Program-made: the position numbers and the translations under genes | NCBI RefSeq assembly: GCF_900143265.1 | Contig: NZ_FRDJ01000002.1 | Coordinates: forward strand, 1-64,000 | DNA from: Fervidobacterium gondwanense DSM 13020 | GTDB taxonomy: Bacteria > Thermotogota > Thermotogae > Thermotogales > Fervidobacteriaceae | DNA: 64,000 nucleotides | Direction: 5' to 3' | In this document: positions 1 to 64,000 of the stretch, in pieces | Layout of the letters: each line of letters opens with the position of its first letter | Position numbering within the stretch: position 1 is the first letter of the stretch | Notes under the pieces: model-generated | Database searches by the model: none | Seen by the model: the letters and a program-made list of their open reading frames with translations, nothing else | Told to the model about the DNA's origin: nothing

Positions 1-368
1 GAGAGTATATGTATAGGTGAGAAAGCCGGTCACCTCCATTAGGAAAGTAACCAGGATACGAGAATAAGCAAACTCACCATACCTCAAATAGGACGAAGGA
101 ATGTGAGAGTGTGGAACAAACCAGGTGGGCATAAGAGGGTTAGTTTGAGGGAAAATGGTGGGGAAGTAGTTAAAAAAAATAATCTAAGAAGGAATAAAGC
201 GACATAAAAATAATGAATTAATTCATTAAAGATAAAAAATTAAAATTATTAAGATTTTAGATAAACTCTTTTGGAAAAGAAAGGGAAGTAAGAATTTTTT
301 GAAAAAATAAGAAAAAACGTATTTCAGGAGGCTAATCAAAAATATTTCTTTGAAGAGGAGGGATTATT
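1..368. other. unassigned left edge and leader of first gene
   Basis: No gene could be assigned here. Bases 1-207 differ from the A/T-rich leader that follows: they are richer in G and C and stay open in one plus frame (43-207) and one minus frame, but neither has a convincing start, ribosome site or recognisable motif. Short inverted repeats are visible, for example AGGTGA at 15-20 against TCACCT at 30-35. Bases 208-350 are very A/T-rich and may hold the promoter of the glucan cluster, but I see no convincing -35/-10 pair. The stretch at 310-326 with a central ACGT resembles a degenerate LacI-type operator only weakly. Confidence 0.3.
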
Positions 369-1757
369 ATGAAGAAGTTCGTGTTTTTAGCTTTGCTAAT
401 CATTTTTACCGTTGCCAGTTTTGCAAAAGCAACAATAACAGTGTCTGTATGGAGCTGGAATGTTGATAGGTACAAAAAGCTCGTTGCAGAGTTCAACAAA
501 TACTATCCAGATATAGAAGTAAAAATAATCGTAAATGAGCCAGATATCAACGGTTTCTTAACAGCGACCGTTTCTGCCAAAAAGGCTCTCCCAGACGTTG
601 TTGCGGAATCATGGGAACCACTCTCGTACCCAGTTTCACAGGGTTGGGTTTATCCACTTGACGAATTCTTCAAAGATGATCCGTACATAAAGTATGTCCC
701 AGACAGTGTAAGGAATGCATTTAAATACAACAACAAAACTTACGCACTTGGCGAAAGATTACACTTTGAGTGTATCGTTCTGAATCTTGATTTGCTCAAA
801 AAATTGAATTTGACAGCTCCGACGTACGAAAATTGGACCGTTGACCTTTTCAAGAACTATGCAAGAAGAGCAACCACAAAGGAGTACTCTGGAATAAATC
901 AATTGTGGGAATTTGATACGTTCATGGCAGCTATTTTGAGCAAAGAGACAACATTCTGGAGCTTTGACCCAGATAAATGGGAATTCGATCTCGTTAACGG
1001 TGGATGGATACCGGCAATAAAATTGCAAAAGGAACTGAAATCAATACCAGGACTTGTTGCTGATGACTTGATAAACCAAGATATGAGAAATCAAGGACAG
1101 CTCGATGATTATCAGAAAAAATTCGGCAAAGACGCAGATGCATTTAGGGAATCGAAAGTCTTAATGGGATTCGAAGCAACGTACGACTGGAGTTGGCTCA
1201 GAACAGTACCTTGGAACTTCGATTATTACCCAGTTCCACATGATCCAAAAATCGGCATACGGTTACCAGTGCACATTAACTATACGTTTGTGAGTTCAAC
1301 AACAAAGTATCCTAAGGAAGCATTCTTGTTTGCAAGGTTCTTAACATATGATCCAAGAGGCGTTGTGGCAAGGCTCAAACTATACGAATCTGAAGGTGTG
1401 GAAAATGGTAGACTTACAGACTGGTTCATCCCAGCAACAATGCATCCAGATGTTGTTAAATACTTTGAGACTTTGAAAATTCCAAATGGTATAAAGTGGA
1501 TGCTCAAGAATCTTGACAAAACAGTCCGTGTTGATATGTGGAAGATAGTTCCTGGCTGGTTCGAAGCGATTTGGGATGTCATATTCCCAGTTAATGAAAA
1601 GATAAGAAGAGGAGAAACGACACCAGAAGCTGTTGCAAAGGAGACTCAGGATAAAGCAAACAAAGTTATAAAGGAATCCTGGACCATATTTGCTAAGAAG
1701 TTAGCTGATGCAGAAAAGAAATTCCCACAAATCAGAAAACAAATCGAAGGTAAATAA
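369..1757 (+). CDS. sugar ABC transporter substrate-binding protein
   Basis: This 462-residue protein is an extracellular solute-binding protein of family 1 (COG1653 type) that would capture an oligosaccharide outside the membrane and deliver it to ABC permeases. The N-terminus is a classic signal peptide (two Lys, a hydrophobic core of about 15 residues, then FAKA at residues 19-22). There is no lipobox Cys, so it is released or held only by its partners. The body has the SVWSWNVDRYKKL start and the Trp/Tyr-rich sugar-site character of the family. The ATG is well placed behind GAGGAGGG at 355-362. It is the first gene of the 20-kb glucan cluster and is separated from the rest by a stem-loop, which may let it be expressed more highly than the permeases. 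The substrate is inferred from the neighbouring GH3, GH16 and phosphorylase genes. Confidence 0.9.
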   Translation: MKKFVFLALLIIFTVASFAKATITVSVWSWNVDRYKKLVAEFNKYYPDIEVKIIVNEPDINGFLTATVSAKKALPDVVAESWEPLSYPVSQGWVYPLDEFFKDDPYIKYVPDSVRNAFKYNNKTYALGERLHFECIVLNLDLLKKLNLTAPTYENWTVDLFKNYARRATTKEYSGINQLWEFDTFMAAILSKETTFWSFDPDKWEFDLVNGGWIPAIKLQKELKSIPGLVADDLINQDMRNQGQLDDYQKKFGKDADAFRESKVLMGFEATYDWSWLRTVPWNFDYYPVPHDPKIGIRLPVHINYTFVSSTTKYPKEAFLFARFLTYDPRGVVARLKLYESEGVENGRLTDWFIPATMHPDVVKYFETLKIPNGIKWMLKNLDKTVRVDMWKIVPGWFEAIWDVIFPVNEKIRRGETTPEAVAKETQDKANKVIKESWTIFAKKLADAEKKFPQIRKQIEGK

Positions 1758-1771
1758 TTAATTAAATTACT

Positions 1772-1806
1772 TCCACCGATGGGCATAATTTTTAGCCGTC
1801 GGTGGA
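1772..1806 (+). promoter_or_regulatory. intercistronic stem-loop after binding-protein gene
   Basis: TCCACCGA (1772-1779) pairs with TCGGTGGA (1799-1806), extended inwards by GGC/GCC. There is no U-run after it, so it is not a strong terminator. Such hairpins between a binding-protein gene and its permease genes commonly protect the upstream mRNA or attenuate readthrough; that role is inferred here. Confidence 0.6.
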
Positions 1807-1840
1807 TTTATAACCAAAGTTGGTGGGGAGTTGATAATAA

Positions 1841-4800
1841 GTGAGGAAGTTTGTCATTTGGTCTTCTATAATTGTCTCAGTTGTGGTTGGTTTATTGATT
1901 ATTCTCTATTGGACAGGAAAGTTAACTTATGAAAGTTATGCACTCAATATATCCAACTTAAGAACTTCTTCCGTAGCATCGACAGAAAACCTTGCAAAAC
2001 AAGGCTTTAAGAATCTTATGGAACAACGGATCAGTCGTGCACAAGACTACGGCATCAGTGTTTTGGATACTCCTGTTTTGTTAAACAACGACGAATCGTT
2101 TAAGTTAATAGTTAATATGCCAGAAAGAGGTCTATACTACGCAATCTTGAAGTACAGGTATACTCAACAATTATCGAGCACTGGCGCACTTGAAGTGAAT
2201 GTCAACAGTGTGCCATATTTGGCTATCTTGGACAACTATTCATACTACAACTACAGTGAAAAAGTGTACGATAGGTACGGTAACGAGATCACTCCGGAGC
2301 AAATTCCTTTTGACGATTCTTTCGTTTCATATTTAAAGGATTCACACCGCATCGGTAGTTTACCGATATTGTTTGAATTAAATGATGGAGATAATGAAAT
2401 TGAAATAAAGAACACAAGGCGCCCTATAATTTTAGAAGGGTTATATTTTGTGCCGATTTCGAAAGAGTTCAGTACAGTATCATATGCAAAATACATAGAA
2501 AGCAATCCTAAGAAAAATGATATAGGAAACGAGAAGCCAATCTTGATAGAGGCAGAGCATATGGCTTTCAAATCCGACTCTTTGGTATCTATAGTGAATG
2601 AACAAACTGCGCAAGTTTCACCATATGAATTACTTAAGAAGAAAGTCAATGTAATAGACGAGAATACATTTAAACAGTCGGGACAAGAAGTCCATTGGAG
2701 TTTCTATATCCAAGAACCTGGGTATTACAAGATTGCGTTCAGATACAAGCAATCTTTGAATCGTGGGGTACCTGTATACAGGAGAATCTACATAGATGGA
2801 AAGGTTCCGTTTACTGAGCTCATGAGTTATAAATTTCCGTTCACAGGATTTAAGTGGGTTGACTTTACGTTGTCTGACAATAATGGAAAGCCATATGAGA
2901 TTTACTTGGACAAAGGTTACCATACGTTGTCTTTGGAAGTCACTACAGGCGTATATGAAGAGAGCGTGAGATTTTTACAAGATAGTGTGAAAACTTTACA
3001 AGCGATAGGTCTGGATATACGCAAATTAGTTGGTAATAACCTTGACCCGAACAGGACTTGGAATATCGAAAAGTACTTACCAAATGTTGTTAGTGATCTC
3101 AAGTCTATAGCAACGAACTTGCGACTACAACACAACAAACTAATCGGGATTGTTGGACAGAAGGGCCTTCCTTCTATTGCCGACATGTTGGTGTGCGCCG
3201 GAATAATAGAGAATATTTTAAAGCGTCCCGAACGCATACCTTTTTATCTTGATGTTATAAGTGAAGGAGCAGCATCTGTTGCACAAAGGTTATCAGAGCT
3301 TTCGATGAACCTTCGCAACCAACCTATGGGGATCGACAGGGTACTGATCTACCAAGGCGAGAGTGAGAAGTACATCCCAAAAGCTAATGCATTTTTGATT
3401 ACTGCGTACGAAGAACTTCACAAATTGTGGCTCTCTTTCTTTAATAAGAACGAGGCTTATTCGATATACGAGAAGGTAGATGAGAGAAGCTTGAGGATAT
3501 GGGTTAATAGGCCTATTCAATACGTCGAAACTCTGCAGTACTTAACCGATACTGATTTCACAAGGAAAACAGGCATAAAGGTTGTTTTCTCAGCGATGCC
3601 AAACGAACAGAGGTTAATCCTTGCGAGTGCAGCGGGAAACGCGCCTGATGTGGCTCTAAGTATCAGCAACTGGATACCTTTTGAACTCGCTATCAGGAAT
3701 GCCCTTTATCCGTTGTCCAACTTTCCAGATTTCTACAGTTTTGTGAGCAGAAATATAAACGTTGAAACTTTACTTCCGATGGTCATAGAAGATAAGGTTT
3801 ATGGCATAACGGAAACGCAGAACTTCTATGTGCTTTTCTATAGAAAAGACATTCTCGACAAGCTCGGAATTCCAGTTCCGAATACTTGGGACGATGTGAA
3901 GAAGATTTTACCGGAGTTACAGAGAAGAGGTATGAATTTCTCTATCCCAATGTGTGAACAAACAACAAAATATTTCAACACTACAGCTCCGTTCTTCTTC
4001 CAAAATAACGCAAGACTTTATACAGAGGATGGGGTCAAAACGGCTATAAACACTGAAGAAGGAGTTAAGTCATTTGAGCTAATGACTGAAATATTCACCA
4101 TATTCGGTATCCCTGAACAAGTTGCTAATTTTTATAATTCTTTCAGATACGGACGTATACCAATCGGTGTTGGAGATTTCGGTTTGTATGTAACGTTGAT
4201 GAACGCAGCGGATGAGATATACGGATTGTGGGATATAGCACCGTCCCCAGGGGTAGTCGATGAGGAAGGTAATGTATTGAGATATCAAGTTGCCGGAGAC
4301 AGGGCAGATGTCATATTTGCAACGTCTGAGAAGAAAGAAAAAGCTTGGGAATTCATAAAATGGTGGATGTCTAAAGAGACACAACTGAAATTCGCACGTA
4401 CATTGATCAACAGATACGGACCTTTGTACATATGGAACACGGCGAACATAGAGGCATTCAAAGAGCTTGATTTCATAGATGAGAGACATAAGAAAGTAGT
4501 TTTAGAACAATGGCGCTGGATAAGGGAAGTTCAACGACACCCTGGAGGATACATGACAGAGCGCGAAATCAGTAACATCTGGAACAGGGTTGTTGTAGAA
4601 GGTGCACCACTTAGAACGGCGATTGACAGATCAGTGATTCTTATAAATAGAGAGCTTGAAAGAAAGTTGACTGAATTTGGATATATCAAAGAAGGTAAGG
4701 TGTTGAAGAATTACAGGATGTACGACTCAATGGAAGAATTCATGAGAGTTAATAACGTTCCTATGCTGAATGTACTGAAGAACGTTGAGGAAAGTAATGA

Positions 4801-4858
4801 AGAGAGTAACGAAATAGGTAATGATGATCGAGGTGATACCGATGAAAATCAGTTCTAA
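1841..4858 (+). CDS. membrane-anchored large solute-binding protein with CBM-like region
   Basis: This 1005-residue protein starts with a single hydrophobic segment (about residues 7-24) that lacks a clear cleavage site, so it is probably anchored in the membrane facing outwards. Residues about 70-210 and 233-370 look like beta-sandwich, galactose-binding-like modules; the second begins PILIEAEHM and contains [11 protein letters not shown] and GYHTLSLEV, as in CBM6/35-type folds. A helical linker follows to about 520. Residues about 553-880 are a complete family 1 solute-binding domain, followed by an acidic, Asn/Glu-rich tail. Typical binding proteins have 400-450 residues, so this is a two- to three-part fusion. 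The start is GTG behind GGTGGGGA at 1822-1829. The gene overlaps the next permease by 17 bases, which ties it to that permease pair. It probably binds polymer-like or longer glucans at the cell surface; the ligand is not visible from sequence. Confidence 0.8.
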
Positions 4859-5732
4859 AAAGGATAAGGGCCATTGGATATTGCTATCACCATACTTGGT
4901 TTTGTTTTTAATATTTATCGCACTCCCGGTAATAGTTGCGATATATTTATCCTTCACTTATTTTAACGCAATAGAGAGACCAACTTGGATAGGACTGCAA
5001 AACTACATAACGCTCATCACAAGAGACACGCTTTTCATGCAAAAGGTATTACCAAACACGATAAAGTACGCACTTATCGTTGGAGTTGGCGGGTATATCT
5101 TATCATTTATCCTAGCTTGGCTTGTTGCTCAATTGACGCGCGTTCCACGTACTATCTTTGCTCTTATTCTATACTCACCATCTCTTACAGCCGGTGTTAC
5201 TATGACTGTCTTGTGGCGTGTCATTTTCAGTGGTGATCAGCAAGGTTATCTAAATGCGTTGCTTTTAAACCTTGGATTGATTGATAAACCGATTCAATGG
5301 TTGCAATCGCCCGAACATCTTATGGACATAATGATTTTAGTTGCACTGTGGAGCAGTATGGGTGTTGGTTTCTTGGCAATGCTGGCTGGTATATCGAACA
5401 TAGACGAACAATTGTATGAAGCGGCGTATATTGATGGAATCAAGAACAGACTTCAAGAAATAATATATATAACCATTCCAGCGATGAAGCCTCAGATGCT
5501 TTTCGGAGCGGTTATGTCAATAGTCAATACATTTACATCCGCTGGCATCGGTGTAGCTCTCTCAGGTTCAAACCCCACACCACAGTATGCGGGTCAATTG
5601 ATAGTGAACCACGTAGAAGATTATGGATTTTTGAGGTACGAAATGGGATACGCCGCGGCTCTTTCAGTGGTTCTACTTTTAATTATTTGGTTTTTCTCAA
5701 GAGTCGCGTGGCGATTGTTTGGTGAAAGATAG
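4842..5732 (+). CDS. sugar ABC transporter permease (MalF-like)
   Basis: A 296-residue polytopic inner-membrane protein with about six hydrophobic segments. It has the EAA loop that contacts the ATPase: [16 protein letters not shown] followed by ITIPAMKP, near residues 195-220. It belongs to the binding-protein-dependent transport family of MalF/UgpA-type sugar permeases. I chose the ATG at 4842 (MKISSKKDK) over the one at 4821 because AGGTGA at 4831-4836 is correctly spaced for it. The gene overlaps the large binding protein and is followed after 26 bases by its partner permease, so the two should form one heterodimeric channel. Confidence 0.88.
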
Positions 5733-5758
5733 GCTCTTTTAAAAGAGAGGTGGAAAAA

Positions 5759-6631
5759 ATGGCAAAATTTTCGACGAAGACGAATCCACGGTATTTCCAT
5801 AAGAGTCAGCTTAAATTCTATTTCATATTGACACCTATCGCTATTTTCATGTTGTTACCGATAATATTTATCTTTTCGCAAGCTTTTAAACCAGTTGATG
5901 AGCTTTTCCTCTATCCGCCGAGGTTCTTTGTTAAAAGACCAACTTTGGCGAATTTCTACGAGTTGTTCGCCATGACCAGAACTTCGACTATACCCGTGAG
6001 TCGATACCTTATGAACAGTATACTGACTGCGTTTTTCGTTGTTCTGTTTACGATAATAATTTCTGTGTTCGCTGGTTACGCTCTTTCTAAAAAGCAATTC
6101 AAAACAAAGAATCTGTTATTCACGATAAACAACCTTGCGTTAATGTTTGTTCCTGTGGCAGTTATAATACCAAGATATCTATTAATCCAGGAGCTGAGAC
6201 TTATAGACACGTTTTTGATAAATATACTTTCGTTGTTGGCAATGCCAATTGGTGTTTTCTTGATAAAGCAGTTCATAGATCAGATACCAGATGCACTTAT
6301 AGATGCTGCACTCGTAGATGGTGCTAATGATTTCCAGATAATTTTTAATCTAATAATTCCTATGCTAAAACCCGCTATTTCAACCGTTGGAATATTAGCA
6401 TTTCAAGTGGCATGGAATAGCGCCGAAGCCTCTTTGTATTACATAAACAATGAAAATTTAAAGACATTCGCTTTCTACGTTTCAAACCTTACGCAGACCA
6501 CAGGAAACACGATTGCCGGACAAGGAATTGCCGCAGCAGCGGGATTAATTATGTTCGTTCCGAACCTTGTATTATTTATAATCATGCAATCGCGAGTAAT
6601 GAACACAATGGCTTACAGTGGTCTTAAGTAA
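5759..6631 (+). CDS. sugar ABC transporter permease (MalG-like)
   Basis: A 290-residue permease of the MalG/UgpE type with six predicted membrane segments. The EAA loop reads [20 protein letters not shown] near residues 180-200; the usual EAA is DAA here. It ends in the short cytoplasmic tail typical of this subunit ([10 protein letters not shown]). I chose the ATG at 5759 because AGAGGTGG sits about six bases upstream; a GTG at 5750 is possible. It pairs with the preceding permease. An extended, hydrophilic N-terminus of about 20 residues ([13 protein letters not shown]) precedes the first membrane segment. Confidence 0.87.
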
Positions 6632-6677
6632 CCGAAGTGAATTTTGAGCGAATTTTGATATGGGTGGTGCTTGAAAA

Positions 6678-8687
6678 GTGCAGCCAAAAGTTAGTATAAG
6701 ATTTTTGATTATCATATCTCTATGTTTTGTCTTTCAAACATTGTTGAGCAATAACAGTCCGTTTCTGACTTACACAATCTCCGGTAGGAATGAGTGGAAA
6801 ATTACTCAGGATGCGTATGTTGTGAGTGAAGTTCTCTTTAAAGATTTGGACCTTTACTATCCTGAGGACATATTCATCAAAGATGGCAAGATGTATATTG
6901 CAGATTCTGGAAATGCAAGAATAGTTGTTTACGATATGAAAACAAGAAAAGTAAGCTTGATTGGTGAATTCTCGCTTTGGCAACCTACAGGTGTCTTTGT
7001 TGATGAAAATTATGTATACGTTGCAGATCCAGGAACTTCTGAAGTGATTGTTTTCGACAAAGAAGGAAACGAGGTAAAAAGAATCGGTAGGCCCTCAAAC
7101 CCGTTGTTTGGCGAAGGTGCGAATTTCAAACCCAAAGAACTTATCGTTGACAAAAGAGGAAATCTATACATAGTCAGCGAGGGCACTTTTGAAGGTGTAA
7201 TCCAGCTTGACCAGAATGGCGAATTTCTTGGCTACTATGGAGCAAATCTCGCATCTATGACACTATTAGACAAGATCATTGACATCTTCTATACGCGCGA
7301 ACAAAAAGAAAGACTACTAAACAGAATCCCAAAGCCGTACACGAATATCACAATTGATAGCAAGGGGCTCATATACACCGTAACACAAAAAGAAAGAGGA
7401 AACGCTATAAAGAAGCACAACACCCTTGGTAACAACATACTGCCGATATCGAGAGAAGCAAGGATGATTGATGAACCGAATTTTATAGATTTAGCAGTTG
7501 ATGATAGCGGAAGGATATACGCCTTAACCGAAACAGGACTGGTTTATGAATACGATGCTGAAGGCAACCTTATCGTTTCATTCGGTGGACGCGCAATTGC
7601 CACTGAGAGAAACGGTCTCTTTACTGTTGCTGCTGCAATCTGTGTTGATGAAAATGGCAAAATTTACGTTTTAGATAAAGAACGAGGACTTGTGCATGTT
7701 TTCAATCCTACGCAGTATATAAAAACTCTTCACAAAGCCTTGGAGCTTTATTCTGAGGGTAAGTACCTGCAAAGCAAAGAGCTTTGGAAGGAAGTGATGA
7801 TTTACGACGGATATTCAAAAATAGCACACTACGGTCTTGGAAAAGCGTATTTCCAAGAAGGTAATTACCGTCAGGCACTCGCAGAGTTCCGCATAGCTCA
7901 AGCAAGACGCGACTATTCCGATGCTTTCTGGGAAATAAGAAACGAGTTCTTGCAAAAGCACACAAGAGGATTATTAATTGCGTTTATAATCCTCATAATT
8001 CTTGTCTCAATACTAGATAATCTCTACAAGAGAGAAGTAATAAAATTCAGAATAGATGTTAAATCTAAACTTGTGAAGGATTTACTATACATTTGGAACA
8101 TTCTTAGACATCCACTCGATACATTTTACTACATACAGAGAAAGAGGTATGGTTCAGTCCTTTCAGCAACTATAATTTACGCGATTTTCTTTATAGTTAT
8201 ACAGTTAGAATATTTTGGACGGAGTTTCATTTTCAATCTGAACACAGCAGACAGAAGTGTTGGTTTTGTCTTTTTAGCAAGTTTTGCACCCGTGTTTTTG
8301 TGGGTCTTTGCGAATTACCTTGTCAGTTCAATAAACGATGGGCGAGGAACTTTACGAGACATATATATCTTCACCGCTTACAGCTTTGCGCCTTATATAC
8401 TGTTCCAGCCATTCGTTATTCTTCTAACGTACATTCTTTCATATAACGAAGCGTTTCTTGTTTCGTTTGCTTCTGACATCTTCATCGCATGGAGTGCCGT
8501 TTTACTCTTCACAGGTGTAAAGGAAATTCACGATTACGATATCAAAAATACCGTTAAGAGCATACTCTTAACGCTTGCTTGGGTGTTCGTTATCATACTT
8601 GTATATTCAATAGTTTACATGCTCTGGGACCAACTCGTTCAGACAGGTTACGCAATTGTTCAGGAGGTGCTCTACCGTGCACGTTAA
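6678..8687 (+). CDS. NHL-repeat / TPR / Yip1-domain membrane protein
   Basis: This 669-residue protein has three parts. After an N-terminal hydrophobic segment, residues about 55-345 contain repeated blade-like units such as MYIADSGNARIVVYD, VYVADPGTSEVIVFD and IYVLDKERGLVHVF, the pattern of an NHL beta-propeller exposed outside the cell. Residues about 353-418 form tetratricopeptide-like helices (LYSEGKYLQSKELW, GKAYFQEGNYRQALAEF). A membrane segment near 430-450 and a C-terminal multi-span region of about 200 residues resemble the Yip1 family. The start is GTG behind GGTGGTG at 6663-6669. It lies between a permease pair and the DUF5696-like gene, and its end overlaps the next start by 11 bases, so it is expressed with the transporter. 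The role is unknown; an accessory or scaffold subunit of the importer is an inference from position. Confidence 0.75.
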   Translation: MQPKVSIRFLIIISLCFVFQTLLSNNSPFLTYTISGRNEWKITQDAYVVSEVLFKDLDLYYPEDIFIKDGKMYIADSGNARIVVYDMKTRKVSLIGEFSLWQPTGVFVDENYVYVADPGTSEVIVFDKEGNEVKRIGRPSNPLFGEGANFKPKELIVDKRGNLYIVSEGTFEGVIQLDQNGEFLGYYGANLASMTLLDKIIDIFYTREQKERLLNRIPKPYTNITIDSKGLIYTVTQKERGNAIKKHNTLGNNILPISREARMIDEPNFIDLAVDDSGRIYALTETGLVYEYDAEGNLIVSFGGRAIATERNGLFTVAAAICVDENGKIYVLDKERGLVHVFNPTQYIKTLHKALELYSEGKYLQSKELWKEVMIYDGYSKIAHYGLGKAYFQEGNYRQALAEFRIAQARRDYSDAFWEIRNEFLQKHTRGLLIAFIILIILVSILDNLYKREVIKFRIDVKSKLVKDLLYIWNILRHPLDTFYYIQRKRYGSVLSATIIYAIFFIVIQLEYFGRSFIFNLNTADRSVGFVFLASFAPVFLWVFANYLVSSINDGRGTLRDIYIFTAYSFAPYILFQPFVILLTYILSYNEAFLVSFASDIFIAWSAVLLFTGVKEIHDYDIKNTVKSILLTLAWVFVIILVYSIVYMLWDQLVQTGYAIVQEVLYRAR

Positions 8688-10980
8688 TAATATAAAAAGT
8701 GTTCTATTAATAGTAGGATCGATTATGATGATCAGTTCTATGCTTTTCAGTCAAGGTATTGGCGATGAGTTCTTATCCAATAGATTCACTCGTCCCGAGG
8801 TACCGGTAGAAATAATCTCGAAATTTACAACGCAAGATTATGAAAAGGTCGGCGATAGCGGAATATTGGAACTTTACATCGACAAGAATAGTACTTCTAT
8901 GAGAGTATTAGACAAGCGTTCAGGGTACGTGTGGGGAGATGTTTTGACCGATACAGATGCCTACAACGAAATGAACGATGTTTGGAAGAATATCGCAAAA
9001 TCCCTTGTAATGATAGAGTACTTTGACGATCGAGGCATTTCAAGTGTAGTTGGTTCAGCTTCACCAGATGTTAAGAAAACGTGGAAAGTCCTAAAGAATG
9101 GGGCTTCTTGTACATTGAATTTTGAACCTGTTTCGATAAGTTTCACAGTATTTGTTGAAATATTTGGTGACAAGCTCGTCTTCAGTTTGGATCAGAAGAC
9201 GATATCTGAGAAAGATAAATACACTTTGGCTTCTGTAATATTTGCTCCATTTCTTGGAAGTACCATAGCGGATGAGATAAATGGATATGCATTTGTTCCA
9301 GATGGTCCAGGAGCGCTGATAAGATTCTCAAGACCGGCGCATTATTTGAACTGGTTTGAAAAGCGAGTTTACGGAAAAGATTACAGTATCGAAAATCTTG
9401 TAAGTGTAAACGACTTGCGAGCCAATAGACCAAACGATTTTCTTAGAGAGGAACCGACAGTGCTCGTTCCTGCCTTTGGTGTTGTGCACGGTGTTAAGAA
9501 AAACGCTATTTTTGGAGTAATAACTTCGGGTGCTGAGTACAGTGCAATTATTTCGTATCCAAGTGGCATACTCAGTTCTTACAACTGGACTTCCGCAAAG
9601 TTCATATACAGACAGAAGTACCTACAACCAACATCACGAAGTGGTGCTGGAATTCAGGTAGCACAAAAAGAAATGAATAAGTTCAACGCAAGATTGGAGC
9701 TTGTCTTTTTAACAGGAGATCAAGCTGATTACGTAGGGATGGCAAAGTATTATAGAGAGGCTTATTCGAAACAGATATTCGGCGAAAAGCCAACTAAAAA
9801 AGAATATAAGACAAAAGATATACCGCTCTATCTTACAGTCTTGGTAAGTGATATTGAAAAGCAGTTAATCGGACAGAAAGTTGTGCAGATTACTTCGGTG
9901 GAAAACATCAAGGCAATGAGTGAAACATTATCAAAGAGTGGAGTAGGTAATTTAGTATTCCTCCTTAAGGGTTGGGAAAAGGGAGGAGTTAACGGGAATA
10001 AGATTAACAGTACAAAGGTGGAACCAAAATTTGGCGAAATTGACGATATAGCTAAGTTTGCATTGGAGCATTCTGCGGCTTCGGGAAAATCTTTCGAATT
10101 GTACTTTGTTACTAACACGACAAGGGTAACGGAAAAACAGCTCAATCTTAAAAATGAAGTTGGATTGAATTTATCGCAGTCTTTGATTTTTGAAGAGAGA
10201 GATAACAAAGATTTGTGGCTTTACAGGAGCTATTACACAAAAATAGATTTGTCAAGTCGATATCTCGTTGAACGCATTAAAGAACTCAACAGAAACAATA
10301 TAAAGAACATCGCCATTGAGGAGTTTGCAAATAAACTATATGGTCATCTTAAACGCGATGAGGAAATCTATAGAAGCGATGCACGAAAACTGGTTGAAAA
10401 AACACTATCCGATGTGAAGAATCAAGGCAACAATCTTATACTCTTCGTCCCGAATGTTTATTCATGGAAGTATATGAAAACCTTTGGAAATATACCGATG
10501 AATTCAAGTCAGTACCTTTTCGAAACCGATACGGTTCCGTTCTTACAGATAGTTCTAAGTGGTAATGTCGTGTATTTCACACCATATATGAACAATGGTT
10601 TCTTTTCAGATACCGATGTGCTCAAATCGATTGATTTTGGTGCATATCCATCGTTCATCGTCTCTTGGCTGGATAATGCTTCACTGAAGGATACACCTCT
10701 GTGGGATTATCCATCGACAAGATTTGCTGACTGGAAGTCTAAGATAGTTGAGATTTACAAGAAAATAAATGGAGCTCTTAAATACGTTAGAGGTTCTAAG
10801 ATTATAGACAGGACAGTTATCCACCCTGGGTTTGTTCGTGTAGATTATGAAAACGGATACAGCATCTTGGTGAATTACACAGAAGAAAGGGTCAAATTTG
10901 GAAACGTAGTTGTTGAACCTGTTTCATACAGAGTTGTTAAAGTAGTGAGAAACGGAGTTGATGGAAATGAGAATAAGTAG
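8677..10980 (+). CDS. DUF5696-like exported protein
   Basis: A 767-residue protein with a signal peptide or N-terminal anchor (hydrophobic residues about 7-26, ending SSMLFSQG). The rest is soluble and rich in beta strands followed by an alternating alpha/beta region (LVSDIEKQ, NLVFLLKGWEKGG, ILFVPNVYSWKY). The C-terminal SILVNYTEERVKF part matches my memory of DUF5696 proteins that accompany oligosaccharide ABC transporters; no catalytic residue pair can be assigned with certainty. The start is GTG at 8677 with AGGAGGTG at 8662-8669; a longer frame from 8656 would place that ribosome site inside the gene. It overlaps the NHL/Yip1 gene upstream and the next permease downstream, so translation is coupled. 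It may bind or process the glucan outside the membrane (inference). Confidence 0.65.
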   Translation: MHVNNIKSVLLIVGSIMMISSMLFSQGIGDEFLSNRFTRPEVPVEIISKFTTQDYEKVGDSGILELYIDKNSTSMRVLDKRSGYVWGDVLTDTDAYNEMNDVWKNIAKSLVMIEYFDDRGISSVVGSASPDVKKTWKVLKNGASCTLNFEPVSISFTVFVEIFGDKLVFSLDQKTISEKDKYTLASVIFAPFLGSTIADEINGYAFVPDGPGALIRFSRPAHYLNWFEKRVYGKDYSIENLVSVNDLRANRPNDFLREEPTVLVPAFGVVHGVKKNAIFGVITSGAEYSAIISYPSGILSSYNWTSAKFIYRQKYLQPTSRSGAGIQVAQKEMNKFNARLELVFLTGDQADYVGMAKYYREAYSKQIFGEKPTKKEYKTKDIPLYLTVLVSDIEKQLIGQKVVQITSVENIKAMSETLSKSGVGNLVFLLKGWEKGGVNGNKINSTKVEPKFGEIDDIAKFALEHSAASGKSFELYFVTNTTRVTEKQLNLKNEVGLNLSQSLIFEERDNKDLWLYRSYYTKIDLSSRYLVERIKELNRNNIKNIAIEEFANKLYGHLKRDEEIYRSDARKLVEKTLSDVKNQGNNLILFVPNVYSWKYMKTFGNIPMNSSQYLFETDTVPFLQIVLSGNVVYFTPYMNNGFFSDTDVLKSIDFGAYPSFIVSWLDNASLKDTPLWDYPSTRFADWKSKIVEIYKKINGALKYVRGSKIIDRTVIHPGFVRVDYENGYSILVNYTEERVKFGNVVVEPVSYRVVKVVRNGVDGNENK

Positions 10981-11824
10981 AAGCGCAAGAAAAGCTATTG
11001 CTGGATATGTCTATATAATGCCTTGGATAATTGGTTTCTTGCTTTTTACGGCGTTTCCATTCTTCTATTCACTCTACTTGAGCTTTTTCCATGTCAACTT
11101 TACCGTTTCTGGAATAGAAACGGAGTACGTTGGATGGAAGTATTATATATACGCTTTCAGAAATGATACAGCATTTCCTCTGAACTTTTCAAATACGATT
11201 ATAAACATAGTGCTTTCGACACCTTTGGTAGTAATCTTCGCTTTGATAGTAGCCATCTTGCTAAACAGAAAACTGCATGCAAGAACGTTCTTTAGGCTTC
11301 TGTATTTCTTGCCCGTTGTCATAATCAGTGGTCCTGTGATTTCGGAGCTTGTTACCAACAATGCTGCAAGTATAGTCGATCCAAGGAGGTACTTTATTTA
11401 CAGGTTCTTCTTAATGATTCCAAACACGATTAGTTATCCGTTCTTGTACATGTTCAACAACCTTGTGCTTATACTATGGTTCTCCGGAGTCCAGATTCTT
11501 TTCTTCCTTGCTGGTCTGCAAAAGATAAGCAGTAGCATATATGAAGCCGCACAAATTGACGGTGCGAACGATTGGGTAATCTTCTGGAAGATAACATTGC
11601 CACTCGTTAGACCTTTTGTCATAGTTAACACTATATATACAATCGTCGACTTGGCATCGTTTGCTAACAACCCAGTTAACACGAGTATAACTCAGCACAT
11701 GTTCGATATTGATAAGCCTTATTCGTACTCTTCAGCGCTTTCTTGGATTTACTTCGCAGCTGTGATGGGCATACTCGGCGTTGCGTACATGCTTCTGCAT
11801 GAAAGGAGGAAAAAGAAAATATGA
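10967..11824 (+). CDS. sugar ABC transporter permease (MalF-like), second pair
   Basis: A 285-residue permease with six membrane segments and the EAA loop YEAAQIDGANDWVIFWKITL followed by PLVRP. This is the MalF/UgpA-type subunit of a second permease pair in the cluster. In-frame start codons exist at 10958 (TTG), 10961 (ATG) and 10967 (ATG). I prefer 10967 because GGAG at 10954-10957 is nine bases away, a usual distance. It overlaps the DUF5696-like gene by 14 bases. The loop between the middle membrane segments is longer than in the first permease and contains NNAASIVDPRRYFIYRFF. Confidence 0.86.
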   Translation: MRISRSARKAIAGYVYIMPWIIGFLLFTAFPFFYSLYLSFFHVNFTVSGIETEYVGWKYYIYAFRNDTAFPLNFSNTIINIVLSTPLVVIFALIVAILLNRKLHARTFFRLLYFLPVVIISGPVISELVTNNAASIVDPRRYFIYRFFLMIPNTISYPFLYMFNNLVLILWFSGVQILFFLAGLQKISSSIYEAAQIDGANDWVIFWKITLPLVRPFVIVNTIYTIVDLASFANNPVNTSITQHMFDIDKPYSYSSALSWIYFAAVMGILGVAYMLLHERRKKKI

Positions 11825-12735
11825 AAGATAAAAGCTTTCACTTTTCGTACTACAAGCATTTTAAAGATCCAGCGACTAAGACAATTATATATATAGTTCT
11901 CATTGGTATCGGTTATGCTTATCTTTATCCTCTCCTTTACATGATAACAACTTCGTTTATGACTGTCGATGATTTAGTAAATTCAACCGTTGTCTGGATT
12001 CCGACGAAGTTGACCATTGAAAATTTCAGAAGGGCATGGACCGTTCTCGATGCAACAAAAGCCCTTTTCAACAGCGTGTATACTTCAACACTTCCGGCAC
12101 TGCTACAGACTCTTGTAACAGCCTTAATAGCTTACGGACTTTCAAGGTTTGAGTTCCCTCTGAAGCGACTTTGGATTGTATTGATGCTTGCTACTTTCTT
12201 GATCCCCACGCAAGTAACATTAGTCACAAAATACATGCTGTTCAGCCAGTTAAGGCTTACTGGAACTATTTTTTCTTCTATATTGCCAGCAACACTTGGG
12301 CAGGGCATAAGAAGTGCTATTTTCATACTCATGTACTATAACTTCTTCAACATGTTGCCAAAGGCATTTGACGAGGCAGCAGAGCTCGATGGAGCAAACT
12401 CATTCCAAATATTCTATAAAATCATACTCCCGCTTTCGCTACCGGCTATCGTAACAGCTTTCATATTCTCTTTGGTGTGGTACTGGAATGAAACGCTACT
12501 TTCCGGGTTGCTTATGGGAAACAACATCAAAACACTTCCGTTGGCACTTCGCGATTTCGTTGCAAGGTATGCCGTGTTGTTCCCAACAGCTGATGGGAGT
12601 GCAGCAAATAGGATAAATGAGGGAATTAGAATGGCCGCAACGATGATTACTATATTACCACTCTTAGTAACTTACTTGATTTTGCAGAGGTATTTCGTTG
12701 AAAGTCTCGAACGAACAGGAATTACAGGTGAGTGA
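11821..12735 (+). CDS. sugar ABC transporter permease (MalG-like), second pair
   Basis: A 304-residue permease with six membrane segments. Its EAA loop is DEAAELDGANSFQIFYKIIL followed by PLSLP. The C-terminus FVESLERTGITGE is typical of MalG/UgpE-type subunits. The ATG overlaps the preceding stop codon (ATGA at 11821-11824) and sits behind GAAAGGAGG, so the two permeases of this pair are translationally coupled. Together with the first pair, the cluster encodes four permease subunits, enough for two importers, but no ATPase gene. Confidence 0.88.
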   Translation: MKDKSFHFSYYKHFKDPATKTIIYIVLIGIGYAYLYPLLYMITTSFMTVDDLVNSTVVWIPTKLTIENFRRAWTVLDATKALFNSVYTSTLPALLQTLVTALIAYGLSRFEFPLKRLWIVLMLATFLIPTQVTLVTKYMLFSQLRLTGTIFSSILPATLGQGIRSAIFILMYYNFFNMLPKAFDEAAELDGANSFQIFYKIILPLSLPAIVTAFIFSLVWYWNETLLSGLLMGNNIKTLPLALRDFVARYAVLFPTADGSAANRINEGIRMAATMITILPLLVTYLILQRYFVESLERTGITGE

Positions 12736-12771
12736 TAAATTGAGTATATACAAAGAAGGAGGAGGAATAGT

Positions 12772-14910
12772 ATGGATATCGAAGCTCTTGTTTCAAAAAT
12801 GACCACGGAGGAAAAGATTAGGCTTGTAGTTGGTGTTGGAGTTCTCGGTGCTTTTGGAAATCCAGAGCCGAAAGTTAGTGGTGCAGCTGGCGAGACGGCT
12901 GAAATTGAAAGGCTTGGAATACCGAAAACAGTTTTGGCAGATGGACCGGCTGGATTAAGAATAGACCCCGAGAGAAAGAACGACGAAAGAAAATATCATG
13001 CAACTGCGTTTCCCGTTGAGACGATGTTAGCGTCGACTTGGAATAGAGATATCTTAAGAAAAGTTGGCAGAGCGATGGGGGAGGAAGTTAGAGAGTACGG
13101 TGTCGATATACTCTTGGCACCAGCGATAAACATCCACAGAAATCCACTCGGCGGAAGAAATTTTGAATACTATTCAGAAGATCCGTATTTAACAGGCGAA
13201 ATGGCTGCGAGTTTTGTTGAAGGTGTCCAATCTGAAGGTGTTGGCGCATGCATTAAGCACTTTGTAGTAAACGAGCAGGAAACAAACAGGATGACAATAG
13301 ACACAGTTGTATCAGAAAGAGCTCTAAGAGAAATATACTTAAAACCATTTGAGATAGCTATCAAGAAGGCAAAACCTTGGACGGTGATGAGTTCATACAA
13401 CAAGATGAACGGTCTGTATACCTCACAAAATAAGTGGTTGCTTAAAAAGGTATTGAGGGATGAATGGGGATTTGAAGGTTTTGTGATGACAGATTGGTTT
13501 GCTGGTGACAACGCTGCTCAGCAGATAATGTCAGAAAACGATTTGCTCATGCCTGGAAACACGTACCAGATATTCAAAAATAGAAGACCCGAGATAGAAG
13601 AAATAACAGAGGCATACGAGAAGGGCGAGATAACAGATGAAATGTTAAATGAAAGGGTTAAGGCGATACTAAGAGTGTTGGTGAAAACACCTGCTTTCAA
13701 AGGTTATAAGTACAGTAACAATCCAGACCTCGAAGCACATGCAAAGGTATCCTACGAAGCTGGTAGCGAAGGTGTCGTGTTGTTGAAAAATGATAATACA
13801 CTTCCAATAAACGAAACTACCAAGATTGCCCTTTTCGGCACAGGACAAATAGAAACTATCAGAGGAGGTACGGGTAGTGGTGAAACGCACCCGCAATATA
13901 TGATAAGCTTCCTTGATGGACTCTTGGAAAAAGGTTTGAACGTAGATAAAGAACTTGCAGAGTTCTATCGGAACAAGATAGCTGAATTTCGCAAGACCGA
14001 CTATGTAATAACTAAAGGACAGTGGGGAGAAGATATTGTTCCAAGATTGCCTCAGGACATCATTTCACAAGAGGAGATTGAAAAGATAGCTGAACGGAAT
14101 GACTTGGGTATTTATATACTTACGAGAATATCAGGCGAAGGTGTCGATAGAAAGCTCGAAAAAGGTGACTTTTATCTGACTGACGATGAATTCTCAATTA
14201 TTAAAAAGCTTTCCGAAACTTTTAGAAGCAAAGGTAAGAAGTTCGCTGTAGTCTTGAACATAGGCTCACCGATAGAGATTGAAAGTTGGAAATCACTGTG
14301 CGATGCGATAGTCTTGGTCTGGCAACCAGGTCAGGAAGCTGGAAGAATACTTGCTGATGTTCTTACAGGGAAGATAAACCCGTCAGGAAAATTACCAACT
14401 ACGTTCCCAAAAAGGTACGAAGATGTACCTTCGAGATCTTTCCCAGGTGAACCAAGAGAAAATCCAGCTGTTGTTGTCTACGATGAAGACATATACGTTG
14501 GCTACAGGTACTACGATACATTCAGAATAGAACCGTCATATGAGTTTGGCTTTGGACTTTCATATACAAAATTCGAGTACAAAGACCTTCAAATACAGCA
14601 GGTAGGTAATAAAATATATGTTTCTTTCACGGTAGAAAACACAGGAATGTTTGCAGGAAAAGAGGTAGCACAAGTATATGTACGTGCGCCACGTGGAAAA
14701 ATTGACAAACCTTACCAGGAATTGAAAGGCTTTGAAAAGACAAAAGAATTGCAACCGGGAGAGTCTCAGAGGATTTCTGTTGAAATTCAGATTTCAAACC
14801 TTGCTTCATTCGATGGAAATTGCTGGAAGGTTGAGCCTGGAAGGTACGAAATCAGGGTTGGTGCATCATCCAGAGATATCAGACTTACTGGCTATATAGA
14901 GATAATGTAA
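12772..14910 (+). CDS. bgl3: beta-glucosidase, glycoside hydrolase family 3
   Basis: A 712-residue GH3 enzyme that removes glucose from the non-reducing end of beta-linked oligosaccharides. There is no signal peptide, so it acts in the cytoplasm on imported sugars. It has the N-terminal barrel (GIPKTVLADGPAGLRI; NIHRNPLGGRNFEYYSEDP), the nucleophile Asp241 in VMTDWFAG, the alpha/beta sandwich domain with LLKNDNTLP and GTGSGET, and a C-terminal fibronectin III-like domain (FTVENTGMFAGKEVAQVYV). Length and layout match thermophilic GH3 beta-glucosidases such as those of Thermotoga, where the gene is likewise near a laminarinase. The ATG follows AAGGAGGAGG. It should work beside the downstream phosphorylase, one hydrolysing and the other phosphorolysing glucan oligomers. 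Confidence 0.93.
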   Translation: MDIEALVSKMTTEEKIRLVVGVGVLGAFGNPEPKVSGAAGETAEIERLGIPKTVLADGPAGLRIDPERKNDERKYHATAFPVETMLASTWNRDILRKVGRAMGEEVREYGVDILLAPAINIHRNPLGGRNFEYYSEDPYLTGEMAASFVEGVQSEGVGACIKHFVVNEQETNRMTIDTVVSERALREIYLKPFEIAIKKAKPWTVMSSYNKMNGLYTSQNKWLLKKVLRDEWGFEGFVMTDWFAGDNAAQQIMSENDLLMPGNTYQIFKNRRPEIEEITEAYEKGEITDEMLNERVKAILRVLVKTPAFKGYKYSNNPDLEAHAKVSYEAGSEGVVLLKNDNTLPINETTKIALFGTGQIETIRGGTGSGETHPQYMISFLDGLLEKGLNVDKELAEFYRNKIAEFRKTDYVITKGQWGEDIVPRLPQDIISQEEIEKIAERNDLGIYILTRISGEGVDRKLEKGDFYLTDDEFSIIKKLSETFRSKGKKFAVVLNIGSPIEIESWKSLCDAIVLVWQPGQEAGRILADVLTGKINPSGKLPTTFPKRYEDVPSRSFPGEPRENPAVVVYDEDIYVGYRYYDTFRIEPSYEFGFGLSYTKFEYKDLQIQQVGNKIYVSFTVENTGMFAGKEVAQVYVRAPRGKIDKPYQELKGFEKTKELQPGESQRISVEIQISNLASFDGNCWKVEPGRYEIRVGASSRDIRLTGYIEIM

Positions 14911-14933
14911 TCCTTCAACGAGGGGGCATTAGA

Positions 14934-17900
14934 ATGGCTAAATATTACTTCAACACAGATGATAGATTCGTAATTGAGGACTACAATAACTCAAAACCAT
15001 TTGCAGGTTTCCTTCCTGGGATTGCTGGAAGGCATGGCATTCCATTGTGGGTGTTCTATGTAAATAGGGCGCAGTGCATCGCCTCATTTGGACTGGCGCA
15101 CAAGGACAATCCAATACTGGAATTCCACCCGGCGTTCCGTTCGTATCAAACAGTCTACACGAACGGCTTCAGAACTTTTATCAAAGTACACGAAAAAAAT
15201 ATATTACATGAAGCTTTTGTGAAAAAGAACGAGAAAATTATCCAAAAGATGTACATCGCAAGAGAGTCACTCGAAATTGAAGAGATAAACGAAGAAATTG
15301 GTCTTAAAACTAACGTACTTTACTTTACATTGCCACAGGAGAAACTTGCAGCACTTGTTAGAAAGGTTGTAATTGAGAATATTTCAAGCGAAACTTTAAG
15401 TCTCGAAGTACTTGACGGATTGTCGATGTTGTTGCCATTTGGAATAAACGATTACGGACTTAAGCATGTGGGTAATACCCTAAAAGCTTGGATGGAAGTT
15501 TTCGAAATTGAGAATGGAATTCACATATTCAAGCTCCGTTCTACTGCGGAAGATGTAGCAACCGTTTCAGAGATAAGAGAGGGAAATTTCTACGTCTCAT
15601 TTAAGATTCAAGAGAGTGAAAAAGAACAGCTGAAACCTTTAGTGGATCCAGATGTAGTATTTGGGTTTGATACCTCTTACGTTTTGCCGCAAGTATTTGC
15701 TGAGCTGAATCTTGAGCAGATAAAACGTATCAAACAAGTCATGTCAAATAGAGTTCCATGCGCATTCTCACCAGTCATAACCGTTTTGGAACCTGGTAAG
15801 AAGGTAGAAATATATACAGTAGTTGGTCATGCTCCAAATACAAATTTACTTGTTGAATATTCTGAAAAATTCTCCGATAGTAAGTATTTAGAAGAGAAGT
15901 ACCGCGAGAATAGGCTGATAACGGAAGACATCGTAAGCAGAGTGTGGACAAAGACAGGCTCCAAATTATTTGACGAGTATGCAAAGCAAAACTATCTCGA
16001 TAATGTACTAAGAGGTGGCTATCCAGTTATAGTTAGAAATGGTGAAAATCCTTTAGTTTATCACATATATTCAAGAAAACACGGCGATTTGGAACGCGAC
16101 TACAACTACTTTGTATTGTTGCCTGAGTATTATTCTTCAGGAAACGCAAACTATCGAGATGTAAATCAAAACAGGAGAGATGATGTATTCTTCAATCCAG
16201 GAGTTGAAAGATACAACATAAGGTTTTTCATGAACCTAATACAGACAGATGGTTACAATCCTTTGGTTATAAACGGTGTAAAGTACAGAGTAGATGTGAC
16301 AAAACTTGACAAGTTATTGCTAAATGATTTCTTCGAAGATGGTACTAACGTAGATGTAGTTTTAGAATTCTTGAAAAGTAATTCATTTACTCCAGGAAAG
16401 CTCTTAAAATTCATTGAAGATAAAAATATAAAGCTTAGAAAAGATTTTGAAGAATTGCTCAGATATTTAGGAAATTACATCGAAGAAGAAATCGATGCTG
16501 TACATGGTGAGGGATACTGGACCGATCACTGGACGTACAATTTGGACTTGATAGAAAGTTACCTTTCGGTATATCCGGATCACAAAGAAGAACTGCTCTT
16601 CAACGATGAAAGCTACACTTACTACGATGACACTTATTGTGTACTTCCAAGGAGCAAGAGATACGTAATTGCTGACGGTAAAGTGAGGCAGTATAAGTCT
16701 ACATACGAAGACCAAGAAAAGAAAAGACTGATAGAATCCCGCGCTGAATACAAAAACGTTATGCGAAAGAATAAGGGAACTGGTGATATTTACAAAACAT
16801 CCTTGATCGCTAAGTTAATAAATTTAGCTGTCGCAAAATTTGCGACACTTGATCCAAGTGGCATTGGTATTGAAATGGAAGCAGGAAAGCCAGGCTGGTA
16901 TGATGCATTAAACGGATTGCCTGGATTATTCGGTTCTTCTGTTGCAGATAGCTTTGAGCTCCTTAGATTGCTTGATTTTATAATAAGAACACTGAAAGAA
17001 TATCCGCATAAAACGTTGCGACTTCCAGTTGAGGTCCTTCAATTATTGAGAGATCTTGTGACACTTGTCAGAGAATACGGCAACTCAACTTCTGAAAACA
17101 GGGATTTTGACTTCTGGAATAAGATATCGATACTTAGAGAAAAGTACAGGGAAGAGACAAAGTTCGGCTTCATTGGTGATGAGAGAGAAATCTCAGCTTT
17201 GACCACTGCTGGGGAACTTGAAGCACTTGCTAACAAGCTTAGAAATGCTCTGGACAAAGCAGTTGAAGAAAATGACCACTTGATGCCTACCTACTTCTAT
17301 TACGATGTTGAGAATTACGTAGTTGAAAAAGTGGGCTCTGAGGATATAGTAAAAGTCTTAAAATTTTCAAGAAAAAACATGCCGCTATTTTTGGAAGGAA
17401 TTGTAAGAGGTATGAAAGTATATAAAGAGCCTGAAATTTTGAAAAGCATATATTCAAAAGTGAAATCTTCAGGTTTGTATGATAGAAAACTGAAGATGTA
17501 CAAAGTGAATGCTTCTCTTGAGAATCAGAGCATAGAGATAGGTAGGGCGAAGGCATTCACACCAGGTTGGTTGGAAAATGAATCGATATGGGTACATATG
17601 GAGTACAAATACATGCTTGAGCTCTTAAGAAGTGGACTTTACGATGAATTTTTCGAGGATTTCAAAAACGTGATAATTGCATTCTTAGATCCTGCAATAT
17701 ACGGAAGGAGCCCACTTGAAAATTCCTCGTTTATAGCCAGTAGTGCAAATCCTGATGAGAAAGTGCACGGAACGGGCTTTGTTGCTCGACTAAGCGGTGC
17801 AACCGCAGAATTTCTAAGCATTTGGAGAATAATGATGGCAGGAAAGAATCCGTTTAAGGTTGATAATGGAAAGTTAGTCTTAGTTTTCGAACCTGTCTTA

Positions 17901-18143
17901 CCAGGTTGGCTCTTTGATGAGAATAACAAGATATCGTTTAAATTCTTAGGAAATTGCACTGTAACGTATGTAAATCCTGATAAATTGGACACATACAAAG
18001 TAGATTATTCAAAGCAAAGAGCAACTCTGTTCCTCAATGATGGAGAAAGAATAAGTTTGAGCAGTGGACTAATTGAGGAAAAATACGCCGAAATGGTACG
18101 AAATGGAAAGGTGGATCGAATTGAAATTCTTATCGCTCAGTAG
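14934..18143 (+). CDS. glycoside phosphorylase, GH94/GH161-like (beta-glucan oligosaccharides)
   Basis: A 1069-residue cytoplasmic protein often annotated as a cellobiose phosphorylase. The N-terminal block FLPGIAGRHGIPLWVFYVNR is characteristic of the large phosphorylases related to GH94 and now placed in GH161, whose studied members phosphorolyse beta-1,3-oligoglucans. Further landmarks are GEGYWTDHWTYNLDLIESY (near residue 524) and GKPGWYDALNGLPGLFG (near 650). Asp657 in the second lies where GH94 enzymes have the general-acid Asp of DWND. There is no signal peptide. With GH16 and GH3 beside it, a beta-1,3-glucan substrate is more likely than cellobiose, but a cellodextrin substrate cannot be excluded. 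Products would be glucose-1-phosphate and a shortened oligomer, saving ATP. It starts 23 bases after bgl3. Confidence 0.78.
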   Translation: MAKYYFNTDDRFVIEDYNNSKPFAGFLPGIAGRHGIPLWVFYVNRAQCIASFGLAHKDNPILEFHPAFRSYQTVYTNGFRTFIKVHEKNILHEAFVKKNEKIIQKMYIARESLEIEEINEEIGLKTNVLYFTLPQEKLAALVRKVVIENISSETLSLEVLDGLSMLLPFGINDYGLKHVGNTLKAWMEVFEIENGIHIFKLRSTAEDVATVSEIREGNFYVSFKIQESEKEQLKPLVDPDVVFGFDTSYVLPQVFAELNLEQIKRIKQVMSNRVPCAFSPVITVLEPGKKVEIYTVVGHAPNTNLLVEYSEKFSDSKYLEEKYRENRLITEDIVSRVWTKTGSKLFDEYAKQNYLDNVLRGGYPVIVRNGENPLVYHIYSRKHGDLERDYNYFVLLPEYYSSGNANYRDVNQNRRDDVFFNPGVERYNIRFFMNLIQTDGYNPLVINGVKYRVDVTKLDKLLLNDFFEDGTNVDVVLEFLKSNSFTPGKLLKFIEDKNIKLRKDFEELLRYLGNYIEEEIDAVHGEGYWTDHWTYNLDLIESYLSVYPDHKEELLFNDESYTYYDDTYCVLPRSKRYVIADGKVRQYKSTYEDQEKKRLIESRAEYKNVMRKNKGTGDIYKTSLIAKLINLAVAKFATLDPSGIGIEMEAGKPGWYDALNGLPGLFGSSVADSFELLRLLDFIIRTLKEYPHKTLRLPVEVLQLLRDLVTLVREYGNSTSENRDFDFWNKISILREKYREETKFGFIGDEREISALTTAGELEALANKLRNALDKAVEENDHLMPTYFYYDVENYVVEKVGSEDIVKVLKFSRKNMPLFLEGIVRGMKVYKEPEILKSIYSKVKSSGLYDRKLKMYKVNASLENQSIEIGRAKAFTPGWLENESIWVHMEYKYMLELLRSGLYDEFFEDFKNVIIAFLDPAIYGRSPLENSSFIASSANPDEKVHGTGFVARLSGATAEFLSIWRIMMAGKNPFKVDNGKLVLVFEPVLPGWLFDENNKISFKFLGNCTVTYVNPDKLDTYKVDYSKQRATLFLNDGERISLSSGLIEEKYAEMVRNGKVDRIEILIAQ

Positions 18144-18180
18144 TAAGATAAATTATAGGCATATAAAGAGGTGGTTTAAG

Positions 18181-19032
18181 ATGTTGAGAAGAAGATATAT
18201 ATTAATTCCTTTTGTCTTTCTCATTCTTATTTTCACAAGTTGTATAGCATCGTTAAAGGAGTTTGAGCCTATGATAAAAGACAGCAGATGGAAACTTGTT
18301 TGGTCCGATGAGTTCAGCGGTCCTAAAATCGATACTTCAAAATGGAGATTCGAGATTGGAAACAACAACGGCTGGGGAAACGGTGAGTGGCAGTACTATA
18401 CTGAAGGAAAGAATGCCTGGATAGAGAATGGCATGCTCGTTATTGAAGCAAGAAACGAGACAGTGAAAGAAGGTAGTAAGACGTTCAATTACACTTCAAC
18501 ACGTATGAAGACAGAAGGTAATTTCTCAGTGCAGTACGGAAAGATTGAGGCGCGTATAAAATTCCCTTACGGAAAGGGTCTGTGGCCAGCGTTTTGGATG
18601 CTCGGGACTAATATAAGGTATGTCGGATGGCCCATGTGTGGAGAAATCGATATAGTCGAATTTCTTGGACACGACAAGTGGACAGCCTACGGTACGCTGC
18701 ATGGACCTGGGTATCACGGAAATAGCGCTATAGGTGGCAAAATCAGGTTAGAGCCACCAAAGCCTGATTTTACAAGTGATTTCCACGTATTTGGGGTAAT
18801 GTGGGATGAAGAAAAGATTGTTTGGTACGTCGATGATACCGTTTACCACATTGTCACAAAATCCGCGGTGGAGTCAAGAGGAAAGGTATGGGTCTTCGAT
18901 AATGAATTCTTTATAATACTGAATATGGCTGTTGGCGGATACTGGCCTGGATATCCAACAAATGAAACAAAGTTTCCTGCAAAGATGTATGTAGATTATG
19001 TAAGAGTATATGAACTACAAAGCAATGAATAA
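18181..19032 (+). CDS. laminarinase-like lipoprotein, glycoside hydrolase family 16
   Basis: A 283-residue secreted endo-glucanase. The N-terminus MLRRRY plus a hydrophobic run ends in FTSC, a lipobox, so the enzyme should be tethered to the membrane by lipidation. The GH16 catalytic block is GEIDIVEFLGHD, with Glu155 and Glu160 as nucleophile and acid/base and Asp157 between them. Other family blocks are WSDEFSG, GKGLWPAFWMLG and FFIILNMAVGG. The extra Met form of the core (EIDIME) is EIDIVE here. It would cut beta-1,3- (or mixed 1,3/1,4-) glucan outside the cell into oligomers for the two ABC systems. I chose ATG 18181 because AGAGGTGG precedes it; an earlier in-frame ATG at 18073 would add about 36 residues and overlap the phosphorylase gene. 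Confidence 0.9.
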   Translation: MLRRRYILIPFVFLILIFTSCIASLKEFEPMIKDSRWKLVWSDEFSGPKIDTSKWRFEIGNNNGWGNGEWQYYTEGKNAWIENGMLVIEARNETVKEGSKTFNYTSTRMKTEGNFSVQYGKIEARIKFPYGKGLWPAFWMLGTNIRYVGWPMCGEIDIVEFLGHDKWTAYGTLHGPGYHGNSAIGGKIRLEPPKPDFTSDFHVFGVMWDEEKIVWYVDDTVYHIVTKSAVESRGKVWVFDNEFFIILNMAVGGYWPGYPTNETKFPAKMYVDYVRVYELQSNE

Positions 19033-19061
19033 GATAAACAGATTTGCATCGAGGTGGTACG

Positions 19062-20075
19062 ATGGCAAATATTAGAGATGTTGCAAAAATGGCAAACGTT
19101 TCCATAGCAACGGTCTCAAGGGTTCTGAACGGCAACGAGAATGTATCTGAAGAGACCCGTAGGAAAGTGCTCAATGCTATAAAGAAACTAAATTATAGAC
19201 CGACGATTTCTTTCAGAACAGCCTCTTCTGATCTGTTTAAAACTATTGGAATACTTATACCTGACATAAGAGGTTATCATTACAGTGACATTGTCATGGC
19301 AATCGAGGAATATGCGTACACAAAAGGTTTCGATATAATGCTTGCCCTTCCGAAATGGGAGGTCGACATCGAACAGCACATCCTTGATCAGTACTTCAGG
19401 CGTAAGGTCGATGGAGTTATCTTGGGAGAACTTTTTGGAAGTTACAAATTGATAGAGCGCTTCAAGAGAGGCGGTATCCCAATGGTTGTTGTTGATTTCC
19501 AGGTCGACGAGATCGATTTCGATACTGTGAACGTGGACAATGTAAGTGGTGGCTATCAAGCGATCAAGTATCTTTATGAGCACGGGCACAAGAAGATTCT
19601 TTTTATACCCGGTCCACAACAATCACCAGCAGCTGTCGATAGGGAAAAAGGTATTAGAAAATTCATTGATAAAGTCAGGGATGAAGAGATTGAGATTTTT
19701 TATGGAACACATAGAGGCTATAACTCCGAGCACGGATGGGTTAGTGTTGTTCAGCACCTGAAAGAACATGGGCTAAACTTCACAGCTATCTTCGCTGTTA
19801 ATGACTGGACAGCTATCGGTGCGATAGATGCTTTAAAGGATAACGGAATTAGAGTGCCAGAAGATGTATCTATAATAGGATTTGATGATGCTCCATTTGC
19901 ACAGTACACAAATCCAAGGTTGACAACTGTTATGCAACCCCGTTGGGAAATGGGGACTACTGCTGCACAGTTGTTAATAGAGAGAATAGTGGATAAGAAA
20001 GTGCGTTTGCCAAGAAATATAATTTTGCCAGCAAAGATTATCGAGAGGGAATCTGTGAAGGATATCAACAAGTGA
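19062..20075 (+). CDS. LacI-family transcriptional regulator
   Basis: A 337-residue regulator. Residues 1-55 are the LacI helix-turn-helix with hinge: NIRDVAKMANVSIATVSRVL, then NGNENVSEETRRKVL and LNYRP. The remainder is a periplasmic-binding-like effector domain (GILIPDIRGYHYSDIV, DGVILGELFG, PEDVSIIGFDDAPFAQY, LTTVMQPRWEMG). It is the last gene of the glucan cluster, 29 bases after the GH16 gene, with a ribosome site GAGGTGG at 19051-19057, and a strong terminator follows. It most likely controls this cluster and possibly the next operon in response to a glucan-derived sugar (inference). Confidence 0.92.
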   Translation: MANIRDVAKMANVSIATVSRVLNGNENVSEETRRKVLNAIKKLNYRPTISFRTASSDLFKTIGILIPDIRGYHYSDIVMAIEEYAYTKGFDIMLALPKWEVDIEQHILDQYFRRKVDGVILGELFGSYKLIERFKRGGIPMVVVDFQVDEIDFDTVNVDNVSGGYQAIKYLYEHGHKKILFIPGPQQSPAAVDREKGIRKFIDKVRDEEIEIFYGTHRGYNSEHGWVSVVQHLKEHGLNFTAIFAVNDWTAIGAIDALKDNGIRVPEDVSIIGFDDAPFAQYTNPRLTTVMQPRWEMGTTAAQLLIERIVDKKVRLPRNIILPAKIIERESVKDINK

Positions 20076-20128
20076 AATCTGCAATGGTTTAAATATCATA
20101 CTTATAGTTCTTTAATGTATAAAATGAC

Positions 20129-20178
20129 GCGCAAGCTTCCTTTTTTGTGCAAATCTTCAGGAAAGCTTGCGCTTTTTT
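20129..20178 (+). terminator. intrinsic terminator of the glucan cluster
   Basis: GCGCAAGCTTCC at 20129-20140 pairs with GGAAAGCTTGCGC at 20160-20172 with a one-base bulge. The stem has a loop of about 20 bases and is followed by six T at 20173-20178. Confidence 0.9.
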
Positions 20179-20181
20179 CTT

Positions 20182-20219
20182 AAATTATTTTTAACATTTG
20201 ATAGTATAATAATAACGTT
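20182..20219 (+). promoter_or_regulatory. promoter of second sugar operon with possible LacI-type half-sites
   Basis: A perfect -10 TATAAT lies at 20205-20210. The -35 region (AAATTA at 20182-20187, 17-base spacer) is poor, so an activator or an A/T-rich up region may help. Four bases downstream of the -10 is AACGTT (20214-20219), the symmetric core with central CG seen in many LacI-family operators. The flanks are not strongly symmetric, so the operator reading is tentative. Confidence 0.45.
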
Positions 20220-20267
20220 GTCCCTCTTTTGGGGATTTTATCAAACAAATCATGGGAGGTGTGGTGT

Positions 20268-21566
20268 ATGAAGAAACTTTTTATACTGTTTTTAGTATTC
20301 GTTGTTGCTTTGGGCTTTGCAGAAGTCAAGATTCAGTTCTGGCACGCAATGGGCGGTTGGAGAATTGACTTGATTCAGGGTATGGTAAACGATTTTATGA
20401 AGGCAAACCCAGGAATCAAGGTTGAAGTGCAGTATGTTGGGAGTTATGAGGAAATATTGGCAAAGACAGTTGCATCACTACAAGCAGGTACTCCACCACA
20501 TGTTGTCCAACTGAACGAAATCAGTACGAAGAAGATGATCGATAGTGGAGTTATAGTTCCAGTTGAAGATATGATTAAAAAGGATCCATCATTTGATAAA
20601 GGTAAGCTCTTACCTCAGGTGGTTAAATACTACAGCATTGGCGGAAAGCTTTATTCTATGCCTTGGAACAGCTCAACACCGTTGCTCTTCTACAACAAGA
20701 CCATGTTCAAACAAGCAGGACTTGATCCAGAGAAACCACCAAGAACTTTCAGCGAAGTGATTTCCTACTCGAAGAAATTGTTAAAGAAAGACGACAAGGG
20801 AAACATAGTAAGAACTGGTATCACATGGCCACTTTATGCATGGTTCTTTGAACAATGGATGGCAGAGCAAAATAAGTTGCTTGTTGACAACAACAACGGA
20901 AGAACAGGCAACCCAACAAAGGTAGTCTTCAATAACGAAGCTGGCTTGAAGATTATGGAATTTTGGAACACATTGACAAAAGAAGGTTTAATGATTAACA
21001 CAAAGAAAGGGGACTGGACAGCTGCAAGACAGCTCTTCATATCTCAAACGGTCGGAATGATAATTACGTCAACATCAGATGTTGCATTGCTTGTTTCAGA
21101 AGCGGCGAAGCAAGGCTTCGAAATTGGTGCGGCTTACATTCCTATACCAGACGGAGTACAGCGAGCTGGTGTTATAATAGGTGGAGGAAGCCTGTGGCTA
21201 ATTAAGCAGAAGAACCAAGCCGAGATAGATGCGGCATGGAAATTGATTAAGTATCTTGCCGATGTTGATCCACAAATCGCATGGCATAAGGGAACTGGGT
21301 ACTTCCCAGTAAGACTTGATGCGAAAGAAAAGCTTGAGAAAGAAGGCTACTACAAGGAAAATCCACTCCACTATATCGCCATTAAACAGTTGTTAGATAC
21401 AATTCCTTCATACGCAACAATGGGTGCGGTTGTTGGTGCTTTCCCAGAAATAAGGTCAGCGATCGATAATGCCGTTGAGAAAATGCTAAATGGACAGCTA
21501 ACGCCAAAGCAAGCTTTGGAGGAAGCAGAAAGAGAAGCAAATAAAGCTATAAAACAATACTTTTAA
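20268..21566 (+). CDS. sugar ABC transporter substrate-binding protein (UgpB-like)
   Basis: A 432-residue secreted binding protein. The signal peptide MKKLFILFLVFVVALGFAE is followed directly by VKIQFWHAMGGWRIDLI, the opening of UgpB/COG1653 proteins; there is no lipobox. Other family blocks are LQAGTPPHVVQLNEISTKKM, LYSMPWNSSTPLLFYNKTMF and GIIGGG-like VIIGGGSLWLI. The real ATG is at 20268 behind GGGAGGTG; the frame is open further upstream to 20229 without a ribosome site. It heads a three-gene operon with two permeases. The substrate may be a sugar or a glycerol-3-phosphate-type compound; sequence alone does not decide. Confidence 0.9.
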   Translation: MKKLFILFLVFVVALGFAEVKIQFWHAMGGWRIDLIQGMVNDFMKANPGIKVEVQYVGSYEEILAKTVASLQAGTPPHVVQLNEISTKKMIDSGVIVPVEDMIKKDPSFDKGKLLPQVVKYYSIGGKLYSMPWNSSTPLLFYNKTMFKQAGLDPEKPPRTFSEVISYSKKLLKKDDKGNIVRTGITWPLYAWFFEQWMAEQNKLLVDNNNGRTGNPTKVVFNNEAGLKIMEFWNTLTKEGLMINTKKGDWTAARQLFISQTVGMIITSTSDVALLVSEAAKQGFEIGAAYIPIPDGVQRAGVIIGGGSLWLIKQKNQAEIDAAWKLIKYLADVDPQIAWHKGTGYFPVRLDAKEKLEKEGYYKENPLHYIAIKQLLDTIPSYATMGAVVGAFPEIRSAIDNAVEKMLNGQLTPKQALEEAEREANKAIKQYF

Positions 21567-21586
21567 TGGATTCAATCAAAAAGAAG

Positions 21587-21612
21587 GGCTGGCGTTGCAG
21601 CCAGCCTTTTTT
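21587..21612 (+). terminator. terminator-like stem-loop between binding protein and permease genes
   Basis: GGCTGGC (21587-21593) and GCCAGCC (21600-21606) form a 7-bp G/C-rich stem with a 6-base loop followed by six T. It looks like a complete intrinsic terminator. Since the permease genes follow at once, it probably gives partial termination and a high binding-protein to permease ratio. Confidence 0.8.
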
Positions 21613-21641
21613 GAATTCTTATGTTCAGGAGGGTGCTAGAA

Positions 21642-22508
21642 GTGAGAAAGTTGTTACCTTACATCTTTATACTTCCAACATTTATCATAATTTCACTCTT
21701 TATATATTATCCAGCAATAAATTCATTTTATCTAAGTTTTTTTAAAGTGTCTGTCTTTGGCAATAGGAAGATGTTTGTTGGATTAGAGAATTATATAGAA
21801 TTATTTTCAGACGAGAAGTTCGTTAAATCATTCACTTTTACGATTGTCTTCACAATAATTACGGTAATTGTCTCTATTTTTATAGCATTTTTTGTGGCGT
21901 TGCTGCTTAATCAAAGAGTTCCCGGCGTTAGGTTATTCAGGACTTTGATATTCGCTCCTTATGCTGTCTCAACAGCCGTGGCAGGAGCGCTCTGGGGATT
22001 TTTACTGAACCCAGTTGTTGGGCACGTTAACTATATTATGACAAGGTTATTCGGAATACAAGTGAACTGGTTAGTTACCGCACCATACGCTGCATACGCT
22101 GTAATAATTGCTGCAATTTGGAAAACATTGCCATTTAACATAATATTCTACATTGCAGGTTTGCAAAGTATTCCTGATGAGCTTGTTGAAGCAACTAAGC
22201 TCGATGGTGCAACTACTTGGACAAGAATGTGGAGGTTGTATTTTCCCTTACTTTCACCTATTACATATTACCTTGTGATTATGAGTATAATAAGCGCTAT
22301 GTTCCAGTCGTTTGCTATTATCGATGTTATGACACGCGGTGGTCCCGGTGATTATACAACGAACATCATTTACAGGATCTACCTTGACGATTTTAGATTC
22401 TCAAAAACAGGACCGGCAGCTGCGGAAAGCGTCATATTGTTTGCCATAATGATCATAGTCACTCTAATATACTTTAAAGTTGGACGTAAGAGCGTTCATT
22501 ATCAGTAA
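21642..22508 (+). CDS. sugar ABC transporter permease (UgpA-like)
   Basis: A 288-residue permease with six membrane segments (first at LLPYIFILPTFIIISLFIYY). The EAA loop is VEATKLDGATTWTRMWRLYF followed by PLLSP, with EAT in place of EAA. It belongs to the MalF/UgpA-type subunits. The GTG at 21642 is preferred over the ATG at 21621 because AGGAGGGTG lies between them, seven bases before the GTG. It forms a pair with the next gene. Confidence 0.88.
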   Translation: MRKLLPYIFILPTFIIISLFIYYPAINSFYLSFFKVSVFGNRKMFVGLENYIELFSDEKFVKSFTFTIVFTIITVIVSIFIAFFVALLLNQRVPGVRLFRTLIFAPYAVSTAVAGALWGFLLNPVVGHVNYIMTRLFGIQVNWLVTAPYAAYAVIIAAIWKTLPFNIIFYIAGLQSIPDELVEATKLDGATTWTRMWRLYFPLLSPITYYLVIMSIISAMFQSFAIIDVMTRGGPGDYTTNIIYRIYLDDFRFSKTGPAAAESVILFAIMIIVTLIYFKVGRKSVHYQ

Positions 22509-22523
22509 AAGGCGGTGGGAGTT

Positions 22524-23363
22524 ATGAAGAAGAGTACTCGAAAGATTGTAAATACCGTTTTTGTAGAGATAGCCCTGATAATATTTTCAATAATCATGTT
22601 TGCACCTATATTCTTAGCGTTGACTATGAGTATTCAATCTTCAGAATTCGTTTTTGCTTACCCGCCTAAGATTTTGCCACGTGGGTTCAACATAGAAAAT
22701 TACATACAAGCTTTTAAAATAGTGCCTTTTGGAAGGATGATGTGGAACAGCTTTGTAGTAGCGTCTTTAATAACACTTGGGAAGCTTTTCACTGGTATCC
22801 TTGCAGGTTATGCGTACGCAAATTTCAAATTCAAGGGTGATTCGTTAACGTTTGGTTTGATATTTTCAACTTTATATATCCCAGCGGAAATATTGTTAAT
22901 TATCCCTCTGTTCCAAGTCGTTAGCAAACTTGGATGGGTTAACACATACCAAGCGATGATTGTACCATTCATCGCAAGTGCAACGAATGTGTTTTTGTTC
23001 CAACAACACTTTAAGACTATTCCAAGAGATTTCGAAGATGCCGCGAGGATAGACGGGGCAAGTGCTATGCAATATCTTACAAAGATAGTTCTTCCGCTTT
23101 CTCGCCCAGTTATAGGGGGGGCGGCTATAATTAATTTTACATACGCTTGGAACATGTATTTGTGGCCTATGATTGTGGCAATGCGTGATGACATGAAGAC
23201 TGTGCAAGTGGCGATAAATATGATAATCAATGCTGAGTCTTCAAATAACTGGGGAATAATTATGGCAGCGACAATTATTGCTTTGGCACCAACACTTCTG
23301 TTATTCTTCTTACTCCAAGATTTGTTTGTCAAATCACTCGTTGGAAGCGGATTGAAAGGTTGA
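22524..23363 (+). CDS. sugar ABC transporter permease (UgpE-like)
   Basis: A 279-residue permease with six membrane segments and the EAA loop EDAARIDGASAMQYLTKIVL followed by PLSRP. The C-terminus LFVKSLVGSGLKG is typical of MalG/UgpE-type subunits. ATG 22524 follows AGGCGGTG at 22510-22517; an in-frame GTG at 22515 is inside that ribosome site. It starts 15 bases after its partner. The operon ends here at a stem-loop, with no ATPase gene. Confidence 0.88.
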   Translation: MKKSTRKIVNTVFVEIALIIFSIIMFAPIFLALTMSIQSSEFVFAYPPKILPRGFNIENYIQAFKIVPFGRMMWNSFVVASLITLGKLFTGILAGYAYANFKFKGDSLTFGLIFSTLYIPAEILLIIPLFQVVSKLGWVNTYQAMIVPFIASATNVFLFQQHFKTIPRDFEDAARIDGASAMQYLTKIVLPLSRPVIGGAAIINFTYAWNMYLWPMIVAMRDDMKTVQVAINMIINAESSNNWGIIMAATIIALAPTLLLFFLLQDLFVKSLVGSGLKG

Positions 23364-23379
23364 TATATCCAAGGAAAAA

Positions 23380-23395
23380 TGGGGCGTGCGCCCCA
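23380..23395. terminator. bidirectional terminator between convergent operons
   Basis: TGGGGCG and CGCCCCA (23380-23386 and 23389-23395) form a G/C-rich hairpin with a 2-base loop. T-rich sequence follows on the plus side, and A-rich sequence precedes it (T-rich for the minus transcript), so it can serve both converging operons. Confidence 0.75.
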
Positions 23396-23411
23396 CTTTG
23401 TTTTTATGTTT

Positions 23412-23690
23412 TTATTTTTCTGGCCTATCGAACTTTATGGCTTTAATATCAACTTTGTATCTATGCCCGTCTACGTCGATGTAATACGTCAAGATGAATT
23501 TGTTATCCGGCAAGTTTTGTAAATACGTAGCGTCCACTGTTTCCCAGAACATGTTTTCTGCAATGATTTGAGCTTTTTCTTGTCTAATTGATTCGTTTAG
23601 TGTTTCTCGCTGAGCGGGGATTGTAGTGGCTATTATTGTCAATAATAACATCAGTACAAGCATTGCATATAGTATTTCCGTGTAGACCAT
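23412..23690 (-). CDS. small membrane-anchored protein, pilin-like N-terminus
   Basis: A 92-residue protein with one hydrophobic segment right at the N-terminus (about residues 6-23) and a polar C-terminal part (DNKFILTYYIDVDGHRYKVD) that should lie outside the membrane. The opening MVYTEILYAMLVLMLLL resembles the mature start of a type IV pilin-like protein, including a Glu at position 5, but there is no basic leader and the frame upstream is closed by a TAG. It starts 35 bases after nfnB with GGGGATAGG as a possible ribosome site and is probably the last gene of the nfn transcript. I do not recognise a family. It could be a minor pseudopilin-like protein or simply an anchored small protein. 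Confidence 0.6.
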   Translation of the reverse strand: MVYTEILYAMLVLMLLLTIIATTIPAQRETLNESIRQEKAQIIAENMFWETVDATYLQNLPDNKFILTYYIDVDGHRYKVDIKAIKFDRPEK

Positions 23691-23725
23691 AACCTATCCC
23701 CATACCCCCTTACTCGTGTTCATCA

Positions 23726-25129
23726 TCAACTTTTAAGAAATTCGGCAATACCTCTTGTAGCCGTCTTACCTGCCCCCATGGCTAAGATTACAGTCGCAGA
23801 ACCTGTTACGATATCTCCTCCCGCAAAGACCTTTGGTATGCTCGTCTGCCCCATTTCATTTGTTACAATGTATCCGTACTTGTTAGTTTTCAAATCCGGA
23901 AATTGGTTTAGGAGGAATTTATTCGCCTCAGTTCCGATAGCTTCTATAACTGTATCAGCTTCGATAACGAAATTGCTGTTCGGAATGATAACCGGTTTTC
24001 TTCTCCCGCTTTCATCCGGCTCGCTCAGTTGCATCCTTACACATTCAATTGCGACTAAATTCCCATGCGCGTCACCTATGTATGTAACCGGTGTTGATAA
24101 GTACATGAACTCAATGCCCTCTTCTTTGGCATGCGCTATTTCGGCTTTACGAGCCGGCATCTCCGATTCGGTTCTCCGGTACACTACCGTTACATGTGCC
24201 CCCAACCTTAAAGCGCTGCGTGCAGCATCCATCGCAGTGTTACCTCCCCCGACAACGACAACTCTTTTTCCAATCCTGATAGGTGTATCGTATTCAGGAA
24301 ACTTGTATGCGCGCATGAGGTTTACTCGAGTCAGGAATTCGTTGGCAGAGTAGACTCCATTCAGCTCGCTTCCTGGAATTCCCATGAATTTCGGAGTACC
24401 CGCACCGACGCCTACAAAGAGTGCATCGTATTTTTCAAGTAATTCCTTTGGCGAGATTGCGTAACCTACTGGTATGTTCTTTATAAAATTTACTCCAAGA
24501 GCCTCTAAATGTGAAATCTCTTTGCCAACAATCTTTTTTGGCAACCTGAACTCAGGTATTCCATATACGAGAACCCCTCCAAATTCATGTAGCGCTTCGT
24601 ATATATCAACACTGATTCCAAGCTTTCCAAGTTCTGAGGCTACCGTAAGACCAGCAGGACCAGAGCCTATGACAGCAACCTTCTTATCTACGTAATCTTT
24701 TTGTGCGTTTGATGTGTTAGAAGACTCTTCGTCGGTCAAATTGTTCACATTATTCTCTCTTGCCCAGTCTGCAACAAATCTTTCGAGCGCACCGATATTT
24801 ATAGGTTTTCCAATTTTGTTGAGAACACAAACCCCCTCACACTGTATTTCTTGTGGGCAAACCCTTCCGCAGATAGCAGGGAGGTAATTATATGATTTTA
24901 GTATTTTAAAAGATCTATCTAAATTACCTTTAACGATTTCTCTTATGAAACCCGGTATATCTATGCCAACTGGGCAACCTGATATACAAGTTGGTACTTT
25001 ACACTGTAAGCACCTTTTCGCCTCTTCCTGTGCCATCTCGTATGTGTAACCCAAAGATACTTCTGAAAAAGTGTGGTGCCTTTCTTCTGGTTCTAATTCC
25101 CTGACTTCTATTCTGTCTTTTACAGCCAC
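23726..25129 (-). CDS. nfnB: NfnB: NADH-dependent ferredoxin:NADP oxidoreductase, large subunit
   Basis: A 467-residue flavoprotein of the glutamate synthase small-subunit/GltD family. The N-terminal iron-sulphur part has CLQCKVPTCISGCPVGID and CGRVCPQEIQCEGVCV; then come two dinucleotide folds (VAVIGSGPAGLTVASELG for FAD, VVVVGGGNTAMDAARSAL for NADPH) and the C-terminal FAGGDIVTGSATVILAMGAG. Its start (GTG at 25129) overlaps the end of the upstream ferredoxin-NADP reductase-like gene by 10 bases. This arrangement is that of NfnAB, which couples NADPH oxidation or formation to NAD and ferredoxin by electron bifurcation in the cytoplasm. A lone gltD would instead need a gltB partner, and none is present. 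Confidence 0.9.
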   Translation of the reverse strand: MAVKDRIEVRELEPEERHHTFSEVSLGYTYEMAQEEAKRCLQCKVPTCISGCPVGIDIPGFIREIVKGNLDRSFKILKSYNYLPAICGRVCPQEIQCEGVCVLNKIGKPINIGALERFVADWARENNVNNLTDEESSNTSNAQKDYVDKKVAVIGSGPAGLTVASELGKLGISVDIYEALHEFGGVLVYGIPEFRLPKKIVGKEISHLEALGVNFIKNIPVGYAISPKELLEKYDALFVGVGAGTPKFMGIPGSELNGVYSANEFLTRVNLMRAYKFPEYDTPIRIGKRVVVVGGGNTAMDAARSALRLGAHVTVVYRRTESEMPARKAEIAHAKEEGIEFMYLSTPVTYIGDAHGNLVAIECVRMQLSEPDESGRRKPVIIPNSNFVIEADTVIEAIGTEANKFLLNQFPDLKTNKYGYIVTNEMGQTSIPKVFAGGDIVTGSATVILAMGAGKTATRGIAEFLKS

Positions 25130-25977
25130 GAGATATCACCAACCTGCTTAATGAAACTTTCCAAAGCCAATGTTTCTTGTTCTCTATACTGACTGAGTCT
25201 TTTGATAAAACTTTCCCAATCCACATATCGGCCATCAAATTCGGGTCCATCGACACAAACGTACTGTATTTCACTTTCTCCGTCTTTCTTTATAACCGTC
25301 CTGCAGCCTCCGCACATTCCTGTGCCATCTATCATAATCGAATTAAGTGATACCCACACAGGTGTATCAAATTCCTTTGCTACCAAACTTGCATATTTCA
25401 TCATAACTGCAGGTCCTATCGCCCAAATAACGTCGAATTTCTCACTTCTAAGCTTGTCTTTCATAACATCTACAACGCTTCCTTTTTTGCCATAACTTCC
25501 ATCGTCCGTGCAAGTTGTTAAGTCATCTGCGAAGGTAAATTCATCCTTTAGGATTAGTTCATCTACTGTCTTCGCACCTATTATTACATTTACTCTGTTA
25601 TTAAAACTTTTCAAAGCCTTAGCTATTGGGAAAATTGCAGCTATACCAATACCACCGCCGATGATTAAAGTATTTCCATAGTACTTTATCTCACTTGGCT
25701 TGCCCAGAGGACCAACTACATCGTGCAGTACATCACCTTTATTTTTCATACACAATTCAAGAGTAGATTTACCTATGGCTTTTACAACTATCCTGAACTG
25801 CTTCCCACTGACATCTGCTATGGTTAATGGTATACGCTCACCTTTTTCTGTATTTCGAACAATTACAAATTGTCCGGGTTTTGCGTGTTTGGCTACGAAT
25901 TCGTTGTTGATCCAGAATTCGTACACACCTTTGCAGAGCCTTTTTTTCTCTACTATTTCATTTATGGGATTTTCCAT
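25120..25977 (-). CDS. nfnA: NfnA: NADH-dependent ferredoxin:NADP oxidoreductase, small subunit
   Basis: A 285-residue protein of the ferredoxin-NADP reductase/dihydroorotate dehydrogenase electron-transfer subunit family. It has the FAD-binding barrel (PGQFVIVRNTEKGERIPLTI), the NAD-binding start (LIIGGGIGIAAIFPIAKAL) and the C-terminal 2Fe-2S site CGGCRTVIKKDG with a later Cys in YVCVDGPEFDG. It is the NAD(H)-side subunit of NfnAB. Two adjacent ATG codons lie at 25980 and 25977; I chose 25977, seven bases from GGAGGT. It links bifurcation to the Rnf complex encoded near the right edge, since both exchange electrons with ferredoxin and NAD(H). Confidence 0.9.
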   Translation of the reverse strand: MENPINEIVEKKRLCKGVYEFWINNEFVAKHAKPGQFVIVRNTEKGERIPLTIADVSGKQFRIVVKAIGKSTLELCMKNKGDVLHDVVGPLGKPSEIKYYGNTLIIGGGIGIAAIFPIAKALKSFNNRVNVIIGAKTVDELILKDEFTFADDLTTCTDDGSYGKKGSVVDVMKDKLRSEKFDVIWAIGPAVMMKYASLVAKEFDTPVWVSLNSIMIDGTGMCGGCRTVIKKDGESEIQYVCVDGPEFDGRYVDWESFIKRLSQYREQETLALESFIKQVGDISWL

Positions 25978-26021
25978 CATGGATACCTCCAAATAGGGAG
26001 ATAGCATATGCGCTTTCTAAT

Positions 26022-26864
26022 TCACAGCTGCAAATCCTTGAGTTTTGTCTGAGCTTTGACTATTGAAGATATGACTCTTGAGAGAGTTTCAAATTTTTCA
26101 GATGCTTTGTTCATCACTTCTACTGCAGAATTGAAATTCCCAGTTTCTTGTACAAGCTCGCTCTTTGTTTGTAATAGTAATTCTGAAACGTGGGATAACA
26201 AAGCAGAATTTTGCTGCATGAATCCCATCAATTGTTCCATCGAGGTCTGTACTGCTTTGAATATATCTCCAACGAGCTTTATGCTTTCAAGTGCTTCAGA
26301 GACTGACTCCGAAAGCTCTTTAACAAGTTCGTTGATATCCTTAGCGACCCTGTTAGATTCGCCTGCCAATTTTTGTACTTCGGAAGCTACAACGGCAAAT
26401 CCGCGACCGAATTCACCTGCTCTTGCTGCCTCAATGGAAGCATTCAGAGCCAGTAAGTTAGTCTGTTTTGCAATCTTTGTGATTTCAGAAACCATATTCT
26501 CAACCTTTGAAAACATTTCTAAGGTACTTGATGTGTTCTTTACTGAGTTCATAACTATTTCGTTTATCTTTGTAATATCCGCACCAGATTTTCTTAGCTC
26601 ATTAGTGATGTTCTTATTGACAGTTTGGGAATATTCTATGCTGTTAACAATATTCTTACTCTCTTCTTCAAATTGTCCAGAAAGCTCTACCAGTCTTTTT
26701 TGCATATTTCTGAAAACCAACTCTAAATCTTTTATGTTTTCCTGCACACCCTTTACGCGAGATATTAGTGCCTCATCTAATTGAGCCATAAATGATGTCA
26801 TGAGGTTTTCAGCAAAAAATGCGGAAGACATCTTTTCGACAGTATCTTTATTCATGTTTGGCAT
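26022..26864 (-). CDS. cytoplasmic methyl-accepting chemotaxis protein without sensor domain
   Basis: A 280-residue all-helical protein with no membrane segment. Most of it is the chemoreceptor signalling hairpin; the conserved tip that binds CheA and CheW is [20 protein letters not shown] followed by [10 protein letters not shown]. The 60-70 residues before the hairpin ([20 protein letters not shown]) are too short for a known sensor domain. The ATG at 26864 is chosen because AGGTG at 26871-26875 is six bases away. The stop codon of the upstream diiron protein lies at 26870, so the two genes are translationally coupled. Such sensorless receptors are known to couple with ODP diiron proteins, and this pair has that arrangement. 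Confidence 0.9.
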
Positions 26865-26869
26865 TTGTA

Positions 26870-27649
26870 TCACCTACCGTATATCTCATCAATGATGTCG
26901 ATTCCGCACTTTAAGTTTCTAAACCAATCAAAAAGTTTCTTTACATTTTCGCCTCTAAATATTGCACCGTGCTGAGGTGCTACTATTTCTATGTCTTTTC
27001 TTTCTACTATGCTGAGCCATTTTCTTAGGGCAACGCTCGAAGTAATATATCTTCTGTGGAACAACTCCATAAGCTTTACATGCTCATTGAAGTTATCTAC
27101 AAATACATACCTCTGCCCTTTTGGGAAAACTGCAACACCCAAATCACCAGAGAACAGAATCTTTGCTCTCGGGTCATACAATGTAAAATTCCCTGTTGAA
27201 TGTAAGTAGTGCGCTGGTATGAATTCAAGTTCCGTACCTGATTGGAGGCGAAGCTTGTCACCTTTGTCTGGAAGAGCAACAACTCTACGCTGGTCATAGA
27301 TCCCGAAGTGAGGTAAGAATCTTGTCCAAAGTGCTGATATATAAATCTTTGCGTTTTCCGCTATCGAAAGCCATAGTGTTATTCCAGATGTCACGTCCGG
27401 GTCTTGATGGGTAAAGAAGATGTACTTGATTTTGCTCGGCTCAATAATCTCCGATACGTTCGCAAGGACTCTTGGAAAGACATGGGCACCACCTGGATCT
27501 AAGAGCATCGCTTCGTTGCCATCAATTATTAAATATTGGTTCGTCTGGACTATACCTTCCTCTTCCATTTCTTCCCAAGCCAGAAATATGAACTTGTGAA
27601 CGCCGTCGTCGTAAAGCGTTATGTTTTCAATTCCTTCCTTCGTTGCCAT
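26870..27649 (-). CDS. ODP-type diiron beta-lactamase-fold protein (oxygen/iron sensor)
   Basis: A 259-residue protein of the flavodiiron metallo-beta-lactamase family that lacks the C-terminal flavodoxin domain of true flavodiiron NO/O2 reductases (about 400 residues). Metal-ligand candidates are His81, Asp83 and Asp85 in [10 protein letters not shown], His147 or His150 in [10 protein letters not shown], Asp169 in FSGDLG and His227 in PQHG. The usual HxExDH site is HxDxD here and lacks the following His, a departure from reductases. It precedes a sensorless cytoplasmic chemoreceptor with a short overlap region. From the published ODP system of Treponema denticola I infer a diiron O2/Fe sensor for chemotaxis. 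The ATG follows AGGAGGTGAAAG. Confidence 0.82.
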
Positions 27650-27692
27650 ACTTTCACCTCCTGAGTCGAAGAATACCTGTTTTGTCTCACAT

Positions 27693-27716
27693 TAGAATTC
27701 TATCATACTTTTGTAT
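27693..27716 (-). promoter_or_regulatory. palindromes upstream of the ODP gene
   Basis: The 68-base gap between the chromate-type genes and the ODP gene has a perfect 10-base palindrome TAGAATTCTA (27693-27702), next to ATAC/GTAT separated by four bases (27705-27716). On the minus strand TAGAAT could be a -10 box. Together they suggest an internal promoter with an operator, but no regulator can be named. Confidence 0.35.
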
Positions 27717-27717
27717 T

Positions 27718-28239
27718 TTATCGAAAGAAAATGTATCCGAACGTTCCCGAGATGAGTAACAAGAGCACAACGTCTATTTTTGTATAAAGTAAGATAAAAA
27801 TTGCCAGAAGCGTAATAATAAAAGATGTTACTGAACCAAATGAGGAGCTCAAGAAACTCAAAGCAGCGGATGCTATCATTGCCAAGACTATGGGTTTTAG
27901 TTTGGATATAACAAACTGAACTACAGTATTTTGAGAATGCCTTCTGTAAAATAAATAAAGTGTCAAAGTGGAGATAACGGGAACCAATATGACAGAAAGC
28001 GTAGCCACTAAAGAACCGAAAATTCCTCCCATTTTATATCCCACAAACGTCGCAGCGTTTATTCCAATTGGTCCTGGCGTCGATTGCGAAATAGCCACAA
28101 TCTCATTGAATTCTTCTACAGAAAGCCATTTGTTAGTATCAACGACATAGTGGATTATTGTTTTCAGTATACTGTATCCACCACCAAAACTAACTGCACC
28201 TATTTGCAAGAACGTCGTAAAGAGTTTTATGCAAATCAT
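27718..28239 (-). CDS. chromate transporter ChrA-type, second half
   Basis: A 173-residue membrane protein equal to one half of a ChrA protein. The family signature is FLQIGAVSFGGGYSIL near the N-terminus and SQSTPGPIGINAATFVGYKM near residue 55, followed by hydrophobic segments. Its ATG overlaps the stop of the preceding half (ATGA at 28236-28239). Short ChrA proteins normally occur as such adjacent pairs of opposite membrane orientation. Chromate efflux is the annotated family function; the true substrate in an anaerobe is uncertain. Confidence 0.85.
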   Translation of the reverse strand: MICIKLFTTFLQIGAVSFGGGYSILKTIIHYVVDTNKWLSVEEFNEIVAISQSTPGPIGINAATFVGYKMGGIFGSLVATLSVILVPVISTLTLYLFYRRHSQNTVVQFVISKLKPIVLAMIASAALSFLSSSFGSVTSFIITLLAIFILLYTKIDVVLLLLISGTFGYIFFR

Positions 28240-28796
28240 TTTCCATTCACTCTCCTACCAATATAGGTTCTAACAATACCGTACAAGATTCCAAGGAGTA
28301 TCAGATAGAATGGACTAAAATTGAAAATGCTTAATAATGCAAGAGCTACAGCAAAGACAATAATGTCTTCCTTGCTCTTTATACTCGTCTTCCACATCTT
28401 TAAGACGCTTACAAATATTACAGCAAAGAGTGGTACCTTCATACCTTTCAAAAACGGTTGCAGAACGTTGTAAAACTTTCCAAGAACAACGGCGATCGTT
28501 ATTATTATAAGTGTTGGAAAGAAGATAGCACCGGCAACGGCTGCTAACAGTCCTGGAATTTTCCGAAGCTTATAACCAACCAGCGTTGAAGTGTTTACTG
28601 CAATTGGTCCTGGCATCGATTGGGCTATGACAAGTAATGCTGAAAACTCATCGTCAGAAATGAATTTGTGCTTGTTGACGTATTCATCCCTGATCACAGG
28701 AACCATAGCGTAACCACCACCGATGGTAACACCACCAATTTTCGCATTTATCGAGAAGATTTTCAGCAGAGAAACATGTGTAGCATCACCGTTCAA
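28236..28796 (-). CDS. chromate transporter ChrA-type, first half
   Basis: A 186-residue membrane protein, the first half of the ChrA-type pair, with INAKIGGVTIGGGYAMVPVI and AQSMPGPIAVNTSTLVGYKL as family signatures. I chose TTG at 28796 because GGAGGTGG (28802-28809 on the plus strand) is five bases upstream; in-frame codons further out (ATG at 28820, 28880) place that ribosome site inside the gene. It is the first gene of the minus-strand run that continues to the ODP, receptor and nfn genes. The transposon-like element lies about 65 bases upstream. Confidence 0.82.
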   Translation of the reverse strand: MNGDATHVSLLKIFSINAKIGGVTIGGGYAMVPVIRDEYVNKHKFISDDEFSALLVIAQSMPGPIAVNTSTLVGYKLRKIPGLLAAVAGAIFFPTLIIITIAVVLGKFYNVLQPFLKGMKVPLFAVIFVSVLKMWKTSIKSKEDIIVFAVALALLSIFNFSPFYLILLGILYGIVRTYIGRRVNGK

Positions 28797-28883
28797 TTCT
28801 TCCACCTCCGACGTTTTCATATTCTCAATCAATAAAGTGCGTGCTAAAATGATTATAACATCAAAATGGGGGTGTATCAAAGG

Positions 28884-29138
28884 GTCAACGCCCCACCACT
28901 GAAGTGGCGGGCTTGAAGCCCCCGTTGACTAGCCTCAGCTATGGTCCAAAGGACCATCAGGCTACGTTAGATGGGTCACGACACCATGGAATGCTGCTCA
29001 AGTTCCATGCTCTGTCGCCTATCGTTAAACAGTTCTGGCGGGTAGGAACAGTGCGGTAGGCACGACAAGCCCATCTAACATTGGCGATGAGCTCCTAACT
29101 CCGTAAGGAGGTTTACAGCAAAGGATGGGTGTATGCCC
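28884..29138 (-). mobile_element. orphan IS200/IS605-type end, omega-RNA-like structured element
   Basis: About 255 bases of dense secondary structure and no gene. On the far side (28884-28929) GTCAACG pairs with CGTTGAC and encloses two hairpins, CCACT/AGTGG and GGGCT/AGCCC, making a three-way junction. The motif read from the minus strand, with GGGCTTCAAGCCCGCCAC, is what I know from the right ends of IS605-family tnpB elements, which also encode the omega-RNA guide scaffold. Further hairpins are ATGGTCC/GGACCAT (28941-28957) inside GCCT/AGGC, a long-range pair GTTAGATGGG (28966-28975) with CCCATCTAAC (29070-29079), CTCC/GGAG near 29100, and GGGTG/CACCC near 29130. No tnpA or tnpB is present next to it, so it is a remnant, a non-autonomous derivative or a domesticated RNA. 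The identity is inference from motif resemblance. Confidence 0.55.
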
Positions 29139-29229
29139 ACCCTTATCTAAGACAAAAACATATTTGAAAGGAGGGAAGAGGCTCTCTCATTACAAGACTA
29201 AAGTTGCGTGTCTCCGAGAGCCAAGGACG

Positions 29230-30078
29230 ATGAAGTCTGGGATCGGACTTCTTTGGATGACTATCAGAATTGTACTGCTCGGATACGAAAGGATAGCTGG
29301 GAACAGAATTTCGAGAGGTTCTCCAACTTTCGTTGCGGCGTGGGGTTTTTTCTTCTTTTCGTTTCTCTCATTGTTCCCGTTTTTCAACTACATTACCAAA
29401 GAAATCTTGTTGCTTTCTCTGATAAGTGGTACTATTTATTCTGTTTCATTTTCCCTATATACATATGCGTTAGGTCATGAAGATGCTTCAGTGATAGCAC
29501 CGCTGTACAACCTCAACGCTGTTTTCTTAGTTGTTCTATCAGCTATCTTCCTTGGAGAACAATTTAGTTTGAAAAGACTTATAGGTGCACTGCTTATGAT
29601 TTATGGTGTTAGTTATCTAAAAAAGGGAGATAATATAGCGATCTCTTACAAGAATATTTTCAAAAGCAAGGGTGCGGTTGCTATGATATTGGCATCGAGC
29701 TTGATGGCAGTTGGAAGGATAATCGACAGGAAGATAACGATAGATGTCTCACCGATAGGGTATTCTGTTGGGATATATTTGATTATAAGTCTCTACATAC
29801 TACTTTACGGTCTCGTTAGAAAGAATAAACCAGTAGAGTATTTCAATCTCGTAAGAGAAAAATGGTTATACTTAATCCTCGGTGGAATATGTAATGCATA
29901 TTCTTACGTTGCGCTTCTCAAAGCCTTCAACTACTTCGGCGTGAGTGTAGCTGAGCCACTTTCGATGTTGTCAGTCTTTGTCACGATGTTCTTTGCAAAG
30001 GTTTTCTTAAAAGAAAAGATAGGAGTCAGAGTCATAGCTGCGGTTCTGCTGTTTTTTGGAAGTATCTTAATATATTAA
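29230..30078 (+). CDS. EamA/DMT-family transporter
   Basis: A 282-residue membrane protein with about nine or ten hydrophobic segments in two repeats, as in the drug/metabolite transporter EamA family. The second half carries FNYFGVSVAEPLSMLSVFVT and FLKEKIGVRVIAAVLLFFGS; the first carries IAPLYNLNAVFLVVLSAIFLG. Substrate unknown. The start is uncertain. ATG 29230 (MKSGIGLLWM) gives a normal first helix but only a weak AAGGACG ribosome site, while the frame is open back to ATG 29125 inside the transposon-like element. The first helix is more polar than usual (RIVLLGYERIAG), so insertion may have altered the 5' end. Confidence 0.8.
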   Translation: MKSGIGLLWMTIRIVLLGYERIAGNRISRGSPTFVAAWGFFFFSFLSLFPFFNYITKEILLLSLISGTIYSVSFSLYTYALGHEDASVIAPLYNLNAVFLVVLSAIFLGEQFSLKRLIGALLMIYGVSYLKKGDNIAISYKNIFKSKGAVAMILASSLMAVGRIIDRKITIDVSPIGYSVGIYLIISLYILLYGLVRKNKPVEYFNLVREKWLYLILGGICNAYSYVALLKAFNYFGVSVAEPLSMLSVFVTMFFAKVFLKEKIGVRVIAAVLLFFGSILIY

Positions 30079-30080
30079 AA

Positions 30081-30102
30081 GCACCACTTTTTTCAGTGGT
30101 GC
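30081..30102. terminator. bidirectional terminator between EamA gene and polA
   Basis: GCACCACT (30081-30088) pairs with AGTGGTGC (30095-30102) around a T-rich loop. It sits in the 28-base gap between two converging genes, with A-rich sequence before it (T-run for the minus transcript) and CTTCT after it. Confidence 0.75.
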
Positions 30103-30106
30103 TCTT

Positions 30107-32800
30107 CTAAATCATGTATTTATCTACGTAAATGTCCACGGTTAGAGGCACTCTGAGCTTAACAGCGTTTTCCATCTCAAATTTCACAATTTCTTTCATT
30201 ATCTCAACCTCGTCTTCAGGAACTTCAAAAACAAGTTCGTCGTGTACTTGTAATATCATCAAGCTCTTCAAATTTTCTTTTTTCATTCTTTCGTATATAT
30301 TAATCATCGCTATCTTCATTATATCTGCTGCTGTTCCTTGTATCGGTGTGTTTATCGCGATTCTTTCACCTTCTGCCCGGATATTTTGATCCTTTGAATT
30401 GATCTGTGGTATCTCCCGGCGTCTTCCAAATAAAGTTTTTACATATCCGTTCTTCCTCGCAAATTCTTTTGTCGTTGCTATATATTCCTGTACGTTCTTA
30501 TATGTTTCGAGATATGCCTCTATTACTTTTCTTGTCTCTTTTACATCCATTCCAAGCCTTTTTGCCAAGCCATAAGGTGATACGCCGTACACTATGGCAA
30601 AGTTGATCATCTTCCCAACGCGCCTCATACTGTCTGTAACGAATTCCTCACTAACATTGAAAATCTTCTTCGCACTTTCTAAGTGGATATCTTTGTCTTC
30701 TCTAAACGCTCTTATCAACTCCGGATCCTCGCTTATGTGTGCAAGCACGCGCAATTCAATTTGGGAATAATCGGCCCCCAAGAGCCACCAGCCTTCTTTT
30801 TGTGGCCTTACCGCCATCCTTATTTCCTTACCTTCGTCAGTTCTTCCCGGCAGGTTTTGGAGATTTGGATCCGAGCTACTCAACCGTCCCGTTGCCGTAC
30901 CAGTTTGATTGAATGATGCGTGCACCCTGCCAGTGTACTTGTTAACCATGGATGGAATCGCATCAACATATGTACTCTTGAGTTTCTGGATTTTTCGATA
31001 CTCGAGTAGTAGCTTCGCTATTTCATAATCACCTGCAAGGTTCTCAAGTACTTCGACATCTGTTGAGTAAGCACCAGTGCTTGTTGACTTTACAGCAGGT
31101 AGGTTGAGTTTCTCGAATAGTATATATCCAACCTGCTTAGGTGAATTTAGATTGAAGACCTCACCAGCTAATTCAAATATCTTTTGAGAAAGGTTGGAGA
31201 GCTTCTTATCCATTTCATTTGACAAGTTATTTAGATAACCAATATCGAAGTAAACGCCGTTCAATTCAAGTTCCGCAAGAACTTTTACCATCGGTAATTC
31301 TATCTTTTCGTACAACTCTGTTAATTCGTAAGAATAGATAAGCGGGTAAAGCTTGTTGTGTATTCTCAATGACATGTCGGCATCTTCACAAGAGTACTTT
31401 GCAGCTGCTTCAACGGGGACATAAGAAAAGTCACCTGCAAAGAGTGGAACGGAAGATTGGACAACTTCCTCGTAGCTTATCATCTTGTGCCCTAAAAGCT
31501 TGAGAGCGAGGTCATCGAGATTGAATCTTTTCTCGTTGGGATTTAGAAGGTATGCTTCGAGCATCGTGTCAAAAGATGGGTAAGGAAACTCTACGCCCAT
31601 CTTCTTGAGGAATTTGATGTCGAATTTTATATTATGCCCACCAAAGTTTTTTAAATTTAAAACTATCTCAAGGAAGTGTTTGGCTTTCTCATACTGGATA
31701 TTCGGACCACCAATATGCGACAAAGGTATGTAATAAGCGATGCCTTCATCGATAGCGATCGATATACCAACAATCTTTCCCGTATGTGGATCTAAAGATG
31801 TGGTTTCCAAATCTAAAGATATCTTTTTTGCTTTCTCAATTTCACTAAGTAGTTTTTCAAGTTCCTTTTCATTTCGCACGACATTGTATTGAGACTTGTC
31901 CGTCAAACTCGATGAAAGTTGTAATTCTTTAATAATACTGGAAAACTCAAATTTTTTGAGTGTTTCCAAAAGTACCTCAGGTTTATATCCCTCAAATACA
32001 AGATTTTTTAGTTCTATATTTATTTCTACATTTGAATTCAGCTCAACCAGTTTTCTGCTCAGTTCAAAATCTTCAAGACTGCTTTGTATGCGTTCTCTTA
32101 CTTTCTCTGGAAGCTTATCGAGGTTGTTGAGAGCGTTTTCAACACTACCAAATTCTTGCAAAATCCTTGCAGCGGTCTTTTCACCTATTCCCGGAACTCC
32201 CGGAATGTTATCTGAGGCATCTCCAACAAGTGCGAGATAATCTGCTATCTGATTTGGATAAATACCGTATTTTTCGTATACTTCTTTATCTGTGTATTTC
32301 TTAATATCCGTTACGCCTTTTTCTATACGCCATACGTAAGTATTATCTTTAATAAGTTGCAGCATGTCTTTATCGCTAGTAACTATGTTTATTTCTTCTA
32401 TATTCAGAAAATCTTTGTTTCTTTCGAAGATTTTTACAAATGTAGCTATTACATCATCCGCTTCGTAACCTGGATATTTCAGAACTTTTACCCCAAAACT
32501 TTGAACTAACTCTTCAGCAAAATCAATTTGTTTTAATAAAGGTTCAGGTGTTTCTGGTCTATGCGCTTTGTACTGCTGATAGAGTTCCTTTCTATACGTA
32601 CTTCCACCTTTGACATCAATAACAAAAGCGCAGTAATCCTTACCTACCGAAACATTTTCCTTCAGAAATTTCAAAAGCATCCTTGCAACACCAAAGAGGG
32701 CACCAGTTGGTAGCCCTGTTGTTGTTGACAAAGATTGATCAATTGCAAAGTATGCCCTATAAAGCAATCCAGTACCGTCAAATAGAAATACCTTCGCCAC
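30107..32800 (-). CDS. polA: DNA polymerase I
   Basis: An 897-residue family A DNA polymerase with all three domains. Residues about 1-290 are the 5' nuclease (FDGTGLLYRAYFAI; GDASDNIPGVPGIGEKTA). Residues about 310-490 are a proofreading domain with intact exonuclease residues: SLDLETTSLD, GGHNIKFDIKF and YSCEDADMSLRI. Residues about 500-897 are the polymerase with motif A DYSQIELRVLAHIS, motif B RRVGKMINFAIVYG and motif C QVHDELVFEV. It should have polymerase, 3'-5' and 5'-3' exonuclease activities, unlike Taq polymerase, whose proofreading site is lost. The start is GTG at 32800 with GGAGG ten bases upstream. It overlaps the end of the AhpD-like gene by 23 bases and is the last gene of the clpC-radA operon. 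Confidence 0.97.
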   Translation of the reverse strand: MAKVFLFDGTGLLYRAYFAIDQSLSTTTGLPTGALFGVARMLLKFLKENVSVGKDYCAFVIDVKGGSTYRKELYQQYKAHRPETPEPLLKQIDFAEELVQSFGVKVLKYPGYEADDVIATFVKIFERNKDFLNIEEINIVTSDKDMLQLIKDNTYVWRIEKGVTDIKKYTDKEVYEKYGIYPNQIADYLALVGDASDNIPGVPGIGEKTAARILQEFGSVENALNNLDKLPEKVRERIQSSLEDFELSRKLVELNSNVEINIELKNLVFEGYKPEVLLETLKKFEFSSIIKELQLSSSLTDKSQYNVVRNEKELEKLLSEIEKAKKISLDLETTSLDPHTGKIVGISIAIDEGIAYYIPLSHIGGPNIQYEKAKHFLEIVLNLKNFGGHNIKFDIKFLKKMGVEFPYPSFDTMLEAYLLNPNEKRFNLDDLALKLLGHKMISYEEVVQSSVPLFAGDFSYVPVEAAAKYSCEDADMSLRIHNKLYPLIYSYELTELYEKIELPMVKVLAELELNGVYFDIGYLNNLSNEMDKKLSNLSQKIFELAGEVFNLNSPKQVGYILFEKLNLPAVKSTSTGAYSTDVEVLENLAGDYEIAKLLLEYRKIQKLKSTYVDAIPSMVNKYTGRVHASFNQTGTATGRLSSSDPNLQNLPGRTDEGKEIRMAVRPQKEGWWLLGADYSQIELRVLAHISEDPELIRAFREDKDIHLESAKKIFNVSEEFVTDSMRRVGKMINFAIVYGVSPYGLAKRLGMDVKETRKVIEAYLETYKNVQEYIATTKEFARKNGYVKTLFGRRREIPQINSKDQNIRAEGERIAINTPIQGTAADIMKIAMINIYERMKKENLKSLMILQVHDELVFEVPEDEVEIMKEIVKFEMENAVKLRVPLTVDIYVDKYMI

Positions 32801-33161
32801 TCGATTGCAACCTCCGAATTTCTAGTAATGTGTTTACCGCACGCCTGAGATGAGGAATAACTATCGAGCCACCTACAATCAGTGCTATATCGAATGTTTC
32901 AAAGAATTCCTCATCTGTCGCACCAAGCTCTGCGCATCTAATCATATGGTAAGTGATGCAGTCATCACATCTCAGAACCATTGAGGCGACCAATCCCATG
33001 AGTTCTTTTACTTTTGGTTCCAATGCTCCGTTCTGATACACAGCACCATCTAAATTCCAGAATCGCTTTGTGTTGAGCGTACCTCTGTCGAGTATTTCCT
33101 TATTCATTCTTTCTCTAAATTTTTTGAATTCTTCAAGTGTGTTGAATTGACTTTCTGACAT
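32778..33161 (-). CDS. AhpD-like carboxymuconolactone decarboxylase family protein
   Basis: A 127-residue helical protein of the AhpD/CMD superfamily. The redox site is CDDCITYH, the CxxC plus His arrangement of AhpD-type alkylhydroperoxidases, followed by IRCAELGATDEEFFETFDIA. It would act as a small thiol-dependent peroxidase or reductase in the cytoplasm; the electron donor is not visible. ATG 33161 follows AAAGGGGG; the longer frame starting MMFSSKGG is unlikely because that ribosome site lies inside it. It sits between the DegV-type and polA genes with a short overlap into polA. Confidence 0.88.
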   Translation of the reverse strand: MSESQFNTLEEFKKFRERMNKEILDRGTLNTKRFWNLDGAVYQNGALEPKVKELMGLVASMVLRCDDCITYHMIRCAELGATDEEFFETFDIALIVGGSIVIPHLRRAVNTLLEIRRLQSSGEGISI

Positions 33162-33187
33162 CCTTTTGCCCCCTTTGGAACTAAACA

Positions 33188-34057
33188 TCAATACTTCTCA
33201 ATACCAAAGCCTGCTTGTCCTGGTCCAACGTGCATTGAAATGACTTTTCCGGTCGGAGTATAGTAAACATTCTTGACTTTATACACACCTTTTAGAATCT
33301 GTTCTATCTCTTTCAGTTCCTCCATGTTGTCGCAACTAACCATGTACAAATCGACCGTACTGCCAGGTGTGAAACCTTCTGATTCTGCTTTTTTAAGTAG
33401 CTCATCCACGATAGCTTTGAAACCTCTGGCCTTAGTGAATGGAACCATATTTCCTTCTTCGTTTATATATATCCCAACTCTGATTTTGAGCAGTGAACCA
33501 ACAAATCCTGCAAATTTGCTTACTCTTCCGCCTTTTACCAAGAAGTTAAAATCTTGAACGTAGAAGAACGCACCGAAACCTTTAGCTTTTATCTTCTTTT
33601 CAAGTTCTTGTGCGACATCATCGAGTTCCGCTTCCAAATTAAGAAGCTCTCTGGCATAGCGAGCCATTGGGGAGATTGCAGTAGATGCCATTTTGGAGTC
33701 GACAACCTTGACGGGAATATCAACTTCATGCGCCGCAAGGGTAGCAGAATTAAATGTTCCTGACATTGCACTTGAAATTGTTATTACTAATATCCCCTCG
33801 TAACCCTGCGACTTTAGTTCCTCATATTTCATTCTCCAGTCCTCGATACTGGGTTGCGAACTCTTCGGCAATTCCTGAGCATTTTTGAGTTTTTCGTAAA
33901 ATTTCTTCAGATTTTCGAATTCTCTCGTATCATCTTTTTCCGTTGAGCCATCTGGCCAGTTTACGTAGAGAGGTACAATGTCGACATCCCATTCCTTGAG
34001 CATCTCTTTTGGAAAATCTGACGTACTGTCAACCAATATCTTTACTTTCTTAGGCAT
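33188..34057 (-). CDS. DegV-family fatty-acid-binding protein
   Basis: A 289-residue DegV/FakB-type protein. The N-terminus KVKILVDSTSDFPKEML and later GILVITISSAMSGTFNSA and the C-terminal GKVISMHVGPGQAGFGI are family marks. Members bind a fatty acid and, with FakA kinase, present it for phosphorylation. No fakA gene is in the window, so the precise role is open. ATG 34057 follows GAGGTG at a six-base distance; the MWS-extension is less likely. It lies 19 bases after radA in the same operon. Confidence 0.9.
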   Translation of the reverse strand: MPKKVKILVDSTSDFPKEMLKEWDVDIVPLYVNWPDGSTEKDDTREFENLKKFYEKLKNAQELPKSSQPSIEDWRMKYEELKSQGYEGILVITISSAMSGTFNSATLAAHEVDIPVKVVDSKMASTAISPMARYARELLNLEAELDDVAQELEKKIKAKGFGAFFYVQDFNFLVKGGRVSKFAGFVGSLLKIRVGIYINEEGNMVPFTKARGFKAIVDELLKKAESEGFTPGSTVDLYMVSCDNMEELKEIEQILKGVYKVKNVYYTPTGKVISMHVGPGQAGFGIEKY

Positions 34058-34076
34058 ACTCCACACCTCACTTTGT

Positions 34077-35456
34077 TTATTCTGATTTCGCTATCACTTT
34101 AAAGAGTTCTTTGATGTTCCTTATAGATATAACTTCCATTTTCGAATCTTTTGGGGTGTATTTAACGTTCTCAGGAATTATAATCTTATCAAGCCTAAGA
34201 TTTTTTGCATTATCTATCCTTTTTGTAACGTTCACTGCCGCTCTAACACTGCCATCGAGTCCTATCTCTCCAACCATGAATGTATTTCCGATATATGAAT
34301 CTAAGAAAGAGGAAAGAATCGCACCTGCAATAGCCAATTCGCAACCTGGATCTGTAATATTTAAACCACCAGAGACATTCAAATATATATCGTGGAAGTC
34401 AAGCGGCAAGTTCAGGTGCTTAGCAAGCACGGCTGATATTATAATCACTTTCCTCACGTCTACACCGTGGGAAATTCTCCGTCCTGAAGCCATTTTGACT
34501 CTCGAAACTAACGCTTGAATCTGAACATTCAAAGGTCTACTGCCTTCAAAAACTCCTGTAAACACGTTTCCAGCGGTGTCTGAATACGTTAAAAGCTTGT
34601 CTTCGGAAAGGCTACTCAAACCTTCTTGCGTCATCTGGAAGACTGCAATCTCGCCGCTTGGACCGTATCTGTTTTTCTGAACTCTGAGTATCCTATAATC
34701 GGTTGTCCTCTCACCTTCAAAGTAAACAACAGTATCCACAACATGCTCAACAAGTTTTGGACCAGCGATCAAACCTTCTTTAGTCACGTGTGCGATCAAA
34801 ATTGCCGGTATTCCGTTCTTCTTGCTAAAAATCCTCACTTTTTCAACGACGGCCTTAATCTGAACAACTCCACCTACTGGTGAGTCAATATCAGCACTGC
34901 TCAAAGTCTGGATGGAATCAACAATTATGAGTTTTGTTTTGTCCACATCGATGTTATTTAGCACGTCTTCTATTTGTGTTTCCGATGTAATTAATATGTT
35001 ATTATTCTTTATATTCAAGCGTTTAGCTCTGTTTCCTATCTGCGAAACACTTTCTTCACCTGAAATATAGTACACGTGCTTTTCATCATTGACTGAGGAT
35101 ATTGAATTGCAAATCTGGAGTGCCAAGGTACTCTTTCCAACCCCAGGCTCTCCACCCAATAAAAGAACCTGCCCGTGTACAAAACCGCCGTTTAGAAGTT
35201 GATCCAAAGCGGGTATGTTTGTCTTGATTCTTTTTTCATTAGTTAATTCTATCGCACTCTTTATATCAAAAAAGCGAGGATGAGCCTGAAACATCCCCGC
35301 ACTATCTGCTCGTATAGATTTTGAACTAAGAGAAACATCTTTCATCTGAAATTCTTTAGCGGTATTCCATTCACCGCATACTGGACACTTACCAAACCAC
35401 TTTGGAGATTCGTAACCGCACTTATCACATACGTATATAGTTTTCCCCTTCGCCAT
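34077..35456 (-). CDS. radA: DNA repair protein RadA
   Basis: A 459-residue branch-migration ATPase that helps process recombination intermediates. It opens with a zinc finger (CDKCGYESPKWFGKCPVC), then a RecA-like core with Walker A GGEPGVGKST and Walker B KLIIVDSIQT, the RadA-specific KNRYG motif in VQKNRYGPSGE, and a Lon protease-like C-terminal domain (SGRRISHGVDVRKV; NVSGGLNITDPGCELAIAGA). The length is normal. It follows clpC by 27 bases, an association also seen in Bacillus-type clpC operons. Confidence 0.97.
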   Translation of the reverse strand: MAKGKTIYVCDKCGYESPKWFGKCPVCGEWNTAKEFQMKDVSLSSKSIRADSAGMFQAHPRFFDIKSAIELTNEKRIKTNIPALDQLLNGGFVHGQVLLLGGEPGVGKSTLALQICNSISSVNDEKHVYYISGEESVSQIGNRAKRLNIKNNNILITSETQIEDVLNNIDVDKTKLIIVDSIQTLSSADIDSPVGGVVQIKAVVEKVRIFSKKNGIPAILIAHVTKEGLIAGPKLVEHVVDTVVYFEGERTTDYRILRVQKNRYGPSGEIAVFQMTQEGLSSLSEDKLLTYSDTAGNVFTGVFEGSRPLNVQIQALVSRVKMASGRRISHGVDVRKVIIISAVLAKHLNLPLDFHDIYLNVSGGLNITDPGCELAIAGAILSSFLDSYIGNTFMVGEIGLDGSVRAAVNVTKRIDNAKNLRLDKIIIPENVKYTPKDSKMEVISIRNIKELFKVIAKSE

Positions 35457-35483
35457 AGTGGTAAGTCCTTTCTCAGTTTTTTC

Positions 35484-37955
35484 TTAATTAACTGTCTGCA
35501 TCTCAGCTTTTTTGTTTATAACAAAACCAAGCTTCTCTCCTTCTTGAACAACGTAAACTTCTGAGCTATCTTCAACTTCACCTTTCAGCAGTTCTTCAGA
35601 GAGTGGGTCTTCGATGTATTTTTGAATGGCTCGCTTAAGTGGTCTTGCGCCGTAGACATTATCGTACCCAACGTTGACAAGAAATTCTTTCGCTTCCGGT
35701 GAAAGCACGAGAGTGATATGCCTTTCGGAAAGTCTTGAACGTATATCTCTCAAAAGTATGTCTATGATTTGTTCTATATGCTCTTTTGTAAGCTTGTGGA
35801 AAACTATTATTTCATCGACTCTGTTAATGAATTCCGGTTTGAATACCCGTTTAACTTCATCTAAAACCTTGTCTTTCATTTCGCTGAATTCTCTTTCTCG
35901 TGTTTCTCCCTCTACAAATCCGAGGCTCTTTCTTGTGGCAACGATGTCGCTACCACCTATATTGCTTGTCATGATTATTATAGTGTTCCTAAAATCTACA
36001 ACGTGACCCTGTGAATCTGTTAACCTTCCGTCGTCCATTATCTGCAACAACAAGTTGAACACATCGGGGTGTGCCTTTTCAATTTCATCGAACAGTATCA
36101 CAGAGAATGGTCTTCTTCTTACTTTTTCAGTTAGTGTTCCACCTTCTTCGTATCCAACATATCCCGGAGGTGCACCAATAAGCCTTGAGACAGAGAATTT
36201 TTCCATATACTCGCTCATGTCAAATCTGACAAGCGCTTTCTCGTCACCAAACAGGTATTCAGCTAACGTCTTTGCAAGCTCTGTCTTTCCAACACCAGTT
36301 GGACCTAAGAACAAGAAAACTCCAACTGGTCTTCTTGGATCTTTTAAACCACTTCGAGCACGTCTAATAGCCCTTGCTATCGCATTTATCGCTTCTTCTT
36401 GACCTACAACCCTCTCGTGAAGTGCGGATTCGAGTTTCAATAATTTTTCTCTTTCTGTCTCTTCGAGTTTCTTTAAAGGAATGCCTGTCCATCCTGCAAC
36501 TACTTCTTCGATTTCTGGAACATCAACAGTGGCAATTGTAGAATCTATCTCTTTGCGCCAGTCATTGTACATATCATTGAATTTTTCTCTTAGCTCTTGT
36601 TCTTTCTGTTTTAATTCGGCAGCTCGTTCGTAGTCTTGCTTGGCAACAGCTTCTTCTTTTTCATTTCTTACAGATTCTATTTGTAGCTTTAATAGTTGCA
36701 ATTCACTTGGCATTACAAACAATTTAAGCCTCGTTCTCGCTCCGGCCTCATCTATCACGTCGATTGCTTTGTCTGGCAAGAAATGATCAGTTATGTAACG
36801 CTGGGAGAGATAAACCGCAGCTTCTAAGGATTTATCTGTGTACTTGACTTTGTGATGACTTTCATATTTTGCCTTCAAACCTTTTAAGATTTCAAGCGCC
36901 ATCTGTGGCGTTGGTTCTTGGACGTATATCTTCTGGAACCTTCTTTCAAGTGCCGCATCTTTTTCTATGTATTTTCTGTATTCATCTGGTGTCGTTGCGC
37001 CAATACAGTGAAGTTCGCCACGTGCGAGCGCGGGTTTCAATATATTTGCCGCATCTACGGCTCCTTCAGCCGAACCTGCTCCAACTATCATGTGGAGTTC
37101 GTCTATGAAGAGTATTATGTCTTTATTTCCTTTTACTACTTGGAGTAATTTCTTCATCCTCTTTTCGAATTCTCCACGATACTTCGTGCCTGCTACTATG
37201 GCTGCAACATCGAGAGAAAAAATAGTCTTACCCTTAAGTGGTTCAGGTACTTCACCAGAGACAATTTTCTGTGCGAGCCCTTCAACAATTGCGCTCTTAC
37301 CTACACCAGGTTCTCCGATGAGAACTGGATTATTCTTCTTTCTCCTCACCAATATCTGCATTAATCTTTCTATTTCATTTTCGCGACCGATAACCGGGTC
37401 AAGCTCTCCTCGGAGTGCTTGCGCTGTCAGGTCTACACCAAAGCCTTCAAGTTGCCTCACGGCTGGCGAGGATGGCTGCTCTTCGTATGAAGGCAGTGGC
37501 TGAGCTTCTTCGAAGAAATCTTCCTCGGAGATGTTATCTGCGATCTCTTTTCTTAGCGCCTGAATGTTTACATTTAATTTTTTCAAAATATGGATTGCTA
37601 TACCTTCACCTTCTCGTAATATACCGAGCAACAAATGTTCGGGATCTATCTTTTCGCTTCCCATCATTCGCGCTTCTTCAAAAGCGATTTCTGTTACTTT
37701 TCTTGCTCTCGGAGTCATCTGTGGTGACATAATGAAACCGCGCATTCCAAGACCGACTATAGATATTACCTCGTTCTTCACCCGCGCATATGTCAAACCG
37801 TATCTTTCCAAAATTGTAGATAATGGTTTATCATTGAGTTTTAATATTGCGAGCAAAAGGTGTTCTGTACCAACATATGAATGTCCAAGGTCTTTCGCCT
37901 CTTCTTGAGCAGTAACAAAAACTTTGGCGGATCTTTCAGAAAATCTATCGAACAT
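35484..37955 (-). CDS. clpC: ATP-dependent Clp protease ATPase subunit ClpC
   Basis: An 823-residue HSP100 unfoldase that feeds substrates to ClpP in the cytoplasm. Two Clp N-repeats lie at residues about 1-145 (VTAQEEAKDLGHSYVGTEHL; ARMMGSEKIDPEHLLLGIL). The first AAA+ domain has Walker A GEPGVGKSA; the UVR-type middle segment VAKQDYERAAELKQKEQELR marks it as ClpC rather than ClpA; the second AAA+ domain has GPTGVGKTE. It ends in a short tail after the D2 small domain. ATG 37955 follows GGAGGTG at six bases. It is the promoter-proximal gene of a five-gene operon; neither ctsR nor mcsA/mcsB is present upstream. Confidence 0.96.
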   Translation of the reverse strand: MFDRFSERSAKVFVTAQEEAKDLGHSYVGTEHLLLAILKLNDKPLSTILERYGLTYARVKNEVISIVGLGMRGFIMSPQMTPRARKVTEIAFEEARMMGSEKIDPEHLLLGILREGEGIAIHILKKLNVNIQALRKEIADNISEEDFFEEAQPLPSYEEQPSSPAVRQLEGFGVDLTAQALRGELDPVIGRENEIERLMQILVRRKKNNPVLIGEPGVGKSAIVEGLAQKIVSGEVPEPLKGKTIFSLDVAAIVAGTKYRGEFEKRMKKLLQVVKGNKDIILFIDELHMIVGAGSAEGAVDAANILKPALARGELHCIGATTPDEYRKYIEKDAALERRFQKIYVQEPTPQMALEILKGLKAKYESHHKVKYTDKSLEAAVYLSQRYITDHFLPDKAIDVIDEAGARTRLKLFVMPSELQLLKLQIESVRNEKEEAVAKQDYERAAELKQKEQELREKFNDMYNDWRKEIDSTIATVDVPEIEEVVAGWTGIPLKKLEETEREKLLKLESALHERVVGQEEAINAIARAIRRARSGLKDPRRPVGVFLFLGPTGVGKTELAKTLAEYLFGDEKALVRFDMSEYMEKFSVSRLIGAPPGYVGYEEGGTLTEKVRRRPFSVILFDEIEKAHPDVFNLLLQIMDDGRLTDSQGHVVDFRNTIIIMTSNIGGSDIVATRKSLGFVEGETREREFSEMKDKVLDEVKRVFKPEFINRVDEIIVFHKLTKEHIEQIIDILLRDIRSRLSERHITLVLSPEAKEFLVNVGYDNVYGARPLKRAIQKYIEDPLSEELLKGEVEDSSEVYVVQEGEKLGFVINKKAEMQTVN

Positions 37956-37970
37956 ATCTATCACCTCCAA

Positions 37971-38336
37971 TGTTCAGAATTATTATACCACACTATTTAA
38001 GAAAAATAAAGCATGTGGTGTTTCACTTGCCTAATATTCATTAAACAAAGAACAGTATTGAACTAAATGTAAGTGTTGGTTGCATTTAACTTTCAATAAT
38101 ATGTTTTACTCTACCTATTCAGCCAGTTTGTAATGTGAAACTTATGGATGTGAATTAAAAAGTTACTTCTTTTTCTTTATAAGGCAAACGCGAAAAATGA
38201 GAAAGTCCGGTAAGATTTTTCCTTATATTAATTAACTCTGCAAGTATAATCAAAAAGGCACATAGATGCGTTACAATTAGAATACCGGAAATTCATAATG
38301 GAAAATGAGAGCAAAAAAACAGGGGGGATTTTCGTT
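37971..38336. promoter_or_regulatory. divergent promoter region between clpC and the CE7 esterase
   Basis: An A/T-rich spacer of about 365 bases without a gene. For clpC (minus) a -10 TATAAT reads from 37987 to 37982 with a weak -35 around 38005-38010. For the esterase (plus) a -10 TATAAT lies at 38245-38250, about 90 bases before the start, with no good -35. I saw no CtsR-type direct heptad repeat or CIRCE inverted repeat, so control of clpC here does not follow those models. Confidence 0.45.
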
Positions 38337-39302
38337 ATGGTATTTGAAATGCCACTTGAACAGCTCAAAACTTATATGGGAACAAACCCATGTCCACCAG
38401 ACTTTGACGAATACTGGCAACAAGCATTGAAAGAGATGGACGATGTTGATCCACAAGTTGAAATTGTGAGAGAAACGTCTATTGAAGCACCTTATGCGGA
38501 GTGCTATAACCTCTACTTTACAGGGGTAAAAGGTGCAAGGATAAGAGTACAGCTCATAAAGCCTAAGAAGATTGAAGAACCTTGCCCCGCGATATTGAGT
38601 TTTCACGGTTATTCTTGGTATTCAGGCGATTGGAGTGATAAATTTGGATTGGTTGCTGCTGGTTTTATTGTTGCCGCGATGGATGTGAGAGGACAGAACG
38701 GTTATTCTGAAGATGTTGGTGGGGTGAAAGGAAATACAGTTCATGGACACATTATTAGAGGTTTAGACGGGAAAAAAGAAGACCTCTTGTACAGACAAAT
38801 TTTCTTGGACACAGCAGAGCTTGCAAAAATAATTGCGAACATGCCGGAAGTAGATAGCCGTAGAATCGCTGCAATGGGATTTTCGCAAGGTGGTGGACTA
38901 GCTCTTGCGTGTGCTGCGCTCTCGCCTTATGTATCAAGAGTGATCTCGGTTTACCCATTCTTGTGTGATTACAAGAGAGTTTGGGAGATGGACCTTGCAA
39001 AGGATGCGTACGAGGAAATCAGGACGTATTTCAGATTCAGAGATCCACTCCATGAAAGAGAAGATGAAATATTCACGAGACTTGGGTACATAGATGTCCA
39101 ACATCTTGCAAAATGGATTAAGGCAGAAGTTCTGATGGTCACGGGACTTATGGATACAATCTGCCCGCCATCTACTCAGTTTGCTGCATATAACAAGATT
39201 CAAAGTAAAAAGCAGATGTTAATCTACCCTGACTTTGGACATGAACAAATTTTCTTCCTAAATGACAAAATATTCATGTATCTCATGGAAATGCTTAGAT
39301 GA
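38337..39302 (+). CDS. axeA: cephalosporin-C deacetylase / acetyl xylan esterase, family CE7
   Basis: A 321-residue alpha/beta hydrolase of carbohydrate esterase family 7, which removes acetyl groups from short acetylated xylo-oligosaccharides and related compounds. The nucleophile is Ser183 in GFSQGGGLALA; Asp273 in GLMDTICPPST and His302 in FGHEQ complete the triad, matching the spacing of the Thermotoga maritima enzyme (Ser188, Asp274, His303 as I recall them). RGQ in DVRGQNGY is a further family mark. There is no signal peptide. ATG 38337 follows GGGGGGAT at eight bases; the frame is open back to 38298. It is a single-gene unit with its own terminator. Confidence 0.93.
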   Translation: MVFEMPLEQLKTYMGTNPCPPDFDEYWQQALKEMDDVDPQVEIVRETSIEAPYAECYNLYFTGVKGARIRVQLIKPKKIEEPCPAILSFHGYSWYSGDWSDKFGLVAAGFIVAAMDVRGQNGYSEDVGGVKGNTVHGHIIRGLDGKKEDLLYRQIFLDTAELAKIIANMPEVDSRRIAAMGFSQGGGLALACAALSPYVSRVISVYPFLCDYKRVWEMDLAKDAYEEIRTYFRFRDPLHEREDEIFTRLGYIDVQHLAKWIKAEVLMVTGLMDTICPPSTQFAAYNKIQSKKQMLIYPDFGHEQIFFLNDKIFMYLMEMLR

Positions 39303-39383
39303 GTACAAAAAGCTGACATGAGGTAATATCTATAGATTACGAAAAAGAAATTCTGCTGTTTCTTGCGTTAATTGATCGAAAAC

Positions 39384-39412
39384 AAATAGGGGGCTTTTAC
39401 TGCCCCCTATTT
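39384..39412. terminator. terminator after the CE7 esterase
   Basis: A perfect 11-bp stem, AAATAGGGGGC (39384-39394) with GCCCCCTATTT (39402-39412), and a 7-base loop. It lies between converging genes and can act in both directions, although the T-run is part of the stem. Confidence 0.75.
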
Positions 39413-39474
39413 CGTCAAACAGGAACATCTTCGAACTCACTTTATGGGTATATTTAAACTTCCGAAAGGACACT

Positions 39475-41826
39475 TCATTTCTCTATAGCACCTCGAAAAA
39501 TCTTTTGAACAAATTCCTTATTTAATTCGAAATCGTAATCTGAGAAAACAGCCTTACCAAGGAGTATTACTTCACCGTCGCCAAATTTGAAACTTGCAGC
39601 GAGCACAACCTTATCCACAGGTTGAGCATCATCTTTACCGTCTGAATCCACTGAATTTGCGCTTTCTGACGATATCAGTATATTTGCGTTTCCATATATC
39701 AAGAGCGAACATGTTGAGTAAAATCTCACGTTCTCTGCAAGTACTTTATAATTTGCACCATAATTATTAATTTCGTCAACAACTTGATCATCGTTAAACC
39801 TTACAGGTGAGTTCATAGCGTCTAAAATCAAATTGAGGTCCTCAGTGTTCCCACCGTTACTATAATCACTCTTTGAGGTAATGACTAATGTACCACCTTT
39901 TCTCACGAACTCCACTATATTCTTAATTTCTTCATCTGAATATCCCTTTCCGTTCATAACTATGAGATATTTTCCGTCAAGTGAATCTATCGTGTTTATG
40001 TACTGTACATCATATCCTGTTGACTTCAAGAACTTATCAAATAGGGTCAGCTTATCTTTGGAATAATCGTTAGAATGCCCTTGATCAATAAATACAACGT
40101 TTCTTAACTGTTCAATAGTCTTGGAATCTTGTGATATACCGAAGGCTTTCAGAAGTTCGATTGCACTTTCAAACACCCTCGCACTTGGGAGAGCTTCTTT
40201 GTATATATTGAAGTATTCTTCATCAGAGCCTTTTACTAAGTAAACCTTTTCACCCATCTTGTTGAGCCATTCTATCTCGTCAGGCATCAAATCCTTGAAA
40301 AAGCTCAAGCCTTCAGCACTTGGAGTTGGTATGATCACATAGTCGACATCGTAGTCTTTTAGCATCGTTTCACTAAACGACACGATATTTCCTGCGTTGC
40401 TAAGTGTTTGTATGGCTCTGAGTAATTCATCTGAAAGGTCATTTTCGTGAAGTTTGTCAAATAGTATAGAAAATCCCGCCTTTTTTGAAACTTCAAATGA
40501 AATAGACTGGATATTAACATCGTTGAACAAGAACTCAACCTTGTGTGTACCCTCAGTGAATTTTCCTAAGTCTATACTCTTGTCGTAAATAATGCCATAC
40601 GATGGCAAAGAAATATCTTCGGTGTAGACCTCTGAATCGTCTACTAAAATCCTTAGTTTTCCTGATTCTGCGGTGTTTTTTGTGTTGTAAATATCGAAAC
40701 TAACGCTGACACTTTGTGATACGTTTGGCTTCTCTGGACCTACTCTGACGTAGTTAACTCTTATACCAGACTCCGCTTCAAACCACACTGGTGCAGAGAC
40801 GATTTCGTTACCGTCCTTTTGCAAGATGTAGATAAAATACCATTCGAAGCCGTCAGGAATTTCGAATGAGTTTCTATACTCAAATTCGTCCTTGCCCTGA
40901 ACATCCTTTACTTCATAGGTTTTGCTTTGTGAGACGATATACATCTTTCCTACTGGGTCATTCTTATCAGAGTAAAAAACGGATATTTCGACCTGACTAT
41001 CTTTAGATGAATTCAAGATACTTCCCATTACTGCACCATTTGCGTAGAAATATATCTTTACATTTTTATCCTCACTCGCAAATGTTCTTCTGCTCCACAG
41101 AGCCTCCATAACATCTTCGTATGTGAGTTCTTTAGCTAATATTCCAGTTCGACCATCGTTTGCGCTTGCCCAATTTGGTTTGTGGTTATCCTGGTTTGCA
41201 GTGGGGCTTAGATGCCAGCCTCTGTTCAGTGCTAAGATGTAGTTTCTGTACATTTCCTCAGAGATAATGTCTGAGCTCGACCAGTTACCATTACCAATTT
41301 CTACAAGATTGACGTAATTATCAGCCTCTGGCCAAAACCAGAAATTGTTGAAGTTTCCAAATGTCATTCCTGGATGATTAAATTGAGCCAACTTCTTTAC
41401 CTTTACTATCCATTCATAAAAGTCTTTCAGGTCACCTTTCTCGTCTCTACTTATGAATTCTAAAGTTTCGTAAACATTTATGTGTCCTGAACCGGCAGTC
41501 CATTCAAATCCCTGCAGTCCCACAAATTTGCCTTTCACCGTTGAAGTTCTTGCCGCTTCCTGGGTAAGAGATGTCTTTGACTGACCATTGACAGGGATTT
41601 TTAAAAAGTAGCAGTGATCCGTGACTGCCTGAACATCCGCATAGTTTGAAGCATGCTCATAAGCTTCTTCTGGTGTACCTTTCCCGTCCGAAAACGATGT
41701 GTGAGCATGTAAATTTCCATAAAATATCTGGTACTCATCTGCAGAACTTAAGCTTAGTGTTGGGAATACTATGAAAGAGAAAAATAGAAGTGTTAGCAAA
41801 ACTTTAGCAAATTTCGTAGTGTTCAT
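39475..41826 (-). CDS. exported PHP-domain metallohydrolase with CARDB and GATase-like domains
   Basis: A 783-residue secreted protein. A signal peptide (about residues 1-27, ending SLSSADE) precedes a PHP domain at about 30-300 with metal-binding motifs GNLHAHTSFSDGKGTPEEAY, VTDHCYF, FNHPGM and NQDNH, as in CehA/McbA-type phosphohydrolases. Residues about 350-450 (VRVGPEKPNVSQSVSVSFDI; LRILVDDSEVY) look like a CARDB beta-sandwich. The last 320 residues contain a Rossmann-like segment (VVFIDQGHSNDYSKDKLTLF; YLIVMNGKGYSDEEI; FVRKGGTLVITSKSDYS), as in GATase-like or DUF4350 folds. The substrate is unknown; extracellular phosphoester hydrolysis is possible. ATG 41826 follows GGGAGGATGGG. The gene stands alone. 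Confidence 0.8.
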   Translation of the reverse strand: MNTTKFAKVLLTLLFFSFIVFPTLSLSSADEYQIFYGNLHAHTSFSDGKGTPEEAYEHASNYADVQAVTDHCYFLKIPVNGQSKTSLTQEAARTSTVKGKFVGLQGFEWTAGSGHINVYETLEFISRDEKGDLKDFYEWIVKVKKLAQFNHPGMTFGNFNNFWFWPEADNYVNLVEIGNGNWSSSDIISEEMYRNYILALNRGWHLSPTANQDNHKPNWASANDGRTGILAKELTYEDVMEALWSRRTFASEDKNVKIYFYANGAVMGSILNSSKDSQVEISVFYSDKNDPVGKMYIVSQSKTYEVKDVQGKDEFEYRNSFEIPDGFEWYFIYILQKDGNEIVSAPVWFEAESGIRVNYVRVGPEKPNVSQSVSVSFDIYNTKNTAESGKLRILVDDSEVYTEDISLPSYGIIYDKSIDLGKFTEGTHKVEFLFNDVNIQSISFEVSKKAGFSILFDKLHENDLSDELLRAIQTLSNAGNIVSFSETMLKDYDVDYVIIPTPSAEGLSFFKDLMPDEIEWLNKMGEKVYLVKGSDEEYFNIYKEALPSARVFESAIELLKAFGISQDSKTIEQLRNVVFIDQGHSNDYSKDKLTLFDKFLKSTGYDVQYINTIDSLDGKYLIVMNGKGYSDEEIKNIVEFVRKGGTLVITSKSDYSNGGNTEDLNLILDAMNSPVRFNDDQVVDEINNYGANYKVLAENVRFYSTCSLLIYGNANILISSESANSVDSDGKDDAQPVDKVVLAASFKFGDGEVILLGKAVFSDYDFELNKEFVQKIFRGAIEK

Positions 41827-41933
41827 TGACCCATCCTCCCTTCGAAATGGTTGAATTGCCAATTTCGGTTTAGCTAATCATTATACCACAAATTCGATTG
41901 GGATTGCTTATCTGGATGAGAAAAAATCGATTC

Positions 41934-41962
41934 TTGACAGTACAAAACGGCTATGGTAAAAT
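41934..41962 (+). promoter_or_regulatory. tRNA promoter
   Basis: A -35 TTGACA at 41934-41939 and a -10 TAAAAT at 41957-41962 are separated by exactly 17 bases, the best promoter in the window. It lies 25 bases before the first tRNA gene. Confidence 0.85.
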
Positions 41963-41987
41963 CATACCGCTGTTAGAGATAAGCAGT

Positions 41988-42063
41988 GGCGGCGTAGCTC
42001 AGTGGCTAGAGCAGATGATTCATAATCATCGTGTCAAGGGTTCGAGTCCCTTCGCCGCCACCA
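41988..42063 (+). tRNA. tRNA-Met(CAT), elongator type
   Basis: A 76-base cloverleaf with encoded CCA. The acceptor stem is GGCGGCG/CGCCGCC, the anticodon arm GATGA-TTCATAA-TCATC gives CAT at 42021-42023, and the T-arm is AAGGG-TTCGAGT-CCCTT. The first acceptor pair is G-C, so it is not the initiator. A tRNA-Ile with a modified CAT anticodon is the alternative. Confidence 0.92.
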
Positions 42064-42092
42064 ATTTTTTAAGTTAGCACTGGTTTGTTTGA

Positions 42093-42168
42093 GCCAGCGT
42101 AGCTCAATCGGTAGAGCGACGCATTCGTAATGCGCAGGTTGAGGGTTCGAGTCCCTCCGCTGGCTCCA
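42093..42168 (+). tRNA. tRNA-Thr(CGT)
   Basis: A 76-base cloverleaf with encoded CCA. The acceptor stem is GCCAGCG/CGCTGGC with discriminator T; the anticodon loop TTCGTAA gives CGT at 42126-42128; the T-arm is GAGGG-TTCGAGT-CCCTC. The outermost pair of the anticodon stem is an A/C mismatch. It lies 29 bases after the first tRNA in the same transcript. Confidence 0.93.
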
Positions 42169-42190
42169 AATAGCTAATATCAGCTGATTA

Positions 42191-42219
42191 GGACTCCGAC
42201 TGGGAGTCCATATTTTTTT
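42191..42219 (+). terminator. terminator of the tRNA transcript
   Basis: GGACTC (42191-42196) and GAGTCC (42204-42209) form a stem, and TATTTTTTT follows. Confidence 0.82.
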
Positions 42220-42229
42220 CAATACATAG

Positions 42230-42235
42230 TATAAT
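42230..42235 (+). promoter_or_regulatory. -10 box of the obgE operon
   Basis: TATAAT lies 56 bases before the obgE start, just after the tRNA terminator. The -35 region at 42207-42212 (TCCATA) matches the consensus only in part. Confidence 0.45.
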
Positions 42236-42290
42236 AGAGTACGAGACATGAGGTAAATTCAACGGAAACGTTTAAGAAAGAGGTGTAAGT

Positions 42291-43607
42291 ATGGAGAAGA
42301 TAGGTTTTGTGGATTTAGTAGATTTCTACGTAAAAGCCGGTGACGGTGGAAATGGTGCTGCTACTTTCAGAAGAGAAAAATACGTACCTTTCGGTGGGCC
42401 AGATGGCGGAGATGGCGGAGATGGCGGTTTTGTCTTCCTTGTTGCTGACCCAACAATATCAACGTTGTATCATTTAACCGAAAAAAGAAAATATACCGCG
42501 GAAAATGGCGAAAATGGTCGACGGAAAAAGCAAGATGGAAAGAGTGGTCGAGATTTAATATTAAGAGTTCCTGTAGGCACTGTTGTTAAAGATTACGATA
42601 CAGGTGAAGTGATTGCTGATCTTGACGAACCCGAAAAATATTGCTGTGTTGCGCGTGGCGGTAAAGGTGGTAGAGGCAACACTCATTTCAAATCGTCGAC
42701 AAACCAAGCACCTAAGATCGCTGAGAGAGGTGTAGCAGGTGAAGAGAGACATATTTTGCTAGAGCTCAAGTTGCTCGCTGATGCAGGTCTTGTTGGGTAT
42801 CCGAATGTTGGGAAAAGCTCGATAATATCACGAATTAGCAATTCTAAACCTAAGATAGCAAACTATCATTTTACAACACTTATACCCAACCTTGGAGTCG
42901 TTGTCGTTGATAAACCCGAAAACTCTTTTGTTGTAGCAGACATTCCAGGGCTGATTAAGGGTGCGAGTGATGGAAAAGGACTTGGGAACGTTTTTCTGAG
43001 ACATGTAGAAAGGTGTAATTTAATTGTTCACGTTGTTGATATTGCTGGTAGTGAGGGGCGCGATCCAGCGCAGGATTATTACGATATAAGAAAAGAGCTT
43101 GAGTTCTTCAGCCCATACCTGGCAAGCAAGGAAGAGATAGTGGTTGGGAATAAATCCGACCTACTTTCAGAGGAAGAACTGTTAAAAAATATCGAGAGAT
43201 TTAAGAAAGCAACGGGAAAAGACGTGCTTCCAATTTCAGCCGTGGTCGGTATTGGCCTTGACAAGCTTAAGTTCAACATATGGGAGCGCATTAAGGAGAG
43301 TCGCAAATTACTTACGGACAGAGTTGATATTGAAAAGATTCAGTTTGCTAAACCAGAACCAGTTAGAATCACGTTGCCGGATAGGGTTGATATCGTTATC
43401 ACAAGAAATGATAAAGGTGAATTCGAAGTAAAAAGTCAATATATAACAGCGTATCTTGAGAAGTACAAGAAAGAGGCAAAATACATGTTAGAGGATATTC
43501 TCGAAATACTTGAAAAGAACGGACTTGATGATAAGTTAAGAAAGGCTGGTGTAAAAGATGGAGATACTGTATGGATTGAGGGAGTTGAATTCACTTTCAA
43601 AGAATGA
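42291..43607 (+). CDS. obgE: GTPase ObgE
   Basis: A 438-residue Obg GTPase that associates with the 50S ribosome and growth control. The glycine-rich Obg fold occupies residues about 1-160 ([35 protein letters not shown]). The G domain has G1 [10 protein letters not shown]3 DIPGLIKGA and G4 NKSD. The C-terminal OCT domain (about 345-430) is present, ending [17 protein letters not shown]. Length is normal for the family. The end overlaps the nadD start by 50 bases. Confidence 0.96.
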
Positions 43608-44214
43608 TACTGCAGTTCTCTTTGGGAGTTCCTTCAACCCTCCACATTTAGGACATCTTGTCATTTTTAATTACGCATTCAATTACTTCGATGCAGATTT
43701 CTATATTTTACCAACCAAAAATCCGCCACACAAAGCGATAAATGTTCCATTTGAAAAACGTTTCGAATGGGCAGTCAAAACTTTTCAGGTTTTTAAGTCG
43801 CAATATAAAGGTCTATACATAACCGATTTGGAAAAACATATTGAAGGAGTTAATTACGCCATATATAACGTGGAATACTTCTTGAATTATTATAGAAATG
43901 TAATACTTCTTATTGGGGAAGATGCACTTGGCAATATTGAAAAGTGGTTTAAATATGAAGAACTTTTGAGAAAATCAACACTTGCCGTGTATCCAAGGAC
44001 ACGCGATGGAAGGCTTTACAAACGTGGACACGATGTTCTCGGGGAGTTATATGATAAAGTACTCGAACTGGACTTTCCAATTATTGAGATCTCATCATCA
44101 GATATTAGGAGATTTGTACGAGAAGGGAAATCGATAACTGGCCTTGTTCCAACCGAAATAGAGGATGACGTCATCAAAACTTACCAACATTTAGAAGAGG
44201 GAGAGAGATGGTGA
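43558..44214 (+). CDS. nadD: nicotinate-nucleotide adenylyltransferase
   Basis: A 218-residue nucleotidyltransferase that adenylates nicotinate mononucleotide in NAD synthesis. The ATP-binding motif is [11 protein letters not shown] near residue 23, with LPTKNPPHK and the ISSSDIRR motif near residue 178, as in NadD. The ATG at 43558 lies within the obgE coding region, so the first 17 codons are read in two frames; GGTG a few bases before it may serve as the ribosome site. A shorter start (TTG at 43588) is possible, since residue 1-15 are not conserved family sequence. It belongs to a tight obgE-nadD-dus run. Confidence 0.9.
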
Positions 44215-45152
44215 AGAAAGCAAGTTTCCTTCCAGGAAATATTGGATTAGCTCCAATGGCTGGAATAACGGATTACACCTTCAGACGCATATGTTTTGCA
44301 CGCGGCGCTCACTTTGCTTTTACAGAAATGATTAGTGCAAAGAGTATTCTTATGAATTTATCTGTCAACGAGACTTATTTGCCAAGAGAAGATGAAAAGT
44401 ACAAAGTTGGCGTGCAGCTCTTCGGTTCGGATCCTTATGAATTATCTGAAGCAGCTTCAATTGTTCAAGAAAGAGGATTGTGGATTGATTTAAATGCGGG
44501 GTGTCCAGTTAACAAAGTAGTAAAAAAAGGTGCAGGCAGTGGTTTGTTAAGAGACCTTCATAAGTTAAAAATTATAGTGCGTGAGATGAGAAAGGTTGCA
44601 AAACGATTCACTGTTAAAACCCGTATCGGTTGGGACAAATACGAATTTGAAAAGATTTACGACATACTTGTTAGCGAAGGTGTGGACGCGATATTCATCC
44701 ACGGAAGAACTGCGAAGCAGATGTACTCTGGAGAAGCTGTATGGGATATCTACAATCCTGGACTTGTTCCGTTATACATAAGTGGGGACGTATATTCTCA
44801 TGATGACTTTAAAAGAGCAACTGAGAAATATGGTATGGACGGTGCTATAGTTGCCAGAGGTGCAATTGGTAACCCTTGGATCTTTTCTGGAGCAAAGCCG
44901 TCCTTGAATGAGAGAATTAAAACAGTCTTTGAACATATAGATGGCCTTTACAGTGAATACGGAACACATGGCGTTGTGGAGTTCAGAAAATTCATTGCAG
45001 GGTATACTAAGGACCTGCCATACGCACGGGAGTTTAGAAATGTGGCTATGAAAATTACAGACACCGATGAGCTAAAAAGAGCTTTCATCGAATACTTCCG
45101 AAGGGTTGAAAATGTACTCGAAGGTATTTATGCTCAAAACGAGAGGGGTTAA
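44208..45152 (+). CDS. dus: tRNA-dihydrouridine synthase
   Basis: A 314-residue FMN enzyme that reduces uridine in tRNA D-loops. Family marks are LAPMAGITDYTFR at the N-terminus, GVQLFGSDPYELSEAA, the catalytic Cys in DLNAGCPVNKVVKKGAG, KTRIGWD, FIHGRTAKQMYSG and GAIVARGAIGNPWIF. Which of the Dus types it is cannot be told. It overlaps nadD by seven bases. Confidence 0.93.
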   Translation: MVKKASFLPGNIGLAPMAGITDYTFRRICFARGAHFAFTEMISAKSILMNLSVNETYLPREDEKYKVGVQLFGSDPYELSEAASIVQERGLWIDLNAGCPVNKVVKKGAGSGLLRDLHKLKIIVREMRKVAKRFTVKTRIGWDKYEFEKIYDILVSEGVDAIFIHGRTAKQMYSGEAVWDIYNPGLVPLYISGDVYSHDDFKRATEKYGMDGAIVARGAIGNPWIFSGAKPSLNERIKTVFEHIDGLYSEYGTHGVVEFRKFIAGYTKDLPYAREFRNVAMKITDTDELKRAFIEYFRRVENVLEGIYAQNERG

Positions 45153-45155
45153 TGA

Positions 45156-45770
45156 ATGGGAAACGTATATCTCTTAAGACATGGAAGCACTGAATGGAAT
45201 GAACAACAACTATGGCAGGGAGTTGTCGACACAGAGCTGTCTAGAAAAGGATACGAGCAGGTGCGAAACGTTGCGAGACTTTTAAGGAACAAAAATGTCT
45301 CGAGAATATCCTCCAGTCCTATGAAAAGGGCTTTACAAAGTGCAAAGATAATCGCAGAAGAAATAGGGTATACTGGGCAGATCGAAATCGACAACAGACT
45401 TCGCGAATGTGAAATAAGGTTGTGGAACGGGAAGAATTTTGAACAAGTACTGACTGACCATCACAAAGAATTCAACGAATGGAGAACAAACCTTTATTCG
45501 AATGTAGATGGGGCAGAATCTCTAGCAAGCGTGCAAGAACGGATGTCCCAAGTTTTGTCAGAAATAATAGTTCACTATCCGAATGAAAATGTTATAATTG
45601 TTTCGCATGCAATTGCGTTGAGGATGTTAATTGCCAAAGTTCTCGGTCTTGTTCCACCTTTGCATCTGAACTTTGGACTTGACAATGCTTCACTGAGCTG
45701 TCTGTATGTGAGAGACGGTACAGTGAGAGTTAAGTTCCTAAACATTTCTGCGGACGAACTCATCTACTGA
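45156..45770 (+). CDS. histidine phosphatase family protein (phosphoglycerate mutase-like)
   Basis: A 204-residue member of the histidine phosphatase superfamily. The catalytic RHG motif is LLRHGSTEWN at residue 7, followed by SSPMKRALQSAKIIAEEIG, and the second His is in IIVSHAIALRMLIAKVLG. Length and motifs fit GpmB/CobC-type broad phosphatases better than cofactor-dependent phosphoglycerate mutase; a cobalamin-pathway role cannot be argued since no cob genes are present. It starts three bases after dus. Confidence 0.88.
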   Translation: MGNVYLLRHGSTEWNEQQLWQGVVDTELSRKGYEQVRNVARLLRNKNVSRISSSPMKRALQSAKIIAEEIGYTGQIEIDNRLRECEIRLWNGKNFEQVLTDHHKEFNEWRTNLYSNVDGAESLASVQERMSQVLSEIIVHYPNENVIIVSHAIALRMLIAKVLGLVPPLHLNFGLDNASLSCLYVRDGTVRVKFLNISADELIY

Positions 45771-45816
45771 ATTAAACATAACCCTAAGGTGATGTTGAAT
45801 GCAAGGAGGTTAAATA

Positions 45817-46032
45817 ATGAGATTGGTCTTAATAATATTAGGATTCCTGTTTCTCGCTTATATTGGCGTGAAAGTAATACCGCTTAAATTGAGATATGCG
45901 AATATTTTTTTTGCTCTTACTACAATCTTTCATATATTTGCTGCGTTCAGTTGGTCATATGTTCTTATATCCATATCTTTTGTTCTGATAATAATTTTCT
46001 TCCTCGCCCTGCTATACCTTTTTGGTTTGTAG
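45817..46032 (+). CDS. small membrane protein, unknown
   Basis: A 71-residue, strongly hydrophobic protein with two or three membrane segments (about 2-16, 29-45 and 49-70) and a short basic loop VKVIPLKLRYAN. The excellent ribosome site AAGGAGG before the ATG and the open spacing support a real gene. No family is recognised. It sits between the phosphatase gene and potABC, all on one strand. Confidence 0.7.
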   Translation: MRLVLIILGFLFLAYIGVKVIPLKLRYANIFFALTTIFHIFAAFSWSYVLISISFVLIIIFFLALLYLFGL

Positions 46033-46072
46033 CTTATTAATGAAAATCTAACGTTTTTTGGGAGTGGTTGAG

Positions 46073-47191
46073 TTGCCTGGAAGTAGCGTGAGCATTGTCG
46101 AAGTCGATAAGTACTTTGGAGATTTTCACGTATTGAAGAATATTAACCTTGAAATCAGAGAAAATGAATTCTTTTCTCTCCTTGGTCCCTCTGGCTGTGG
46201 TAAAACGACATTGTTGAGAATAATCGCTGGCCTTGAAGATGTGGATGATGGCGATGTTCTACTCGATGATAAAAGCATCATTCACTTGCCACCAAATAAG
46301 AGACCAGTGAATACGATATTCCAAAATTACGCACTTTTTCCGCACTTAACTGTTTATGAAAATATAGCTTTTCCTCTAAGATTGAAAAAATTATCTGAAA
46401 ACGAGATAAAAGAAAAAGTTGAATGGCTACTATCACTCACTCGATTGGAAGAACATGCAAAAAAGAAGCCAACACAACTCTCGGGAGGACAAAAACAGCG
46501 CGTTTCACTTGCAAGAGCACTTGCGAACGAACCAAAAGTACTTCTTCTTGATGAGCCAGTGAGTGCACTTGATGCAAAATTGAGACAGGAATTGCTAATT
46601 GAACTTGATAATCTTCATGACAAGGTAGGCATCACGTTTATTTACGTTACGCACGACCAATCTGAAGCACTCAGTGTTTCGGATCATGTCGCCGTTATGA
46701 ACAATGGCATTGTTGTGCAGTACGGGACACCATATGAAATATATGAAAGCCCAGCGGATACATTTGTAGCAACGTTCATTGGTGAAAGTAATTTGATGAA
46801 GGGAACGGTAAAAGAGCTCATTTCTGAAAATTACGCACTTGTTGAATTTCCAACACTTGGGGACATCGTGTGTTTTAGGGATAAGCCATTGAACCTTGGC
46901 GATGATGTCTTGATAACTTTGAGACCTGAAAAAATTAGAATAAGTCATTCGAAACCGCAATTGTCTGCAGATTCATACACAAATATCGTTCACGGGATTG
47001 TTGATGAGACGATATATATGGGCTATCAAACGAAATATTTCGTTAGAACTGACGGTGGTTATATATTAAAGGTCTATAAACAACATGCTAGTTACCTCTT
47101 GGATGAAAAGATAATCCAGTGGAAAGACGAAGTTTATATGTACTGGAATCCAGACGATAGTTTCATCGTGGAGGTAGAAAGAGTTGATTAA
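46073..47191 (+). CDS. potA: spermidine/putrescine ABC transporter ATPase
   Basis: A 372-residue ABC ATPase of the PotA type. Walker A is GPSGCGKTT, the signature LSGGQKQRVSLARAL, Walker B VLLLDEPVSALD, and the switch His is in VTHDQSEALSVSD. The C-terminal 120 residues form the TOBE/OB-fold regulatory region (LRPEKIRISHSKPQ). I chose TTG at 46073, eight bases from GGGAG; in-frame alternatives are GTG 46064 and TTG 46058. Its permease partners follow with overlaps. Confidence 0.93.
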   Translation: MPGSSVSIVEVDKYFGDFHVLKNINLEIRENEFFSLLGPSGCGKTTLLRIIAGLEDVDDGDVLLDDKSIIHLPPNKRPVNTIFQNYALFPHLTVYENIAFPLRLKKLSENEIKEKVEWLLSLTRLEEHAKKKPTQLSGGQKQRVSLARALANEPKVLLLDEPVSALDAKLRQELLIELDNLHDKVGITFIYVTHDQSEALSVSDHVAVMNNGIVVQYGTPYEIYESPADTFVATFIGESNLMKGTVKELISENYALVEFPTLGDIVCFRDKPLNLGDDVLITLRPEKIRISHSKPQLSADSYTNIVHGIVDETIYMGYQTKYFVRTDGGYILKVYKQHASYLLDEKIIQWKDEVYMYWNPDDSFIVEVERVD

Positions 47192-48044
47192 AGAATTGAC
47201 TAAGAAAACTTCCAAATTCAAAGGATACGAAAATTATGGGTTAACATATTTGATTTGGTTGCTGTTGTTCTTTTTGATTCCTGTCATAATTATCTTAGCT
47301 TACAGTTTTCTTGAAAGGGATTACCAAGGTGGAGTTAATTTCAACTTTTCCTTGAATGGTTACCGTGATATTCTAAATTTCAATTACTTAATTGTTTTTG
47401 GTAGAACTGTGCTAATATCCCTTATCTCATCAGCAGTATCGATTTTAATAGCGATACCTGTTGCATATTACTTAGCTTTCAGCAAATACAAAAATATATT
47501 ACTTCTGCTTGTAATTATTCCATTCTGGACAAATTCTCTGATTAGGATCTATGCTTGGATATTCATATTAGGTAACAATGGTCTTGTCAATCAATTCTTA
47601 ATTAAGCTTGGATTTATTGAATCTTACGTGAAGTTCATATACAACAATTTCGCGGTAGTTTTGGTCCTTGTTTATACATACCTGCCATTTGCTATTCTGC
47701 CCCTGTTTTCGTCAATAGAACGATTAGAAAAACAGATATTCGAAGCAGCTATGGATTTAGGTTGTACAAGGAGACAAACCTTCTTTAAAGTCTTGCTGCC
47801 AAATATTCGTCAAGGTATTGTGTCTGCGTTTGTCTTTGTATTTATTCCAGCGATAGGAACATATGCAGTTCCTGAACTTGTAGGTGGGAAAAACTCAAGA
47901 CTTATCGGTAACGAAATAGCAAGATTACTTACAACAGCAAGAAACTGGCCAGCGGCTGCAGCCATTTCTTCTGTTCTGCTTGCGATTACAATAATAGCTG
48001 TCCTATTTTTCATTTTCGGTGGTGAAAAACGTGAAGCCAGGTAA
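47184..48044 (+). CDS. potB: spermidine/putrescine ABC transporter permease
   Basis: A 286-residue permease with six membrane segments. The EAA loop FEAAMDLGCTRRQTFFKVLL followed by PNIRQ is the PotB/PotH form (DLGC instead of DGA). The start is TTG at 47184, eight bases inside the end of potA, behind GGAGGT. It pairs with the next gene, with which it overlaps. Confidence 0.92.
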   Translation: MIKELTKKTSKFKGYENYGLTYLIWLLLFFLIPVIIILAYSFLERDYQGGVNFNFSLNGYRDILNFNYLIVFGRTVLISLISSAVSILIAIPVAYYLAFSKYKNILLLLVIIPFWTNSLIRIYAWIFILGNNGLVNQFLIKLGFIESYVKFIYNNFAVVLVLVYTYLPFAILPLFSSIERLEKQIFEAAMDLGCTRRQTFFKVLLPNIRQGIVSAFVFVFIPAIGTYAVPELVGGKNSRLIGNEIARLLTTARNWPAAAAISSVLLAITIIAVLFFIFGGEKREAR

Positions 48045-48801
48045 TTTTGCTAAAGCTATCTTGATAACTGTTATGATTTTCTTCTACTTACCTATTTTCA
48101 TAGTTGTGCTTTTTTCGTTTAACTCGTCAAAATCACCCGAATGGACAGGATTTAGCCTTAAATGGTATGAACAACTATTCACGTCGTCTGCTCACATCTG
48201 GAGAACTTTTTTTAATTCTTTAATTGTGGGTATATCATCGAGTGCCATTGGTGTTATACTTGGTACTTTCGGAGCGGTTTCTGTATATCTCGGCAACAAG
48301 AAATTTAAGAAGATAGTCTGGACAACTACTTACATACCTTTCATAATACCGGATATAATAATAGGCGTTTCTTTGCTTGTTTTTTTTGCGACAATTCACT
48401 TAAGACTAAGCCTCTTCACAATATTCATCGCACATGTGACGTTCTCCATTCCATACACGATGATGATAATACTCACAAGACTACAAGACTTTGATAAATC
48501 AATCATTGAAGCATCTTACGATTTGGGTGCAACCAAGTTCATTGCATTGAGGAAAGTTATCTTTCCGATCGCATTACCAGGTGTAATAGCAGCATTTTTC
48601 ATGGCATTCACACTTTCCATAGATGACTTTGTGATTACATTTTTCGTTGCTGGTCCGAGTTCAACAACATTGCCACTGCAAATCTTTTCCATGGTAAGAT
48701 TTGGGATATCACCTGTAATTAATGCTATTTCTACGCTTCTTCTCATTGGAACTGTGATGATAAGTATCTTACTGAGACGGTATATAAGGTATATAATATA
48801 G
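48031..48801 (+). CDS. potC: spermidine/putrescine ABC transporter permease
   Basis: A 256-residue permease with six membrane segments. The EAA loop is IEASYDLGATKFIALRKVIF followed by PIALP, with the PotC-typical SIDDFVITFFVAGP motif downstream. GTG 48031 is preferred, six bases from GGTGGTG; two GTGs at 48019 and 48022 are in that ribosome site. The polyamine-binding protein PotD is not found next to it. Confidence 0.92.
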   Translation: MKPGNFAKAILITVMIFFYLPIFIVVLFSFNSSKSPEWTGFSLKWYEQLFTSSAHIWRTFFNSLIVGISSSAIGVILGTFGAVSVYLGNKKFKKIVWTTTYIPFIIPDIIIGVSLLVFFATIHLRLSLFTIFIAHVTFSIPYTMMIILTRLQDFDKSIIEASYDLGATKFIALRKVIFPIALPGVIAAFFMAFTLSIDDFVITFFVAGPSSTTLPLQIFSMVRFGISPVINAISTLLLIGTVMISILLRRYIRYII

Positions 48802-48849
48802 TTGAACTCACACTTGTTTCATATTAATACAGATGGTGGAGGTGTAGTT

Positions 48850-49683
48850 ATGGTACATGACGTAAAGGCTTACGTTGAAAGGGTTAAAAAAGCTGCTGAG
48901 TATTTGAAAGTTAAGGTATTGGAGCTTCCTGAGATTTGTATAGTCCTAGGATCCGGTTTACACGGTATCGCAGATAGCGTTGAAAACCCTGTAAGAATAT
49001 CTTACAAAGACGTTCCTGAGTTTCCGGTTTCGACGGCTCCGGGACATAAAGGCGAGTTGATATTTGGGAAACTTAACGGTAAGAATGTCGTGCTCATGAA
49101 TGGTAGATTCCACTACTACGAAGGATACCACATGAGAGATGTAACATTTGGTGTTAGGGTTATTCAAGAACTCGGTGTTAAGTACTTATTCTTAACGAAT
49201 GCTGCAGGAGGGCTCAATCCAGACTTTGAAGTGGGAAGACCGATGATAATCTCTGACCACATAAACATGATGGGTGACAATCCTTTGATTGGACCAAACA
49301 TTGAAGAGTGGGGCCCAAGGTTCCCGGACATGTCAAATGCGTATGATAAGGAGTTAAGGAAAATTGCAAAAGAAGTTGCTGGTGAACTTGGTATACCTGT
49401 TTATGAAGGAGTCTACGTTGCCGTCTCCGGACCAAACTTTGAGACTCCTGCTGAACTAAGGATGCTAAGATGGATGGGGGCAGACGCTGTTGGTATGTCA
49501 ACTGTTCCTGAGGTTATTGCTGCAGCTCACAGAGGTACAAAGGTTCTTGCCATTTCAGCAATCACGGATCGTGCAGTTCCTGATGACTTAAAACCATTAA
49601 CGGCAGAGGAAGTTCTTGAAGTTGCCAACAGAACAGGACAAATGATAGTTAAAATACTGTCGAAAGTTATTGAAAGACTATAA
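48850..49683 (+). CDS. punA: purine nucleoside phosphorylase (family 2)
   Basis: A 277-residue cytoplasmic enzyme that phosphorolyses guanosine and inosine to base and ribose-1-phosphate. It has [67 protein letters not shown] and [14 protein letters not shown], all characteristic of the trimeric PNP family; the Asn in the late SAITDRAVP region is not the common ITNxA form. The ATG at 48850 follows GGTGGAGGTG. The gene follows potC by 48 bases on the same strand. Confidence 0.94.
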
Positions 49684-49717
49684 ACAACGTGTAAATAAGC
49701 CAAAAGCTGGTGATTTT

Positions 49718-52003
49718 ATGTCTATTAAAACACGTCTGCTTTTGCTTTCAATTCTTTTGGTAGCGGTTCCATTAACAATTTCAATCTTATTTACCGTTAT
49801 CAATTTATCGAATGAAAGCACTAGAATACAAAATGAAGTTAAAAAGCAGCTCGGTGATCCAGAGGTTCTTTTCAAAGAGTTTTTCGATACATTTTCACAA
49901 GAACTTGAGCGACACATAAATGAATACAATGAAAAACTGGTATCAGCTGTAGAGAAACAAAAAGAAAGCGTCAGTGCAGCTTTTGAGAACGTTTACCTTG
50001 GTACACTTGAAAAAGAAGCAAATTCTATAAAGAACGTTGTTGAAAACCTTATTAAAGACAAAGTTGCTAATATTGAAAATCTTTCAAAGGTAGCTGCAAC
50101 TTCGAAAGAAGTTATAAACGCTGCTGCCGAGAAGAATTTGGACCTCGCTTTGAAAAGAAGCCTGCTCAATAACTATGTTGAACGTTCAATGTTCGATTAC
50201 ATTTCTCTTTGGACAACCGAACCCAGTGAACCAAAGTTGAAGATAAGGCCCTTTGTTAAGCTAAATGAGAAGTTTCTTGTGGAGTATGCTTACTCATTGG
50301 CACCTGGTGTTTCATCTACTTTGTATAAAGACTTGGAGTTTTCACAGTCGATTATTGAAAGGGCTAATAAAATATTGTCATCTCCATCAGCCTATTCCGA
50401 TTCCTTTGTTTTCAAAGGTTCCCAGGGAATATATATAGTCTCAATAAATCCAGTCATGCACCCCCAACTTGGCAACACAGTTACTGGTTTTGTAATATCT
50501 GCTGGTAGACTTACAGAAAGCTTTTTTGATGATATAAAAAGGCTTACAAATGCTGATTTAACAGTATATGTGGACGGTAAGGCTTACGTGACAACAAGGG
50601 TGAACGAATCCGGTGAAAGGGTCTCTGGTATCGATGAACCCTCAGAAGAAAAATATACATTCAAAGTTGGTAGTGATGAATATCTTGCAGTTAAAAGCGA
50701 CCTCAACGTTATGGGAGACAAGATCGGAACATTTGAAGTTGCACTAAGAAAAGAAGTTGTAACTGCACAGATTGAGATTCCTCAGCCTGAAAAGTTTCAG
50801 CTTCCTGAAATCAAAATGCCGGACATCAAAGTAAATGTTGATTTCAACCTTGCAAGGCTTGTAGTAATCAACTTGATAGTAGGTTTTGTGATTTTAGTAG
50901 TTGCCTTGATTGCATCTGTGCCGCTTATTAACAATATCTCGAAAGAAATAGTGAGATCCGCAGATATAATTGAGAAATTTTCAAATGGCGAAATCGTATC
51001 GTTTGATGTTAAGACATTTGGAGAATTTGAGCGTGTTATAGATTCTCTAAAGGGATTGTCCGAGAACCTTGTAGACTATGCAAAGGATATGAAAGAGAGT
51101 TCAAAAGAGTTGAATACCGAAGTTGAGCAGGTTACAACCATAAGAGATACGCTCGAAAGATCTGTTTCAGATTTCAGCGATTTTGTAGAAAACTACATTC
51201 TGAATGTTGAAGATGTGAAGTCCAAGATCATGACTCTTCAAAATACAGTCGATAGCTCTATGACTAATAATCAAAACCTTTCTGAAAAACTCTCTGATTT
51301 ATTGAAAGATATTGAACATGCACAGGCTGAGATATTAAAGAACGTTGCCCTAATAGAAGAAATGAACGATTCAGTCAATTCTAACGTTGAAGTGTTTTCA
51401 AAGTTCAGTACGACGGTTCAGAGAACTATAGAAAAGTTCTCTTCAATAAAAGAATCAATAGCAAAAATACAAAATGTTGCATCACAAACTAATTTACTTG
51501 CACTAAATGCGGCAATCGAAGCAGCAAGGGCAGGAGAAGCTGGTAGAGGTTTTGCTGTTGTTGCAGATGAGGTTATGAAATTATCTGTTGAAATAAACAC
51601 ACTTTCCAAGAACCTCGTGAAAGAAGTTGATACCTACACTAATGACCTCAGAGAGCTTGACCAATTGTATGAAAGCTCCGGTGAGAAATTCAAAAAACTG
51701 CAGCAGGCTAAGGAAGAATTTTCCTCGAATTATTATACAGTGATAGAAAAAGTTCAAAATATAGGCAGTTTGAGCGCACAAGTTGGAATGCAAATAGAAG
51801 AGAACAGTCAGGCGTTTGCTCAGATAGAAGGCCTCATGGATGATGTTGCAAATTCGATAATTTCTTCTTCACAACAGTTGCAAAAGTTCAATGAGGATTT
51901 CAGAAGAATTACAAAAGTATTTGAACAACTCAGTGAGAGTACTGAAAAACTTAAGGTAATCTCGCAAAAGATGGAAAATATTTCTCGCTGGTTTAAGGTT
52001 TAA
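49718..52003 (+). CDS. membrane methyl-accepting chemotaxis protein
   Basis: A 761-residue chemoreceptor. One membrane segment lies at about residues 8-29, a large extracellular region of about 345 residues follows, and the second membrane segment is near 378-401 ([20 protein letters not shown]). The outer part looks like a helical bundle followed by a Cache-like beta domain ([20 protein letters not shown]). Just before the second segment is a proline-rich stretch, [21 protein letters not shown] and helical adaptors follow; the signalling tip is [20 protein letters not shown] then [10 protein letters not shown] near 590. The ligand is unknown. ATG 49718 follows GGTGAT; the open frame further upstream overlaps punA. 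A terminator follows. Confidence 0.92.
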
Positions 52004-52024
52004 CTCTTTCGTATATCTCCACAG

Positions 52025-52055
52025 GGTGGCTTTCATATTAGAGAGCCACCTTTTT
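52025..52055 (+). terminator. terminator after the chemoreceptor gene
   Basis: GGTGGCT (52025-52031) and AGCCACC (52044-52050) with a 12-base loop, followed by five T. Confidence 0.88.
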
Positions 52056-52073
52056 AGTTTTAAGCAAATATGT

Positions 52074-52079
52074 TATAAT
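52074..52079 (+). promoter_or_regulatory. -10 box of mnmE
   Basis: TATAAT lies about 45 bases before the mnmE start. The -35 region at 52051-52056 is only T-rich and overlaps the T-run of the preceding terminator. Confidence 0.4.
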
Positions 52080-52126
52080 AAGAATGTTGCAAATTAGGTT
52101 TAAAGGAGTGATTATTTATTAGCTTC

Positions 52127-53479
52127 TTGGCAGTCGAAACTGCGCAGAGAGATACTATCGTTGCGATCGCCACCCCACCGGGTACAGGTGCAATTGGTAT
52201 TGTAAGAATGTCTGGTGAAAGGTCATGGGAAATAATTCAGAAATGTGTTCGTAAGAGCATATACGATGAGAGAAGAATTCTTTATGGAAACTTTTACGAT
52301 ACAGATGGCAACGTTGTAGATGAAATATTGTTTGTGGGATTTAAAGCACCAAAAAGTTATACAGGCGAAGACATGGTAGAAGTGTATTGCCATGGTGGCG
52401 TACTGGTCACTCAAAAAATACTGGCCGAATTGATAAGACATGGTGCAAGGCTTGCAAAAAATGGAGAATTTACAAGAAGGGCATTTTTAAATGGTAAGAT
52501 AGATTTGATAAAAGCTGAATCAATACTCCAGATCATAGAAGCCAAGAGTGAGGAAAGCCTTCGATTAGCGATTGACAACCTTAAAGGTAAGCTATCTGAA
52601 GAGATAAACAGAGTTAGAAACTCTCTAATAAATATACTATCTAAAATCGAAGTTTCAATAGATTACGGTGATGATATAGAAGTTCCGCGCGACGAGATTA
52701 TGCAGGACATAGCTGATGTGGAACATTTTTTGTCAGACAAATTGGCTCACGCTGACAAGGGTATACACATCTCAACTGGCGTTACGCTCGCAATAATTGG
52801 AAAACCAAATGTTGGAAAGAGTACACTTTTGAACAGATTGCTTTTGGAAGATCGTGCTATAGTAACAGATATCCCTGGAACAACGAGGGACATTATAAAA
52901 GGTGAGATAAAGATCCAGGGCATTCACTTTGTCATATCAGATACTGCAGGTATTAGGCATACGGATGACTTTGTGGAAAAGATTGGAATTGAAAGGGCAA
53001 TAAAGGAAGCAAGCCAAGCTGATGTGGTCATATTCTTGCTCGATGCGACAACTGGTTTCACTAAGGATGACCAATATATACTTAATATAATTAAAGATAG
53101 CAATTTCATTCCGGTGTGGAATAAGATAGATTCTGGAAACAAAGTCATCAAAGTTTCTAAAAACAACGAAGATATTCTGCTCAGTGCATCGAGTGGTGTA
53201 GGATTGAGAGAACTCGAAGCAAAGATCGTTGAAAAGGCACAACCACTAGTAGCAGAGGGACAACTGTCACACATAACGTCCAAACGGCAAATTGAACATC
53301 TGAAATTAGTGAATGAAAATGTTGTCAAAGCTATGAGGTCGCTTAGAGAAAATTACCCACTTGATATCATATCAATAGACATCCGCAATGCATTGTCTGA
53401 GCTCGATAAGCTCCTCGGGAGAAATTTCACAGATGATTTGCTTGAGAACATCTTTGCAAATTTCTGCGTAGGTAAATGA
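52127..53479 (+). CDS. mnmE: tRNA modification GTPase MnmE
   Basis: A 450-residue GTPase that, with MnmG, modifies the wobble uridine of tRNAs. It opens with DTIVAIATPPGTGAIGIVRM, has the G domain inserted in a helical bundle (G1 GKPNVGKST, G3 DTAGI, G4 NKID) and ends in FCVGK, the C-terminal Cys motif CxGK of the family. The start is unclear. The TTG at 52127 is 16 bases from the ribosome site AAGGAGTG (52103-52110), while an in-frame ATT at 52118 has the ideal 7-base spacing and no ATG or GTG exists in this region. The protein would gain three residues from ATT. Confidence 0.95.
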   Translation: MAVETAQRDTIVAIATPPGTGAIGIVRMSGERSWEIIQKCVRKSIYDERRILYGNFYDTDGNVVDEILFVGFKAPKSYTGEDMVEVYCHGGVLVTQKILAELIRHGARLAKNGEFTRRAFLNGKIDLIKAESILQIIEAKSEESLRLAIDNLKGKLSEEINRVRNSLINILSKIEVSIDYGDDIEVPRDEIMQDIADVEHFLSDKLAHADKGIHISTGVTLAIIGKPNVGKSTLLNRLLLEDRAIVTDIPGTTRDIIKGEIKIQGIHFVISDTAGIRHTDDFVEKIGIERAIKEASQADVVIFLLDATTGFTKDDQYILNIIKDSNFIPVWNKIDSGNKVIKVSKNNEDILLSASSGVGLRELEAKIVEKAQPLVAEGQLSHITSKRQIEHLKLVNENVVKAMRSLRENYPLDIISIDIRNALSELDKLLGRNFTDDLLENIFANFCVGK

Positions 53480-53758
53480 TTAAAAAAAAAGCGGGCTTTT
53501 TTTGCCCGCATAAAGCCGTGGGGGGTGTATCTCAAGGGGGATAGGGGGTTCTCTGTAGTGAGTATACCATTTTTTGTGTTAAATTATCAGTACTCTTTAT
53601 TATAATAACACCGAACAATTGTGTTACAAAATACTTGAATACATGATGTGTTAAGAAGAGCCTTAAAAACATCTCATTTTGCCTCTCAATATATTAGACT
53701 CGATATAATTCAAAATCGTTCAAAATTTTCTAAAATTTTTCCAGGCAGAGGTGGGTTT
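53480..53758. promoter_or_regulatory. intergenic region before the flagellar operon
   Basis: Contains a G/C hairpin GCGGGC (53491-53496) and GCCCGC (53504-53509) whose T-run is on the minus-strand side (nine A at 53482-53490); three G-runs at 53520-53525, 53536-53540 and 53544-53548; and a -10 box TATAAT at 53601-53606, about 150 bases before flhA, without a clear -35. No flagellar sigma-28 promoter (TAAA then GCCGATAA) was seen. The 60 bases before flhA are A/T-rich repeats of CAAAAT and TAAAAT type. Confidence 0.5.
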
Positions 53759-55813
53759 ATGAATTTTGACGTAGTTGTTGCTTTATTGGTCGTAGCAATT
53801 GTGTTGCTGATGATAATACCTATATCTGACTTCATGCTCGACTTCTTTCAGTTATTGAACATATCGATTTCACTTGTAATCCTATTCTCAACGATGTATA
53901 TAACTCACATACTTGAGCTTGCATCATTTCCGACATTATTGCTTATTGTAACTATATTTAGATTAGCCCTGAATGTTGCCTCTACGAGGGCTATATTATT
54001 AGAGGGACCAAAATTTGGTGGTAAAGTGATTCAGACGTTTGGAAATTTCGTCGTTGGTGGTAACTACGTCGTAGGAATCGTAGTTTTCCTTATTTTGGTG
54101 ATCATTCAGTTTATAGTCATAACACGTGGTTCGGAAAGAATTGCGGAAGTTGCAGCGAGGTTTACACTTGATGCAATGCCTGGAAAACAGATGAGTGTCG
54201 ATGCTGACTTGAATGCAGGACTGATAACGGAAGAGGAAGCGCGACGTAGGAGGGAAGAGATAAGGCGAGAAGCAGATTTTTATGGTGCTATGGATGGAGC
54301 CTCAAAATTTGTACGAGGCGATGCGATAGCGAGTATCATAATTACAATAGTTAATAGTCTCGGTGGTATAATTATAGGGGTATTGATGCACCAACTGGGT
54401 TTTGCTGATGCTGCTAAGACCTTTCTTTTGTTCACGGTTGGTGATGGGTTAGTTAGTCAAATACCGGCACTTATGGTTTCAACCGCAACGGGTATAATTG
54501 TTTCTCGTAGTGCGACGAAAGATAACCTTGGAACCGAATTGATAAAAGAACTTTCAGGAGAAAAGAGAGTTATCATTTTAACAGGATTTGTACTGATCTT
54601 TCTCGGTGTTTTTACTCCCCTTCCAACATTCACGAGTTTAATAATTGGCGGATTTTTCTTGATAGTCGGATTTATGATACGTAGGCAAGAACTATTACAA
54701 CCACAAGTGCAACCGATTGGTCCAACGCCGCCTGGCCCTGGTATGCCAGCACCATCTGGTCCTATTCTCTCAACACCGGAAGAGGTTTCAGAAGTTCTTC
54801 AGTCAGATACTGTTGAAATTAACATAGGTTATGGACTTTTACCACTCGCGGATCTTTCACAAGGTGGCGATATGCTTGAAAGGCTAACTATGATTCGAAG
54901 ACAGTTGGCACAAGAATTGGGACTTGTGCTTTCACCAATTCGAGTTCGAGATAGTGTGATATTGAAACCAAACGAATACGCTGTATTTATTAGAGGTGCT
55001 GAAATTGACAGATATGAACTAATCCCTAACAGGCTTTTGGCTATAAATCCTGGATTTGTAAGTGAAAAGATAGCTGGTATAGAGGTGAAAGAACCCGCTT
55101 TCGGTTTGCAGGCTTTTTGGATAGACGAATCGAAAAAGGAAGAAGCCATTCAAAAGGGCTATACAGTAGTCGATCCGCCGACAGTCTTTGCTACGCACAT
55201 AACTGAATTGCTACGCAAACATGCTCCTGAACTGCTTGGGAATAGAGAATTTCAGCTACTGGTAGACGGCGTACGAAATAAGTTTGACAGATTAGTTGAT
55301 GACGTCTTCAACGTTGTGAAACCAACGGTTGTGAAAAAAGTATTACAAGAGTTACTTGCTGAAGGTGTTTCGATAAGAAACTTACCATATATCTTTGAGC
55401 TAATACTTGATAACGCAGATAAAGCAAGAGATGTTGAGATGCTCGTCGAGTATGTACGAAGAGGTCTCAAAAGGCAAATCACAATAAAACTCTTAGCACA
55501 AGATAAACAAATACACGGAATCGCACTTGATAGTGAGCTTGAAAGGTTACTTACGGAGTCGATTTCCGAAAGCGAAGAAGGTAGATACCTGAGTGTTAAC
55601 CCGCAGATTATGCGCGAGATTATAGAAAAGATTTCACAGGAATTGGAACAACTTATGAGAAAAGGTTTTGCACCTGTGCTCGTTGTTTCAGGTACCATAA
55701 GGCCTTACATTGCAAAAATGGTCATTCGATTCATACCTGGCGTAACAGTGATTGCATTTGAAGAGATACCTGAAGATATGAATTTGTCAATTGAGGGTGT
55801 GGTGAAGATATGA
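53759..55813 (+). CDS. flhA: flagellar export protein FlhA
   Basis: A 684-residue inner-membrane component of the flagellar type III export gate. The N-terminal half has eight or so membrane segments, with the conserved loop TRGSERIAEVAARFTLDAMP and KQMSVDADLNAGLITEEEAR near residues 125-165, and the C-terminal half is the cytoplasmic FlhA_C domain that docks chaperone-export complexes. A proline-rich linker (GPTPPGPGMPAPSGP) separates them. ATG 53759 follows AGAGGTGGG; an upstream open frame from 53648 has no ribosome site and no family similarity. It starts an eight-gene operon of flagellar and chemotaxis genes. Confidence 0.96.
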   Translation: MNFDVVVALLVVAIVLLMIIPISDFMLDFFQLLNISISLVILFSTMYITHILELASFPTLLLIVTIFRLALNVASTRAILLEGPKFGGKVIQTFGNFVVGGNYVVGIVVFLILVIIQFIVITRGSERIAEVAARFTLDAMPGKQMSVDADLNAGLITEEEARRRREEIRREADFYGAMDGASKFVRGDAIASIIITIVNSLGGIIIGVLMHQLGFADAAKTFLLFTVGDGLVSQIPALMVSTATGIIVSRSATKDNLGTELIKELSGEKRVIILTGFVLIFLGVFTPLPTFTSLIIGGFFLIVGFMIRRQELLQPQVQPIGPTPPGPGMPAPSGPILSTPEEVSEVLQSDTVEINIGYGLLPLADLSQGGDMLERLTMIRRQLAQELGLVLSPIRVRDSVILKPNEYAVFIRGAEIDRYELIPNRLLAINPGFVSEKIAGIEVKEPAFGLQAFWIDESKKEEAIQKGYTVVDPPTVFATHITELLRKHAPELLGNREFQLLVDGVRNKFDRLVDDVFNVVKPTVVKKVLQELLAEGVSIRNLPYIFELILDNADKARDVEMLVEYVRRGLKRQITIKLLAQDKQIHGIALDSELERLLTESISESEEGRYLSVNPQIMREIIEKISQELEQLMRKGFAPVLVVSGTIRPYIAKMVIRFIPGVTVIAFEEIPEDMNLSIEGVVKI

Positions 55814-56928
55814 TAGTGAAGAAGTATGTTGTTAGCGACATAAAAGAAGCTTTCGAAAAAATAAGAGTTGAACTTGGCAAAGATGCTGTGATTCTCAGCA
55901 CGCGAAAGATAAAGAAAGGTGGTTTTTTAGGGATTGGTGCAAAGACTTATATTGAAGTGACGGCGGCCGTTGAGGAAAAGAAACAGCAACAAACCGAAGA
56001 TAAGGGTCAGATATATAAATTGCAGGAAATACTTTCTAAAACCAAACAACCCCAGCAAAGTCCAGAAGATATTACGGAACTAAAGAAGATGATGCTTGAA
56101 CTTAAGTCCATGATGGTGAGTCAGAGAAGCAATGAACCCCAGTGGGTTCAAGACTTTAGAAAAGCTTTGAGTAAACAAGACATAGATGAAGAGATATCAG
56201 AAAAGATCATCGAATACGCAAGGGTAAAATACCAGGAACTGGATTTTTCAAATGAAAACACTAGACTAATACTCTCAGAGATGTTCCTTCCTTTCTTGAA
56301 TACATCGGTACCAGAGATAAAGGGAAAAGTTATGTTTGTAGGGCCGACTGGTGTTGGGAAGACCACAACACTGGCAAAATTAGCCGCAAAATTGAAGCTA
56401 AACGATCATAGAAGAGTTGGGATAATTACTCTTGATACGTATAGAATAGCAGCGGTTGATCAGCTGAAAACTTACGCTATGCTTCTCGATGTCCCGATAA
56501 GAGTTGCATACACTCCAAAGGAAGCAAAACTTGAAATAGAAGCACTCGCTGATTACGATATAATCCTTATTGACTCCGCTGGAAGAAGTCAAAAAAACGA
56601 ACTCCACATGACAGAAATCAAAGCAATGAGTGAGATTGTTGAACCCGACTATGTCTTTTTAGTTGTTGGCATGCAATACAGATCAGAAGACGTGAAAGAG
56701 ATTGCTTCTAAGTTCTCGATAGTTTCACCAACCCATGTAATTCTTTCCAAGATGGATGAAACATCATCGCTTGGACACTTTGTAAACGTTCCGACATTTT
56801 TGAATGTTCCCATAGCTTTTGTTACGAATGGACAGAGAGTACCAGACGATATAATTGAAGCGAACAGCAGGGAATTAGCCGTTTTACTCTCACGCGAGGT
56901 GTTAAAAAATGCAAGATCAAGCAAGTAG
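55810..56928 (+). CDS. flhF: flagellar biosynthesis GTPase FlhF
   Basis: A 372-residue SRP-type GTPase that sets flagellar position and number. The N-terminal part holds ELGKDAVILSTRKIKKGGFL, then a Gln/Lys-rich linker (EEKKQQQTEDKGQ), then the NG domain with G1 GPTGVGKTTTLAKLAAKL, DTYRIAAVDQLKTYA and G3 DSAGRSQ. It overlaps flhA by four bases (ATGA) and flhG by 20. Confidence 0.95.
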   Translation: MIVKKYVVSDIKEAFEKIRVELGKDAVILSTRKIKKGGFLGIGAKTYIEVTAAVEEKKQQQTEDKGQIYKLQEILSKTKQPQQSPEDITELKKMMLELKSMMVSQRSNEPQWVQDFRKALSKQDIDEEISEKIIEYARVKYQELDFSNENTRLILSEMFLPFLNTSVPEIKGKVMFVGPTGVGKTTTLAKLAAKLKLNDHRRVGIITLDTYRIAAVDQLKTYAMLLDVPIRVAYTPKEAKLEIEALADYDIILIDSAGRSQKNELHMTEIKAMSEIVEPDYVFLVVGMQYRSEDVKEIASKFSIVSPTHVILSKMDETSSLGHFVNVPTFLNVPIAFVTNGQRVPDDIIEANSRELAVLLSREVLKNARSSK

Positions 56929-57745
56929 TTTAAAAAGCAGTCAGATAGTGTCAGTTATAAGTGGAAAAGGTGGGGTAGGTAAAACGTTGGTGTCTACAAA
57001 CATGGCTGCAGTAATCGCGGAAAGCGGAAGAAAAGTACTGCTCTTAGACGCCGATGTGGGATTTACAAATGCGGATATACTTCTCGGAGCGTACCCGAAG
57101 TTTACAATGAAAGATTTCGTGAATCATAAATGTTCGATAGAAGAACTTGTCACACCAACAAAATATGGTTTGGATCTCATGTCACTTGGGGGAGACGTTA
57201 CCGACTTACTTGCGACAAACGAGTTAGTCTTGAAGGATTTCGCGGTGCACTTCTTGAAGCTGTTAGATCATTATGATTTGGTCATAATGGACATGCCACC
57301 AGGTTTTTCGAATTCCTACATGCCATTCCTAACATTGACGGACGATTTTGTTATCATGACAACACCAGAACCTACATCTGTGGTTAATACTTACACCATG
57401 ATAAAACTCCTCAGTCTCAAGGGAATTAATGGTGAAAACATCCATGTTGTCGCGAACATGGTTCAGAATTCTAAGGATGCAACGAAACTTATGGAAAGGC
57501 TGACTGAGGTTGTTGAAAAGTTTGCAGGAAACAAGGTGTCATCCGTTACACTTATGAAAGAACACCCGTTGGTGGTCAAAAGTATTCAAGACAGAGAGCT
57601 TTTTGTTGTCAGATACAGAAGCATACAACCAGCGTTTTCTATTATGAGAATCGCTTCTAATTTGCTTAAGGAGAATATCAACAAAAAGGATGAAAACACT
57701 CTGATTCAGAGATTTCTCAATTTCTTTAGAGGTGAATACAGGTGA
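56909..57745 (+). CDS. flhG: flagellar number regulator FlhG (MinD-like ATPase)
   Basis: A 278-residue ParA/MinD-type ATPase. Walker A is SGKGGVGKTLVSTNMA, switch II DMPPGFSN, and the central MTTPEPTSVVNTYTMIK is typical of FlhG/YlxH. The C-terminal KDENTLIQRFLNFF can form an amphipathic helix. It works with FlhF to limit flagellar number. The gene overlaps flhF and the next PilZ-type gene (four bases). Confidence 0.94.
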   Translation: MQDQASSLKSSQIVSVISGKGGVGKTLVSTNMAAVIAESGRKVLLLDADVGFTNADILLGAYPKFTMKDFVNHKCSIEELVTPTKYGLDLMSLGGDVTDLLATNELVLKDFAVHFLKLLDHYDLVIMDMPPGFSNSYMPFLTLTDDFVIMTTPEPTSVVNTYTMIKLLSLKGINGENIHVVANMVQNSKDATKLMERLTEVVEKFAGNKVSSVTLMKEHPLVVKSIQDRELFVVRYRSIQPAFSIMRIASNLLKENINKKDENTLIQRFLNFFRGEYR

Positions 57746-58299
57746 CTTTGGAAGAGTATATTAATGCCAATTTAATGAATGCTGTGCTTCGAGGATTTAC
57801 AAAAGATGGAGAAATAACAGTCCGACTCAAAGGTATAAAAGGACGAGTTTTTGTGATAACTTTTGTCACAATTCTCAGTATCCCAGAATTACTCAGAGTA
57901 GATGTTCCAATCGAAGGTTTTGTTATAACATTTGTCGGGAAGCTTAAAAGCATAAATGAAGGCTTGTATGAATACGAAGCTCTGGACAAAGTTGGTATTT
58001 TGCAAAGAAGGACTAAGCCAAGATACGCCGCGTTTGAGGAGTGCTCGATATATGGTTTTGATACCGTTATTATTGACGTCTCAGAAAACGGATGTCAGGT
58101 AATATCAGAATTCAAACCAAAGCTGAAAGAAAAGATAGAGATGAAACTCGAGAGGATAAATTCCTCTATAGTTGAGGGCACGGTAATGTGGGTTGTTGAA
58201 GAAGAAGAATGTTATAGGTATGGAATCTTCATTGAGGATATAAAACCTGAATGGAAAGAATTAGTTGAAAACTATAAGCAAATAGGAGAGGGACTGTGA
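57742..58299 (+). CDS. PilZ-domain protein, first of two
   Basis: A 185-residue protein with a c-di-GMP-binding PilZ core in its second half. The binding motif is QRRTKPRYAAF (RRxxxR form, near residue 90) together with IDVSENGCQV (DxSxxG form). The N-terminal half (residues 1-88) is a beta-rich segment resembling the YcgR N-terminal barrel, but divergent. The GTG overlaps the flhG stop and follows AGAGGTG. It is probably a second-messenger effector on the motor or export apparatus, next to a second, more canonical PilZ protein. Confidence 0.78.
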   Translation: MTLEEYINANLMNAVLRGFTKDGEITVRLKGIKGRVFVITFVTILSIPELLRVDVPIEGFVITFVGKLKSINEGLYEYEALDKVGILQRRTKPRYAAFEECSIYGFDTVIIDVSENGCQVISEFKPKLKEKIEMKLERINSSIVEGTVMWVVEEEECYRYGIFIEDIKPEWKELVENYKQIGEGL

Positions 58300-58967
58300 T
58301 GGCTTATGTAGAACTTGTCGATGCTTCAAAAACGCTGAAGATAGGTTTACCGGCAAGTATAAAAATAGTTTTTGTCAAAGAATTGGAAGGTGTCTACAAG
58401 AGTAATGTTGCAGACATAGATTTCAACCGTCGAATCCTTTTTTTATCAATTCCATCTTTAAAAGGCAAGTTTATACCAATTCCCAAAGGTGTTAGAATGA
58501 CCGTAAATCTTTTCGATAGATCTTCAGTATATGAGTTTGATACTGTATCTTTGGGAGTCATAAAGTATGATAACATGTACGTGATTCCAGTTCCATTCCC
58601 TGAGAGTGTTAGAAAGACGGAGCGTAGAAAATTCGTTAGAGTGCCAATTTACGTGGAGGGAAAATTTTATATTTCAGTTGAGAATGAGACAGAGTCGTTT
58701 GTTTTCACAACCAAAAATATTAGTGCCGGTGGGCTCATGATGGCTACAAAGAAGTATTTGAAGGTTGGTGATATAATATATATCGATTTAAAGCTTGATA
58801 CAGACTTGATGATGAACAAACAGAAGTCTAAAATTGTTCGCGAAGATGAGCACACTGAAGATGGATTTGTATACGGTGTTCAATTCTTGGATTTGCCAGT
58901 CTCTCTTGAAACAAAATTGGTTAGATTTGTTTTCCAGAAAGAACTGAAAATGAAGAGTATAAGATAA
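58299..58967 (+). CDS. ycgR: YcgR-like PilZ-domain protein
   Basis: A 222-residue protein with the YcgR layout: an N-terminal beta domain (about 1-105) and a C-terminal PilZ domain with KTERRKFVRVPI (RRxxxR) and KNISAGGLMMA (NxSxxG). YcgR binds c-di-GMP and slows the flagellar motor. ATG 58299 follows AGGAGAGG; it starts directly at the end of the preceding PilZ gene. The pair between flhG and cheC couples c-di-GMP signals to motility (inference). Confidence 0.85.
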   Translation: MAYVELVDASKTLKIGLPASIKIVFVKELEGVYKSNVADIDFNRRILFLSIPSLKGKFIPIPKGVRMTVNLFDRSSVYEFDTVSLGVIKYDNMYVIPVPFPESVRKTERRKFVRVPIYVEGKFYISVENETESFVFTTKNISAGGLMMATKKYLKVGDIIYIDLKLDTDLMMNKQKSKIVREDEHTEDGFVYGVQFLDLPVSLETKLVRFVFQKELKMKSIR

Positions 58968-59006
58968 TTTTCAATGGTCTTGCCTTATTTGAAGGGAGGA
59001 AGAAGG

Positions 59007-59621
59007 ATGCTTGAAAAGCTTACAGACGTTCAGTTAGACGCGATAAAAGAAGTTGGAAACATAGGAACAGGTAATGCAGCAACTGCACTCTCAATGATGC
59101 TTGATAAAAAGGTGGACATTTCGGTTCCTCAGGTAAAAGTTGTCCCTATTTCTAAGATACCTTTTTTGTTTGAGAAACCTGAGGAAGTTGTTTGTTCAGT
59201 AAAGATGGAACTTAGAGAGGATATGACGGGTGAGATCCTCTTAATTTTTGAACCCAACACAGTTAAGATTATAGCAAAAGCATTAACAGGTGTAGAAGTT
59301 AATGATGTCACCGAACTTGATGAATTTACATCTTCAATGCTCAAAGAAATAGGAAATATAATGTGCGGTTCATATGTAACTGCACTGGCAGGTTTTACAA
59401 ACCTTTTCATAAATCCAGAACCACCAGAATTAACCATAGATATGATAAGCGCCATAATATCAGAAATTTCAATTCCATTAGCGATGGCAGGTGAGGAAAG
59501 CATAATGCTCATTGAGACGCTCATAGAGATAGAAGGCATAGAACAAAAGCTGCAGGGATATCTGCTCTTAGTTCCATCCGTGGAGTCATTGGAAAAGCTC
59601 CTTAAAGCCTTAGGGATGTGA
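59007..59621 (+). CDS. cheC: CheY-P phosphatase CheC
   Basis: A 204-residue chemotaxis phosphatase. Both active-site helices of the CheC pseudo-twofold fold are intact: DAIKEVGNIGTGNA near residue 8 and SMLKEIGNIMCGSYV near residue 108, each with the Glu and Asn used to dephosphorylate CheY-P. Length equals that of the Thermotoga maritima protein (205 as I recall). The ATG follows GGGAGGAAGAAGG; an upstream open frame from 58974 is not needed. It is followed at once by cheD, its regulator. Confidence 0.95.
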   Translation: MLEKLTDVQLDAIKEVGNIGTGNAATALSMMLDKKVDISVPQVKVVPISKIPFLFEKPEEVVCSVKMELREDMTGEILLIFEPNTVKIIAKALTGVEVNDVTELDEFTSSMLKEIGNIMCGSYVTALAGFTNLFINPEPPELTIDMISAIISEISIPLAMAGEESIMLIETLIEIEGIEQKLQGYLLLVPSVESLEKLLKALGM

Positions 59622-59626
59622 TAAAT

Positions 59627-60106
59627 ATGAAGAAAAAGGTTATAATAGGAATAGGCGAATGGGCTGTTGAAAAGAATCCCGCAGTTTTGGTAACACTCGG
59701 CTTGGGTTCTTGCGTTGGCGTGTGTATTAGAGACCCAGTGGCTAAGGTAGGAGGAATGGTTCATGTAATGCTACCTGAAAGTGGCGGTAAACCTACGAAT
59801 ACACCTGGCAAGTTTGCTGATACCGGTATAGATTTGGTCATTGAAGAGATGGTAAAGATGGGAGCAAGTAGGGGTAGACTTGAGGCTAAGATTGCTGGTG
59901 GAGCCTCGATGTTTCAGTCTGCTATGGACATAGGTGCAAGAAACACCCAGGCTGTGAGAAATGCGCTTCAAAGAAATGGTGTAAGGATTTTAGCTGAGGA
60001 TACAGGCGGTAATAAAGCTAGGAGCATTGAATATGATATTGAAAGTGGGAAGTTACTTGTTAGAAAAGTTAAAACAGGTGATGCTGTGGAGGTTATAGAA
60101 ATTTGA
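59627..60106 (+). CDS. cheD: chemoreceptor glutamine deamidase CheD
   Basis: A 159-residue protein that deamidates receptor glutamines and also binds CheC. The catalytic Cys29 lies in GLGSCVGV and His46 in MVHVML; the Thr of the triad is in TLGLGS. The RNTQAVRNALQRNGVRILAED segment completes the fold. ATG 59627 is preferred over GTG 59618. It overlaps the sigma factor gene by four bases. Confidence 0.95.
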   Translation: MKKKVIIGIGEWAVEKNPAVLVTLGLGSCVGVCIRDPVAKVGGMVHVMLPESGGKPTNTPGKFADTGIDLVIEEMVKMGASRGRLEAKIAGGASMFQSAMDIGARNTQAVRNALQRNGVRILAEDTGGNKARSIEYDIESGKLLVRKVKTGDAVEVIEI

Positions 60107-60804
60107 TTGTTAATAAAGAATCAATAATAAGAGAATTCTTGCCTTTAATCGGAAAGATGGCTAAGGATCTAAAAGTTAATCTTCCACGTAATGTTGAAAT
60201 TGATGATTTAATTCAGGAGGGTGTAATTGCCCTCTTGCAAGCTGTGGAAAAATACGACCCAAGACATGGAGCAACATTTAAGACATATGTCTATAATAGA
60301 ATAAAAGGTGCAATGATAGACTATTTGAGAAAATTAGATTATCTCCCGAAGAATGTCAGACAGGATATCAAAAGGTTGGACAAGGCACTTTCAGAATTTT
60401 ACGTACAACACCAGCGACTCCCAAAATATGAGGAATTAGCTGAGATCCTTAACATGAGTGTAGAAGATATCCAGCAAATTTATAATGAACTGATGTTGAA
60501 GCAGTACATGAATATTGATGAATATCTTTTTGAAGTTCAAGAAAATTCACATATTAACTTTGATATATCATCAGACGAAGATGTTAGAGAACAGGCATGG
60601 AAATCTATACTTTATGAACAACTAATTTTGGCGATAAATAAATTAGATGAAAGAGAGCAACTTATACTTAGCCTAAGATTTGAACATGAGCTTTCACTTA
60701 AAGAAATTGCTGAAATTCTTGGTGTAAGCGAATCAAGGGTTTCTCAATTATTAAGTGCGATACTCTCGAAGCTTCGAGCTTCTATTGAAGCAGAGAGGGA
60801 GTGA
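60103..60804 (+). CDS. fliA: flagellar sigma factor (FliA/WhiG type, sigma-28)
   Basis: A 233-residue sigma-70 family factor without region 1.1. Region 2 has EIDDLIQEGVIALLQAVEKY and GATFKTYVYNRIKGAMIDYL, region 3 YLPKNVRQDIKRLDKAL, and region 4 LSLKEIAEILGVSESRVSQL. The placement after cheC and cheD and the RIKGAM(I/L)D block point to the flagellar FliA/WhiG type. The start is TTG at 60103, nine bases from TGGAGGT, overlapping the cheD stop. Confidence 0.92.
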   Translation: MIVNKESIIREFLPLIGKMAKDLKVNLPRNVEIDDLIQEGVIALLQAVEKYDPRHGATFKTYVYNRIKGAMIDYLRKLDYLPKNVRQDIKRLDKALSEFYVQHQRLPKYEELAEILNMSVEDIQQIYNELMLKQYMNIDEYLFEVQENSHINFDISSDEDVREQAWKSILYEQLILAINKLDEREQLILSLRFEHELSLKEIAEILGVSESRVSQLLSAILSKLRASIEAERE

Positions 60805-60809
60805 TGCAG

Positions 60810-61127
60810 ATGGCAGAACCAATTAGTGGCATACAGAATCAGACGATCTTTTTGAAAGTTAGCCATGAAAATTCTCATATGGTGAGTATACAGCAGTATG
60901 CTGCACAAGCTGCAAGTATGAGTAGTGCACAAAGTGTTGCGAGAAGAACTGAAGCAGAGCTCCGTTCAACAAGAAATGTTGAAAATACCGAGCAAAAGTA
61001 CATGAAAAGCGCCACGGAGGGCAAGAGTCAGGGAGAGTACTACTCCTCGGAGAGAAAAGCTAAAGAAGGGGTAAGGGATAAAATTAAGAATCAAGATAAT
61101 TCTCATATATTAGATGTGAGGGTATGA
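60810..61127 (+). CDS. unknown protein downstream of fliA, 105 residues
   Basis: A 105-residue, polar, helix-prone protein, rich in Ser, Gln, Lys and Glu (YAAQAASMSSAQSVARRTEA; MKSATEGKSQGEYYSSERKA). It has no signal, membrane segment or known motif. ATG 60810 follows GAGAGGGAG at eight bases; the earlier in-frame ATG 60804 and GTG 60801 fall inside the ribosome site. It starts five bases after the fliA stop and is followed closely by two more unrecognised genes. The low-complexity composition suggests a flexible adaptor or chaperone-like protein, but nothing in sequence proves this. Confidence 0.7.
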   Translation: MAEPISGIQNQTIFLKVSHENSHMVSIQQYAAQAASMSSAQSVARRTEAELRSTRNVENTEQKYMKSATEGKSQGEYYSSERKAKEGVRDKIKNQDNSHILDVRV

Positions 61128-61130
61128 ATT

Positions 61131-61619
61131 ATGATCGGCTATCTTAGCGTCAAAAGCATCGATGGAAAGTACTTGGGAGGAATCTTGATCGTTAACGATT
61201 ACGGCATTCCTGTCGAGTTCAAGTACTCCGAGCCTATAGTTCCAACGAGGCTGCAGCAAATTATTTACGGAAATTCGCTTGAATATTACTTAAATACCGA
61301 GATTATTTCAAAAGGTTTGATACAAAAGCTGGAAAATCGACCAGAATTATTGTTAGTCGAGGATCCTATGTTACTTTTCGACAAGAATATCGTTATGGTA
61401 ACACTGCTACCACAAATGGTTAACGAAAAAACTGAAGGCAACGAAGCTGTTGTAAATGTCAATAACAAGAGTATACGAATAACTTTTCCTGAAAACATAA
61501 AAGTAGAGAATACTCTTGTCCAAAAAGTTGTAGAGCTATCTCAGAAATTCGATATATTTGAACCATTTGATAGGATAGAGAAGGCACTTGAGTACGTATG
61601 CGAATCGCAAGAGAGATAA
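61131..61619 (+). CDS. unknown protein, 162 residues
   Basis: A 162-residue soluble protein that begins MIGYLSVKSIDGKYLGGILI, with mixed alpha/beta character. It has no export signal or recognised motif. It starts four bases after the preceding stop codon. It and its neighbours are probably co-transcribed with the flagellar operon; function unknown. Confidence 0.75.
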   Translation: MIGYLSVKSIDGKYLGGILIVNDYGIPVEFKYSEPIVPTRLQQIIYGNSLEYYLNTEIISKGLIQKLENRPELLLVEDPMLLFDKNIVMVTLLPQMVNEKTEGNEAVVNVNNKSIRITFPENIKVENTLVQKVVELSQKFDIFEPFDRIEKALEYVCESQER

Positions 61620-62371
61620 TAGAAACTCTCAAACTTGAACTGGGTTTTCTAAAGAGCAAAAGTGTACAGTTGGAATTTAAGTCTGACGTGAAAAATGAGT
61701 CTATCAAGTTTGAGTCTCAGTTTGATAAGCTCGATATTGTAGTACCTTTTTTTAAAGATTTGCACGCAAGTTTTTCTCTGAAAGTTGATAGTTTAGTTGA
61801 GAATTCGCAAGCTTTAAAAGTAAGAAATACTAACGGAAACTTAACTTTGAATGTTAACAGTTGCCATCTTGCCCAACGCATAGCCGTACATGAATCGCTT
61901 CCAAAGTCGGAATTCCTGATAAAAAATTATGAGATGGCATCTTACTATGCAAAAATACAATCGGTTACCCCATCCTTTGATTTCTCTGCACTTTCTCACA
62001 ACGTTATAGGGCAGGCTAAAATTAGTGGGTACCGTAGCGTCAAATTTCCTTCAAATATCCGAGTTGAAGAGGGAAAAAATTTTCCAATCTACTTGTGTGA
62101 ATATATACCCTCACAGTATGTAGAAAAAGCAAAAATCTTGGATGCGTTAAAAGCATTGAGTCAAAAACACGATATATCTCACCTAAAGTTTTACGCTTAT
62201 TATAAAGAAATACCAATTACGAATGTTGAGTCAATAAAGATCCTACAAAATAGAAACATAAGGGTTTACTTTAACTCCAAGGTTGCTTTGAAAGGGTATA
62301 ATAGGAACGTGACATTCAAAGATGTATTGGTTTTTAAATACGATGACAAGTATCTTTACCACCTTTTATAG
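61598..62371 (+). CDS. unknown protein, 257 residues
   Basis: A 257-residue protein with many beta strands (LTLNVNSCHLAQRIAVHESL; FKDVLVFKYDDKYLYHLL) and no signal peptide, membrane segment or recognised domain. The ATG lies 22 bases inside the preceding gene, with no strong ribosome site (GAG before it), so translation is likely coupled to it. It ends the flagellar run; a 120-base gap with the rnf promoter follows. Confidence 0.72.
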   Translation: MRIAREIIETLKLELGFLKSKSVQLEFKSDVKNESIKFESQFDKLDIVVPFFKDLHASFSLKVDSLVENSQALKVRNTNGNLTLNVNSCHLAQRIAVHESLPKSEFLIKNYEMASYYAKIQSVTPSFDFSALSHNVIGQAKISGYRSVKFPSNIRVEEGKNFPIYLCEYIPSQYVEKAKILDALKALSQKHDISHLKFYAYYKEIPITNVESIKILQNRNIRVYFNSKVALKGYNRNVTFKDVLVFKYDDKYLYHLL

Positions 62372-62402
62372 TTTTTTCACACAAAATTAGACAAATTTAA
62401 TC

Positions 62403-62437
62403 TTCATATATTAGGTAACTATGCTTATAATAGTTAC
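62403..62437 (+). promoter_or_regulatory. rnf promoter with overlapping inverted repeat
   Basis: A -10 TATAAT (62426-62431) has a -35 TTCATA (62403-62408) at a 17-base spacing. A perfect inverted repeat, GTAACTAT (62415-62422) and ATAGTTAC (62430-62437) separated by seven bases, spans the -10 box. This is the geometry of a repressor operator; no T-run follows, so it is not a terminator. The regulator is unknown, and the half-site is unlike the Rex site TTGTGA. Confidence 0.6.
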
Positions 62438-62492
62438 AGTAGCACTTTGACGATAGAGCTGAATTTTTCATTTTCTTTGGGAGGTGTGGTAA

Positions 62493-63800
62493 GTGAAGTT
62501 GCTCACGTTTAAGGGAGGAGTGCATCCACCCGAGAGGAAATTAACAGAGCACGAAAAAATTCAGAAAGCCCCATTGCCGGAGAAGGTTGTAGTCATGATG
62601 GCTCAGCACGCAGGTGCACCTGCAAAGCCAGTTGTTCAAACTGGGCAGCAAGTCAGGACCGGGCAAGTTATCGGTGAACCACAAGGTCCTATATCAGCCT
62701 ATGTTCATTCGCCTGTGACTGGAACCGTTGTTAGTGTTACAAAAATTAACAGCGCTGTTCACGGCATGGCTGTCGAAGCTGTTACAATCGAGGTAACAGG
62801 TGAAGACGAATGGGAACTGTTACCAAAGTTGGATTGGGCCAAAGCTTCTAAGGAAGAGCTTGTTGAAAGAATCAAACAGGCGGGGATAGTTGGTTTGGGT
62901 GGTGCAATGTTCCCAACTCATGTAAAGTTGAATCCACCGAAACCCGTGGACACTCTGATAATCAATGGTGCAGAGTGTGAACCGTATCTCACGATAGACC
63001 ATCGAGTAATGCTTGAAATGAGTGAGGATATACTCTTAGGTATAGAAATTACAAAGAAGATACTCGGGGTAAAAGATGTTTATATTGGAATTGAAAGTAA
63101 TAAGAAAGATGCCATTGAAAAACTTGAAAGAGAATGGAATGGCAAGGTAAAAGTTGCACCACTCAAAACAAAATATCCTCAGGGTGCAGAAAAACAACTG
63201 ATAAAAGCTATCACGGGAAAGGAAGTTCCAAGCGGGGGACTACCATCCGATGTTGGGGTTGTTGTGCAAAACGTTAGTACAATGATAGCCATAAAAGAAG
63301 CTGTTATCGACGGGAAGCCACTGATAGAAAGAGGATTAACACTAACCGGTGAAGGTGTAAAGCAAAGAGGTAATTGGTGGGTAAGGATAGGTACACCAAT
63401 ATCTTGGATTATAGAAAAGCTTGGCGGTGGTTTAGTCGAAGGTTATGAACAAATAAAGGTATTGATGGGTGGACCCATGATGGGAATACCTGTTCCAAAT
63501 TTTGATACTCCGATTCTCAAAGGAAATAATGGTATCACCATTATACTTGAGCAAGAAAGAAGGAGCACTAATTGCATTAGATGTTCCTATTGTGTTCATG
63601 TCTGTCCGATGAATTTGCAACCATACCTTTTGGATTTGATGGCAAGAAAGAAAAAATATGACGAAGCCGCTGCTATAGGTCTTCTCGACTGTATCGAGTG
63701 TGGCTCATGCACTTACATCTGTCCAGCTAACGTAGAGCACGTTAAATCCATAAAATTGGCGAAGAAGGTATATCGCACACTGAGAGGTGGTAAAAAATGA
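62493..63800 (+). CDS. rnfC: Rnf complex subunit RnfC
   Basis: A 435-residue NADH-binding subunit of the Rnf ferredoxin:NAD oxidoreductase, which pumps Na+ or H+ at the membrane. It opens with the RnfC barrel (FKGGVHPPERKLTEHEKI; GQVIGEPQGPISAYVHSPV), contains GLGGAMFPTHVKL and INGAECEPYLTIDHR, and ends with two 4Fe-4S motifs, CIRCSYCVHVCPMNLQP and CIECGSCTYICPANVEH. The start is GTG behind GGGAGGTG. It overlaps rnfD by four bases. With NfnAB in the same window it links ferredoxin, NAD and NADP pools. Confidence 0.95.
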   Translation: MKLLTFKGGVHPPERKLTEHEKIQKAPLPEKVVVMMAQHAGAPAKPVVQTGQQVRTGQVIGEPQGPISAYVHSPVTGTVVSVTKINSAVHGMAVEAVTIEVTGEDEWELLPKLDWAKASKEELVERIKQAGIVGLGGAMFPTHVKLNPPKPVDTLIINGAECEPYLTIDHRVMLEMSEDILLGIEITKKILGVKDVYIGIESNKKDAIEKLEREWNGKVKVAPLKTKYPQGAEKQLIKAITGKEVPSGGLPSDVGVVVQNVSTMIAIKEAVIDGKPLIERGLTLTGEGVKQRGNWWVRIGTPISWIIEKLGGGLVEGYEQIKVLMGGPMMGIPVPNFDTPILKGNNGITIILEQERRSTNCIRCSYCVHVCPMNLQPYLLDLMARKKKYDEAAAIGLLDCIECGSCTYICPANVEHVKSIKLAKKVYRTLRGGKK

Positions 63801-64000
63801 AACTATCCACGAGCTCAGCACCTCACGTCAGAACCAAAGACTCAACAAGCAAGATAATGTTGGACGTGATAGTAGCCTTGGTCCCGGCCGTTATAGCAGG
63901 TACTTACTTTTTCGGGCTTTACGCTTTGGTTCTTTCCATCATAGGAATGGTGAGCGCTGAATTAATTGAGTTATTTATTATGAGAGTATTGAGGAAAGAT
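63797..64000 (+). CDS. rnfD: Rnf complex subunit RnfD, N-terminal part (cut by window end)
   Basis: The first 68 residues of a membrane protein continue past the window edge. The sequence starts MKLSTSSAPHVRTKDST, the RnfD/NqrB-type opening, and is followed by a hydrophobic segment VIVALVPAVIAGTYFFGLYA. The position straight after rnfC with a four-base overlap (AAATGA) agrees with the rnfCDGEAB order. The flavinylated Thr of RnfD lies further on and is not seen. Confidence 0.88.
   Translation, partial: MKLSTSSAPHVRTKDSTSKIMLDVIVALVPAVIAGTYFFGLYALVLSIIGMVSAELIELFIMRVLRKD

Follow-up and report, generated by a model that had tools for sequence, protein, structure and literature searches.

An iscB-deleted HEARO element with a complete omega-RNA at the eamA start codon of Fervidobacterium gondwanense

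Results

The element and its surroundings

The window analysed here is a 64,000-nucleotide stretch of the genome of Fervidobacterium gondwanense DSM 13020. It contains a 346-bp element (28884 to 29229, plus strand), an iscB-deleted HEARO transposon, located between the divergently read chrA and an eamA-type transporter gene (29230 to 30078, plus strand; PF00892). IscB transposons are akin to the ancestor of Cas9. We delimited this element by the homology of its ends to two related copies and by a boundary rule taken from an empty site. No tnpB, iscB or tnpA gene lies beside it, as an earlier note on this DNA had remarked for tnpB and transposase genes. The eamA orthologues of the relatives G003 and G008 start at the corresponding place (N-termini MGLLWM and MGILWM, respectively). 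The element stands at the eamA start codon, and the gene is thus separated from the ribosome-binding-site-like sequence GGGGGTG; the insertion sits between the predicted ribosome-binding site and the start codon. The earlier note had proposed a comparison with relatives lacking the insertion, and the chrA-eamA regions of G001, G002, G003 and G008 indeed carry no HEARO element.

Two promoter-like sites were detected by scanning the region upstream of the element. The first, TTCTCA-17-TAAAAT with an extended -10 (28822 to 28850, plus strand), could drive both the RNA of the element and eamA. Its extended -10 motif TGCTAAAAT, which ends at 28850, is found again between the orthologous genes in G001 and G002. 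The second is a strong promoter-like site for the divergent chrA on the minus strand (28852 to 28880; TTGATA at 28880, a spacing of 17, TATAAT at 28852; 11 of 12). This site comes to within 4 bases of the element and shares positions with the predicted guide described below.

An omega-RNA of the HEARO family

The left part of the element (28884 to 29099, plus strand) is the scaffold of a HEARO RNA, with intact stems and compensatory changes. The covariance search suggested in the earlier note returned Rfam family RF02033 with 155.1 bits, against a gathering cut-off of 83 bits, and the match spans the full model (positions 1-211). Across the whole window, the remaining Rfam matches are two tRNAs only. 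When the pairs of the model are mapped on the window copy, 60 of the 66 are standard. In addition, a long-range helix of 10 bp joins 28966-28975 to 29070-29079 with perfect pairing. The plus strand of the 255 nucleotides originally singled out has a minimum free energy of -97.6 kcal/mol, versus -81.9 +/- 5.1 kcal/mol for shuffled sequences (z = -3.1), and none of 200 shuffles folded as low. A chance structure was rejected on the basis of this test and of the HEARO match, which bears out the structured RNA that the earlier note had read from its pairing. An RNA from the minus strand was also rejected, since its fold is weaker (z = -2.2) and it matches no family.

The first description of HEARO, by Weinberg in 2009, reportedly included ORF-less copies and preferred insertion motifs already. 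IscB nucleases use HEARO RNA as their omega-RNA (PMC9755519). The omega-RNA (reRNA) of TnpB, which overlaps the 3' end of tnpB and has its guide at the 3' side, was considered and discarded, given the HEARO match and the close copies found 5' of iscB.

Origin by internal deletion

The genome encodes three HEARO copies. Besides the window copy there are two full-length elements, linked to iscB rather than to tnpB, which answers the earlier call for a search of other genomic copies. In L001 (G000:C6), the HEARO RNA is followed by a 438-aa IscB (NF040563, 352 bits) with RRXRR and HNH domains. Alignment to a solved IscB indicates that the motifs GID (RuvC-I), VE (RuvC-II), HH (HNH) and HxxDA (RuvC-III) are kept; we take these motifs to be catalytic, and the protein is apparently intact. 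L002 (G000:C1) represents the same element, but its iscB carries a frameshift.

The window element has about 235 bp on the left and about 70 bp on the right in common with L001 and L002. Identity is 90-92% across the left part and, compared with L002, 92% at the right end. This right end (29160 to 29229, plus strand; 64 of 70 positions as in L002) comprises the 3' end of iscB and the terminal hairpin GGCTCTC...GAGAGCC. About 1.2 kb of iscB is missing between 29120 and 29160, so that the window copy is not a complete IscB transposon; both of its ends are homologous to the full element and the inner gene is gone, as in MITEs. Sequence comparison thus identifies it as an internal-deletion derivative of an IscB (HEARO) element. 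The earlier note was right that the omega-RNA is an orphan, in an element that has IS605-type ends but lacks a neighbouring nuclease gene. However, it had placed the right boundary at 29138 and the EamA gene from 29139. That boundary falls inside the 346-bp derivative, since the terminal hairpin lies beyond it; the element extends to 29229 and the eamA start codon is at 29230.

The alignment with L001 and L002 also shows what remains of the ribosome-binding site and start region of iscB, AAGGAGG...ATG (29105 to 29127, plus strand). Homology of the start codon is tentative, because the 39-bp junction (29121-29159) gives no confident alignment with either copy. The remnant is in frame with eamA: a frame from 29125 to 30078 runs from it through the right end of the element and into eamA without a stop codon. 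This continuity may be due to chance, and EamA could carry a fused leader of 35 residues.

Insertion beside ATGA

The insertion site could be defined from L001, as the orthologues of its downstream gene in G001 and G002 are element-free. The empty site of G001, GAGGTGAAATC directly followed by ATGAAATTGGG, equals L001 with the element removed; therefore, insertion took place directly 5' of ATGA and without target duplication. A fixed insertion motif without duplication is the behaviour of IS200/IS605-type derivatives. In the window copy, the corresponding ATGA (29230 to 29233, plus strand) is the predicted target-adjacent and insertion-site motif and also the start codon of eamA.

The tetranucleotide adjoins all 15 delimited related elements, which belong to the same subfamily; three of their host genomes are from this genus and a fourth is from a different genus of the same family. 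These right ends are not fully independent measurements, because each was set using its terminal hairpin together with the boundary of L001, but ATGA occurs at only 0.6% of the sites in the window. For roughly two thirds of the related elements, the adjoining ATG opens a substantial reading frame. The related DtIsrB has NTGA as its TAM and also cuts ATGA targets (PMC9581776).

G001 also harbours a second HEARO/IscB subfamily (L019, L021, L023, L025 and L028), whose IscB is approximately 35% identical. Here the right end is followed by the ribosome-binding-site-like sequence GGAGGTGA and then by a start codon, which suggests insertion upstream of the ribosome-binding site and not between it and the ATG.

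Conservation of the RNA in the window and in other deleted copies

Relative to L001, four stem pairs of the window RNA carry substitutions in both partners and still pair (135/177, 138/174, 141/171 and 151/164, RNA numbering), and three of these two-sided changes are common to the window copy and L002. Compared with L002, the changed pairs remain paired in the window with two exceptions: one is a model pair of the variable hairpin, which in the window RNA forms a different, perfect 7-bp stem, and the other is non-standard in both copies. L002 lacks a stem base, and the stems of the window copy are better kept. Across 13 relatives, 87% of cells in the HEARO structure are paired and 18 pairs show two-sided changes; the covariation score (0.271 versus 0.136 in shuffles) indicates conserved pairing. 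Because its stems are intact, its changes are compensatory and relatives show covariation, the window omega-RNA looks functional in sequence.

Deletion derivatives of HEARO elements are frequent in the genus, and their RNA is not always spared. Full-length omega-RNAs were found in two iscB-deleted elements of G006, L010 (345 bp) and L016 (407 bp), and damaged ones in L018, L020 and L024 (G006) and in L026 and L028 (G001). Six of these elements (L010, L016, L018, L020, L024 and L026) measure 223-408 bp, and ATGA adjoins each of them. The window's genome holds one copy of the deleted version. Selection for RNA retention as a rule in deleted copies is unsupported in view of the five damaged ones. 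Given how frequent and how unevenly spared these derivatives are, we make no claim of selection for a function in trans; retention of the RNA may reflect chance in where the deletion fell.

Guide and transposase traces

Directly 5' of the scaffold lies the predicted 16-nt guide, GGGGGTGTATCAAAGG (28868 to 28883, plus strand), which also contains the original ribosome-binding site of eamA. Its length and place were inferred from OgeuIscB, whose omega-RNA begins with a guide of about 16-17 nt (PMC9640706). The 5' flank of the element is thus predicted to be a guide that matches the empty eamA site. The sequence of the relatives has diverged around the guide, which counts against this reading, and a same-species empty eamA allele was not seen. 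When a second target was sought, the sole near match was the start of a gene at G000:C8, which shares the ribosome-binding-site sequence and has no ATGA.

No intact Y1 transposase was found in the window's genome, where the sole Y1 trace is truncated; G001, a relative, encodes one that appears to be full-length. The truncated tnpA (a 78-aa frame) belongs to L007 (G000:C13:18738-21845), where an intact-looking gene for a 405-aa TnpB follows directly behind it. By its sequence, L007 is a decaying IS605-type element and the only Y1 trace of the genome.

Discussion

In this study, we characterized an insertion at the start codon of eamA. We consider it highly probable that it is a MITE-like, internally deleted derivative of an IscB (HEARO) element, which has lost iscB and preserved both ends and a complete omega-RNA that would be usable in trans. 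The most likely partner of this RNA is the one intact IscB that the genome appears to encode. The earlier note had proposed mobilisation in trans or a guide RNA for a distant nuclease; this is probably right, but the cognate nuclease would be IscB and not TnpB.

The omega-RNA would be transcribed rightward within the 5' leader of eamA, so that its 5' guide would consist of flanking DNA; a transcript from the promoter-like site at 28850 would carry a 5' guide of about 25 nt. The RNA could then be bound in trans by the IscB of L001, and the complex would cut insertion-free eamA alleles, in which the guide sequence adjoins ATGA (empty allele, ATGAAG). Repair from the occupied copy would restore the insertion and favour retention of the element. 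The element itself would owe its movement to a Y1 transposase supplied in trans, and its present-day mobility is doubtful, as the genome has just the one truncated Y1 trace. Retention through RNA-guided cutting has been described for TnpB (PMC11870625).

The strongest competitor, to which we give a substantial chance that stays short of even, is a dead relic, in which a complete IscB element arrived at this site and iscB was deleted only afterwards; its RNA, spared by recency or luck, would now be functionless. The three copies of the genome do form a gradient of decay, from the intact L001 through the frameshifted L002 to the deleted window copy; moreover, other deleted copies have damaged RNAs, and no intact transposase is left. 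Against the relic, the stems of the RNA are better kept in the window copy than in L002, and the same genome encodes an apparently intact IscB. A domesticated regulator, in which eamA or the divergent chrA is under the control of the omega-RNA, alone or together with IscB, would account for the location in the eamA leader, the overlap of the chrA promoter-like site with the guide and the in-frame iscB remnant. We regard it as improbable: the insertion is absent from relatives and its position is therefore not conserved, the sole available IscB looks catalytically intact rather than dead, and insertion at start codons is a habit of the family that needs no regulatory role. Finally, a TnpB omega-RNA or an IS605 end unrelated to IscB is nearly inconceivable, despite the tnpB with truncated tnpA at G000:C13, in the face of a full-length HEARO match and close copies upstream of iscB.

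Returning to the non-autonomous IscB derivative, its meaning may reach beyond this locus. Tentatively, and less probably than not, the deleted IscB elements of Fervidobacterium might be parasites of parasites, which supply their own guide RNA to a distant IscB, are retained in a homing-like manner without a nuclease gene and habitually settle at ATGA, between a ribosome-binding site and its start codon. With an apparently intact IscB, a decaying element and a nuclease-less element with a complete guide RNA in one genome, and a definable target, the system offers a compact natural test of omega-RNA action in trans. This IscB family of a thermophile inserts beside ATGA, often at start codons, and its preference leads to a prediction of the motif that a thermophilic IscB would target.

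The element resembles the HEARO/IscB OMEGA system in its full-length RNA, in the 5' position of the guide and in having the ends of the iscB elements of its genome, and differs from it in that no iscB is attached. It shares with MITEs and non-autonomous IS200/IS605-type elements the inner deletion, the two ends, the lack of a transposase and a presumed transposition in trans; unlike MITEs, it carries a complete guide RNA, and its deleted version is present in only one copy in the genome. The insertion motif ATGA fits the NTGA TAM of DtIsrB, but DtIsrB is a nickase without HNH (PMC9581776), whereas the cognate nuclease here would be an HNH-bearing IscB. Standalone omega-RNAs that function with IscB are reported, with reference to Altae-Tran 2021, in PMC9581776. 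The window RNA is like them in that it lies apart from iscB while its genome encodes an IscB. It differs in that its activity is predicted and in that it is plainly the product of an internal deletion, with the two transposon ends preserved. Such RNAs are thus already known, and the window copy is a well-resolved further example.
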